This document shows positions 1 to 46,259 of a DNA stretch of 46,259 nucleotides, in pieces. Both the position numbers and the translations under genes were made by a program. The notes under the pieces were generated by a model. It was given only the letters and a program-made list of their open reading frames with translations. It made no database searches and was not told where the DNA came from. The DNA comes from Bacillota bacterium (GTDB taxonomy: Bacteria; Eremiobacterota; SpSt-956; JAKJGF01): contig JAKPQU010000309.1 of the NCBI GenBank assembly GCA_029555925.1, positions 1 to 46,259 on the forward strand, in the 5' to 3' direction. The first letter of the stretch is position 1, and each line of letters opens with the position of its first letter.

Positions 1-157
1 TTACGCGTCACGACGACTTAAATTCTAATAAGTTATGAAATACACTATACATATATGCTCTCGTGACGCGTGACGGGAGGAAAACTTTTATTAAATGCTT
101 ATGCTCGGGTCAGTAATACATAACTGCTCTCGTGACGTGTAACGCCCCTGACGGGAG
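1..157. repeat. Intergenic heptamer-repeat elements upstream of the helicase
   Basis: Three short blocks of GTGACGC-type heptamers lie here (around 2-16, 60-77 and 136-157), two ending in a shared GACGGGAGGA tail. The first 60 bases recur at 13044-13106 with one 3-base insertion, so this is a dispersed element rather than a promoter. The stretch 158-277 shows no gene. No convincing sigma-70 promoter for the helicase was found. Confidence 0.8.
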
Positions 158-293
158 GAAGACCTTTATTACATGTTTATGTTCAGGTTAATAAATTAAA
201 AGGACGAAAATTAACTTTGATAAAAAAGGGGGAATATAGAGAAACCTGTAGAATATTTTATTAAAAATCTTAATAATCGGAGATAAATTTTAA

Positions 294-3260
294 ATGGAAC
301 TTGCTCATAAATTAGCTGATTTCGCGGCTCAGTTGCCTATAGGTAAAATACTTGGAGAACTTGATTTCTCTCAACCGGGAATTTTAATCGGTGAAACTGC
401 CTGTGGTAAATCTATGGTTACACCTGTACTGGCCCATCTCACAGGAGGGTTCAGAAGAATTATTGTCAGGCAGCCTACAAGACTTGCAAGCTATCTTGCA
501 ATGAAATCTATGGAGGATATATACGGACAGTCAATATCTGTTGGCTGTATAAACAGGGATCAGAAAATTAATCCCGATGCACCGATACTTGAAGTTACCG
601 ATGGGATTCTTATTGATTGGCTCAGAGATAAACAGATATGGTATGATGAACTGGTAATACTTGATGAAATACATGCCACATCGGAGCAGCTTGAAATAGC
701 AATGGGACTTATAAAGAGGCAGGGCCTCCGCCCGTGGTGTCTCAGTGCAACAATTGATCCTAAGGAAATTAAAGCTTATTTTGATGCAGATGTACACTAT
801 GTGTCAGGTATAAATTATCCTATAAGCAAAAAGCAGGTATTCAAAGATCTCGCTGATTTTCTCTATGGAAATAAAAAAGAAAAAGGATATATAAAAGATA
901 AAATAATAGAAAAAGGACACTCATGCCTTGTATTTCTGCCTACCAGATTTGAAACAGAACTGTGGGCAGCAGAAATAGAGGAAGTATACGGTGATGATAT
1001 TATATGCAAATATCTTCATGGAGGTATTAATGTCCAGGAAATGGCACCTTTTGCCCATAAGGAAAATCTGGACAAACCTTTTATACTCTTTTCTACCCCT
1101 GTGGCAGAACAGTCTATTACACTGGATCTCAATGATGTAATAGTTGTAAATGAAAAGATCTTTGTCTGTGAATATATGGGTGTAAAAAGGCAGCAGAGAA
1201 CTCCATTGCCGCCCAATTCACTTATTCAGATGATGGGACGGTGTGGCCGTTACAGAGAAGGACAGGTTTATGTGCTCAGTTCTTACTTCTGGGAAGAAAT
1301 AAATTTCGATGAAATAAGACCTACCCCTGTATCCTATTCTCTTGCCAGCAATACGCCTTATGAACTGGCTATTATTCTTGCAGATAGAGAGGTGAAACTT
1401 CACGATATAGAGCTTATCACACATTTAGACAGAAGAGAATATAACTATGCAGTTAAAATATTGAAAAAGAGAAAAATTATAGATAGAGACGGAAAGCTCA
1501 CAAAAGAAGGGCAGGTTGTAATGAATATTCCTCTGGAATATAATCTGGCTCAGTTCGTAGCTACCGCTCCGGAAAAGATCCTGGATATAGTTATCTTTGC
1601 TGCCAGTTTTGGCACTCATGGACTTTATCATATGGAAAAGTTTTTCCCTGACGAAACACCTTATGAAATAATTATGGAAAGGAAGAAGCTTGCGGTACCG
1701 CAGTCCGATCTCCTGACCAAATATAATATAGCAAGACAGTTTTACGGTCTCTCTGAAGAAGAAATGAATGAGAAATCTCAATTGTTCGGCTATAATCTTC
1801 ATGTCATAACAAATGCTCTGAACGCGGCAAAATCAGTTTATGAACATCTGGAGATGTCGTGCCCTGAAACTCTTCCAAGGTTAAATAGAGAACATATCAG
1901 CTTGTTTCAGGAACATGTGTTTAATATAATGCTCTACAGTCCCATAAAAGTCAGAAAAAGTCACAGCGGAAATAGTTATAGCTGTTATATAGAGCACAAG
2001 AGAGCCTTTACTGACAGCGCTTCTACTGTAGAAGGAGGAATGGAAGAAGTAATATTTTCTTCAAAAACAGAAGTGGAAAACCGCCATGGTGAGTGGTTTA
2101 TAAGGCTTTCAGACAATACCATATGCCCCAGGCAATTCTGGGATTGGTGCTGGCCTGAGGCTACAATAAGAGAATTCCTTCAGAAGATTACAGATATTTT
2201 CCTTGAAAACAGTAAAAGTTTAGCAAAAAGATATCCCATTCTGAATGATTTCCTCTCTAAATCCAGAGAGCTGTCCTTTAAACTTGAAAGGCTATTTAAT
2301 AAATCTCCGGAGAGTTTCAGCAAAGACAGAATTGATTTTCAGGAATGTCTGGAAGATACACTCGGTAATATCTGCATACAGGAAAGGATAAAAAGTTTAA
2401 AAGACCTGGAGAATTATCTAAAAAAAGAACATATTCAGCCTCCTTCTTCTGAAGATTTTATATCCCACGAAGAAATAAAAAGAATAGAAGAAAATTTCCC
2501 CGATGAAATACAGATCAGAGATGTATCATATCCAATTTCTTATGAAAAGGGAGACATATCTGTTGAACTCCCCGGAGAATTAATATTTGAATTGAATGAA
2601 ACAGATGTAAAGGGAATAAATATTTTTGTAAGTATAATAGAAGACAGTAACGGGAAAATTGAGAAGATATATTCCAGAAGTCTTGAAAAAGCCCGTAATG
2701 ACATAAAGTCTGCCATGACCAGAAAAGCCTGGAAGAAAGCCAGAAAAAACATTGCACAGAAAGTCCAGATAAATCAGATACCAAATATATTGACGAAGCT
2801 TCTGGTAAAAAAGCATATAACCGACTTCAATGGTGAACCGGTTTACGGCTGGACAGGACTTGACTATAAAGGTAATAAATGTGCTTTTTCCCTCTTTAAT
2901 TCTTTTGAAGAGGCTGACAGAGAAACGAGAAAAATTTTAGCAGAATATTTTTATCATAAAATAAGAGGGGAGTTAAACAGGATAAAAAAGGAACTTCCCC
3001 AGAGGAATCGTAAGCAAACAAGGAAATATATAAATGGCAAGATAAAAGAACTGGAACAGTTTATCAGAGAAGAACTCAGAAAAGAAGGTTTTAATGTGAA
3101 TTCCAGGAATTCTTTTATGGAAATACAGAAGAAATTGGAGCTAACGCTCTATAAACTGAGAGACGATATCTTTTCAGATTTTTCAGATGAAGTATCTTAT
3201 ATTGAAGAAGATTATGATGAAACACCGCTTGATGGAGATGAACTTGATTTTTTTATTTAA
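294..3260 (+). CDS. DEAH-box (HrpA/HrpB-like) helicase with a long C-terminal extension
   Basis: This is a superfamily 2 ATP-dependent nucleic-acid helicase of the DEAH class, probably acting on RNA. Visible motifs are Walker A GETACGKS at residues 33-40, the DEIH box at 124-127, SAT at 151-153 and a motif VI QMMGRCGR at about 312-319. Motif VI differs from the usual QRxGRxGR at its second position. The helicase core fills roughly residues 15-480. The remaining half is charged and helix-rich, and I do not recognise a domain in it. The ATG at 294 follows a CGGAGA ribosome site at about 278. The next gene starts 24 bases after the stop on the same strand, so the two are probably co-transcribed. 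The helicase class is secure; the substrate is not. Confidence 0.85.
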   Translation: MELAHKLADFAAQLPIGKILGELDFSQPGILIGETACGKSMVTPVLAHLTGGFRRIIVRQPTRLASYLAMKSMEDIYGQSISVGCINRDQKINPDAPILEVTDGILIDWLRDKQIWYDELVILDEIHATSEQLEIAMGLIKRQGLRPWCLSATIDPKEIKAYFDADVHYVSGINYPISKKQVFKDLADFLYGNKKEKGYIKDKIIEKGHSCLVFLPTRFETELWAAEIEEVYGDDIICKYLHGGINVQEMAPFAHKENLDKPFILFSTPVAEQSITLDLNDVIVVNEKIFVCEYMGVKRQQRTPLPPNSLIQMMGRCGRYREGQVYVLSSYFWEEINFDEIRPTPVSYSLASNTPYELAIILADREVKLHDIELITHLDRREYNYAVKILKKRKIIDRDGKLTKEGQVVMNIPLEYNLAQFVATAPEKILDIVIFAASFGTHGLYHMEKFFPDETPYEIIMERKKLAVPQSDLLTKYNIARQFYGLSEEEMNEKSQLFGYNLHVITNALNAAKSVYEHLEMSCPETLPRLNREHISLFQEHVFNIMLYSPIKVRKSHSGNSYSCYIEHKRAFTDSASTVEGGMEEVIFSSKTEVENRHGEWFIRLSDNTICPRQFWDWCWPEATIREFLQKITDIFLENSKSLAKRYPILNDFLSKSRELSFKLERLFNKSPESFSKDRIDFQECLEDTLGNICIQERIKSLKDLENYLKKEHIQPPSSEDFISHEEIKRIEENFPDEIQIRDVSYPISYEKGDISVELPGELIFELNETDVKGINIFVSIIEDSNGKIEKIYSRSLEKARNDIKSAMTRKAWKKARKNIAQKVQINQIPNILTKLLVKKHITDFNGEPVYGWTGLDYKGNKCAFSLFNSFEEADRETRKILAEYFYHKIRGELNRIKKELPQRNRKQTRKYINGKIKELEQFIREELRKEGFNVNSRNSFMEIQKKLELTLYKLRDDIFSDFSDEVSYIEEDYDETPLDGDELDFFI

Positions 3261-3284
3261 ACTCTCACCGGGAGTGTACCTGTC

Positions 3285-5534
3285 ATGAAGTGTTATAACT
3301 GTGATGTAGTCAACCTTGAGGGCAGTAAATTCTGCAGTAACTGCGGATGTACCCTTGTTATGGAGTCAGATTATTCTATATTAAATCGCCGTTATAAGAT
3401 TCTGGAGATTATAAGTGCCGGTGGTATGTCTACTGTATTAAAAGCAGAAGATCAGAACCTTGGCAACAGCATATGCGTTATAAAAGAAATGTCAAATTAT
3501 TTCAACAGTCAGAAAGAACGTATATATGCAATTCAGAAATTTAAAGAAGAAGCTTTTATCCTGGCAAAGATGAGATATACCAATATTCCTGTAGTAACAG
3601 ATTATTTTGTGGAAAATGACAAATATTATCTTGTTATGAACTATATATATGGTAAAAACCTCAAACAGGTTCTGCTTGCACATAAAGATAAAAAATTGTC
3701 TGAAGAGGAAGTTAAAAATATAGGCATACAGATCTGCGGAATTCTCGAATATCTTCATAATCTGAATCCTCCCATAATACACAGGGATTTAAAACCAACA
3801 AATTTTATAATGGAAGACGGCACCGGGAAAGTTATACTTATAGATTTTGGCATAGCAAGAAAATTTGAACCGGAAAAAACAGGCACCCTTATAGGTACGC
3901 CGGGATATATGGCTCCTGAGCAGTATATAGGTAAGATAGACCTGAAAAGTGATATCTTCGGTCTTGGAGCCACTCTGCATCATCTTATTACAGGAGAGGA
4001 TCCTGCAGATAGAGAATCCCTTGAATTCTCACTTGTTACAAAATTAAGACCTGAAATATCTCTCCATATGGAAAATGTAATCAGCAAAGCCCTTGAACAG
4101 GATACAGCCAGAAGGTTTCGTTCTGCCACAGAAATGAAACAGGCATTAATGCAAAAAGAATATATAGAAATGCCTGTACGTAGAACTCCTTTTAAACCAT
4201 CGGAAAAATCGCGGGTTCTTCCCAGATATATGGAATTAAGTCAGAAAACAAATATTAAACCTCCTGACATAACTCCGGATGAAGCGCCGAAACGGGCGAG
4301 GAGGATAGGCACCGCTACTGTTGTTCCTAGTTCTGAAGGTATTATAAATGTACAGTTACACTCTTTTCTGGGTAAAGAAACAATCAGAGATATATTGTGT
4401 AAATATACAGGCATAGATATAGGTTCAATGTATATTAAAATAGTTCAGATGAATATAGATGAGAGATATTTTATGTACCCTGCTAAGATAGTTGTAGTTC
4501 CGACGCCTGAAGGCACCATGCACAATGGCCTTATAGTAAATCCCAAAAAACTTGGTACTCTGTTAAAGAAGACCTTCAGTGACCATGATATTAAATCTAC
4601 AAAGGTTATAACATCGGTGCCAAAAAACAGAGGATATTTTTACACGTGCCTTTTAAAAGAAATGCCAGAAACAAAACTTCAGGAACTTCTGCCCCAACTG
4701 GCAAAAGAACATTTTCCTTTTTACAAACAGGGCATTATCCTTGATTATCAGGTAATACACTCCTATCTTCCCGGACAGGAAGGAAAGATGGAGATAATAG
4801 TGGGAGGAGCGGAGAAAGAGGTTGTAGACGGTATAAAACAGACTGTGGAAGAAAGCGGTCTTGGCCTTTCAAGTATTAATTTTCAGCCATTTTTAATTAA
4901 TCAGGCAATAAATCTTCTTATAAGCGAAAATATTAAAAGTAAGTGTGTTGCAGTTATAGATATTGGAGCAGAAAGTACTTCTATAAATATCCTGAAAGAC
5001 GGATCTTTATGGTATACAAGTACGCTGGCTGTAGGAGGCAATGATCTTACCAGAGCTATAGCTGCCGAATTGAAACTGGGTTTTAATGAAGCTGAAATAT
5101 TGAAAAAGAAAAATCTGAAATTGAATCTTCAGAAAGGTGCTACAGAGAGTGAGTTTGTTTTATTCAGCCTTGTGACAGGACTTATAAAGAAAATGCTCAA
5201 TGATATAATAACAGTTATGGAAAATTTTAAGATAAAATATAAAATAGTATCATCTATTCCTGTCATATTCTCAGGAGGCACATCTATAATTAAGAACTTT
5301 GATAAATATGTTGAAAATGAACTCCGAGTCAGATGTCTGAAGTTTAAAATGCCTGTAAGCAAGGTAGATGACGTAAACAAAGAACTTGCCCTGGAACTGG
5401 GGCCGTCACTTATGGTAGGGTTCAGCCTTTCTATGAATAAGATAATAAGAAGTGGAGATCAGCAGGAATTATCAGATGAAAAGCCTCAGGAAAAGAAAAG
5501 CCTCTGGGATATTTTGACGTCGAAATTATTTTAG
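3285..5534 (+). CDS. Zinc-ribbon / Ser-Thr protein kinase / PilM-like fusion protein
   Basis: Three modules lie in one 749-residue chain. Residues 3-20 form a CX2CX10CX2C zinc ribbon. Residues about 33-290 are a Hanks-type kinase: Lys67 in VIKEM, HRDLKPTNF at 166-174, DFG at 187-189 and APE at 210-212. All key residues are present, so it is predicted active. After a proline- and Arg-rich linker, residues about 373-725 resemble PilM/FtsA-fold ATPases of type IV pilus assembly, with GIDIGSMYIKIVQM near 376 and a second phosphate-binding segment VIDIGAESTSINIL at 557-570. PilM normally stands alone and binds PilN at the inner membrane. No PilN, PilO or PilQ gene lies in this window. No membrane segment is seen, so the protein is probably cytosolic. 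It may couple phosphorylation to pilus assembly; that is inference. Confidence 0.85.
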   Translation: MKCYNCDVVNLEGSKFCSNCGCTLVMESDYSILNRRYKILEIISAGGMSTVLKAEDQNLGNSICVIKEMSNYFNSQKERIYAIQKFKEEAFILAKMRYTNIPVVTDYFVENDKYYLVMNYIYGKNLKQVLLAHKDKKLSEEEVKNIGIQICGILEYLHNLNPPIIHRDLKPTNFIMEDGTGKVILIDFGIARKFEPEKTGTLIGTPGYMAPEQYIGKIDLKSDIFGLGATLHHLITGEDPADRESLEFSLVTKLRPEISLHMENVISKALEQDTARRFRSATEMKQALMQKEYIEMPVRRTPFKPSEKSRVLPRYMELSQKTNIKPPDITPDEAPKRARRIGTATVVPSSEGIINVQLHSFLGKETIRDILCKYTGIDIGSMYIKIVQMNIDERYFMYPAKIVVVPTPEGTMHNGLIVNPKKLGTLLKKTFSDHDIKSTKVITSVPKNRGYFYTCLLKEMPETKLQELLPQLAKEHFPFYKQGIILDYQVIHSYLPGQEGKMEIIVGGAEKEVVDGIKQTVEESGLGLSSINFQPFLINQAINLLISENIKSKCVAVIDIGAESTSINILKDGSLWYTSTLAVGGNDLTRAIAAELKLGFNEAEILKKKNLKLNLQKGATESEFVLFSLVTGLIKKMLNDIITVMENFKIKYKIVSSIPVIFSGGTSIIKNFDKYVENELRVRCLKFKMPVSKVDDVNKELALELGPSLMVGFSLSMNKIIRSGDQQELSDEKPQEKKSLWDILTSKLF

Positions 5535-5607
5535 TGAAAGGTGAAGGGTGAAGAGTGAAGGGATTTTGCTTCTCCTCACCCTCCACTTTTCACTTTTCAC
5601 TTTTCAC
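5534..5607. repeat. Inverted pair of 7-bp tandem repeats between convergent genes
   Basis: The left arm is four units (GTGAAAG, GTGAAGG, GTGAAGA, GTGAAGG) at 5534-5561. The right arm is three perfect TTTTCAC units at 5587-5607. The arms can pair imperfectly into a hairpin between two convergent genes. The right arm encodes the last residues and TGA stop of the anti-sigma gene, and the left arm begins on the last base of the kinase-PilM stop codon. It could act as a bidirectional terminator. Confidence 0.85.
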
Positions 5608-5826
5608 TTCTTTTAACTTTTCTCTGAGTTTTTTCTTTGCTTCTTCCGGAACATCCTTCTGGGGGCAGTTTTCCTTGAAGATTCTCACCGTATCTCTCAG
5701 AGTCTCTATAAAAACCTGGCATGGAGAACATCCGTCAATATGTTTTTCTATCTGCTCACATATAGCAGGGTCAATATCATGATCAATATAATTGGACAGT
5801 TCTGATAAAAGTTTCCTGCATTCCAT
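5590..5826 (-). CDS. Zinc-finger (zf-HC2) anti-sigma factor
   Basis: A 78-residue soluble protein with the ZAS anti-sigma pattern: an N-terminal MECRKLL segment, acidic helices, then KHIDGCSPC giving the HX3CX2C zinc site near residues 30-36. Such proteins bind and hold an ECF sigma factor. No membrane segment follows, so this is the short cytosolic type, often redox- or metal-sensitive. I chose the ATG at 5826 because GAGGTG lies 5 bases upstream of it; a GTG at 5835 is in frame but lacks a site. It starts 9 bases inside the end of the sigma gene, implying translational coupling. The C-terminal EVKSEK and the stop codon are written by a GTGAAAA heptamer array, so the original end may have been replaced. 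Confidence 0.85.
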   Translation of the reverse strand: MECRKLLSELSNYIDHDIDPAICEQIEKHIDGCSPCQVFIETLRDTVRIFKENCPQKDVPEEAKKKLREKLKEVKSEK

Positions 5827-5831
5827 TATAT

Positions 5832-6419
5832 TCACCTCTGTTCTTTGAAATAATCATTCAATATTTCTCTTGCATAGAGTCTTGCTCTATGGAGCCGTGC
5901 CTTTACTGCCGGGATGGTGATGGATAAAATTTCACTTACCTTTTCTCCTGAAAAGCCCTGAATATCCCGGAGGACAAAAACGGAGCGATAATCTTCGGGA
6001 AGACTGTAGATTATATAGTCTATTTTTTCTTTCAATTCTTTTTTTAAATAAATATCCTGCGGATTTTCTTTCCAATCAATGAGTTCTCTTCTTATTTTTG
6101 TTCTGTAACCATCATCAATTGGTTCGTCGAGAGAAACAGGTTGTACTGGATTCTTCTTTCTGATTATCATAAGGGCTTCATTTGTTGCTATTCTGTAAAG
6201 CCATGTGGAAAATTTACTTCTACCTTCAAATTGATTTAATTTATTGTAGGCTTTTATAAAGGTTTCCTGAAGAACCTCTTCTGCATCTTCCTGATTTCTT
6301 AACATATTCCATGCTATATTATATACATGTTTTTCATGGAGATTAACCAGTTCTTCGAAAGCTTCAAAATCTCCCTCTTTACTTTTCTTTACAAGAATTT
6401 CTTCTTCCAGAATGATCAC
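5832..6419 (-). CDS. ECF-type RNA polymerase sigma factor (RpoE-like)
   Basis: A 195-residue ECF sigma factor. Region 2 covers about residues 20-90 (EDAEEVLQETFIKAYN, then FSTWLYRIATNEAL). Region 4 lies at about 130-190 (LPEDYRSVFVLRDIQG and a helix-turn-helix ending in VKARLHRARL). There is no sigma region 3, as is normal for the class. It starts at a GTG whose GTGA overlaps the stop of the upstream 43-residue peptide by 4 bases, with AGAAGGA just upstream. It is followed by its presumed anti-sigma factor. The operon promoter at 6568-6596 looks like a housekeeping sigma-70 site, so autoregulation is not evident. Confidence 0.92.
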   Translation of the reverse strand: MIILEEEILVKKSKEGDFEAFEELVNLHEKHVYNIAWNMLRNQEDAEEVLQETFIKAYNKLNQFEGRSKFSTWLYRIATNEALMIIRKKNPVQPVSLDEPIDDGYRTKIRRELIDWKENPQDIYLKKELKEKIDYIIYSLPEDYRSVFVLRDIQGFSGEKVSEILSITIPAVKARLHRARLYAREILNDYFKEQR

Positions 6420-6547
6420 ATCCTTCTAATATTATCAGTTTTTTCTTCCACTTCTGCAACCTGTTTTTTCCCTTCCCTGCAGGCATAACAGCCAAGCCAT
6501 AGTAAAATTCCCATGGAAATTACGAACATAATTGAAGTCATATCCAT
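6416..6547 (-). CDS. Small single-pass membrane peptide leading the sigma operon
   Basis: A 43-residue ORF. Met1-Asp2-Met3 is followed by a hydrophobic segment at about residues 4-22 (TSIMFVISMGILLWLGCYAC). A charged tail rich in Lys and Glu ends at the stop. GAGGTGA lies 6 bases before the ATG, and the stop overlaps the sigma-factor GTG start as GTGA, a classic coupling signature. A promoter sits 21 bases upstream. These signals support a real gene despite its size. The two cysteines (positions 20 and 23) at the membrane edge are notable. The function is unknown; an accessory sensor for the sigma/anti-sigma pair is possible. Confidence 0.7.
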   Translation of the reverse strand: MDMTSIMFVISMGILLWLGCYACREGKKQVAEVEEKTDNIRRM

Positions 6548-6567
6548 AAAAATCACCTCTATATATT

Positions 6568-6596
6568 ATGATACAGTAAATTGAAAAAGGATTCAA
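6568..6596 (-). promoter_or_regulatory. Sigma-70-type promoter of the sigma/anti-sigma operon
   Basis: Read on the minus strand, TTGAAT (6596-6591) and TATCAT (6573-6568) are separated by exactly 17 bases. They sit just upstream of the small membrane peptide gene. Confidence 0.65.
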
Positions 6597-6648
6597 CTTA
6601 TTTGCTTACAATATAGTTAGTTTCATAACAATTCATAATTAAGAAGGA

Positions 6649-6808
6649 GTGAATAGTGAGTGATGTCCTGTTTTTTCATTTTTCACTTTTCACTCCTCAA
6701 TACTCACTTTATTACTGGCCTGAGCATAAGCAATTAATATTTTAATATGTTATAAACCAGATTAGATAAGGTTTTCTAGCTTTTCACTTTTCACTATTCA
6801 CTACTCAC
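6649..6808. repeat. Heptamer repeats (GTGAATA / TTTTCAC types) in the 340-base gap before 6889
   Basis: Units GTGAATA and GTGAGTG at 6649-6662 face TTTTCAC-like units at 6681-6708. A second inverted block TTTTCAC, TTTTCAC, TATTCAC, TACTCAC lies at 6781-6808. Just before this, 6613-6640 shares an ATAGTTAGTTTCATAAC segment with 12949-12965. The interior GGCCTGAGCATAAGCA resembles 39158-39173. No gene was seen. Confidence 0.75.
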
Positions 6809-6821
6809 TTCAGTATTTTTC

Positions 6822-6850
6822 TTGCCTGTTAAAATTCACTGTGTTATAAT
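6822..6850 (+). promoter_or_regulatory. Sigma-70-type promoter for the gene at 6889
   Basis: TTGCCT at 6822-6827 and a perfect TATAAT at 6845-6850 are 17 bases apart. The spacing gives a leader of about 30 bases before the TTG start. Confidence 0.75.
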
Positions 6851-6888
6851 AATTTTGTTTTTAAAATTTATAAAGGAGTTGAAGCATT

Positions 6889-7299
6889 TTGGTAAATAAA
6901 GAAGGATTGACAGAACTCGGGATTGCCAGTAAATATCTTGATACGTTAATGAATGCCGTAGAACAGGTAAGATCGGGAAAATTGCCTCCGGAAAAATTAA
7001 AAGAAATTATAAACCAGATGAAAAATAAAATAGAAGAAACTGCGTCAAAATTACCGGAAATTTCTACAGAGCTTAAAACACTTAAAGCCCAGGAAGGACT
7101 TGAAGCTGTAGGAATAATAGAAGACGGCATAAGTGTATACCAGAAAGCTTTTAATATTCTGACTCTCTTCCTTATGGAATCCAATACTGCTCACCTTGAA
7201 GAAGGACTTAAAGTAGTAAAAGAAGCACAGGAGAAACTGGTTAAAGGCCAGGAGATACTGTCAAAATCACTTATACATAGTCTGGGAAAACTTGGATAA
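6889..7299 (+). CDS. Hypothetical helical protein
   Basis: A 136-residue protein beginning at a TTG codon preceded by AAAGGAG at about 6871. It is almost wholly alpha-helical by composition. Heptad-like stretches around residues 30-70 (EKLKEIINQMKNKIEETASK) and 105-130 suggest a four-helix bundle or coiled coil. There is no signal peptide or membrane segment. I do not recognise a family. It has its own strong promoter and is flanked by heptamer repeats on both sides, so it appears to be a single-gene unit. Confidence 0.7.
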   Translation: MVNKEGLTELGIASKYLDTLMNAVEQVRSGKLPPEKLKEIINQMKNKIEETASKLPEISTELKTLKAQEGLEAVGIIEDGISVYQKAFNILTLFLMESNTAHLEEGLKVVKEAQEKLVKGQEILSKSLIHSLGKLG

Positions 7300-7306
7300 T
7301 ATAATC

Positions 7307-7493
7307 GTAATGCGTGACGCGTAACGCGTGACGCGTGATTATACATAATTTCAAATGCTTATTAATATAAATAGATATAAATTTTATAGGGGCGGATATT
7401 CCGCCCCTATTAGGCATAATTTCTGCAATTGTAAACTAATGAGAAGAGATATCTGTTACATGCTCGCGTCACGCGTCACGCGTCACGCGTCAC
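7307..7493. repeat. 187-bp element bounded by inverted heptamer arrays
   Basis: The left end is GTAATGC, GTGACGC, GTAACGC, GTGACGC, GTGATTA (7307-7341). The right end is four perfect GCGTCAC units (7466-7493), its inverted counterpart. The interior is AT-rich apart from a strong hairpin at 7386-7410 and has no ORF. The layout resembles a non-coding inverted-repeat element. Confidence 0.85.
7386..7410. terminator. Perfect 11-bp stem hairpin
   Basis: ATAGGGGCGGA pairs perfectly with TCCGCCCCTAT around a 3-base loop. No long U-run follows on the plus strand, so it is a hairpin with possible terminator function rather than a textbook terminator. Confidence 0.55.
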
Positions 7494-7517
7494 GAATATA
7501 ATAAGGAGCTGAAAAAA

Positions 7518-8663
7518 ATGATTGCTAAAAAGATTTTCCTTTTATTAAGCCTTTTGTCTTTATGTGTCTTCTGCAACCCTGTAATTTCCGAAGACCTGCC
7601 TCCAATAACAATAGGAGCAGACAGTTTCCCCTTTGAACAGGGACAGGCAGTGGTGATGCAAAAACAATTATGGGGAGACAGAGATGAAATTTCTTTTGAA
7701 ACCTCTGTCATAGGAGGCACGAAAGATGTACAGGGAAAACAGGCTTTTATCGTTAAAAGTATTGATACGTCTGGTGATGTCCAGGAAGATTATATGGTCA
7801 AAGACGGTTCGTCACTCATGTATCTTGGAACAACAAGGGAGAAATGGAATAAACTTGTTCCTGCCATGAACCTTAAATTTCCCCTTCAACTCAATGCCAC
7901 CTGGACCGCAGTGGACAGAGAAATTTCCGGTAAACATGTTCTTATAACCGCAAAGGTAACATCTCAGGAATTTGTAAAGGTTCCTGCAGGTATATTTCAA
8001 TGTCTCAAGATTGATATAACATCCGGTTTTGCGGATGAAAAAAGGGTAGTAAACAGTTCCATATGGATTGCTCCTGGAAAAGGTATTGTAAAAGAGATCC
8101 AGCAGATAGAAGAGAAGGTCACCCAGGTAAGAGAACTTGTATATTTTCAGAAAGGCGGCAGAAGCCTTGCAGGAGCTTCAATACCTTCAGGCGGTTCGCA
8201 GTGGAGCGGTAACGGGGAAAGCATATACCATGCCTACTCGAAACATCCTGCGAAAGGAAGCACTGTTGAACAGGATATAGTAATCAGTTATGCCTTCACT
8301 TTTTCCATAGATCCCGGTACGGGACTTATAAAAGGGCAGGGTGAAGGAGCCATAAAAAAATACAGAAATTCGTCCGATGAAGGAGGAAGATGGACAAATT
8401 ATTCGATTGACGGCACCCCGAGAACAGTGTTTACATTCACAGGGAGAAAAGAAGGTAATTCCCTTAATTTTTATGATGGATTTACTTCCTTAAATCCGGA
8501 CAAAATAAAACTGTCAGGCGTGGGGGATGTGCCGATGATGAAAGCCCTTGAGCATGCTTTCCGTATTTCTGCATCTATAAACGGAAACAGTGCAGGTGCC
8601 AGTTTCTCAGCAGGCACTAAAGACGGAGCATCCATTAAGATACAGTGGCAGGCGAAACAGTAA
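7518..8663 (+). CDS. Secreted protein of unknown function (DUF3108/TapB-like first half)
   Basis: A 381-residue exported protein. Residues 1-25 are a Sec signal peptide (Lys3-5, then a long Leu-rich core). The first half contains the pattern VKVPAGIFQCLKI at about 153-165 followed by WIAPGKGIVKEI at about 187-198. This pattern is typical of beta-barrel-like periplasmic proteins related to DUF3108/TapB. The second half (about 235-381) is a Gly- and Ser-rich beta region that I do not recognise. AAGGAG lies 9 bases before the ATG. The gene sits between heptamer elements and so is probably transcribed alone. The family link is a pattern judgement only. Confidence 0.75.
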   Translation: MIAKKIFLLLSLLSLCVFCNPVISEDLPPITIGADSFPFEQGQAVVMQKQLWGDRDEISFETSVIGGTKDVQGKQAFIVKSIDTSGDVQEDYMVKDGSSLMYLGTTREKWNKLVPAMNLKFPLQLNATWTAVDREISGKHVLITAKVTSQEFVKVPAGIFQCLKIDITSGFADEKRVVNSSIWIAPGKGIVKEIQQIEEKVTQVRELVYFQKGGRSLAGASIPSGGSQWSGNGESIYHAYSKHPAKGSTVEQDIVISYAFTFSIDPGTGLIKGQGEGAIKKYRNSSDEGGRWTNYSIDGTPRTVFTFTGRKEGNSLNFYDGFTSLNPDKIKLSGVGDVPMMKALEHAFRISASINGNSAGASFSAGTKDGASIKIQWQAKQ

Positions 8664-8667
8664 AAAC

Positions 8668-8748
8668 GTGACGCGTGATGAGTAATGCGTGATGCGTAAT
8701 GAGCAAGAAAAATCTTCACACGTTACGCGTTACGCGTCACGCATTACG
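8668..8748. repeat. Inverted heptamer-repeat hairpin
   Basis: Units GTGACGC, GTGATGA, GTAATGC, GTGATGC, GTAATGA (8668-8702) face GTTACGC, GTTACGC, GTCACGC, ATTACGT-type units (8722-8748). The arms are complementary enough to form a long imperfect hairpin directly after the stop codon of the secreted protein. Confidence 0.8.
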
Positions 8749-8773
8749 TATTATATGAAAGGAGATTTTATTA

Positions 8774-9304
8774 ATGAGAAAACTTGCTATATTAACAGTA
8801 ATTCTGAGTTTTTTACTTTCTTCCGTAATCCTTGCAAATCTTCCTACAAAGGATATTGTGCCGGGGAAGTCTGTGGGAGGGCTTAAGCTCGGAACATCTT
8901 CAAAAGTCATAAAAAAAATGATGGGAGAGCCCGATAAGATTGAAAAGGGAGAAGGAAACCACAAGTATTTTGTTTATAATTACAATAAAGATAAAAAACG
9001 TGAATACGGACTTATGTTAACCATAGAAAATGATAAGTTAATAACTATTTTTGTATTCGATAAAAATTTCGTTGCTCCCGGAGGTCTTAAAGTAGGAGCC
9101 AGTGCAATGAAAATTCAGGAAAAATATAAGGATCAAATAGATAAGAAATATTATATTATGCAGAAAAATGACCTGGGCGGCAGTGATATTATATTCCCCC
9201 GTATAGGCATAGGATTTATGGTTAAGTCAGATGCAAAAGCAGGGGATGATCTTATTACGAATATAATGATTTTAGAAGCAATACCTGACTGGACGCAAAA
9301 GTAG
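8774..9304 (+). CDS. Exported protein with two SmpA/BLIP-like repeats
   Basis: A 176-residue protein with a signal peptide at residues 1-21 (MRKLAILTVILSFLLSSVIL). The mature part holds two related segments, GGLKLGTSSKVIKKMMGEPD at about 36-55 and GGLKVGASAMKIQEKYKDQ at about 104-122. In the first, the G-LG-S-x3-V-x2-MGEPD pattern is typical of SmpA/OmlA and BLIP-fold domains. There is no lipobox, so it is probably periplasmic and soluble. AAAGGAG lies 8 bases before the ATG. The stop TAG is followed at once by TAA and by the palindrome at 9303-9360. The fold assignment is reasonable; no function can be given. Confidence 0.7.
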   Translation: MRKLAILTVILSFLLSSVILANLPTKDIVPGKSVGGLKLGTSSKVIKKMMGEPDKIEKGEGNHKYFVYNYNKDKKREYGLMLTIENDKLITIFVFDKNFVAPGGLKVGASAMKIQEKYKDQIDKKYYIMQKNDLGGSDIIFPRIGIGFMVKSDAKAGDDLITNIMILEAIPDWTQK

Positions 9305-9360
9305 TAAGTGTGGTGAAGAGTGAAGGGTGTATTCACTCTTCACTCTTCACCACACTTACT
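9303..9360. terminator. Long inverted repeat between convergent genes (GTGAAGA heptamers)
   Basis: AGTAAGTGTGGTGAAGAGTG (9303-9322) is the exact complement of the segment ending at 9360, giving a stem of over 20 bp. It overlaps the stop codons of both convergent genes and would form a hairpin in either transcript. The inner part is made of GTGAAGA/GTGAAGG heptamers. Confidence 0.75.
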
Positions 9361-11488
9361 CCTGTATTTTCCCGTCATCTTCTTCGGGTGTGGCTGCAGG
9401 AGGTGCAGGTGTCGGTTGTGATACCTCTTTCGTATTATCAACGACCCAGCCTTTATGGGCAGAAAGTTCACAGGTCTTTTGGGGCTCTGTTCCCTTTTCG
9501 AAACGCCTTTTTGTCGGAGCAGGACATTTTGAACCTGCAATCAGTCCTGACTCGGGACATATCTCTACTTCGACATAATCGCCTTTCGGCATCTCAAATT
9601 CCGATACAGGGAGTTTTTCTTCCGCCTTTTTCATAACATCGGCCCATATCATGGCAGGATAATCTCCTCCATAAACCCTTTCCATAGGAGAAAAATCATC
9701 GTTACCTATCCAGACTGCAGTGGAAAAATCCGGTGTGTAACCTACAAACCATGCATCACGATAGTCGCTTGTAGTGCCTGTTTTACCTGCGGCAGGCCTT
9801 CCTATATAGGCATTGGCACCTGTGCCGCTCTCTATTACACCTCTGAGCATATCCGTAACATTATAGGCTGTTTCTGCAGGAAGAATCTTTACACCTGTTC
9901 TGTTTGAATTGTCTTCTATAATATTTCCGTCACTGTCCGTTATCTTTTTTATTGTCGTAGCTTCGATTTTTGTTCCCATATTCCCCAGTATTGATACGGC
10001 GGAAGCCATTTCCAGAACAGTCACTTCGGCACTGCCGAGGGCAAGAGACAGATATGGTTTTAACTCGCCCTGAATGCCCATGGCATGGGCGTATTTTATT
10101 ACAGTATCTATGCCAACCTGTTCCATGATTTTCACGCTTATGACATTACGGGAAAGCCTGAGAGCATCCCTCATTCTCATAGAACCCATAAACCTGCCGT
10201 CACTGTTCTGAGGCGTATAAGGTTCCCCCTGGGGAGAGGTAAATGTCGTGGGGGAATCGCTGAATACAGTGTCAGGTGATATACCGCTGTTTACTGCCGC
10301 AGTATAGACAAATATCTTGAAGGAAGAACCAGGCTGTCTTCTGGCCTGCCATGCCCTGTTAAACTGGTTTTTCTGAGTGTAATCATATCCTCCGACCATT
10401 ACCCTTATGAAACCTGTTTTATTTTCCACACATACAAGAGCACCTTCGCTGCAATAGGCATATTCCTGTATCCCGAGGTCAATGCCTTTTCTCAATGCTG
10501 TCTGGGCATATTCCTGAAGCGGTATGTCAAGAGTGCTGTAAACCTTCAATCCGCCTCTGTAGACCACTTCGGAACCATATTTTTTTACCAGTTCATGGAG
10601 ACAGTAGGTGCTGAAATAGGGCATACGAAAACCTTTAAATCCAAGTTCCCTGGGGCCTGTTGTTTTTACAGGTTTATCCATATATTTTTTTGCTTCTTCA
10701 GGAGCAATCATTGATAGCTCTTTCATCCTGTTAAGGACAAGGGCCTGTCTTTTTTTACAGGCTTTTGTATCTACAAAAGGGGAATAAACGGAAGGTGCCT
10801 GGGGAAGGCCTGCGAGTATGGCAGCTTCTCCAAGATCTATATCTGACACGGATTTCCCGAAATAGGTTCTCGCCGCAGCTTCCACACCGAAAGAACCGGA
10901 ACCCAGAAATATCTGGTTTAAATATAATTCCAAAATCTCATCTTTCGAGAATTTCTTCTCAATCTGAAGGGAAAGAAGTATTTCGGAAATCTTTCTTCCG
11001 TAGCTCTGCTCCTGAGACAGAAAAAGGTTTCTCGCAAGCTGCTGTGTAATGGTACTGGCTCCCTGGCTCGTGCCTTTTTCCCTTATATTGGCCCAGAGAG
11101 CCCTTAAAATACCTTTTATACTTATACCATGATGGGCATAAAATTTATCATCTTCTATGGCAAGAAAGGCATTGACCAGATCTTTCGGCATTTTTTTGAG
11201 AGGAACCCATGTCCTGTTTTCTTCATAGAGTTCTGCTATCAGTTCACCGTTGCTTGCATAGATTCTCGTTGTCTCTCCCGGCTGAAATTTTTCAAGGGCG
11301 CTTATGTCGGGAAGGGTTTTGTAGCAGGTGTATATTATACCTGTGGCTGTGCCTGAAACCAGCAGAATTAGAAGAATAGATATAAGAAGTATATAATTGA
11401 AAACAGTTTTTATTAATCTGTATTTTGCTTTTTTTGTTGCTCTTGAAATTGTTATCACCTTTGTGAGGTAAGGCATAACGTGTAACAC
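9356..11488 (-). CDS. Class A penicillin-binding protein (PBP1A family)
   Basis: A bifunctional peptidoglycan synthase. A short cytosolic N-terminus and a membrane anchor at about residues 29-53 come first. The GT51 glycosyltransferase follows, with the catalytic Glu in AIEDDKFYAHHGI at about 110-122 and ELYLNQIFLGSGSFG at about 187-201. The transpeptidase has S388-S-F-K391 (SxxK), SRN at 446-448 and KTGT at 569-572. The Pro-rich C-terminal tail ends in the palindrome that separates it from the previous gene. The exact start is unclear. The ATGs at 11488 and 11476 lie inside a heptamer-like segment without a ribosome site. The only good site, AGGTG at 11460-11456, would serve a non-canonical ATT at 11449. 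The function is secure. Confidence 0.95.
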   Translation of the reverse strand: MLHVMPYLTKVITISRATKKAKYRLIKTVFNYILLISILLILLVSGTATGIIYTCYKTLPDISALEKFQPGETTRIYASNGELIAELYEENRTWVPLKKMPKDLVNAFLAIEDDKFYAHHGISIKGILRALWANIREKGTSQGASTITQQLARNLFLSQEQSYGRKISEILLSLQIEKKFSKDEILELYLNQIFLGSGSFGVEAAARTYFGKSVSDIDLGEAAILAGLPQAPSVYSPFVDTKACKKRQALVLNRMKELSMIAPEEAKKYMDKPVKTTGPRELGFKGFRMPYFSTYCLHELVKKYGSEVVYRGGLKVYSTLDIPLQEYAQTALRKGIDLGIQEYAYCSEGALVCVENKTGFIRVMVGGYDYTQKNQFNRAWQARRQPGSSFKIFVYTAAVNSGISPDTVFSDSPTTFTSPQGEPYTPQNSDGRFMGSMRMRDALRLSRNVISVKIMEQVGIDTVIKYAHAMGIQGELKPYLSLALGSAEVTVLEMASAVSILGNMGTKIEATTIKKITDSDGNIIEDNSNRTGVKILPAETAYNVTDMLRGVIESGTGANAYIGRPAAGKTGTTSDYRDAWFVGYTPDFSTAVWIGNDDFSPMERVYGGDYPAMIWADVMKKAEEKLPVSEFEMPKGDYVEVEICPESGLIAGSKCPAPTKRRFEKGTEPQKTCELSAHKGWVVDNTKEVSQPTPAPPAATPEEDDGKIQE

Positions 11489-11596
11489 GCCTTACGTCTT
11501 TATGAACTATTCTATAAAACCTGAAAATTTCCTTTTACTGACCCGAGTTTTAGCTGAAAGACCTCTAATAAAACGCTCCTGTCCACCTTTCACTGA

Positions 11597-12691
11597 TTAC
11601 TTGCTCACCTTTCCTTCCACACCTTCAACAAACCAGTTCATCTCCAGAAGTTCTTTATCTGTCACTTTTTTATCTTTTTCTACCTTTACTTTTCCATCCT
11701 GACCTTTGATTGGCCCGGCAAATATTTCAAGTTTCCCCTCTATTATATCTTTTTTTTCTTTTTCCACCAGTTTCTTTACATCTTCCGGAACCATAGATGC
11801 CACAGGAGCAAGATCTACAACACCTGATTTCATACCTTCCCAGTAAGAAGAAGTCTTCCATGTGCCATTATAGACTTCTGTTGCAGTCTTAACATAAAAG
11901 GGTGTCCAGTTCCATACAGGTGATGTAAGATGGGCTCCGGGAGCGAATTTACTCATATCACAGTTATAACCTATAGAATAGACACCTTTTGCTTCTGCTG
12001 CCTGCTGTGGTGCGGCAGTATCCTGATGCTGTGCTATAACATCTGTGCCCGTATCCAGAAGACTTTCTGCTGCTTCTTTTTCTTTTCCGGGATCATACCA
12101 TGTATAGGTCCATACTACATGAACCCTGGCTTTCGGATTTACCTTCCTTACTCCCAGGGTAAAAGCATTGATGCCTCTTATTACTTCCGGAATAGGATGA
12201 GCGGCTACATATCCTATTTTATTGGATTTTGTCATCTTTCCCGCCACAAGGCCTGAGAGATACCTTGGCTCTTCTATGCGACCAAAATAGTTACCCAGAT
12301 TGGCTGAGTTTTTGTAGCCAGAACAGTGCATAAATACAACATCGGGATATTTCTTTGCCACATTTTCCATGGCATCCATATAGCCAAAACTTGTACCGAA
12401 AATAAGTTTATAACCCTTTTCGCAGAGACTGGTAAAAATTCTTTCTGCATCAGAACCTTCCGGCACACTTTCTATATAAGTGGTTTCGACAAAATCCAGT
12501 TGCTGCTCCATTTCCTTCCTGGCTTTATCATGGGCAAAGGTCCATCCTGCATCACCTACAGGGCCTACATAAACGAAGGCTACTTTAAGTTTCTTTTTTT
12601 CCGGCTGATTTGAGCCTTCTTTCTGCTGACAGGAGCATAAAGCAGTTACCAGTAACAGAAGGATTGATAAAATTAAGAAATTTTTTTTCAC
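11597..12691 (-). CDS. BMP-family ABC transporter substrate-binding lipoprotein (BmpA/PnrA/Med-like)
   Basis: A 364-residue lipoprotein. The GTG start at 12691 is chosen because AGGAGG lies at 12706-12701, whereas the longer in-frame reading to 12760 has no site. The signal peptide ends at TALCSC, a lipobox with Cys near residue 20. The mature part begins KLKVAFVYVGPVGDAGW, the family hallmark, and contains IFGTSFGYMDAM and HQDTAAPQQAAEAKG. BMP proteins deliver nucleosides or related purines to an ABC importer, or act as regulatory lipoproteins such as Med. No ABC permease or ATPase for import is adjacent, so its transporter lies elsewhere. Family confidence is high; the ligand is unknown. 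Confidence 0.9.
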   Translation of the reverse strand: MKKNFLILSILLLLVTALCSCQQKEGSNQPEKKKLKVAFVYVGPVGDAGWTFAHDKARKEMEQQLDFVETTYIESVPEGSDAERIFTSLCEKGYKLIFGTSFGYMDAMENVAKKYPDVVFMHCSGYKNSANLGNYFGRIEEPRYLSGLVAGKMTKSNKIGYVAAHPIPEVIRGINAFTLGVRKVNPKARVHVVWTYTWYDPGKEKEAAESLLDTGTDVIAQHQDTAAPQQAAEAKGVYSIGYNCDMSKFAPGAHLTSPVWNWTPFYVKTATEVYNGTWKTSSYWEGMKSGVVDLAPVASMVPEDVKKLVEKEKKDIIEGKLEIFAGPIKGQDGKVKVEKDKKVTDKELLEMNWFVEGVEGKVSK

Positions 12692-13212
12692 AAAAAATAA
12701 CCTCCTGAAAATTTTTATAGATAAAATAATTTTTATTATTTTTATATATAGATTGCACAATCATCGATATATTATTCGACGAAAAGTGGTTATTCCTTTT
12801 GCTGTCGATTTTTTTATAGAGTAATAATTAAGTTTTTATATATTTTTTGTGAAATTTAAAGGTATCAGAATTTTTATTTTTAATGGCGCAAAATAAAGCT
12901 TTAGATGAAAATTATAAAGAGGCAATTTACCGGGTTAAGCATAAATATAGTTAGTTTCATAACTATCCATAAATAATGACCTCTTAATGCGTAAAGCGTA
13001 ATGCGTGATGCGCGCAGGGATTAAACCCGTCATGCGTCGTGCGTTACGCGTCACGACGACTTAAATTCTAATAAGTTATGAAATACACTATAATACATAT
13101 ATGCTCATGTTGGTAGCTAAATAATTTATTAAAATTTTCTAACATTATTTTAATCCAATTTTAAAGTTTATTTACTATAATTCAAAGAAAAGCTTACAGG
13201 AGGGATAGATAA
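12692..13212. repeat. 520-base intergenic region with dispersed repeats and no gene
   Basis: The segment 12861-12931 matches 19043-19113 at roughly four in five positions (core AATGGCGYAAAATAA, then CTTTAGATGAAAATTA). The stretch 12949-12965 matches 6613-6629. Inverted heptamer arrays lie at about 12988-13055, and the end of the region (13044-13106) is a second copy of bases 1-60. The rest is very AT-rich. No coding signal was seen. Confidence 0.7.
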
Positions 13213-13632
13213 ATGTCAGGCTCTTCTCTTATAGACATAGGTAATACATTAATAAGCAGTGATTTGAGAAACTTTATCGTTCATGTGGCAAATTCTTCAC
13301 TGAAAACCGAAATACTTGAGTTTATTTATTATAATCCCAACAGTGTCTTTGATGCATCTCTACTGGCCGCAGAACTGGAGAGAAAAGAAGAACAGATAAA
13401 AAAAGCTTTAAGTGATTTTGTTGCAGCTAATCTTCTTTCTCCTGTAGAATACATAAGCGAACCTTATTATATTCCTGTAAAGAACAGCAAATTCCTTGAA
13501 TTGTTAAATAAATTTGTTACTTTATATAACAGTCCAAACGGAAGACAGATAATCTGCTCCATAATTATTGACAGAGGAAATGACAGTCACCTTTATAAAA
13601 CTGCTGATTTTGTAACGTTAAACCTTAATTGA
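13213..13632 (+). CDS. Small winged-helix-like protein of unknown function
   Basis: A 139-residue soluble protein; GGAGGG precedes the ATG by 7 bases. Residues about 30-85 look like a winged helix-turn-helix: a helix (SLKTEILEFIYYN), a second helix (DASLLAAELERKEEQIKKAL) and a hydrophobic wing (LLSPVEYIS). The C-terminal part is not recognised. DNA binding is inferred from the pattern alone. It appears monocistronic: the gene before it is divergent and about 500 bases of non-coding sequence follow. Confidence 0.55.
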   Translation: MSGSSLIDIGNTLISSDLRNFIVHVANSSLKTEILEFIYYNPNSVFDASLLAAELERKEEQIKKALSDFVAANLLSPVEYISEPYYIPVKNSKFLELLNKFVTLYNSPNGRQIICSIIIDRGNDSHLYKTADFVTLNLN

Positions 13633-14094
13633 AACGTTGCCAATCTATAATAATCAGTGTAACTGCCATGACCGGGCGCTTACAACGAAGAATGAGAAGG
13701 TATCTTTTCATTTACCCTTCACACGTTACAATTCTCAAATATATAACCGGTTACTCATTATTTTTGATTACCCTTCCGATGAAAGAGCTTCTTCCTGTGG
13801 AAACCTGTGATTCTGTTACTTCTCTATCAATATATTTTTTCTGTTGCTTTTCTAATATGATTGAAATATAATTTTATATACTTTACCCGGTGTTTATCGT
13901 CAATGTGCTATTTGTTATACAGATTTTTGGTCATCTTACAGGGAAATCTTTCCTTTATCTCTTTAGGACTACCAAATATAGAAAGAAAAAGTTTTAATGT
14001 AAGACTGGTTTCCTGCTATGAAATAGAGTGAAAAAGGCATCAGAAAAAGTATTTGAGCCGGCTTTTATTTTACCAGGCCGGCGATAGATTAAAC
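13633..14094. other. Intergenic stretch with no recognised gene
   Basis: About 460 bases with no convincing ORF on either strand. An 80-codon open frame at 13629-13871 has no ribosome site or domain and ends in a hydrophobic low-complexity run. A GCCGGC pair at about 14057-14082 could form a short hairpin. Confidence 0.5.
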
Positions 14095-14123
14095 TTGTTC
14101 TTTCCATTTTTCTATGATATAAT
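14095..14123 (+). promoter_or_regulatory. Sigma-70 promoter giving an apparently leaderless transcript
   Basis: TTGTTC (14095-14100), 17 bases, then TATAAT (14118-14123). The ATG of the glycosyltransferase is at 14130, just where transcription should start, and no Shine-Dalgarno sequence precedes it. Confidence 0.65.
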
Positions 14124-14129
14124 TTACCC

Positions 14130-15245
14130 ATGAAACATGAAGAATTAAAACCACTCAATATACTTTCCGGTATCTATTCACCTTTTAATAGATTCAACGG
14201 CAGTGTTGTATTCTGTAATAATCTTTATGAGGAAATGATCGAAAAGGGATGTACTGTAAATTTTATCGGGTTGAATACATCAGATCTTATGGAAACCAGG
14301 ATGAAACTTACCCTGATGGAAGGTAATCTGACAGGAGAAGCAGATACACCGGCTTTTAATAAAGCAGTAGAGGATATGAAAGGGGCCTTTTTACATATAC
14401 TAAATAATAAACCTGTAGATATAGTCCACTGTCAGCATCTTACTTTTCCTCCTGCAGTAGCATTAAGTTCCATGAATTTCGAACAGCCTCTCGTAATTAC
14501 ATCTCATGCCTCTGATATAGAATTTGCCAGAAATAATCCTGTCCATGCAGACCATTTGAGGAAAAGTCTTGACATGGCAGATAAAGTGGTGCTTCTGTCA
14601 AGAAAACTAATACCTCTTCTTGAAGAGATAAAACCTGATATGGCTTTTGAAAAGATTGCCATACTTCCTCTCGGAGTGGACAGGAAATTTTTTATTTCTG
14701 AGAAGCCATGTAAAGATGAAAAACCTTTTATTATTCTTTATTCAGGGCGTCTGACAAAAGAAAAAGGTGTTGATATTTTGCTGGAAGTTCTGCAGAAAAT
14801 ACCGGATGCATTACTGCGAATAGCAGGTAAGGGAAATTTTGAAGAAGAATTGAAAAATAAAACTCTATCTATGGATTTAGAAAAGAGAGTAACATTTTTA
14901 GGTTTTCTCGGAAGGGAAGAATTAAAAAAGGAATATCAGAAAGCTCATATTCTTGCTGTACCTTCTCAAGGTATTGAAGGCATTCCTCAGGTATGTCTTG
15001 AAGCAATGGCCAATTATCTTCCTGTAATGGCAACAGATACGGGAGGAATATCTGAAGTGTTTGCCGATGCGGCATTAATTGTGCCAAAAGGCAACCGGCA
15101 GGAAGTAATCAATGCAATAGTTGAACTTCATGACAATCGATCATTGAGAGATGACCTGGCTATTAAAGGCAGGGAACGGGTAGAACAGTACAGCTGGGAA
15201 AGGATAGCCCATCTTTATATGGCCTTATTCAGGTCATTACTTTAA
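14130..15245 (+). CDS. GT4-family glycosyltransferase
   Basis: A 371-residue retaining glycosyltransferase with a GT-B fold. The N-terminal acceptor domain contains VHCQH near 99-103 and SHASD at 125-129. The C-terminal donor domain has YSGRLTKEKGVDILL at about 204-218 and the EX7E pair Glu283/Glu291 in EGIPQVCLEAM, followed by ATDTGGISEV. Such enzymes add sugars from nucleotide donors to lipids, polysaccharides or small molecules. There is no signal or membrane segment, so it is cytosolic or peripheral. Neither donor nor acceptor can be read from sequence. It is expressed from its own promoter with the start codon at the predicted +1. Confidence 0.9.
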   Translation: MKHEELKPLNILSGIYSPFNRFNGSVVFCNNLYEEMIEKGCTVNFIGLNTSDLMETRMKLTLMEGNLTGEADTPAFNKAVEDMKGAFLHILNNKPVDIVHCQHLTFPPAVALSSMNFEQPLVITSHASDIEFARNNPVHADHLRKSLDMADKVVLLSRKLIPLLEEIKPDMAFEKIAILPLGVDRKFFISEKPCKDEKPFIILYSGRLTKEKGVDILLEVLQKIPDALLRIAGKGNFEEELKNKTLSMDLEKRVTFLGFLGREELKKEYQKAHILAVPSQGIEGIPQVCLEAMANYLPVMATDTGGISEVFADAALIVPKGNRQEVINAIVELHDNRSLRDDLAIKGRERVEQYSWERIAHLYMALFRSLL

Positions 15246-15283
15246 TCAAGAGTTCTTTCGCTGATGAACAGGGGGAGGTTTAT

Positions 15284-16300
15284 ATGATTTGTACTGTATG
15301 CGGTGGCAAAATAAGAGATGAAGCACGTTTTTGTGCTCATTGCGGACAGAAAGTTCAGGTCAAGAAATCTATAGTAAATGTTGAATTTACAGATAAAACT
15401 TCTGATGTTGCAGCAGATAATCAGGAAATTGATGAAGAGAATAAGAAGTTCATAGAAACAGAAACTCTCAGAATATTTAAAGAAAAGTCCGGCGAAATCG
15501 ATTTTCCCGAGAGAGGATCTTCAAAATATTTAAGTAATCTGGAAATACCTTCTTTTAAAAATCTCAAAGGCAGAGAGGTTCATGTGAGTATTACTGCCAG
15601 AGATATTGAAAAACTTATGGAAAAAGAAGGCATTGAATTCAGAGACGGTCTCTGGAAAAAGGATTTCGAAGGTATATGTGCCATCTGTTCACTGGATGAT
15701 ACGCTCGATCTTGTTTATCACTGTATAAAAGGTAAAAATGAACATAAATTCTGCTGTGAACTCCACGGGTATCTGAGTAAAAAAACTGATGTGTCAGGCA
15801 TTTATTCCCAGTTTGTATTTCCTGAAAACTGGGACGGAAATAAAATAGAACTGTGGAAAAAAGATATTACCAGGTCTGAACAGGAAAGAAGGGAGAAAAC
15901 CCTTGATTATTACAAAACAGGAATGATGGAAAAGCTTTATTGCTGTGTCTGTGATGAAGAAATTGATTTTATAGAACAGTATCAGAACGGAGGATACTGT
16001 GAGAAGTGTAAAACTAAAAAAGCCGGCCAGGAATCAGAGAGTGAAAAATTATGGCAGCTGGAAGTAGGGAAATATAAGATAGGTTCTGTCTTTGAAGTCC
16101 TGGATAAACCTGATACGGCCACAGGTGATCTTGAAACAGGCCAGATGTATCAATTGAAATATAAAAAAGGTAAGAGGGTTTATATGGCCAGGCTTGATTT
16201 AAAAGGAAAACCCGTTACAGGTAAAGGTTACTGGTATCTCGGCATACCTCATTATTTCAAACATCAACCTGCAAGAAAGATAACCAAAGCATATAAATAA
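15284..16300 (+). CDS. Zinc-ribbon protein with three Cys clusters, function unknown
   Basis: A 338-residue protein starting 38 bases after the glycosyltransferase, with GGGGAGG 6 bases before its ATG. Residues 3-20 are a CX2CX10CX2C ribbon of the same spacing as in the kinases at 3285 and 35856. A second Cys/His cluster lies at Cys132, Cys135, Cys147, Cys157/158 and His161. A third lies at Cys219/220, Cys222, Cys238 and Cys241. No kinase motif, signal peptide or membrane segment is visible. The C-terminal 70 residues are basic and beta-rich. A multi-zinc adaptor or nucleic-acid-binding protein would fit, but the function is unknown. Confidence 0.7.
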   Translation: MICTVCGGKIRDEARFCAHCGQKVQVKKSIVNVEFTDKTSDVAADNQEIDEENKKFIETETLRIFKEKSGEIDFPERGSSKYLSNLEIPSFKNLKGREVHVSITARDIEKLMEKEGIEFRDGLWKKDFEGICAICSLDDTLDLVYHCIKGKNEHKFCCELHGYLSKKTDVSGIYSQFVFPENWDGNKIELWKKDITRSEQERREKTLDYYKTGMMEKLYCCVCDEEIDFIEQYQNGGYCEKCKTKKAGQESESEKLWQLEVGKYKIGSVFEVLDKPDTATGDLETGQMYQLKYKKGKRVYMARLDLKGKPVTGKGYWYLGIPHYFKHQPARKITKAYK

Positions 16301-16556
16301 AGTTATGGCAATTTAAGATTACAGAAAAATTCATTTTTAATGACGTAAAATCAATCTTTCAGTATAATTTATTCCGGATTAAACCCGGGGGACGGATTGA
16401 CCTCTCTGCCATTCCTAAATATTAGGATCATTATCTTTTGAACGATCCCCACCCGGTCTATATATTGTTATTTCAAAGATTATTCTATACAAAACCAGGT
16501 GATTTTGAATGGTATTAATAGAAATTTACACAAAATTTATGATACAGCCTGAAAAT

Positions 16557-17819
16557 TTATATAAAAATCCATTTTATCATTTCTCTTAATGTAATTTTTT
16601 TACCATACATCAATATACCTGTCCTGTAAATTTTTGCGCTTATCCATACACTTCCCAGAAATGTCAATACGAGTAATGTCATTGAAAGCGCCAGTTCATA
16701 CCATGGAACTTCCACACTTGCCAGCCTTACAAGCATGGTCATAGAAGAAAAGAAGGGAAATATGGAAAAAAATCTGGCAGTAGCACCGCCAGGATTCTGG
16801 ATTATTCTTGTTATGATCAGCATCGGTATAATCAGGGGAAGAGTGACGGGAAATACAAGCTGCTGCGCATCACTTTCCTGGTCCACTGCAGAGCCTATGG
16901 CGGCGAAAAGGGAACCGTATAATAAATAACCTCCCAGGAAATAAAAGAAAAAGAAGAAGAGGAGTTTAAAGTCAAAATTTTGAGAATCAGAAAGTAATTC
17001 TTTAATCTGCATCTGATCTGATGTTGACAGGGATGGATTATGTGCGAGGAAAGATAAACTGACAAACAGTATAAGACATTTCAATATAAACCATATGGCA
17101 AGCTGTGTAAGTCCCATGGCCCCTATGCCTATGATCTTACCAATCATCAATTCAAAAGGTTTTACGGAAGAAATGATTAATTCTACTATACGATTGGTTT
17201 TTTCTTCCATTACGCCTCTCATGACAAAAGAACCGTAAATAAACATAGTCATATAGATTAAAAAGGCCATAATATAACCCAGTGCCGCAGAAATAATGGT
17301 GCTGGTTTTCTTCTCTTCTCCATGATCTGTGAGTTTACCTGTAGATAAAGAGAGACGTACATTTAATTTATCAAGTATTTCTCTTGATATTCCGGTATTT
17401 TCTATTCTGATTTCTTTCACTATGTCTTTTAATTTAACCCTGAGCTGAAGCTCCTGCCCCAGGCTGAGAGGATCAGAGGAATAATAAAGTATTTTAATGT
17501 CTCCACTGTTCAGTTCTTCCGGTATTATCAAGATTCCCTGTCGATGTTTATTAATCAGTGTTTTTCTTAGAGCTTCATAATCGTCGGTTGTGGGGACAAA
17601 AGTGAAATTTTCGCCGCTTACAAGTTTATCTGCAACTATACGGGAATTGTCTATGACATAAATCTTTAAATATTCCCGTTCGGAAATCTGTCCTGCCAGA
17701 ATGGGAAGGGCTATTATAAGGGCAAATCCGAGCGGCACCAGAATGGTTGAAAGTAAAAAGGTTTTTGTCTTTACCCTTGTGATGTATTCTCTTTTGATTA
17801 TAAGCCAGATTTTGTTCAT
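16557..17819 (-). CDS. ABC-2 type permease (NatB/YhaP-like)
   Basis: A 420-residue membrane protein. It has one N-terminal helix (about 18-38), a large external loop (about 40-170) and a cluster of five or six hydrophobic helices from about 180 to 400. This is the NatB-type topology. MEEKTNRIVELIISSVKPFELMIGK (the coupling region of the family) lies near 204-228. I place the start at the ATG at 17819, giving MNKIWLIIKREYITRVKTK, because the 12 residues before it are read through a heptamer repeat. It pairs with the ATPase just upstream. The exported substrate (Na+, drug or peptide) cannot be told. Heptamers separate the two genes. Confidence 0.85.
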   Translation of the reverse strand: MNKIWLIIKREYITRVKTKTFLLSTILVPLGFALIIALPILAGQISEREYLKIYVIDNSRIVADKLVSGENFTFVPTTDDYEALRKTLINKHRQGILIIPEELNSGDIKILYYSSDPLSLGQELQLRVKLKDIVKEIRIENTGISREILDKLNVRLSLSTGKLTDHGEEKKTSTIISAALGYIMAFLIYMTMFIYGSFVMRGVMEEKTNRIVELIISSVKPFELMIGKIIGIGAMGLTQLAIWFILKCLILFVSLSFLAHNPSLSTSDQMQIKELLSDSQNFDFKLLFFFFFYFLGGYLLYGSLFAAIGSAVDQESDAQQLVFPVTLPLIIPMLIITRIIQNPGGATARFFSIFPFFSSMTMLVRLASVEVPWYELALSMTLLVLTFLGSVWISAKIYRTGILMYGKKITLREMIKWIFI

Positions 17820-17833
17820 AATGTTTTCGTAAA

Positions 17834-17958
17834 TCGTGAGACGTAATCGTGACACGTAACGCGTAACGCGTGACGGGTGGGTCGTGATGCGTGATTGGCG
17901 TTTATTTAAACGCCACTACTACTCACTCTTCGCCCTTCACTTTTTACTCTTCACTCTT
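17834..17958. repeat. Heptamer arrays and palindrome between the two ABC exporter genes
   Basis: GTGACAC, GTAACGC, GTAACGC and GTGACGG units at about 17850-17877, then GTGATGC-type units, then the palindrome GGCGTTTATTTAAACGCC (17898-17915). TACTCAC/TCTTCAC-type units follow and run into the 3' end of the ATPase gene. This insertion splits what would otherwise be a tight operon. Confidence 0.75.
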
Positions 17959-18860
17959 TCGCCCCCTCCTACCAGTTCTATAAATATTTCATTCAATCCC
18001 GGTAGTTTTAACTCAAATTTAGTAATATTCACTTTATCTATTGCCCTGGACAGGAAATCCTTTGTAGTGAAATTTTCATGGAACCTGACTGTTACATGTT
18101 TGTTTTTCATCTCCAGAACCGTTAAGCCAGATATATCTTTTATGAAAGTCAGATCTCCTTCTGCTTCTATTCTGTAAATATTTTTATTATATTTTTTTTT
18201 CACATTCCATATTTCATCTTCCAGTATAACCTGTGAATTGTCGATAAGTCCTATATAATCACACATTTCTTCTACCTGTTCCATTCTGTGAGTGGAAAAA
18301 ATAGTCGTTGTTCCTTCCTCTTTAAGCTCTAAAATTATATCTTTAATAAGCTGCGTATTTACAGGGTCAAGGCCGGAAAACGGTTCGTCCAGTATAAGAA
18401 GTTTCGGTCCGTGAGCCACAGTTAAAATAAACTGAATCTTCTGCTGCATACCCTTTGAAAGCTCAGAAATGGTTCTGTCTTTCCATTCGTAAATATTTAC
18501 CTTTTTAAGCCAGAAATCTACTCTTTCAACGGCTGTAGATTTAGATAAACCTTTTAGCATAAGGAGATAAACAAGCTGTTCCCTTATTTTCATTTTCCTG
18601 TAAAGCCCTCTTTCTTCCGGCATATAACCTGTGGATTGCAGGTGCCTGTCCTGAAGAGGCTCTCCGTCTATAAATATTTCTCCTCTGTCAGGATACATAA
18701 TCCTCGTAATCATCCGGATAATCGTAGTTTTTCCTGCACCATTGGGCCCAAGGAGGCCGTATATGGAACCATGAGGAACAGATAGTGAAACATCTTTTAC
18801 TGCAACCTTTGTAAAATAAGATTTCGTTACATGTTTAATTTCCACATATTTTTTCTCCAT
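17937..18860 (-). CDS. ABC transporter ATPase (NatA-like)
   Basis: A 307-residue nucleotide-binding subunit. Walker A GPNGAGKT is at 38-45, the Q-loop region GYMPEERGL at 78-86, the signature LSKGMQQK at 134-141 and Walker B LLILDEP at 154-160. A C-terminal extension of about 85 residues is typical of NatA/YhaQ proteins. I chose the ATG at 18860 (MEKKYVEIKHV) because AGGA lies 7 bases upstream; the longer reading to 18899 has no site. Its last residues, ERVKSKK, and the stop are encoded by GTGAAAA-type heptamers. It works with the permease at 16557-17819. Confidence 0.92.
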   Translation of the reverse strand: MEKKYVEIKHVTKSYFTKVAVKDVSLSVPHGSIYGLLGPNGAGKTTIIRMITRIMYPDRGEIFIDGEPLQDRHLQSTGYMPEERGLYRKMKIREQLVYLLMLKGLSKSTAVERVDFWLKKVNIYEWKDRTISELSKGMQQKIQFILTVAHGPKLLILDEPFSGLDPVNTQLIKDIILELKEEGTTTIFSTHRMEQVEEMCDYIGLIDNSQVILEDEIWNVKKKYNKNIYRIEAEGDLTFIKDISGLTVLEMKNKHVTVRFHENFTTKDFLSRAIDKVNITKFELKLPGLNEIFIELVGGGERVKSKK

Positions 18861-18899
18861 AAAATTCCTATTCTCACATGTTAAACGCGAATCCTTCAT

Positions 18900-19118
18900 T
18901 TTTAAAAAACAAATTTCTGAACTCTGAAAGGGTTTTGTCTTTATTCAATAGAATTTATATGGGAATCGTGACGCGTAACGCGTAATGCGTGACGGTAGGA
19001 TAGTTTGTCTGTGTCTGTCAGGGAATTGTCACGAGAATTTAATGGTATAGGAGTTTTCATTTTTAATGGCGTAAAATAAGGCTTTAGATGAAAATTAAGT
19101 AGAGGCAGTTTATCTAAA
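18900..19118. repeat. Intergenic repeats upstream of the MITE
   Basis: A GTGACGC, GTAACGC, GTAATGC, GTGACGG run is at about 18968-18995 with the common GGTAGGA tail. The segment 19043-19113 is a second copy of the repeat at 12861-12931. No gene or clear promoter was seen. Confidence 0.65.
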
Positions 19119-19324
19119 TACCGTAACAGGTAAATTCGTAACCATTTATCAGCTTCTGCCTGACAGGCTCTTACGAAGAAAAATAATTTGCCTTATTTAA
19201 TTTGTTTTACAGACAATAAATTAGCCCTTATTTAATTTCTAATATTATAGAAAAAACGAATTTTTCTTCTCCAGAGCCTGCCAGGCAGAAGCTTTTTATG
19301 GATACCCTTTTACCTGTAGCGGTA
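19119..19324. mobile_element. MITE-like element, full-length copy
   Basis: A 206-bp non-coding element with imperfect terminal inverted repeats of about 65 bp. The left end is TACCGTAACAGGTAA and the right end reads TACCGCTACAGGTAA on the other strand. The arms continue with GCTTCTGCCTGACAGGCTCT-like sequence. It is flanked by CTAAA at 19114-19118 and 19325-19329, which looks like a 5-bp target-site duplication. A near-identical inverted copy starts at 46073 and a half copy lies at 20797-20914. Confidence 0.85.
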
Positions 19325-19412
19325 CTAAATAATTTATTCTCACCCCGGTAATTATAAAAGATTTTATGAGCAATAACCCCCGCAGGGGGGCTTGAAAGAA
19401 AGGTTAACAGAC

Positions 19413-20789
19413 ATGAAAAAACCGGATCTCCCCATATGGCAGATAATAAATATGAGTATAGGATTTTTTGGCATTCAGCATGGTTTTGAAATACAGTTTG
19501 CCCGTATGAGTTCCATTTATGAAAAGCTGGGGGCGAAACCAGATGAATTACCATTTCTCTGGCTTGCCGCACCTCTTACCGGTCTTATAGTCCAGCCTAT
19601 AATAGGTTATATGAGTGATAAAACATGGATTTCCGCTCTTAAAATGAGAAGGAGACCCTATTTTTTTACCGGTGCAATTCTTGCAACTATAGCACTCTTT
19701 CTTATGCCGTCATCTTCTTCTCTGTGGATGGCTGCAGGATGTCTCTGGATGCTGGATGCTTCATTGAACATAAGTATGGAGCCCTTCAGAGCCTTTATAG
19801 GTGACAAGCTGAATACAGGGCAGAGACCTGCAGGTTATGCATATCAGGGGCTTATGATAGGCCTTGGCACTATATGCGGCACTTATATAGCATCTCTGGA
19901 TTTAATGAATATACTCCCTGCTTACTCGGGATCGGTGCCTTTTCTCGTAGGACTTCTATCTTTTCTGAAATCCACTGGAGCCACATCGATGCATCTTGCT
20001 TTCTATGCCTGTGCGATTATATATTTCTTTGCTGTTATGTACACAGTACTTACATGCAGTGAATATCCTCCCGAAGAAAGGGAAGAAAAAAATGTTAAAA
20101 GCGGAACTGCAGCGGATGCATTGAAAAGCTGGGGTAAAGAAACATGGGATTGTTATACAAAAATGCCTCCTGTTATGAAAAGGCTTGCTCTTGTTCAATT
20201 TTTTACCTGGATGGGTCTTTTCTGTCTCTGGATATTTTATAATGTAGCAGTGGCCCGTTATATCTTCGGAGCCACTGATCCTAACTCACCTCTTTATGAC
20301 GAAGGTATAAGATGGGGAACTCATACCATGATCATTAAAGGCGTGGCAACCCCCATATTCGCTTTATGTATACCTTTACTCGTAAAGGTCATGGGAAAGG
20401 TCTATACTCATATGACTGCTTTGCTTATATGCGGTATAGGACTACTGACAGTTCCCTTTATTCATGATAAAAACCTCCTCTATTTCCCTATGATAACGGC
20501 AGGTATAGCCTGGGCTTCAATTGTGGCACTGCCCTATGTAATACTTGTAGATCATATACCTAAAAAGCAATACGGCATATTTATGGGTATATTCAATATG
20601 TTTATTGTTATACCTGAAATAATGGTATCTCTCGGCATAGGAAAAATTCTTATGAAAATAGTCCATAACAATCAATCCTATGCAGTGGCCTTCGGAGGTA
20701 TATTACTTCTTATAGCTGCAGCAGTAACACCAGGTCTCAGGAAATTTGAAATATCATCGGAAGATATGACGCAAGAAACGGAACAATAA
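19413..20789 (+). CDS. MFS transporter (sugar:cation symporter / SLC45-like)
   Basis: A 458-residue protein with about 12 hydrophobic helices. The first helix carries GFFGIQHGFEIQFARMS. The segment PIIGYMSDKTW corresponds to the conserved loop 2-3 motif of the family, and EPFRAFIGDKL follows helix 4, as in sucrose and glycoside symporters. I prefer the ATG at 19413 (MKKPDLPIW) over the TTG at 19392, with AAAGG upstream. It is transcribed alone. It lies between two same-orientation copies of the MITE (19119-19324 and 20797-20914), so it may have moved as a unit. A sugar substrate is likely but not proven. Confidence 0.85.
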   Translation: MKKPDLPIWQIINMSIGFFGIQHGFEIQFARMSSIYEKLGAKPDELPFLWLAAPLTGLIVQPIIGYMSDKTWISALKMRRRPYFFTGAILATIALFLMPSSSSLWMAAGCLWMLDASLNISMEPFRAFIGDKLNTGQRPAGYAYQGLMIGLGTICGTYIASLDLMNILPAYSGSVPFLVGLLSFLKSTGATSMHLAFYACAIIYFFAVMYTVLTCSEYPPEEREEKNVKSGTAADALKSWGKETWDCYTKMPPVMKRLALVQFFTWMGLFCLWIFYNVAVARYIFGATDPNSPLYDEGIRWGTHTMIIKGVATPIFALCIPLLVKVMGKVYTHMTALLICGIGLLTVPFIHDKNLLYFPMITAGIAWASIVALPYVILVDHIPKKQYGIFMGIFNMFIVIPEIMVSLGIGKILMKIVHNNQSYAVAFGGILLLIAAAVTPGLRKFEISSEDMTQETEQ

Positions 20790-20796
20790 GCTGTGA

Positions 20797-20914
20797 TTAC
20801 AGACAATAAATTAGCCCTTATTTAATTTTTAATTCTATATAAAAAACTAATTTTTCTTCTCCAGAGCCTGCCAGGCAGAAGCTTTTTATGGATACCCTTT
20901 TACCTGTAGCGGTA
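20797..20914. mobile_element. Truncated copy of the MITE-like element
   Basis: This matches the right-hand 118 bases of the copy at 19119-19324 in the same orientation, with a few changes (for example CTATATAAAAAAC for the matching interior). The left terminal inverted repeat is absent. It begins 7 bases after the MFS stop codon. Confidence 0.85.
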
Positions 20915-20961
20915 CTTAGTGCTGATAACGGTAAATATGAACCTGATTGATTACTGCTCCG

Positions 20962-21008
20962 GGGTGTTGGGTGCCGGGTGTCGGGTTAAGAAGATTAAAC
21001 CCGAAACC
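20962..21008. repeat. GGGTGTY heptamer array with inverted arm
   Basis: GGGTGTT, GGGTGCC, GGGTGTC and GGGTTAA follow with a strict 7-base period, and an inverted arm reads AACCCGA, AACCCAA. It has the same period as the other arrays but an unrelated unit sequence. Confidence 0.75.
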
Positions 21009-21048
21009 CAATTTTAACTGATGCCGAATTTACCGCCGTCAGTAATTT

Positions 21049-21097
21049 ATATGAGAATAATGAAGTTTGCAACTTCACTGGATACTGATTCTCATAT
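21049..21097. terminator. Nested hairpin between convergent genes
   Basis: ATATGAGAAT (21049-21058) pairs with ATTCTCATAT (21088-21097), and inside it GAAGTT-TGC-AACTTC forms a second stem. It lies between the convergent MFS and hflX genes. It lacks a clear U-run. Confidence 0.45.
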
Positions 21098-21143
21098 TTG
21101 GTTGTGACCGATCCGGTCATATCTGTTAGTATAAAATACAGAT

Positions 21144-22307
21144 TTAACAGAGGTTTACACAAAATTTATCAGTCAAAAATTTTTGTGAATAATATTGAAA
21201 TATTCTATCTTTTAAACCCTGAAGTCCATCACCGGACAGGGCAGATATAAAAACGCTGTTTTCATATCTTGCTTTTAAATTTTCTGTAAGACCCTGTTCA
21301 ACAATTGTGTCTATCTTATTAAACACATAAAGAATGGGCTTATGTTCAATCTTCAGTTCCTTCAGCGTATCACTTACCGATAACATATGGGCTTCAAAAT
21401 TTTTATGACCTGTATCTATAACATGAAGAAGCATGTCTGCTTCTTTCAATTCTTCCAGTGTAGACTTGAATGATGCTACCAGATGAGACGGCAATTTCTT
21501 TATAAATCCCACAGTATCACTTAAAAGAACTGTTATATCATCCTTTAAATAAAGTCTTCTTATAGTAGTATCAAGTGTGGCAAATAATCTGTTTTCACAG
21601 AGTACATCCGATCCTGTAAGTTTGTTTAAAATAGTAGATTTACCGGCATTGGTGTAGCCTATAAGAGAAATATTAAAAAAGCCTGATCTTCCTTTTCTTC
21701 TGGTATATCTGCTCTTTTCTATATCCTGTAAAGATTTTTTTAAATTTGCTATCCTCTTTTTGATCAATCTCTTATCTTCTTCAAGCTGTGTTTCACCTGG
21801 CCCCCTCATGCCTATACCGCCTTCTATCTTGGAAAAATGAGTCCACATCCTCTTTAATCTTGGCAGTGTATATTCCATCTGTGCCAGTTCTACCTGTATT
21901 TTTGCCTCTCTTGTTCTGGCACGTAAAGCAAATATATCCAGTATAAGCTCTGTCCTGTCTATAACCCTTATCTGTGAATCTTCCTCCAGATTTCTCACCT
22001 GACGGGCTCGTAGATCATCATCAAAAATAAGAAGATTGGCATTTTTTTGAAGAGCCAGTTCTTTTAATTCAATAACCTTGCCTTTACCTATATAAAAAGC
22101 AGGGTTTAATGATTTTCTCGATTGTATTACCCTGTCTACAACTATTGCACCTGCCGTATCTGCCAGAAAAGCCAGTTCTTCTATGGATTCCGCTGCTTCT
22201 TCTGCTGACATGGAAGGCAATCTTACTCCTACAAGTATGGCTCTTTCTTTTTCTTTTTTTAATTCACCTTTCTTTTTTATAGAAAAGGCATCCTGATTTA
22301 TAGGCAA
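21144..22307 (-). CDS. hflX: Ribosome-associated GTPase HflX
   Basis: A 387-residue GTPase. The N-terminal HflX domain includes DDDLRARQVRNLEE at about 96-109. The linker holds the family hallmark RGPGETQLEEDKR at 168-180. The G domain has G1 GYTNAGKST at 217-225, G3 DTVGF at 264-268 and G4 NKID near 330. HflX binds the 50S subunit and splits stalled ribosomes under stress. The TTG start at 22307 follows AGGGGTG. It is the second gene of a two-gene unit behind a small membrane protein. The length is normal for the family. Confidence 0.96.
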   Translation of the reverse strand: MPINQDAFSIKKKGELKKEKERAILVGVRLPSMSAEEAAESIEELAFLADTAGAIVVDRVIQSRKSLNPAFYIGKGKVIELKELALQKNANLLIFDDDLRARQVRNLEEDSQIRVIDRTELILDIFALRARTREAKIQVELAQMEYTLPRLKRMWTHFSKIEGGIGMRGPGETQLEEDKRLIKKRIANLKKSLQDIEKSRYTRRKGRSGFFNISLIGYTNAGKSTILNKLTGSDVLCENRLFATLDTTIRRLYLKDDITVLLSDTVGFIKKLPSHLVASFKSTLEELKEADMLLHVIDTGHKNFEAHMLSVSDTLKELKIEHKPILYVFNKIDTIVEQGLTENLKARYENSVFISALSGDGLQGLKDRIFQYYSQKFLTDKFCVNLC

Positions 22308-22365
22308 TAAATCACCCCTAATTCAAAAATTTTATCAAACAGATTTATAATGGTTACAGACCGGC

Positions 22366-22518
22366 TCAGAGTCCCGGTTGACCTTTTCCAATAATACCTG
22401 CCATTAAATATACAGAAGTATAAGATATAACAAAAAGCCCTACAACTATAATTATTATATAGATCAGCGGTCTCAGGCTGGTTTTATCTTTACTCTTTTT
22501 CTTTTTCTTCTTATCCAT
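22366..22518 (-). CDS. Small Lys-rich single-pass membrane protein
   Basis: A 50-residue protein beginning MDKKKKKKSKDK. A transmembrane helix (PLIYIIIIVVGLFVISYTSV) spans about residues 18-37, with a short Gly-rich tail. The positive N-terminus should remain in the cytosol. AGGAGG lies 5 bases before the ATG at 22518, and a promoter is at 22584-22611. hflX starts 58 bases downstream, so the two are likely co-transcribed. The function is unknown. Confidence 0.75.
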   Translation of the reverse strand: MDKKKKKKSKDKTSLRPLIYIIIIVVGLFVISYTSVYLMAGIIGKGQPGL

Positions 22519-22583
22519 GATAGCCTCCTGAAAAATTATAAAAACTCCAGACGACACCTCTTTATTCACAGGTCTACCGTTTA

Positions 22584-22611
22584 ATTTTACAAAAAATATA
22601 GAAAAAGTCAA
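22584..22611 (-). promoter_or_regulatory. Sigma-70 promoter for the small membrane protein and hflX
   Basis: On the minus strand, TTGACT (22611-22606) is followed after 16 bases by TAAAAT (22589-22584). The resulting leader is about 60 bases. Confidence 0.65.
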
Positions 22612-22970
22612 TAGTATCAGCCGGTCTTACAGAAGGGGAACATGCTCCTCTTTGCCGGCGCATAAAAAGCAATGGAACAGGCCTGCAGGCATTATCTGGA
22701 ACCATTCCCAAAAACCTTATACTACAAGAGTTTAAGCTGTTTCATAAAAAACGGCAGATTGCAATAATTCTAGAATATATTATCAAAAAACCTTATACTG
22801 TAAGCTTCTATAAAGTCTTTATAAAAAAAATTTTCTCTTAAAGGAGAATAACTTTTTGAGAAGAATTTATTTATTAATATGAGTTAAAAAGTTACCCCTT
22901 ACAAAAAATCTTTACTGACATGTGAAGTTTTATTTTTTTTATAGATAAATTCAAGGAGGAAACTTAACTG
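22612..22970. other. Intergenic region upstream of nrdJ
   Basis: A gap of about 360 bases between divergent genes. A 15-base direct repeat, containing AAAAACCTTATACT, occurs near 22709 and 22787, about 78 bases apart, and could be a regulator site. I saw neither a B12-box (cobalamin riboswitch) nor a clear NrdR box. TTGAGA near 22856 with TATGAG about 16 bases on is a weak promoter candidate. Confidence 0.4.
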
Positions 22971-25271
22971 ATGCCTAAAAGCCTGGAGACAAATTTAAAT
23001 TTATCACAGAATGCCGTAACAGTTTTAGAAAGAAGATATTTAAAGAAAGACAATGAAGGCCATGTCATAGAAACACCTGAAGATATGTTCAGAAGAGTGG
23101 CAAAAAACATTGCCCGTGCTGATAAGCTTTATGACAGCAATGCAAACCTGAAAGATACGGAAGAAAAATTTTATACCATGATGTCAGAGCTGGATTTTCT
23201 TCCTAATTCTCCTACACTGATGAATGCAGGAAGAGAACTCCAGCAACTTTCAGCATGTTTTGTTCTCCCTGTAGAAGATTCTATAGAAAGTATTTTTGAT
23301 ACGATAAAGAACACGGCACTTATCCACCAGAGCGGCGGAGGGACAGGGTTTTCCTTTTCCCGAATAAGGCCAAAAAATGATATAGTCATGTCTACAAAAG
23401 GTGTGGCAAGCGGTCCCATATCCTTTATGAAGGTTTTCAATACCACTACAGAGACTATAAAGCAGGGTGGAACCAGGCGTGGTGCGAACATGGGCATTCT
23501 CAGAATAGACCACCCGGAAATAATGGAATTTATTACATGTAAAAAAGACGAAGGGGCAATGAATAATTTCAATATTTCTGTCGCAATTACAGATAAATTC
23601 ATGGAAGCCCTTGATAAAGGTGAGGAATATGATCTCATAAACCCCAGGACAGGTAAATCGGTAAAAAAACTCAAAGCAAAAGAAGTATTTGAAAAGATTG
23701 TAGAACTTGCCTGGAATAACGGTGAACCGGGCATTGTATTTATCGACAAAATAAACAAAGCAAATCCTACTCCTCTTATAGGTGATATTGAAAGCACCAA
23801 TCCATGCGGCGAGCAACCTCTTTTGCCATATGAGTCTTGCAATTTAGGTTCTATAAATCTTGCTCGGATAGTTATAAAAGATCATGCAGGTAAGTCAAAA
23901 ATAAATTACAAAAAACTCAGAGACCTGGTTCACAACGGTGTACATTTCCTGGATAATGTTATAGACATGAACAAATATCCTCTTAAAAAAATAGAAGAAA
24001 TGTCAAAAGGAAACAGAAAAATCGGGCTGGGGGTTATGGGATTTTCAGATATGCTCATACAGCTCGGTATTCCTTATAATTCGGAAAAAGGGATTCAAAC
24101 AGGAGAAGAGGTCATGCGGTTCATCGCTCTTGAAGCAGAAGAAGCTTCGGCAAATCTTGCCAGAAAGCGCGGCACCTTCCCCAATTTCCCGGGAAGTATT
24201 TATGACAGGCCTAGCGGAACTAAAATGAGAAATGCTACGGTGACCACTATAGCTCCTACAGGTTCCATAAGTATTATAGCAAACTGTTCGAGCGGTATTG
24301 AACCTCTGTTTGCTCTCTGCTATACGAGAAATATTCTGGATAACGACAAACTTATAGAGGTAAATTCTATCTTTAAAGAAGTATCTGAAACAAGAGGTTT
24401 TTATTCTCCGGAACTTATGAGTACAATAGCAGAACATGGTTCTATTCAGGATATAACAGCCATACCGGAAGATGTAAGAAAGACTTTTGTCATATCCCAT
24501 GACATAACTCCCGAGTGGCATGTAAAAATGCAGGCTGCTTTTCAAAAATATACACAGAATGCTGTGTCCAAAACCATTAATTTCCCAAATCATGCCACAA
24601 AGGACGATGTAAAAGAATCCTATCTGCTTGCCTATGAAAGTGGATGTAAAGGACTGACAGTCTACCGTGACGGAAGCAGAAACGTTCAGGTTTTAAGTAT
24701 GAAAATAAAACCTAAAGAAGATACCAAAAAATCAGAAGAAGGAGACAAATCTATGCAATCTTTAGCTACAAAAGAAGAAATGGGAAGCTATAAACTTCAA
24801 CCGAGACCCAGGCCTATGCTTACAAAAGGAGCAACAATAAAAATGCCTACGGGCTGCGGCCATCTTTATATTACAATAAACGAAGATCAGACAGGTCTGT
24901 GTGAGGTTTTCACCAGAATGGGAAAATCAGGAGGCTGTGCTGCAAGTCAGGCTGAGGTGACTGGACGACTCATTTCTCTTGCACTGAGAGCAGGAGTTGA
25001 TACAAAATCAATCGTAAAACAGATAAGAGGCATAAGGTGCCCTTCCCCCTGCTGGGACAAAGGCAATATGACTCTATCCTGTGCAGATGCCATAGGGAAA
25101 GCCATAGAACATTATGTTGAAATGAATGGTTCTACATCTATCGATAAATCTGAAGTAGCATCTTTTAATCTTACAGGAATCTGTCCTGAATGTCCTGAAT
25201 GCGGAAGTATGCTGGAATTCAGCGAAGGATGCGTCGTCTGCAGAGGTTGCGGATTTTCTCAATGCGGGTAA
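22971..25271 (+). CDS. nrdJ: Adenosylcobalamin-dependent (class II) ribonucleotide reductase
   Basis: A 766-residue enzyme that reduces ribonucleotides to deoxyribonucleotides using B12. The ten-stranded barrel core starts near LPNSPTLMNAG at 78-87. The redox pair is Cys96 (SACFVLP) and Cys290 (ESCNLGS). The active-site loop NPCGEQ at 277-282 carries the thiyl Cys279 and Glu281. TIAPTGSISIIANCSSGIEP follows. The C-terminus has the TSCPADase-like extension (TGCGHLYITINED, then CPSPCWDKG) and a Cys-rich zinc-type tail (CPECPECG to CRGCGFSQCG). AAGGAGG precedes the ATG by 8 bases. Oxygen-independent synthesis fits an organism of low-oxygen or changing habitats. No class I or III genes lie nearby. 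Confidence 0.95.
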   Translation: MPKSLETNLNLSQNAVTVLERRYLKKDNEGHVIETPEDMFRRVAKNIARADKLYDSNANLKDTEEKFYTMMSELDFLPNSPTLMNAGRELQQLSACFVLPVEDSIESIFDTIKNTALIHQSGGGTGFSFSRIRPKNDIVMSTKGVASGPISFMKVFNTTTETIKQGGTRRGANMGILRIDHPEIMEFITCKKDEGAMNNFNISVAITDKFMEALDKGEEYDLINPRTGKSVKKLKAKEVFEKIVELAWNNGEPGIVFIDKINKANPTPLIGDIESTNPCGEQPLLPYESCNLGSINLARIVIKDHAGKSKINYKKLRDLVHNGVHFLDNVIDMNKYPLKKIEEMSKGNRKIGLGVMGFSDMLIQLGIPYNSEKGIQTGEEVMRFIALEAEEASANLARKRGTFPNFPGSIYDRPSGTKMRNATVTTIAPTGSISIIANCSSGIEPLFALCYTRNILDNDKLIEVNSIFKEVSETRGFYSPELMSTIAEHGSIQDITAIPEDVRKTFVISHDITPEWHVKMQAAFQKYTQNAVSKTINFPNHATKDDVKESYLLAYESGCKGLTVYRDGSRNVQVLSMKIKPKEDTKKSEEGDKSMQSLATKEEMGSYKLQPRPRPMLTKGATIKMPTGCGHLYITINEDQTGLCEVFTRMGKSGGCAASQAEVTGRLISLALRAGVDTKSIVKQIRGIRCPSPCWDKGNMTLSCADAIGKAIEHYVEMNGSTSIDKSEVASFNLTGICPECPECGSMLEFSEGCVVCRGCGFSQCG

Positions 25272-25275
25272 AAAT

Positions 25276-25376
25276 AGCAATCAGCAATCAGCTATCAGCT
25301 TTCGTTACGGCTGTGGAAGGGTCATAACTGGTAATGTTATGCGCTTTTGTTGATGGCTGATAGCTAATTGCTGAAC
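25276..25376. repeat. Inverted AGCAATC / GCTGATA heptamer pair
   Basis: AGCAATC, AGCAATC, AGCTATC, AGCTTTC at 25276-25303 face GCTGATA, GCTAATT, GCTGAAC at 25356-25376. The right arm ends 8 bases before the ATG of the next gene and occupies the place of its ribosome-binding site. Confidence 0.8.
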
Positions 25377-25384
25377 GTTAACTT

Positions 25385-27565
25385 ATGAATAAAAAAAACA
25401 CTGTTATATATCTGCTTATTTTCATTATAAGTTTCTCCTTATATGCTTTTACGTCCGGTAAAAGTGTTTCCTTCGGAGACAGCGGAGAATTTATATGTGG
25501 TGCCTATAACTTTTCTCAACTTCATCCTCCTGGTTATCCTCTTTATGTTATCCTGGGTAAAATATTTACACTTTTTCCCGCAGGAGAAATAGCCTGGAAA
25601 GTAAATATGATGTCTGTCTTTTTTGCATCTCTTACTCTGGTATTTCTATATATTATAACCTTTCATATAACAGAAAATTTATTTTCATCCCTTATGTCAG
25701 TTATAATATTTATGTTCTCTCTTACGTTCTGGAGTTATTCTCATTTTGCCAAAGGATACACCCTTAATCTTTTTCTGCTGTCAGTACTTATATTCTGTGC
25801 GTGGAAATATAAAGACAATAATAAGTATCTGTATCTGTGGGGATTTGTATTCGGTCTGAGCATGACCTATCATTATCAGAGTATGGTAATACTTATTCCT
25901 GCCTTTTTCTATATGTTCTTCATAACAAGAAAACCTTCTTTAAAGGAAATTTCCCTTACATTATTACTTATTATAACAGGGCTTACTCCTTATCTGTTTC
26001 TCCCTCTAAGAGCAACGCCTGAACAATATCACTGGGGGGATCCGACAACCATATCAGGTTTTATAGATATCATTACAGGGAAAATCTACGGATGGCATGA
26101 TGCAACTGAAAGAACGGGTATTAATCATACATTTAAACAACTAAAACTCTACGGAACATTTATGATAAAAGAATTCAACTGTTTCGGTATATTACTCGGT
26201 CTGTCAGGCTGTATATTTCTTGCAAAAAAACATGTTAAAATATTTATTTTTACTCTTATTATTTATGTTACCAATGTATTGTTAGTGTCCTATTTCATAT
26301 CAACAGAAATAGAGCTATTCCTGGAAGCCATACTTCCCGGCTTTTTCCTGCCGTCCCATTTAATATTTTCCATGTGGGCAGGCTATTCCGTATTTGAAAT
26401 AGCAACAAAAATAAAAATGAAACCGCTTACGTCCATACTATTGCTCGTCCCTGTAATATCTTTAATATTTAATTATCCCGCCTGCGACCAGAGTAATAAT
26501 TATATAGCCAGTGACTTTGCAAAGAATTGCCTTCTTACACCGGAAAAAAATTCCATACTTATAACGGCAGGAGATAATGATACATTCCCTCTATGGTATT
26601 TCCAGCAGGTAGAACATATGAGACCGGATATTAAAATATTATCCACAGGACTCATCGGTGAGCCATATTATCATAAATATTTAAAAGACAGATTGAACGT
26701 AAACGTGGATAATACATTGCCTTCTACTAAAGAAGAATTTCTGGTGCATTTCATACAGAAAAACGCTAATACCAGAATATACCTGACCTATCATGGTGCT
26801 GTGAAACTACCGCCGTCAATAATTCTGGCTCCGAGAGGTATTTTATATGAAGTATTGTCGCCTAATAAAATAAATGATCTTAATATATGCAGTTCTTTAT
26901 TTGAAAAAACATATCTTTTACGAGGACTTACAGATAAAGGTGTCTATAAAGATCTACTAACATCTACCATGATGGGCCCCTATGCCATGGGTTTATATGA
27001 ACTGGGAGTATTGTATCTAGATGGGAATATGCCTGAGAAGGCAGAAAAAATCTTTAAAACAATAAGAAAAATAGATTACGGTGAGAGACATGATATAAAA
27101 GAAGAATTTGATAAGGCCCTCGAGCTTCAGGAAGCAAAAATTGCTCTGATAAATGAAAAATATGATAAAGCTTTACATTTACTCGAAGGGGAGGAAGAAT
27201 TTCTAAAAAATAATCCCACTTTCTATCTGGTAAGGGCCGGTGCATACAGGGGTAAAAAAGATTATAATAAAGCCTTTGAAGATATAAATTATGCTTTGAA
27301 GGTGGATCCGAAATCTGCTAAAGCCTATCTGGAACTGGGTAAACTCTATTATGAACAGGATAATATAAAAGAAGCTATTTATAAACTTGCCATAGCTTTA
27401 CAACTGGATCCTGCACTTCCTACTGGTCATTACTGGCTTGGCCGGGTCTATGCAAAATGTAATCTTAAAGAAAAAGCTATAGAAGAATACGGGAAAGAAC
27501 TCGGCCTGTACAACAATTATACCCCCGCTACCGAGGGCATAAAAGAAATATTGAACAAACATTAA
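25385..27565 (+). CDS. DUF2723-type multi-pass membrane protein with C-terminal TPRs
   Basis: A 726-residue protein. About 10-12 hydrophobic helices fill residues 5-375. The first external loop, SVSFGDSGEFICGAYNFSQL followed by HPPGYPLY, is the acidic hallmark of DUF2723/GT-C-like proteins, which probably transfer sugars from lipid carriers. An extracytoplasmic domain follows at about 390-530. TPR units lie at about 545-720 (for example KAYLELGKLYYEQDNIKEAI). The TPRs suggest docking to a partner. There is no Shine-Dalgarno sequence; a heptamer array lies directly before the ATG. Glycosyltransferase activity is inferred from family resemblance. Confidence 0.75.
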   Translation: MNKKNTVIYLLIFIISFSLYAFTSGKSVSFGDSGEFICGAYNFSQLHPPGYPLYVILGKIFTLFPAGEIAWKVNMMSVFFASLTLVFLYIITFHITENLFSSLMSVIIFMFSLTFWSYSHFAKGYTLNLFLLSVLIFCAWKYKDNNKYLYLWGFVFGLSMTYHYQSMVILIPAFFYMFFITRKPSLKEISLTLLLIITGLTPYLFLPLRATPEQYHWGDPTTISGFIDIITGKIYGWHDATERTGINHTFKQLKLYGTFMIKEFNCFGILLGLSGCIFLAKKHVKIFIFTLIIYVTNVLLVSYFISTEIELFLEAILPGFFLPSHLIFSMWAGYSVFEIATKIKMKPLTSILLLVPVISLIFNYPACDQSNNYIASDFAKNCLLTPEKNSILITAGDNDTFPLWYFQQVEHMRPDIKILSTGLIGEPYYHKYLKDRLNVNVDNTLPSTKEEFLVHFIQKNANTRIYLTYHGAVKLPPSIILAPRGILYEVLSPNKINDLNICSSLFEKTYLLRGLTDKGVYKDLLTSTMMGPYAMGLYELGVLYLDGNMPEKAEKIFKTIRKIDYGERHDIKEEFDKALELQEAKIALINEKYDKALHLLEGEEEFLKNNPTFYLVRAGAYRGKKDYNKAFEDINYALKVDPKSAKAYLELGKLYYEQDNIKEAIYKLAIALQLDPALPTGHYWLGRVYAKCNLKEKAIEEYGKELGLYNNYTPATEGIKEILNKH

Positions 27566-27571
27566 TCAGGA

Positions 27572-27667
27572 GTTATACATGTTTGAAATAAAAAAATCAA
27601 TTAACAGAATTACTATTATGTTATACATGTTTGAACTAAAAAAATCAATTAACAGAATTACTATTAT
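27572..27667. repeat. 48-bp tandem duplication
   Basis: Two units, 27572-27619 and 27620-27667, differ at one base (GAAATA versus GAACTA). Each starts GTTATACATGTTTGAA. The unit is 16 codons long, so the reading frame is kept across the junction. Confidence 0.9.
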
Positions 27668-27707
27668 AAAACTCCATTTCTCTGCTTTTCTAAAAAATCC
27701 TCAATAA
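27579..27707 (+). CDS. Possible small peptide or 5' remnant of a lost gene
   Basis: A 42-codon frame starting at an ATG 4 bases after CAGGAGTT. It reads MFEIKKSINRITIMLY, then a repeated MFELKKSINRITI, then HFSAFLKNPQ. The last part overlaps the 3' end of the antisense BRO-N-like gene. The good ribosome site and in-frame duplication suggest the first codons of a gene whose body has been replaced. It may not be functional. Confidence 0.3.
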   Translation: MFEIKKSINRITIMLYMFELKKSINRITIIKLHFSAFLKNPQ

Positions 27708-28086
27708 ATAAGTTAATAATAAATTTGTAACGAAATAATCTCCCCCATCTGGCTTTATCAATCAGTAATTTTAATCCGTCAGGAGAAATTACTCTTTTTA
27801 ATTTATCACAGCCCTTAATATTAACCCTCTTTTTCATTTCTTCAGGGGCTTTCTCGCAAAATCTTCCTCCATGCTCTATCCCGATAACCCTGCGAAGATC
27901 TGCTGACATAAACCACAATTTATTATCATATTTTATCACTCTGATTTTTTGTCCAAGCAGAGGTAACGTGGTGACAACACAGGCGATTTCCCCGTCTTCA
28001 TGTTTGCCCGTATTATCAGTGTATTCTATTTTTTGTTTTTCCGGTCTGTTTATCATATAGGTTAAACGTCTATGGCAAGATGCCAT
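27664..28086 (-). CDS. BRO-N / phage antirepressor-like small protein
   Basis: Up to 140 residues; an internal ATG at 28056 giving MINRPEKQK is a likely alternative start, because the longer form overlaps the upstream gene by 25 bases. Residues about 45-125 resemble the BRO-N fold: GQKIRVIKYDNKLWFMSADL, then a VIGIE turn, later KLKRVISPDGLKLLIDKAR. BRO-N domains bind DNA and occur in phage antirepressors and chromosomal accessory genes. No C-terminal antirepressor domain is present. The neighbouring tandem duplication and cut-off peptide suggest a rearranged locus. The family call is moderate. Confidence 0.55.
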   Translation of the reverse strand: MASCHRRLTYMINRPEKQKIEYTDNTGKHEDGEIACVVTTLPLLGQKIRVIKYDNKLWFMSADLRRVIGIEHGGRFCEKAPEEMKKRVNIKGCDKLKRVISPDGLKLLIDKARWGRLFRYKFIINLFIEDFLEKQRNGVL

Positions 28087-28469
28087 TTAATATTATATGT
28101 TTGAGCTTTCAGTAAAATAGCTTCAAAATTCTTCAAATCATCTAACAGTCTTTCCCTGTGTATAAAACTATCTCTATACATTTCCATATAATCCAGAATA
28201 GCCCTCACGGTTGCCAGTCCTTCGTCAGGAGAAAACCATTCTGTTTCAGGTATTTCCATTTCACGTATTTCTATGTCACAGCACTCATCAAAAAAAACGT
28301 CTACTTCATCGAGAGAAGCACTGAAAAAACTCATTAAATCCTTCACACCCTGAGAATGTGCAATTTCTTTCAATTTTTCCTCTTCCTCTGCCAGTGCTTT
28401 TCCATCAACATATATATCATCTCTGACGGGAAGATCTTTTTCCAGAACTATATAATAAGCAACTCCCAT
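28062..28469 (-). CDS. Conserved hypothetical protein (MGVAYYIVL family)
   Basis: A 135-residue acidic soluble protein. It starts MGVAYYIVLEKDLP, with a conserved VDGKALAEEEEKL segment at about 22-34, EWFSPDEGLATV at about 77-88 and a C-terminal KWHLAIDV. I recall proteins of this pattern as widespread hypotheticals, often in accessory regions, with no established function. It overlaps the start of the BRO-N-like gene, so the two may be a pair. An immunity or antitoxin-like role is conceivable but not supported by any motif. Confidence 0.6.
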   Translation of the reverse strand: MGVAYYIVLEKDLPVRDDIYVDGKALAEEEEKLKEIAHSQGVKDLMSFFSASLDEVDVFFDECCDIEIREMEIPETEWFSPDEGLATVRAILDYMEMYRDSFIHRERLLDDLKNFEAILLKAQTYNIKWHLAIDV

Positions 28470-28481
28470 AAATACTCCATT

Positions 28482-29963
28482 CTAAAGATCCTTAACACAT
28501 CGGAATCCTACCTGATTCTGTCCCTTATCGGGAGCAAATTTAATACGGCTATAACATCGTGTGTATCCTTCATAATGATACCAGGAACCTCCCCTGATGG
28601 TTTTAACATTACCCTTATCATATGGTCCTTTGTAAGGATAAGGCTGATACCAGTCAGCTATCCATTCTGCTACATTCCCTGCCATATCCATAGCACCATA
28701 GGGGCTCATGCCTTTTTCTATAGAACCGACAGGGAGAGGACCTTTACCTTCACCCATATTTAACATAAGGGACAGAAGGTTTTTATCATTTGTAGTAGTA
28801 TTTACACATTTATTTTTATCCCACTCATTGCCCCATGGCCATAGTCTTCCATCGGGCCCTCTTGCCGCTTTCTCCCATTCAGCTTCTGTAGGAAGACGTT
28901 TACCGGCCCATTCTGCATAACTCCTGGCATCATTCCAGGTAACATTCACAACAGGATAGTTTTCATAACCTTTTTTAAAGTACATATCCCAGGCACCCTG
29001 GCTCTTATAACCTGTAGCCTTTATAAAAGCAGCATATTCAGCCATAGTAACTTCGTATCTATCTATATAATAGGCTCCAAGTTCCAGTTTTGTGGATGGA
29101 CCATCAGGTGAATTTTGCTCATCACTTCCCATTATAAATTCACCGGCCGGTATATAAACCATACCGTTGTAAGGCACTCGCTTAAATTTTGGTTCAAGAA
29201 GATTATCCCCCTGATTTATAGTTACCTGCTCTTCCCACATAAGATCATCTATAGTAACAGTCATAAGGTAATTGCCGGGAACAAGGCTGGTAAGTTTTAA
29301 AGGAGTTCTTCCTATTAAAGCACCTTCAAGATAAACCCTGGCTCTGGAAGGATCTGTTTTGACCTCCACTGTAGTACCTGACATAATAGCAACAGGTTTT
29401 TCCGTAGGAGGAACAGGAGTAGCAGAAGGTAATACCGGTATCGGTGTATCTGTTGGCATTACAGGTACAGGTGTATCGGTCGGGATCGGCATTACAGGTT
29501 TAGGCGTATCGGTCGGGGTCGGTATTACAGGTTTAGGTGTATCGGTCGGGGTCGGTATTACAGGTATAACAGCAGTTGTTACTGATTTAGGTGTGCTGGT
29601 AGCCACGGCAGCAGATATATTCGAGAATATTACACTATAACCGGCCTGAACATTTGAAGTTTTCCTTGTTATTCTGGCTTTTGATGTATTGTCGCTAACT
29701 TCGGTTATTTTTATTTTAGCTATATTAAGTACTACAGGTTGACCGTTGGCCGTTATAGTAAGTCTGATAAGGCCATCTGTTCCCTTGGTCAGTCCATCGT
29801 TAGCACCAAGGTTTATTTCTACTACCTCTCCGTTAACCTTCAGCACTTTTCCTTCCAGGTTATTTGCAAAGGCTACAAAAAACATATTATAACCATGGGG
29901 GAAAAATGAAAAAATAAAAATTATCAAAAAAATAAGGGTAAAAGTCCATTTTTTTCCAGACAC
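28482..29963 (-). CDS. Secreted PEGA and SUMF1 (FGE-like) domain protein lacking the first catalytic Cys
   Basis: A 493-residue exported protein. GTG at 29963 is preferred because AAGGAG lies 8 bases before it. The order is: signal segment (about 5-34), a small beta domain (VLKVNGEVVEINLGANDGL, about 40-110), a Pro/Thr-rich linker of TPTDTPKPV-type repeats (about 135-190), one PEGA domain (about 200-260) and a SUMF1/FGE-like domain (about 265-493; GEFIMGSDEQ, LPTEAEWEKAARG, MAGNVAEWIADW, IRGGSW, GFRC). Formylglycine-generating enzymes use a Cys pair near the end. Here SWYHYEGYTRCYS keeps only the second Cys, so copper-dependent oxidase activity is unlikely. It is probably a binding or structural variant linked to kinase signalling. 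Confidence 0.85.
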   Translation of the reverse strand: MSGKKWTFTLIFLIIFIFSFFPHGYNMFFVAFANNLEGKVLKVNGEVVEINLGANDGLTKGTDGLIRLTITANGQPVVLNIAKIKITEVSDNTSKARITRKTSNVQAGYSVIFSNISAAVATSTPKSVTTAVIPVIPTPTDTPKPVIPTPTDTPKPVMPIPTDTPVPVMPTDTPIPVLPSATPVPPTEKPVAIMSGTTVEVKTDPSRARVYLEGALIGRTPLKLTSLVPGNYLMTVTIDDLMWEEQVTINQGDNLLEPKFKRVPYNGMVYIPAGEFIMGSDEQNSPDGPSTKLELGAYYIDRYEVTMAEYAAFIKATGYKSQGAWDMYFKKGYENYPVVNVTWNDARSYAEWAGKRLPTEAEWEKAARGPDGRLWPWGNEWDKNKCVNTTTNDKNLLSLMLNMGEGKGPLPVGSIEKGMSPYGAMDMAGNVAEWIADWYQPYPYKGPYDKGNVKTIRGGSWYHYEGYTRCYSRIKFAPDKGQNQVGFRCVKDL

Positions 29964-29983
29964 TTTATTCACTCCTTGTTTAT

Positions 29984-30054
29984 AGCTTTCAGCAATCAGC
30001 CTTCAGCAATTTTATAAAAAATCGTTACCCGTGACGCGTAACGCATGACGGGAG
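29984..30054. repeat. Heptamer arrays of two families side by side
   Basis: AGCTTTC, AGCAATC, AGCCTTC, AGCAATT at 29984-30011 are followed at 30023-30050 by GTTACCC, GTGACGC, GTAACGC, ATGACGG. It is the clearest place where two unrelated 7-bp unit families are adjacent. The array lies just upstream of the PEGA-SUMF1 gene. Confidence 0.8.
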
Positions 30055-30118
30055 GACAGATTTCCATTTCTGGTTATGACTGAACTCAGTCACAGGTTTA
30101 TAGTATTGATAACTGACA

Positions 30119-33100
30119 CTAAAAATTATCATAGCTATTTGAACTGTAATTTATCGGTTTTGGTTTTAAATAACTTTTATCAGTAGCTCTCATGGTCAAA
30201 TAACCACTGAGTAAAGCAGAAACAACTCTAACAGAACTGAAACGATCTCTTGGTGCTTTAGCAAGCATTTTTAAAACAATTTTCTCTATTTCTTCCGGAA
30301 TAGAAGGAACTATTTTTCTTGGAGGTACCGGCTCTTCTTCTTTGTGTTTTTTCATAATTATCAATGGATTGCCACCGGAAAAAGGAACATTTCCGGTTAG
30401 AAGTTCATAAAAGACAATTCCCAGGGAATAAATATCAGATCTCTCATCTCCCCCGTCTTTAGATAATAATTCACATGGCATATAATGAGGAGAACCGGCA
30501 AAAAATCCTCCCTTGGTCGGTCCTATCTGCTCTACAGATTTAACAGTAACATATTCCATAATTTTTACATTACCATCGGGACTTACCATAAGGTTTTCAG
30601 GTTTTATATCACTGTGTACGACTCTTCTGGAATGTAAATAATTTAATCCTTCACAGACTTTAATTACAAAGTTTATTGCCCATACAACATCCATATTACT
30701 TATTCCGGAAAGTCTTAATAATTCCCTTAATGTCATAGCATCAACAAATTCCATAATCATATAAAGAGAATCTTCATTGCTCAATGCATCATAGACCTTT
30801 ACTATATTTGGATGGTTTAATTCTTTATATTTATCGGCTTCCTGAAAAAATCTATTTATAAAACCTTCGTCATTAAGTAAATGTTCATAAGGTATTTTAA
30901 TGGCAACTATTTCACCGGTATCAGTCTGTGTTGCCTTATAAACCTTTGCCATAGAACCTGAACCAATTTTCTCGGTCACAGTATAATTTCCAAGCAACAT
31001 ATGAGCTTTTGTAGGTACCTGTTTCCTGGTAGAGAGATAAACTCTTTTAAGTATTTCATCCATATCAGGCGCATCAGATGATACCTGTTCTTCAAATGGC
31101 CCCGTCTGATAAATTACATTGTCCGGTACATGTCTTTCATCCTTACCGGGCCTCTGAATGGCTTCAAGTTCATTGGTTGAACGGGTGAATTTCTCAGCAC
31201 CAATTGGTTTGAATGTTCTTTTCGATATTTTACCGCTATCTTCGCCGGAAGAACTCTGCCTGGCTATAAGAATATCCAACCTTTCCTTCGGAAGTTTGTT
31301 TGTCAGTTCACTTTCTATTTCATTGGTTTCTCTTCTTGGTTTTAAAAATCCTTTGGAAAATTCCTTCCTTTTTTCAAGCACCATCTGAGGATTAATATCA
31401 ATCCTCTGTTCCTCCGGACTCAGTTCCCTGGAAGGACGTTTAATTACTTGCTCCTGAGGTAAAATAGTTACCGGTTTTTTCACATCAAGTCTCGGTCTCT
31501 CAGAATATGTTTCTCCGCCACTTAATACAGGTTTTCTCACATCAAGCCTGGGACGTTCTGTATATTCATCCACAGGTTTTCTCACATCAAGCCCGGGACG
31601 TTCTGTATATTCATCCACAGGTTTTCTCACATCAAGCCTGGGTCGCCCTGCATATTCATCCACAGGTTTTCTCACATCAAGCCCGGGACGTTCTGTATAT
31701 TCATCCGCAGGTTTTCTCACATCAAGCCTGGGTCGCCCTGCATATTCATCCACAGGTTTTCTCACATCAAGCCTGCCGGGTCGCCCTGCATATTCATCCG
31801 CAGGTTTTCTCACATCAAGCCCGGGACGTTCTTTATATTCATCCGCAGGTTTTCTCACATCAAGCCTGGGTCGCCCTGCATATTCATCCGCAGGTTTTCT
31901 CATATCCGGGCCTGTATGATCTCCATAATTATTTTCCCGGATACTGTCTGAAGTAAAAGAAAACCCAAGGTCATCTTCTTCTGTGTCCTCAAAATAATCT
32001 TTTTCCTCATCTCTTTCATAAAGCTGCTCCATATCATATGTCCTGTAAGTATCTTTCCTCTGAGCAGGTTGTTTATATTCCTTCCGGGATTCCAGACTAT
32101 ATGCTCCATATTGTTCCTCTTCCGTTTCCCCACCATCATCATAAGCTTCTTCATCGGCTTCATCTTCATCTTCAGCAAAATGGTCATGCGGTTTTAATAA
32201 ATCATCAAAAGAAAATTCGCGTACAGTAGTTACCTTCGGAGATTCTTCCTGACGAGGCTTTTCTGGAAAAAATTTCCGGTCAATTTGCTTATTTAGAAGC
32301 TCTGCTTCACTCTTCTGCAAAGATTCACTATTCAGTAAAGGCTTTTCTTTTTTGCTCTTCTTCTGAAGCTTTATTAAAACTATTATGGTTCCAACAAACA
32401 ATACAATTGCAACAAGAAGAATTATCAACAAAATAGATGACTGACCGGCAAATGGAGGTGCAGGGGTTTCCTCTGCACTTGCAGTAGGAGTTTCCTCAAC
32501 AGGTGAAGGCTCCTCTACAGGAGTAGGCTTAATATATTTGGTCAATGTAATATCAAGTGAAACATTTTCGCCTGCACTGACTTTTATCTTACTGTTGTAT
32601 GTATTATAACCTTCCTGTTTAACGTCCAGAACATGTGTTCCTGTAGATATTTTCTTTATCACGCATGGAATAGAACCTCTTTCCTTACCGTTCAGAAAGA
32701 CAGTAGCTCCTTTGGGGGCACCCTTAATAGAGATAGAACCGGGTAATGGTTTAAGTTCTATCGATAATTTTTTAGTCTTTTCTTCTTCTATCGTAACTTC
32801 CTGCTTAAAAACTGCATAATTCTTTTTCTGTAATTTTACTGTATATTTTCCGGGGTTATGCTCTTTATTGTAAGGTGTCTTACCGGATTTATTTTCATTT
32901 ATATATACAATAGCACCATCAGGAGAAGATTTTATAACAAGTTTTCCTGCTTTCTGACTCTTAACCAGTTCTGCAGTTACAGAAGTATCACCTCCACCTT
33001 CAACCCAGACACTTTGAGAGGAAGGATCATACCCCTCAAGATAAAAGGTGACAGTATGAGAACCTTTTGAAAGGGTTACACCTGTTGGAGCAGTGCCACG

Positions 33101-33532
33101 ATATACTCCGTCAACAGATACAGACGCACCGGCCGGATAAGAACTTATATAGACATAACCTTCGGTTTTCTCAGCAGGCTTATAAGGAACTTCTGTCGGC
33201 TCTTTTGTCGGCCTTGTAGGTTCGGGCAAAGCAGTCAAATATATAGTGCCATAACCATCTAAACCTTTTTCAAGAACAACAGTCGTATAACCTGTTTCAT
33301 ATCCGCTCATAGAGGCACTGAATGAATAGGTTCCGGGAGGATAACCTGTTATAGTGGCAGAAGAATTACCAACATAAGTTCCTGAAAAATATATATCCGC
33401 TCCAGGAGGGCTCGTAGTCACTACAATGACTCCTTCTGCTAAAACCATGTCTGAAATGGAAAATAAAAAGAGAACCATAAACAAACACATATAAATCTTT
33501 GAATACACAGGTAAATATTTCATAATAATCAT
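30119..33532 (-). CDS. PEGA-receptor Ser/Thr kinase-like protein with degenerate DFG
   Basis: An 1137-residue one-span protein. It has a signal segment (about 10-32) and four PEGA domains outside the membrane (about 34-100, 125-190, 196-262, 265-332). A Pro/Glu linker, a transmembrane helix (366-388) and an acidic cytosolic region follow. Eight to nine copies of a 15-residue repeat (RKPADEYAGRPRLDV) come next, and a C-terminal kinase fold occupies about 865-1110. The kinase keeps AIKIP and HSDIKPEN (so HRD is HSD), but the DFG site reads IMEYVTV. The Mg-binding Asp is replaced by Glu, so activity may be weak or absent. Its TAATG start overlaps the gpsA stop by one base. PEGA domains probably bind the wall or other surface partners. 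Confidence 0.88.
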   Translation of the reverse strand: MIIMKYLPVYSKIYMCLFMVLFLFSISDMVLAEGVIVVTTSPPGADIYFSGTYVGNSSATITGYPPGTYSFSASMSGYETGYTTVVLEKGLDGYGTIYLTALPEPTRPTKEPTEVPYKPAEKTEGYVYISSYPAGASVSVDGVYRGTAPTGVTLSKGSHTVTFYLEGYDPSSQSVWVEGGGDTSVTAELVKSQKAGKLVIKSSPDGAIVYINENKSGKTPYNKEHNPGKYTVKLQKKNYAVFKQEVTIEEEKTKKLSIELKPLPGSISIKGAPKGATVFLNGKERGSIPCVIKKISTGTHVLDVKQEGYNTYNSKIKVSAGENVSLDITLTKYIKPTPVEEPSPVEETPTASAEETPAPPFAGQSSILLIILLVAIVLFVGTIIVLIKLQKKSKKEKPLLNSESLQKSEAELLNKQIDRKFFPEKPRQEESPKVTTVREFSFDDLLKPHDHFAEDEDEADEEAYDDGGETEEEQYGAYSLESRKEYKQPAQRKDTYRTYDMEQLYERDEEKDYFEDTEEDDLGFSFTSDSIRENNYGDHTGPDMRKPADEYAGRPRLDVRKPADEYKERPGLDVRKPADEYAGRPGRLDVRKPVDEYAGRPRLDVRKPADEYTERPGLDVRKPVDEYAGRPRLDVRKPVDEYTERPGLDVRKPVDEYTERPRLDVRKPVLSGGETYSERPRLDVKKPVTILPQEQVIKRPSRELSPEEQRIDINPQMVLEKRKEFSKGFLKPRRETNEIESELTNKLPKERLDILIARQSSSGEDSGKISKRTFKPIGAEKFTRSTNELEAIQRPGKDERHVPDNVIYQTGPFEEQVSSDAPDMDEILKRVYLSTRKQVPTKAHMLLGNYTVTEKIGSGSMAKVYKATQTDTGEIVAIKIPYEHLLNDEGFINRFFQEADKYKELNHPNIVKVYDALSNEDSLYMIMEFVDAMTLRELLRLSGISNMDVVWAINFVIKVCEGLNYLHSRRVVHSDIKPENLMVSPDGNVKIMEYVTVKSVEQIGPTKGGFFAGSPHYMPCELLSKDGGDERSDIYSLGIVFYELLTGNVPFSGGNPLIIMKKHKEEEPVPPRKIVPSIPEEIEKIVLKMLAKAPRDRFSSVRVVSALLSGYLTMRATDKSYLKPKPINYSSNSYDNF
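31528..31910 (-). repeat. 45-bp in-frame tandem repeat tract
   Basis: Eight near-identical 45-bp units encode RKP(A/V)DEY(AG/TE/KE)RP(R/G)LDV, plus one degenerate unit with an insertion. One unit has 3 extra bases (RPGRLDV). Unit types AGRPRLDV and TERPGLDV partly alternate, suggesting duplication of a two-unit block. A long antisense open frame here is a by-product. Confidence 0.9.
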
Positions 33533-34581
33533 TAATCTCGCGAATTAAAATCTATACGGGGAATATTATATACTGTTTCGGTATATCCCTTGGTCATAAG
33601 TGATTGTACCGCATCAAAAGGTTTAATCTTCCCGGTCAGCACTCTATATACCTCTCTTGTTATAGGCATATCTATATTGTGTTCATGACTTAATTCATAG
33701 GCAAATTTTGCCGTATTTACACCTTCAACCACTGCATTCATAGTCATTAAAATTTCATCGAGTTTTCTATCTTTCGCCAGTTCCATTCCTAAAGTTTTAT
33801 TTCTGCTCAGAGAACTGGTGCAGGTAGTAAAGAGATCACCTATTCCCGCAGGAGACAAAAATGTTTCAAATCTGGCTCCCAGTTTAACACCGAGAGAATA
33901 TATCTCGGTAAAACCTCCTGTAAGTAAAGCTGCGAATGTATTGGAACCAAAACCAAGGGTATCGGCTATACCTGCAGCTATAGCAAATATATTTTTTAAT
34001 GCACCTGCTATTTCCACACCTTTTACATCGGAGCTCTGGAAAACCCTGAAATAATTAGTCTGAAATATCTGCTTTATTTTTCTGGTAACACGGGGATTCC
34101 CGGAAGCAGCTACTGTAACAGCAGGGAGCTCTCTGGCTATTTCTTTTGCCAGATTAGGGCCTGATATGACACCTATATTTTCTATACAGTCGGAAGGCAG
34201 TTCTTCTCTAAGAACCTGAGACATAGTACATAGAGTACATTCGTCAAAACCTTTAGCAACACTGACAAATATTTTATTCCTATCAGAAAAATGGCTTAAT
34301 TCTCTTACAATCTTCCTGAAAAATGGAGACGGAACAGCAACAACAATCATTTTGGACCCTTTCATAACTTCTTCTAAATCAGTTGAGATACAGGAAATGC
34401 TGGAAGGAATTGTAATACCGGGAAGATATTTACGATTTTCTCTGCATGTAAGTAACTCATTTCTGAACTTCTCTGCTCTGGTCCAAATTTTTACCGGTAA
34501 ACCTTTACGGGCAAGAAGAACTGCCAGAGTTATTCCCCAGGCACCGGCTCCTATAATAGAAATTGAATATTGGCTGCTCAT
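33532..34581 (-). CDS. gpsA: NAD(P)-dependent glycerol-3-phosphate dehydrogenase
   Basis: A 349-residue enzyme making sn-glycerol-3-phosphate from dihydroxyacetone phosphate for phospholipids. The Rossmann motif ISIIGAGAWGITLA opens the protein. The substrate and catalytic segment EIAGALKNIFAIAAGIADTL is near 190-210, followed by NTFAALLTGGFTEI. I prefer the ATG at 34581 (MSSQYSIS), because GAGGT ends 7 bases upstream and is too close to the ATG at 34587. It overlaps the start of the PEGA kinase gene by one base, so the lipid enzyme and the membrane kinase are translated together. Confidence 0.96.
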   Translation of the reverse strand: MSSQYSISIIGAGAWGITLAVLLARKGLPVKIWTRAEKFRNELLTCRENRKYLPGITIPSSISCISTDLEEVMKGSKMIVVAVPSPFFRKIVRELSHFSDRNKIFVSVAKGFDECTLCTMSQVLREELPSDCIENIGVISGPNLAKEIARELPAVTVAASGNPRVTRKIKQIFQTNYFRVFQSSDVKGVEIAGALKNIFAIAAGIADTLGFGSNTFAALLTGGFTEIYSLGVKLGARFETFLSPAGIGDLFTTCTSSLSRNKTLGMELAKDRKLDEILMTMNAVVEGVNTAKFAYELSHEHNIDMPITREVYRVLTGKIKPFDAVQSLMTKGYTETVYNIPRIDFNSRD

Positions 34582-34734
34582 AAACATACCTCGTCCATAG
34601 AAAAATTTATATTAATAATTTTCTATATAAAATACTTTTTTCCTTCGTTCCATCCTAATTATAACGTAACTATCGAAATATATCAATTATAACTGAGTAT
34701 TGAAACATATAAATAGTATCCATATGAATGAATA

Positions 34735-34783
34735 GTGAGTAGTGAGTGAAGCCGTCGGCTCATGACTCACCGCTCACTGCTCC
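34735..34783. repeat. GTGAGTA heptamer inverted pair
   Basis: GTGAGTA, GTGAGTG at 34735-34748 face GACTCAC, CGCTCAC at about 34763-34777, with CCGTCGG between. It lies in the 290-base gap between divergent genes; otherwise the gap holds only the promoter at 34796-34823. Confidence 0.7.
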
Positions 34784-34795
34784 CTTTACAATGAA

Positions 34796-34823
34796 TTGAT
34801 TTTTAAATAACTTATGATATAAT
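34796..34823 (+). promoter_or_regulatory. Sigma-70 promoter for the YbjN-like gene
   Basis: TTGATT (34796-34801), 16 bases, then TATAAT (34818-34823). Confidence 0.6.
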
Positions 34824-34876
34824 AGATTTATTTCGGTGAAGTGGAAAATTTGATTGAGAGGAGAAAATAAAGGAAA

Positions 34877-35350
34877 GTGCCAAATTTACTTAATGAGACA
34901 GGTGATAAAGTCAATCAATATTTAGAAAAACTGGTTAAAAACAGCGGTGGTACAATAACCTATACAAGACTTGACAGAGGTTGCTTTACTGTAAATAAAG
35001 GTTCCACACTAGTTCATGTACTTGTAAAAGATTGGAAAGAAGAAAGCCCTCTTGTAGAATGTATATCTTATGTTGTACGCGGTGCGGCCATAACAGAAGA
35101 ACTTGCAATCAAACTATTGCTGATGAACTGGGAAATGCCTTTTGGAAGTTTCTCCATTGATCCTGAAGATAACTGCATAGTGTTGAGCCTGTGTTTAATA
35201 GGTTCCACTATTGATCAAGAAGAACTTACTGTAGCTATAGAAAATATAGCAGAAGTTGCAGATGAGGTAGATGATCTTATTATAGAAAATTATGGAGGAA
35301 TTACAGCTCTTCAGGATTTAATCAAGAAGAGACATATTCCGAATAAATAG
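34877..35350 (+). CDS. YbjN / type III chaperone-like domain protein
   Basis: A 157-residue soluble protein starting at GTG, with an AGGA run upstream. The pattern resembles YbjN-family proteins, with an alpha-beta sandwich like type III secretion chaperones. After an N-terminal helix (ETGDKVNQYLEKLVKNSG), a beta segment with WKEESPLVECISYVVRGA is near 52-69. NWEMPFGSFSIDPEDNCIVL is at about 83-102, and a last helix has EELTVAIENIAEVADEVDDLI. Such domains bind other proteins and buffer folding. It sits between kinase giants and may be a chaperone for one of them; that is inference. Confidence 0.6.
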   Translation: MPNLLNETGDKVNQYLEKLVKNSGGTITYTRLDRGCFTVNKGSTLVHVLVKDWKEESPLVECISYVVRGAAITEELAIKLLLMNWEMPFGSFSIDPEDNCIVLSLCLIGSTIDQEELTVAIENIAEVADEVDDLIIENYGGITALQDLIKKRHIPNK

Positions 35351-35411
35351 CTTATACTACGTAAAAATTTATTAATTCTTAAATTTCAATCATTTTGAGG
35401 TGAATAGATAA

Positions 35412-35819
35412 TTGACTTTTTTCCTATTAAGAGCCAGGTTTACAAGCAGCGGAGACAAATTTCTGCCCGTCGGGGTTCTTGCCACAGATGGAGCAAGCAT
35501 AGTGTATAAAGAAGTTCCCAATGGTGTTGAAAGTACTCCCTTTGTTATAAAAGCAATAGAGAACTTAAAACTCAGGCATAAAGGTAAAAAATATACCTAT
35601 AAAGACGATGGGAGATTATTTCTGGAATTGCTGATAAATCATTTTGCAGGTTTTCTGACATCGAATGAAAAATTTCATCCCCTGTTCCTCGGTTCCCTTG
35701 AAGGTAATGCAGAAGAAATTTCCCTCAGTGTGGCCAATATACTGGCTAAATTTGAAAAAAACTATATATCTCTCGAAGAATTACGTCAAATAAAACTCAA
35801 TAATTGTTTTGAAGTGTAG
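35412..35819 (+). CDS. Hypothetical protein
   Basis: A 135-residue protein with a TTG start, preceded by TGAGGTG. It begins with a beta-like stretch (MTFFLLRARFTSSGDKFLPV) and a DGASIVYK segment, then a helical C-terminal half. There is no signal peptide or membrane segment. I do not recognise a family. The gap of 61 bases after the YbjN-like gene suggests one transcript, which would end at the hairpin overlapping its stop codon. Confidence 0.6.
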   Translation: MTFFLLRARFTSSGDKFLPVGVLATDGASIVYKEVPNGVESTPFVIKAIENLKLRHKGKKYTYKDDGRLFLELLINHFAGFLTSNEKFHPLFLGSLEGNAEEISLSVANILAKFEKNYISLEELRQIKLNNCFEV

Positions 35820-35844
35820 GGAACAGGTACAATACCTGTTCCCT
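35818..35844. terminator. Perfect hairpin between convergent genes
   Basis: AGGGAACAGGTA pairs with TACCTGTTCCCT around loop CAA. A 12-bp perfect stem overlaps the stop codon on the plus side and lies 11 bases from the stop of the minus gene. It is a likely bidirectional terminator, though the U-run is weak. Confidence 0.65.
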
Positions 35845-35855
35845 GTTATATCGTA

Positions 35856-38800
35856 TTACTCACGCAATTCTCGCCTTTTCCTGGCTAAACGGGCTATCTC
35901 GCTGTCAGGATATATATCTTCGCACATTTTATAAAATTTTATAGCTTCTCCAAGTTTATTTTCATCAGAATAGGTTTCGGCAAGTTTGAAAAATATCTGG
36001 GCTTTGGATTTTTTCAGATTGTCCATCTGTTTTACACTGAGGGGAAGTTTTTCCGCCTGTTCCAGATAACCTGTAGCTGTAGCAATTTCATTTTTTTCCA
36101 GGTATTCTTTCCCCAGTTCAAGAAAAATCTGTCCTTTCCTCTTCAGTAAATTTTCCATATTATCAGTATCTGTGCTGAGAGTTTCACATGCAGTAATCAG
36201 TTGTAATGCATCTTCATATTTTTTCTCTATTATGAGAAGCTGTATATTCCCTAAAAAAGCAGGAACAAACTCTTTATTCAGATCGAGTGCCATATCATAA
36301 GCTAAATGTGCTGCCTCAATATCGCCTTTTAAAGAATACATTTTTCCGAGGGTTACATAAATTTCTGGGGATCTGGAATCTACATGAGTTACTTTTTCAT
36401 AATTCTGAATGGCCTTATCTATATCGCCTGCTATCCTGTAGGAATCTGCAAGCATTTTTATTACAGACAGTTCCGGTTCTTTAATATCTTCCAATAACTC
36501 TATCGCTTTCTGATAGTCCTTTTCATGAAATAAAGCTTTACCATATCTGGCAAGAACTTCATCTGACATGTTGGACCTTAATAATTTCTCATAATAAGAA
36601 ACTGCTTTTTTCCAGTCAGACAGAGCAAAATATATATCACCTGTAGATAATAAAACGGAATGGTTGGAAGGATCCATTTTCAATAAATCCTGAAATAGAG
36701 GGAGTGCTTCAGTCAGCCTGTTCTCACCTGCCAGTATATTAGCTTTTTTTAATAAATCATGAAAAATTTTATCCTCTTTTGTTATATTTTCTGTTTCTTT
36801 TTTCGCAGGTTCAGTCATTTTCGCCTCACTTCTTACAAGTTTCAGCGAATAAATTTTTCCGTCTCTTGAACCAAAATAAATACTGTCTCCCAGAAGTGCC
36901 GGAGAAGATCTCAGAGCTCCTCCTGTGTCAAAATGCCAGAGTTTTTCCCCGGTCATGGCATTAACAGCATAAAACCATCCGTCATCAGAACCTGTATAGA
37001 CTATATCCTGATATAATACAGGGGTACATCTTATGCCACCTTTTGTTTCAAATTTCCATAAGATATTTCTCTTTTCCAGATCAATAGCATACAAGTTTTT
37101 ATCCAGAGAGCCTATATAAACAATATCTTCTCCCACACAGACAGAAGAGCGAAAAGGTTTTTCAAATTCCATAGTCCATATATGACGTCCGTCTTCTGCA
37201 TTCAATAAAATAACAATACCATTGTTGAAAAGCCCTTCACAGGCTATATAAATAATATCTTCTGATATTACAGGAGAAGCGTATATTCTGCCACCTGTCT
37301 CAAATTTCCATATTTCTTTACCGGTCTCAACATCAAGCGATATTACAGTTCCTCCTTCTGTTCCGACATAAGCAATACCACCTGAGAGAAAAGGAGCATG
37401 AAAAACAGAAGCACCTACTTTATAGCCCCAGACCTTTGAACCGGACTCTGCATTAATACCAAATATAACCTCGTCATGATGATGACCTCTTTCATATAAA
37501 GAAGCACCTATAAGTAAAATGCCCTGCTCTTGATCTACGGAAGGATTGAAGAATACCGTTTCTTCTCCTCTAAATTCCCACTCTTTTTTACCATTGAAAA
37601 TATTTAAAGAGTAAACCTTTCCATCTCTTGAACCTATATAAATTTTGTTGTTATAAAAAGCGGGAGATGTTGAAACCCAGCTGCCGGTTTTGAAGGTCCA
37701 CTTGATTTTACCATTATCGGCTGATATGGCATAAACATTCTTATCATCAGAACCTACATAAACAGTATCATCTACTGCTATCGGGGAAGAAGAAACCTTA
37801 TCTTCTGTTTGAACATACCAGTTAAGTAATGTTCTGTCCATCTCAATTTCAGCGGATTTGACAGGAGCTTTAACGGAAGGAAGTAATGATTCTTCTGCTC
37901 TGAGTTTTATATGGGAGGTTTCCTTCCTGAAAGATTCTTCACCTTTCATATAAGATTTTGTCATGTCCTTCCTGAAAGGTTCTTCCAATCTAATCTGTGA
38001 AATATCCTTCCTGAAAGATTCTTCCGGTTTAACATAAGATTTTGCCATATCCTTTTTGAAAGGTTCTTCGAAGCTAATCTGTGAAACATCCTTCCTGAAA
38101 GATTCTTCCGGTTTAACATAAGATTTTATATGAGAAACTTCCTGCTTATCTATATCTAAATAGATTGTACCATCGGATTTTTCACCTTTATTCAGTAATT
38201 CCTTTTTCATAGCCGATGCAGAAGGAAAACGTTTTTCCGGTTTTAATCTCAGAGATGTAGCAACAACCGTTTCCAGTTCCTGAGAGATATCGGCTTTTAC
38301 ACTTCTAAGAGGTTTGAAAACAAAAGGAACAGATCTGGCCCCTGTCAGGATATAGTGTATAAGAGCGCCAAGGGCATAAATATCACCTGCTATTCCGGTT
38401 TTACCCTCATACCTTTCAGGCGAAACAAATTCCACCCACTGTGGTAAAGAAATCATATTTCTTCCCTGCGGGGGACGGGAAACAGGGATATCAGTAATTA
38501 ATATATTATTGCTGTTCTTTTTAATTATCACATTTGAAGGTGAGAGATTATAGGTAAACAGAGGGGGATTATAATTATGAAAAAACTCCAGAACATCACA
38601 TAGTTTACAACCCAAATCCACTGCAAAGGATTGAGGCAGATCTCTATAAGGAGAAGAAAGAAAGGAATCTAATAATTCTCCTTCGACAAAATTGAAAACA
38701 ATATAGTAACCGGTATAAAAATGTCCTTTCTCTACAAAATAGTCACTTATTACAGGAAGAGAAGGGAAAGAAATCTTCGATAGAATCTGCATTTCTCTGT

Positions 38801-39077
38801 TAAAACGATCTGTAGCTCTGGCCTGTAATTTCTGATCAGGTAAAATCGTAATTATTTCTTTTATGAATTTAAGGGATTCGTCATGCCTGTCTTCAGCAAT
38901 ATAAAGACTTTCTCCAAGCTCAAAACTGAGAAGGTTAACTATAGAATATTTATTCAGAAGAGTTCCTCTCCCCAGTGTTCCATTCCCTTTCAATTCATCT
39001 GTAATCATATGCCCGCAATCATTACAAAATCTTGCAGATTGCCTGTTTTCCGTTCCACATCTAGGGCATTTTAACAA
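35856..39077 (-). CDS. Zinc-ribbon / pseudokinase / PQQ-propeller / TPR protein
   Basis: A 1073-residue protein from a TTG start with GGAGAGGAGA upstream. Modules: zinc ribbon Cys4, Cys7, Cys18, Cys21; a kinase fold at about 40-295; two and a half copies of a 28-residue SYVKPEESFRKD repeat (about 319-400); a PQQ-type beta-propeller at about 418-745 with blades such as DTVYVGSDDKNVYAISADNG; and TPRs at about 765-1065. The kinase keeps FIKEI, but the HRDLKPSN loop reads TYNLSPSN (Asp to Asn, Lys to Ser) and DFG reads DIP. It is a predicted pseudokinase. No signal or membrane span is seen. It looks like a cytosolic scaffold linking ligand sensing by the propeller to partner kinases. Confidence 0.88.
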   Translation of the reverse strand: MLKCPRCGTENRQSARFCNDCGHMITDELKGNGTLGRGTLLNKYSIVNLLSFELGESLYIAEDRHDESLKFIKEIITILPDQKLQARATDRFNREMQILSKISFPSLPVISDYFVEKGHFYTGYYIVFNFVEGELLDSFLSSPYRDLPQSFAVDLGCKLCDVLEFFHNYNPPLFTYNLSPSNVIIKKNSNNILITDIPVSRPPQGRNMISLPQWVEFVSPERYEGKTGIAGDIYALGALIHYILTGARSVPFVFKPLRSVKADISQELETVVATSLRLKPEKRFPSASAMKKELLNKGEKSDGTIYLDIDKQEVSHIKSYVKPEESFRKDVSQISFEEPFKKDMAKSYVKPEESFRKDISQIRLEEPFRKDMTKSYMKGEESFRKETSHIKLRAEESLLPSVKAPVKSAEIEMDRTLLNWYVQTEDKVSSSPIAVDDTVYVGSDDKNVYAISADNGKIKWTFKTGSWVSTSPAFYNNKIYIGSRDGKVYSLNIFNGKKEWEFRGEETVFFNPSVDQEQGILLIGASLYERGHHHDEVIFGINAESGSKVWGYKVGASVFHAPFLSGGIAYVGTEGGTVISLDVETGKEIWKFETGGRIYASPVISEDIIYIACEGLFNNGIVILLNAEDGRHIWTMEFEKPFRSSVCVGEDIVYIGSLDKNLYAIDLEKRNILWKFETKGGIRCTPVLYQDIVYTGSDDGWFYAVNAMTGEKLWHFDTGGALRSSPALLGDSIYFGSRDGKIYSLKLVRSEAKMTEPAKKETENITKEDKIFHDLLKKANILAGENRLTEALPLFQDLLKMDPSNHSVLLSTGDIYFALSDWKKAVSYYEKLLRSNMSDEVLARYGKALFHEKDYQKAIELLEDIKEPELSVIKMLADSYRIAGDIDKAIQNYEKVTHVDSRSPEIYVTLGKMYSLKGDIEAAHLAYDMALDLNKEFVPAFLGNIQLLIIEKKYEDALQLITACETLSTDTDNMENLLKRKGQIFLELGKEYLEKNEIATATGYLEQAEKLPLSVKQMDNLKKSKAQIFFKLAETYSDENKLGEAIKFYKMCEDIYPDSEIARLARKRRELRE

Positions 39078-39553
39078 TATGATCTCTCCTCTCCAGGTAG
39101 TATATTAAATCGTGACGCGTGACGCGAGGAAGGATTTTCATTTTTACTTATATTACTGACCTGAGCATAAGCATATAATAAAAGTTTTTCTACCGTCACG
39201 CGTGACGCGTTACGCGTCACGAGAGCATATATGTATTATTTATGCTCACCTCAGTAAAGTCTATTATAATCATATCATCCTTTTTCTTGGATAAAACTGA
39301 AATTCCTGCTTTTTTATAAAGTGAATGAACTGACTGAGAACATTCAGCAAGTCTGTCCTTACGTAACTGTGTATACTTTACGAGTCACAGGAAATACCGG
39401 GTTGAATATTAATATTTAATAAAACCTTTTTCTCTTCACCCTTCACTCTTCACAATTTTAAATATGAATTATTTACGATCCAATTAATAACAAGACAAAA
39501 TTTCAGTTAAATATAATCTAAATTACGATTAAATTATGTAATTAAACGTACAA
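39078..39553. repeat. 475-base intergenic region with heptamer elements
   Basis: An inverted heptamer element spans about 39111-39222 (GTGACGC GTGACGC facing GTCACGC GTGACGC GTTACGC GTCACGA). Its interior, containing ACCTGAGCATAAGCA, is shared in reverse with the element at 61-110. A TCTTCAC, CCTTCAC, TCTTCAC array lies at 39433-39453. The rest is AT-rich with no gene. Confidence 0.7.
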
Positions 39554-42500
39554 TCAGGATTTAACAAATTTAGAACTGGTGTATCCGGAAGATGCAAAAG
39601 CATATAAATATCCCCCTTCATCGGTAATAAAGACCATACCATTTGCAAGGGCCGGAGAAGTTCCCGGTCTATACAACAGGTATGCTTTAGACAGATGAAA
39701 ATTTTCAACATCTACAGCACATATAATCCCCTGTGAATAGCCGCAATTGGCTGTAAAAAAAAGGTCTCTACCCGTAAGAGCAATGGATTTTACAGGATAT
39801 TTCACGTCAATTTCTTTTATAACTTTGCCGTTTAAGATGTCAAGACCATAAATCACATGTTTATCACTTCCACAGTAGAGAACATGTTCACCCACACATG
39901 GAAGAGTAGAAAGCTTACCGGTTCCGGCGGAAAATTTCCAGATAATCTGACCTTTATCAACGTCAATAGCTATTATCTGTCCTTTACATGTAACAACAAA
40001 GGCTGTTTCATCATAAATTACAGGAGGAAAATTAATTTTATCACCGCCATTTAAACTCCAGAGGAGATTGCCTGAATCCTCTGAAAGAGCATAAACATTA
40101 CCGCTTATGGCAGTAAATAAAATTTTATCCTTTGAAAGGCATGGAGGAGATAGTAATTTTTCTTTACACTTAAAAGTCCATCTGAAAAATTCCAGATCCT
40201 CATTGAGAGAACAAACCGAGCCGTTTTTTAATGTGCAGTAAACAAAACCTTTTTCCCAGACAGGGCCGGAGGACAGAGAAGCAAGCTCTTTTCTTATATG
40301 ATGAACAGTTGGCCTGTAAGGAAGCCTTAATCTCATGAATCTGCTCGATTCCATAGCAGATTTATTGATAGCATAAATAAATCTTCCTGCTGTTATAAAA
40401 ATCTTATCCCCTGTAACTGCAGGAGGATGTGTTATCGGAGTCGGGCCTGTAATAAATCTTATTCTTTCGGGGAGAGTCACGGTAAATTTTATATAATCTT
40501 TTTCTATATCCAGAACATGAAGTTCACCTCTCTCCGTAGCTATATAAACTTCTTTATTAAATACAACAGGATGGGTAGAAAAGAAATCCGGTCTAAAAAA
40601 ATAGTTTTTATCTGCATGATAAATAGGATCAATATTCTTTTTGATGTGTAAACTTAAAGATATAGAAGAGGCATGTATGGATTGATCCCAGAGGTTGGAC
40701 GATTGAAATTTTGAAGTAGAGGGATATCCTAAAAAGTTATTCCAGCTATAAAATCTGACATAATTATCTATTTCATGTCTTTTCTTTTCTATTTCAAAAG
40801 AGGAATAAGGGAATTTTTTCAGCAGATTATCCAGCAATAAATAAGCAGAATCTATGGACCACATCATACAGTAGGCTCTGGCAAGATTTAATAAAAACGT
40901 TAAATACTGCCTTTCCAAAGGAAGTTTTACATAGCAATCTGCGGCTTTAGCCCATTCTTTCTTTTTCATATAAAGATCACCTGCTTTACCTTTATATATG
41001 AGTAAATCAGGCCTGAGTTTTTCACATATCTTTATCTGTTCCAGAGCTTTATCATAGAGTTTTTCTCCCACAAATATGTCAGCATATATTTCTCTGAAAT
41101 CCCTCCTGAAGGGCAAAAGCTTGAAAGCCTGCTCAAACCCGGCACGTACCTCACTTTTTTTATTCTGTAGCAGTTCATATCTTCCCCATGTGGCGCGGCT
41201 TGCTATGACAGTAAACTGATTTTTTGCCTTTCCTATTAAACCCCTGGCTACTCTAATTTTTACCTCGAGTTCCTCTTTTAATTTACCGTATACCTCCAGT
41301 CCAGCTAATTTATGGGACATAGTTTTAGCAAAATTCTCCAGTGCAGAGTCATCTTCTCCCAGGTTATGATAGGCTATCCCTGCTTCACCGTAAAAAAAGG
41401 GGTTCTTGTTATCCAGAAGAATAGCTTCCTGAAAATATTTCAGAGATTCCAGATAACGTCTCTGACCCATAAGGGCTTTACCAAGTTTAAAGGGATAAAT
41501 AGCTTTATTTTTATTCAATTCTTTAAGATGGCCATACAAAAAGACGGGAAGGTCAAAGGAATTTTCATTAAAATAATTGTCACCGAAAGCATTAAATTCT
41601 TCTTCTATCATGTCATTTATTTCAATAGATTGACCGGTACAGTATAATTCTGTAGCTTTTCTGAATTTTTCCTCCACTTCTCTGGAAGAAGCAACTTTTC
41701 CTATCAAATACTGGGTCTTTGCATAATCCAGGTAAAAAATGGCTTCATTATCTTTATATTTTATAGCATCTCTGAAATACCCCCTTGCATCAAGATATTC
41801 CCTTTTTTCAAAGTAAATTTTACCTGCAAGATGGTAACCGTAGGAAAATTCACTGTCCAGCTTCAGAAGATTATTCAACATATCCAGAGTTTCATCATAT
41901 TTAGTCTCTTTAAAATAAGTAAGGCAAAGGAAAAAATCTTCTATTATTTTAATACTGTCTTCCAGTGATTTTATATTAAATAACGTTATATATCTTTTAC
42001 CTTCCAGAAAATTCCTCAGATTAAGGGGCAAAATCTCACTTCTGTTACCATCAGAGTCGAGTTCGAAACAGTTTCCTTCCTCATCAACTGTTATCCTCTG
42101 TCTGGCTTCTTTATAAAGAGAAAGGCTTTTATCGAATTTACCGTTTCTAAAATAGGCTGAAGCAAGGTAATAAAAATTTACCGATTTTGTCTCTATACCG
42201 GCGAGTTCTTCGAGCTTTGTTATTGCATCCGAAAAATTTTTTATTGCCATATAAATCACAGAAATTTTAAAGAGATAGACGGAGTGTTTCTCATGTGACG
42301 AGAGAAGAAGATTATATTCCTGCAGTGCCTCTTCATATTTACGTAGAGAGAAGTAGGAATCTCCCATGAGCTCATGAAATTCATCCCTGCTTTCCAGAGA
42401 AAGTGCCTGTTTTGCATATTCGATAGCCCTGTTATAATAAAACATACCACCTGAGAGATAACAGCTTTTTGCAAGTAAAGCCAGAGCTTCAATATTTGTC

Positions 42501-44698
42501 TGAGAAAATTTCAATGATTTTTCAAGCTCTTTTATGGCAGATTTATAATCACATTTTTCAAAATAAGTTATTCCGGTTTTAAGACAATCCATAGAAGCTC
42601 TTTCAGGAGAGGTCAGAATATTAAGTCTTTTTTCAGAGCATATATAAATACTTTCGTCTGCAATTACAGGAGGGAAAGAAGGTGTGAAAGACAGATTTAT
42701 TTTTTCGCTTATATTTAATGACATATCAGTCACATACAATGTTCTTCCTGATATATAAAATAGAAATTCACCTGCCATTACAGGAGGGTAAAGCGTGTCC
42801 GGAAGATCGGAACTTTTATATTTAAGAGAGATTTTTCCTGTACTATCGAAACATGCAATGCCTGCCTCTGTAACGACATAGAAGAATTCCCTGTTTATTA
42901 CAGGAGTATAGAGGACTTTAACATTGGAAGAATCAACCAGAGCCGAATCCTTAAACATGGAAATTCCATTTTCTCCTGTTATGAGTATCATATTTTTTAC
43001 TGCTGAAATAAACCTGGAAGGGATGACACAGTGAGAGCCTGTTATATTACCTGTCATATAATCTATTCTATAAACAAAACCTGACCGGGAAAGACAGATA
43101 ATCAAATTATTATTTACCATCATATTATGTACAGGTTTTTCCGTATGAATACCCCATAATTCTTTCCCGTTTTCCATATCAATGGCATAAATATCCATGT
43201 AATCGGAAATAACATAAACATATCCTTCTTTTATTACAGGAAATGCAGTGACAGTTCCGGTTGTTTTAAACTTCCAGAACTCTCTGCCATCTTCCAGGGA
43301 AAGACAGTATATAAAGCTATCATGAGAGGCGAAAACAATCCTGTCTTTAGCGGCAACAGGAACAGACAGAGGGTGTATGTGTTTAAAAATCCATTTCATT
43401 TCACCTGATAGCAGATTAAAAGAAGCTAGTCCCTGTTTATATAAAACTATATAGGCCATACCTTCATATATTATAGGTCTGGAGACAGATTTTTCCGGAA
43501 GAGAAATATATTTAAAAAATACAGGAGAAGGGCATATATTTTCCAGAGTACTTTGATTATTTGTATGTTTCCTGTCTCTGTATTCCCCGCTCCAAGAAGA
43601 AGACATGGCCCTTTTGAGAAGATCATAAAAATCCCTCCACTGTTCTACCTGAATAGGATTTACATCAGGAAAAAGGAAAGGGACTGAATCGACTTCTTCG
43701 AAAGCAGAAAAAATATCTCCCAGATTATAAAGACATTCTGCCGCTCTGAAATGATATCTGGCATTATTGGGATCTTTCTCCAGACATGTTCTGTACTGTT
43801 TTAAAGCCAGCCTCCAGGCCTTTACAGCAAAATATCTTTCTCCTTCCCCGTATTCTGTTTCATCTCCGGAAGATTTTTTTATGTATCTGGCAGAAATTTT
43901 ATCTACTTCTTCAAGCAATTCCAGAGGAGTCTGAAACCTTTCGTCAGGGTTATCACGGAGGGTTCGATGGATTAAAGAAGATAATTCCTCGGAAACTTCA
44001 GGATTTAATGTTTTTAACGGAGGGAAATTGAAGGGATGTTCCGAAGGATCATACTTTGTAAGTAAATAATACATGGTGGCGCCAAAGGAATAAATATCAC
44101 TTCTTGTATCGGATTGCCCCAGATACTGTTCCCTGGGAGCATATCCGGGACTTCCCATTTTAACGGAATCTTCTTTTTCTTCGGGCTTTAAGAATTTGGC
44201 TATCGTAAAATCTACGGGTTTTATATGTCCCCGAGGAGTGATCATTATATTTGAAGGTTTTATGTCTCTTAATACAAGAGGAAAAGGTTTTAAATTATAG
44301 AAATAAGTCAGGATTTCTGCAAGCTGTCTGGCCCAGTTCATCACTATTTCTTCATAAAGAGGTTCTTTACTTTTTTTTATTACATCTTCTAAATTCTGTC
44401 CTTCTATATATTCTACAGCTATGAAATATTTGCTCCCTTCCACAAAAAAATCATAGCCTTTCGGAATAGAAGGGTGATCGAGTTGAGATAATATCCTGTA
44501 TTCTCCCCTGAACAATTCCAGTTCTTTAATCTCGTCTGCTATCGAGCCATCAGAGCTTAAGAGTTCTTTAATTACTACATCTTTTCCCCGATGTACATCA
44601 TATGCCAGGTAAACAATGCACTGGCCGCCTCTTCCAAGGACACGGGTAATCTGGTATGTGTCATGGAGTCTCTGGCCGATTGATAAAGGAGGTTTCAT
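39554..44698 (-). CDS. Giant Ser/Thr kinase with TPR and two PQQ-type propellers
   Basis: At 1714 residues this is the longest gene here. The N-terminal kinase (about 15-275) has Gly-loop LGRGGQCIVY, Lys44, LRDIKPSN at 143-150, DFT at 163-165 and PREQY for APE. The catalytic Lys, Asp, Asn and Mg-binding Asp all remain, so it may be active. A short TPR block (about 285-345) follows, then a propeller-like region (about 385-700) with blades such as GREFWKFKTTGTVTAFPVI. A long TPR superhelix (about 705-1290) and a second propeller (about 1330-1700) complete it. No membrane span is seen. Heptamers abut the ATG and no Shine-Dalgarno is visible. Architecture confidence is high; targets are unknown. 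Confidence 0.9.
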   Translation of the reverse strand: MKPPLSIGQRLHDTYQITRVLGRGGQCIVYLAYDVHRGKDVVIKELLSSDGSIADEIKELELFRGEYRILSQLDHPSIPKGYDFFVEGSKYFIAVEYIEGQNLEDVIKKSKEPLYEEIVMNWARQLAEILTYFYNLKPFPLVLRDIKPSNIMITPRGHIKPVDFTIAKFLKPEEKEDSVKMGSPGYAPREQYLGQSDTRSDIYSFGATMYYLLTKYDPSEHPFNFPPLKTLNPEVSEELSSLIHRTLRDNPDERFQTPLELLEEVDKISARYIKKSSGDETEYGEGERYFAVKAWRLALKQYRTCLEKDPNNARYHFRAAECLYNLGDIFSAFEEVDSVPFLFPDVNPIQVEQWRDFYDLLKRAMSSSWSGEYRDRKHTNNQSTLENICPSPVFFKYISLPEKSVSRPIIYEGMAYIVLYKQGLASFNLLSGEMKWIFKHIHPLSVPVAAKDRIVFASHDSFIYCLSLEDGREFWKFKTTGTVTAFPVIKEGYVYVISDYMDIYAIDMENGKELWGIHTEKPVHNMMVNNNLIICLSRSGFVYRIDYMTGNITGSHCVIPSRFISAVKNMILITGENGISMFKDSALVDSSNVKVLYTPVINREFFYVVTEAGIACFDSTGKISLKYKSSDLPDTLYPPVMAGEFLFYISGRTLYVTDMSLNISEKINLSFTPSFPPVIADESIYICSEKRLNILTSPERASMDCLKTGITYFEKCDYKSAIKELEKSLKFSQTNIEALALLAKSCYLSGGMFYYNRAIEYAKQALSLESRDEFHELMGDSYFSLRKYEEALQEYNLLLSSHEKHSVYLFKISVIYMAIKNFSDAITKLEELAGIETKSVNFYYLASAYFRNGKFDKSLSLYKEARQRITVDEEGNCFELDSDGNRSEILPLNLRNFLEGKRYITLFNIKSLEDSIKIIEDFFLCLTYFKETKYDETLDMLNNLLKLDSEFSYGYHLAGKIYFEKREYLDARGYFRDAIKYKDNEAIFYLDYAKTQYLIGKVASSREVEEKFRKATELYCTGQSIEINDMIEEEFNAFGDNYFNENSFDLPVFLYGHLKELNKNKAIYPFKLGKALMGQRRYLESLKYFQEAILLDNKNPFFYGEAGIAYHNLGEDDSALENFAKTMSHKLAGLEVYGKLKEELEVKIRVARGLIGKAKNQFTVIASRATWGRYELLQNKKSEVRAGFEQAFKLLPFRRDFREIYADIFVGEKLYDKALEQIKICEKLRPDLLIYKGKAGDLYMKKKEWAKAADCYVKLPLERQYLTFLLNLARAYCMMWSIDSAYLLLDNLLKKFPYSSFEIEKKRHEIDNYVRFYSWNNFLGYPSTSKFQSSNLWDQSIHASSISLSLHIKKNIDPIYHADKNYFFRPDFFSTHPVVFNKEVYIATERGELHVLDIEKDYIKFTVTLPERIRFITGPTPITHPPAVTGDKIFITAGRFIYAINKSAMESSRFMRLRLPYRPTVHHIRKELASLSSGPVWEKGFVYCTLKNGSVCSLNEDLEFFRWTFKCKEKLLSPPCLSKDKILFTAISGNVYALSEDSGNLLWSLNGGDKINFPPVIYDETAFVVTCKGQIIAIDVDKGQIIWKFSAGTGKLSTLPCVGEHVLYCGSDKHVIYGLDILNGKVIKEIDVKYPVKSIALTGRDLFFTANCGYSQGIICAVDVENFHLSKAYLLYRPGTSPALANGMVFITDEGGYLYAFASSGYTSSKFVKS

Positions 44699-44699
44699 G

Positions 44700-44720
44700 G
44701 TGAAGGGTGAAGAGTGATGA
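44700..44720. repeat. Heptamer trio abutting the giant kinase start codon
   Basis: GTGAAGG, GTGAAGA, GTGATGA lie immediately upstream of the minus-strand ATG (44698-44696), where a ribosome-binding site would be expected. Confidence 0.8.
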
Positions 44721-44806
44721 GATTACTTACGTATGAACTCCGGCATATATATTCCCGAGCGGAAACAGGTAACCGACGAGTACAGTCACAGTTCACCTGC
44801 CGTAAA

Positions 44807-45409
44807 TCACCTCCCGTCAATAGAATTCCATCCGTAAAAAAGGGTCAGGAAATTTCTTACGATCCTTCCCGTAGTTCCCCATATGTTATGTTTTCCATAT
44901 TTAAAAGCACAGTAATCATAGGGTTTACCTTTATAGATATAATTTCTGTCTTCTATATAATTTCTCCTGTCAAGAAGAGTAGAAACAGGGACTTCCAGAA
45001 TTTCGGCGACTTCTTTTTCACTGACTTTAAAATCATATGGATAAGGTATGATACCGACAAGAGGGTATATACAGTAGCCTGTACCTGTAATAAAATCATC
45101 AAGGGCACCGAGAGTGTCTATATCTTCCCTTATAAGCCCGATTTCTTCAAAGGATTCTCTGATGGCCGTTTCTTCCAGAGTTTTATCAGATTTATCCCTC
45201 ACACCTCCCGGGAAGGAAATCTGTCCCCTGTGAGTTTCAACTGTTTCCGTTCTTCTTGTAAAGAGAAGATGTTCCTCTCCATGTTTAAAAAAAATGGGAA
45301 TCAAAACAGCAGCGGATATAGAACCGTTATCTTTTACGGTAATTCTTTTTCTTCTAGAAAGTAATTCTAAAATTTTATCTTTTGTCTTTTCTTTTGTATT
45401 AACTTTCAT
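44807..45409 (-). CDS. Nudix hydrolase, CoA pyrophosphatase (NudL/YeaB) type
   Basis: A 200-residue enzyme. LLFTRRTETVETHRGQISF, then PGGVRDKSD near 64-72, matches the subgroup signature that precedes the Nudix box. The box continues ETAIRESFEEIGLI at about 77-90. The first Glu of the general Nudix pattern is absent, as is usual in this subgroup. These enzymes hydrolyse CoA or acyl-CoA to phosphopantetheine and adenosine 3',5'-bisphosphate. It is soluble and on the same strand as the neighbouring tandem AsnC-type gene, 37 bases apart, so probably in one operon with it. Confidence 0.88.
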   Translation of the reverse strand: MKVNTKEKTKDKILELLSRRKRITVKDNGSISAAVLIPIFFKHGEEHLLFTRRTETVETHRGQISFPGGVRDKSDKTLEETAIRESFEEIGLIREDIDTLGALDDFITGTGYCIYPLVGIIPYPYDFKVSEKEVAEILEVPVSTLLDRRNYIEDRNYIYKGKPYDYCAFKYGKHNIWGTTGRIVRNFLTLFYGWNSIDGR

Positions 45410-45446
45410 CTAATATTATACCGGCTTTCAGCCTCTACGAATAGAA

Positions 45447-45965
45447 TCAGAACATACTGATTACAGGACATTCTTTTATCCTTAACACACCATCCATATA
45501 TTTAATCTGCTCTTTTATTACTTTATCCATATCGTCAAAACGTTCTGATTCCATAAAGAGGATAATGTCAAATTTTCCTTCTACGGAATCACATGATTTC
45601 ACTGTATCAATAGAACAGAGTAATCTATGAACTGTTTCTTTCTTTTCCCTGTCACTTTCAACCATCACATAGGAAGAAAGAAGACGGTTTTTTTCCGTCT
45701 TTTTCTCTTTATGCTTTCCATGTTCATCTCCGGAACCATGAGGGATGAGTGGCATAAAATCAGCTTCTTTTATACCATCAAGTTTTTTTATATCTTCCAG
45801 ACACTTTTCCATATTGTCGGCTCTGAGAAAAAGCACCAGGTCATATATTCCCTTTACAGCATCACAGGATACAACCTTATCCATAGAATACAGTTCTTTA
45901 TAGGCAGATACAAATCTGTCTTTATGTTCAAATTTTATCATAACAAAGGCTGATTTTTCTTCCAT
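45447..45965 (-). CDS. Tandem AsnC/Lrp-type ligand-binding (RAM) domain protein
   Basis: A 172-residue protein made of two copies of the ferredoxin-like RAM fold. The first is at about 5-80 (SAFVMIKFEHKDRF, VVSCDAVKGIYDLVLFLRAD). The second is at about 95-170 (SSYVMVESDREKK, VKSCDSVEGKFDIILFMESE). The helix-turn-helix of Lrp/AsnC regulators is absent, so it should not bind DNA by itself. Stand-alone RAM proteins sense small molecules or form mixed oligomers. GGGAAGA lies 2-8 bases before the ATG. The internal duplication is clear from the shared V-SCD-V-G-(Y/F)D pattern. Confidence 0.82.
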   Translation of the reverse strand: MEEKSAFVMIKFEHKDRFVSAYKELYSMDKVVSCDAVKGIYDLVLFLRADNMEKCLEDIKKLDGIKEADFMPLIPHGSGDEHGKHKEKKTEKNRLLSSYVMVESDREKKETVHRLLCSIDTVKSCDSVEGKFDIILFMESERFDDMDKVIKEQIKYMDGVLRIKECPVISMF

Positions 45966-46072
45966 GTTCTTCCCTCTTTCTGAAATTATTTAAAGTTAGT
46001 CTCTGTAAAAAATAAAATAGCATAAAATTAATTTTTTGTATAGATTTTAAGGCGGAAATTATTTATACTTAG

Positions 46073-46259
46073 TACCGCTACAGGTAAAAGGGTCTCCATA
46101 AAAAGCTTCTGACTGACAGGCTCTGGAGAAGAAAAATTCGTTTTTTCTATAGTATTAGAAATTAAATAAGGGCTAATTTATTGTCTGTAAAACAAATTAA
46201 ATAAGGCAAATTATTTTTCTTCGTAAGAGCCTGTCAGGCAGAAGCTGATAAATGGTTAC
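46073..46259. mobile_element. MITE-like element, inverted copy cut by the window end
   Basis: Base-for-base collinear with the reverse complement of 19138-19324; I count 4 differences in 187 bases. Nineteen more bases would complete the element beyond the window. It begins TACCGCTACAGGTAA after flank CTTAG. Confidence 0.88.

Follow-up and report, generated by a model that had tools for sequence, protein, structure and literature searches.

PilM is usually a separate protein of the type IV pilus machine, FtsA carries a C-terminal amphipathic membrane-targeting helix, and kinases often carry sensor or repeat domains as fusion partners. In the open-licence literature that we searched, we found no report of a kinase joined to a structural ATPase from a secretion-type machine, and none of a kinase-PilM fusion. 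A preprint (PMC11870540) describes relatives of PilM, PilN, and PilO that were recruited to the Campylobacterota flagellar motor as FcpMNO, and a study of Thermus PilM (PMC6325625) reports that Lys26 is required for ATP binding.

The kinase-PilM protein analyzed here combines two known families in a new way and is present as several paralogues in a small lineage. Its gene lies in a 46,259-nt stretch of DNA, referred to below as the window, with the following features.

294..3260, + strand: HrpA/HrpB-related DEAH helicase with a DUF3418 C-terminus (profiles; order kept in locus L001)
3285..5534, + strand: kinase-PilM fusion gene, 749 aa (profile searches and relatives)
3291..3344, + strand: four-Cys zinc ribbon, aa 3-20 (CxxC...CxxC pattern)
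3393..4136, + strand: Hanks Ser/Thr kinase domain, aa 37-284, catalytic motifs complete (PF00069, E 7.4e-39)
4137..4403, + strand: linker, aa 285-373 (pLDDT)
4410..5435, + strand: PilM-fold ATPase domain, aa 376-717 (PF11104, E 7e-30; TIGR01175; structure)
5490..5531, + strand: C-terminal tail EKKSLWDILTSKLF, aa 736-749, candidate membrane-binding helix (conservation)

The fusion gene is flanked by the helicase gene and, on the opposite strand, by an ECF sigma gene; pilN and pilO are not adjacent, and no pil genes were recognized among the ORFs listed for the window. The DEAH helicase neighbor named in the original prediction recurs in the same order in L001 (71% helicase identity), and the two genes are probably operon partners. 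The helicase scored far under the cut-offs of the HrpB and HrpA profiles. It was found in only 1/149 phylum genomes at E 1e-40, and we therefore give it no weight as a functional partner. The window holds four kinase genes within 46 kb, three of them besides the fusion, all on the minus strand: a 1,137-aa protein with PEGA repeats and a C-terminal Ser/Thr kinase (30119-33532); a 1,073-aa protein with a zinc ribbon, a degenerate kinase in which TYNLSPSN replaces HRDxKxxN, a PQQ-type propeller, and TPRs (35856-39077); and a 1,714-aa kinase with TPRs and two PQQ-type propeller stretches (39554-44698). The non-coding DNA at positions 1-190 contains several short motifs around GTGACG.

The kinase had been described as a complete Hanks kinase, and both the PF00069 match and the full set of catalytic motifs bear this out. 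Among solved kinases, 4eqm/9ymt and StkP are nearest to the window domain. HRD, DFG, and GxxGYxxPEQ are present in 17/17 fusions of the clade defined below; the kinase Lys pattern, as searched by regular expression, was found in 14/17, and Lys67 is invariant in all 11 that were aligned. The fusion thus shares its catalytic domain and complete motifs with PknB/StkP-type Hanks kinases but differs in having a zinc ribbon in front, no PASTA domains, and PilM plus the tail as output; it scored 186.9 bits, from the kinase part only, against the PASTA kinase profile NF033483 (cut-off, 450). The zinc ribbon of the window fusion had no Pfam match at E 0.01; its CxxC...CxxC pattern recurs in 16/17 clade fusions, in one of these as CxC. 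Residues 293-352 of the linker are predicted to be disordered (pLDDT <50), and a short predicted helix at its end (364-373) runs into the PilM domain.

The assignment of the second half to a PilM-type ATPase held up as well, with profile scores above the cut-offs (TIGR01175, 134.5 versus 133; PF11104, 104.5 versus 27) and a PilM fold that spans the full domain in structure comparison; these matches left the proposed fusion standing. Against the FtsA profile TIGR01174 the score of 48.5 bits falls below the cut-off of 175.85; the window protein also differs from FtsA in carrying a kinase. Compared with type IV pilus PilM (2ych, 5eou, 3jc8), the fusion shares the fold and the phosphate and adenosine motifs but adds the kinase and the C-terminal tail. 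As read from its sequence, the window protein is a single chain with complete kinase motifs, a PilM fold, and retained ATP-site residues.

The same architecture is found in relatives. A whole-length search over several sources returned at least 10 further clusters with 96-100% query coverage, 33-96% identity, and both Pfam domains. When a distant paralogue's PilM part served as the query, at least four more rows of this architecture appeared (P0123, P0124, P0125, and P0126), of which P0123 is the query protein itself (100%; G001d below); P0003 corresponds to G001a from residue 26, with a later start, and P0003 and P0123 were left out of the trees as duplicates. The window PilM part, used in a region-limited protein search, found at least four proteins, at least three of which are fusions. 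Among 149 phylum genomes, with up to 7 candidates scored per genome, full-length matches at E 1e-70 occurred only in G001, the metagenome-assembled genome UR.bin48 (loci L001 and L002), which is the sole named genome with good matches to the fusion. Among 58 genomes including G001, PF11104 frames longer than 600 aa numbered four in G001 and one each in G018, G047, G029, and G031; those of G047, G029, and G031 have no kinase domain. An assembly or gene-prediction artefact joining two separate genes has a vanishingly small chance of explaining these data: the junction recurs in the clusters from several sources, and the fusion is found at four G001 sites with zero internal stops. The frameshift between the kinase and PilM parts that could have undone the single-polypeptide claim, or a chimera, is ruled out by the relatives with the same junction. 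A viral origin was also rejected, as 0/7 pattern matches in viral contigs encode a relative.

G001 is spread over many contigs and is possibly incomplete. PF11104 matched it in five places, one stand-alone PilM (382 aa, 200.1 bits) and four kinase fusions: G001a on C181, G001b and G001c in tandem on C189, and G001d on C89. The stand-alone gene sits in a locus ordered pilB-pilT-pilC-prepilin-pilD-pilM-pilN, in which the PilB-like protein is a GspE-type ATPase with an MshEN domain, the PilT-like protein is a second GspE-type ATPase, and the PilC-like T2SSF protein is followed by a prepilin and a prepilin peptidase upstream of PilM. The pilN gene directly after pilM encodes the sole PilN found in G001 with the PilN profile, and one secretin was found, at a contig end. 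The proposed genome search for pilN and a separate pilM returned both in this relative, side by side; G001 therefore has an ordinary pilus served by a PilM of its own, and the fusions are additional. Unlike this pilM, the fusion genes in L001, L002, L042, and the window have no recognized pilN or pilO beside them. Of the tandem pair (L002, 498-5140, + strand), the second member, G001c, no longer has a zinc ribbon, and the ATP-site glycines in its PilM part are gone as well. A Cas6-like gene starts 3 bases after the pair. In a first look, 207 kinase candidates were counted in G001, most of them without scores.

Stand-alone and fused PilM domains differ in which residues they keep. From 29 stand-alone PilM loci, ORFs were obtained for 21 by a first rule and 24 by a wider one; L036, which a contig end truncates, was dropped from the 24, leaving 23 in a second alignment, and five loci are absent from the alignments because their first motif differs. 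The main comparison set the 17 clade fusions against 20 stand-alone PilMs drawn from the same phylum set. Forty columns are invariant in the 20 stand-alone proteins; the 13 that lie in the ATP motifs, whose ranges were chosen by the analyst, are retained in a mean of 15.2/17 fusions versus 6.5/17 for the 27 elsewhere (Mann-Whitney p 1.8e-5, with columns and sequences non-independent). The picture is the same with 23 stand-alone PilMs. K385, D378, and G664 are kept in 17/17 fusions and the glycines G380, G561, G585, and G665 in 16/17; Lys385 of the window fusion aligns with Thermus PilM Lys26. Conversely, I455 and Y476 are each kept in 1/17 fusions, R579 and R643 in 0/17, and S644 in 3/17, and alignments read by eye place their equivalents among residues common to three solved PilMs from other phyla. 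Some of the changes are conservative (R643 to K in 11/17, R579 to K in 6/17), and Y479, which is F in 12/17 fusions, is F in two solved PilMs also. Columns specific to the fusions are D392, P399, F687, K737, and K738. By sequence comparison, then, the fusions have lost PilM-specific residues and kept the ATP site.

These data bear on the proposal that the PilM part works in the pilus platform. The fusion could dock there through PilN or PilB/PilT, joining or replacing PilM, so that its kinase would phosphorylate pilus parts directly. The PilM fold and ATP site are intact, and a type IV pilus is present in G001. The kinase could ride on a PilM copy present in sub-stoichiometric amounts, and Thermus PilM is reported to bind the motor PilF, and to do so without bound ATP (PMC6325625). 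Nevertheless, the G001 pilus has its own PilM beside the sole PilN found, the fusions have lost residues that stand-alone and solved PilMs share, and no pil gene was recognized next to the fusions in L001, L002, L042, or the window. A link between the fusion and the pilus is possible; pilus docking as such is the main rival to the explanation favored below, though we consider it rather unlikely, and these data do not support the original placement in the platform.

The tail is a constant feature of the clade. All 17 fusions end in a basic-then-hydrophobic stretch, e.g., KKSLWDILTSKLF, KKGFWSWFK, or KKGFLGGLFKW, and K737 is present in 17/17, at a position that is a gap in all aligned stand-alone PilMs (20 and 23). 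The window tail has low pLDDT, with a short helix at 741-744. P0126 carries a three-repeat insertion after PilM, yet its tail remains C-terminal to the insertion; the repeats, at residues about 740-980, are ∼65 residues each and match PF26309. Stand-alone PilMs (21, by eye) instead start with a short stretch like MSFLKRLFG, and their mean hydrophobic moment is 0.53 at this N-terminal stretch versus 0.27 at the C-terminus. Fusion tails average 0.51, only modestly above the mean of 0.38 (sd 0.13) obtained for the ends of 144 further ORFs, of which some are fusion genes and 23% reach 0.5, and the tail motif was defined only after the tail had been seen. We infer that the tail attaches to the inner membrane in the manner of the FtsA tail, and base this on its conservation and its likeness to FtsA rather than on the hydrophobic-moment statistic.

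The tail also weighs on the idea that PilM acts here as a regulatory domain private to the kinase, which senses ATP/ADP or dimerizes the kinase and serves no envelope machine, being one of many kinase output domains acquired in a kinase-rich genome. The many kinase candidates in G001, the three more kinase genes in the window, and the fact that the ATP residues are the conserved part would all fit. The presence of the tail in every clade fusion, even behind an insertion, and the persistence of G001c despite its degenerate ATP site do not, and we regard this explanation as distinctly doubtful.

To follow the origin of the fusion, we compared trees of its two halves. The PilM tree was built from 18 fusions and 21 stand-alone PilMs. 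It unites 17 of the fusions in a single clade with support of 99/100 and a long stem, within which subfamilies I (P0001 type and G001a), II (G001b), and III (G001d) stand next to G001c. The kinase tree, with 88/89 of hits P0012-P0100 included and G018 left out, recovered groups I, II, and III (99, 99, and 100); it pairs II with III (89), in contrast to the I-II pairing of the PilM tree (99/94). The kinase tree holds the 17 fusions together at 51%, with the non-fusion kinase P0022 and G001c unresolved there. The simplest reading is a single fusion event followed by duplication; domain exchange after the fusion is possible. The G018 protein (L038, 2454-4610, + strand) joins a kinase-like domain to PilM. 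We take it as a separate, probably independent fusion because its kinase-like domain is without HRD and DFG, it falls outside the clade on a long branch, and it has no tail.

One paralogue, G001d, has a fliF paralogue as its neighbor.

L042 8317-10011, − strand: second fliF, outside the flagellar operon and immediately upstream of a kinase-PilM fusion

The fusion gene follows this fliF by 156 bp on the same strand and precedes a TPR gene by 83 bp. G001 has flagellar genes besides the second fliF: the regular fliF lies within a flgB-flgC-fliE-fliF-fliG-like run on C309, and the two FliF proteins share 42% over the last 238 columns. FcpM, the PilM homologue of the Campylobacterota flagellar cage, is a PilM-type protein that works outside the pilus and is described together with FcpN and FcpO (PMC11870540); no FcpN/PilN partner was found by the fusions, and the PilN profile matched only the pilus PilN. 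The adjacency comes from one genome and is at most a lead. A long shot would be that PilM is a general docking head: the four paralogues would carry the kinase to different inner-membrane machines, one of them an MS-ring of the second FliF, and the shared ATP-switched module would wire phospho-signaling onto flagellar and pilus bases.

The explanation that we favor, with somewhat less than even confidence, is that the protein is a kinase tethered to the membrane, whose actin-fold ATPase, derived from PilM, now serves as a docking module that binds ATP. It is drawn from the conserved architecture, the extra copies in G001, the single fusion clade in the PilM tree, the kept ATP site with lost PilM residues, and the tail, and FcpMNO offers a precedent for PilMNO parts in another machine. 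Against it speak G001c, with its lost ATP glycines, the conservative nature of some of the residue changes, the unexceptional hydrophobic moment of the tail, and the kinase tree, with its 51% support and different deep order. A single event in this lineage would have joined the kinase to a duplicate copy of PilM, and later duplications of the fusion would have given at least four paralogues, which are retained alongside the ordinary PilM of the pilus. With the tail on the inner membrane, as in FtsA, ATP binding would allow the PilM domain to dock onto an inner-membrane platform or to assemble there, the likeliest kind of platform being a type IV pilus or the base of a flagellum, and this would concentrate the kinase on substrates there. 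We infer the membrane binding, ATP use, partner, and substrates of the fusion. If the tether works as proposed, the fusion would be a direct way to place a Hanks kinase on an envelope machine, and the kept ATP site and the lost PilM residues would amount to a natural experiment on the role of each PilM surface.
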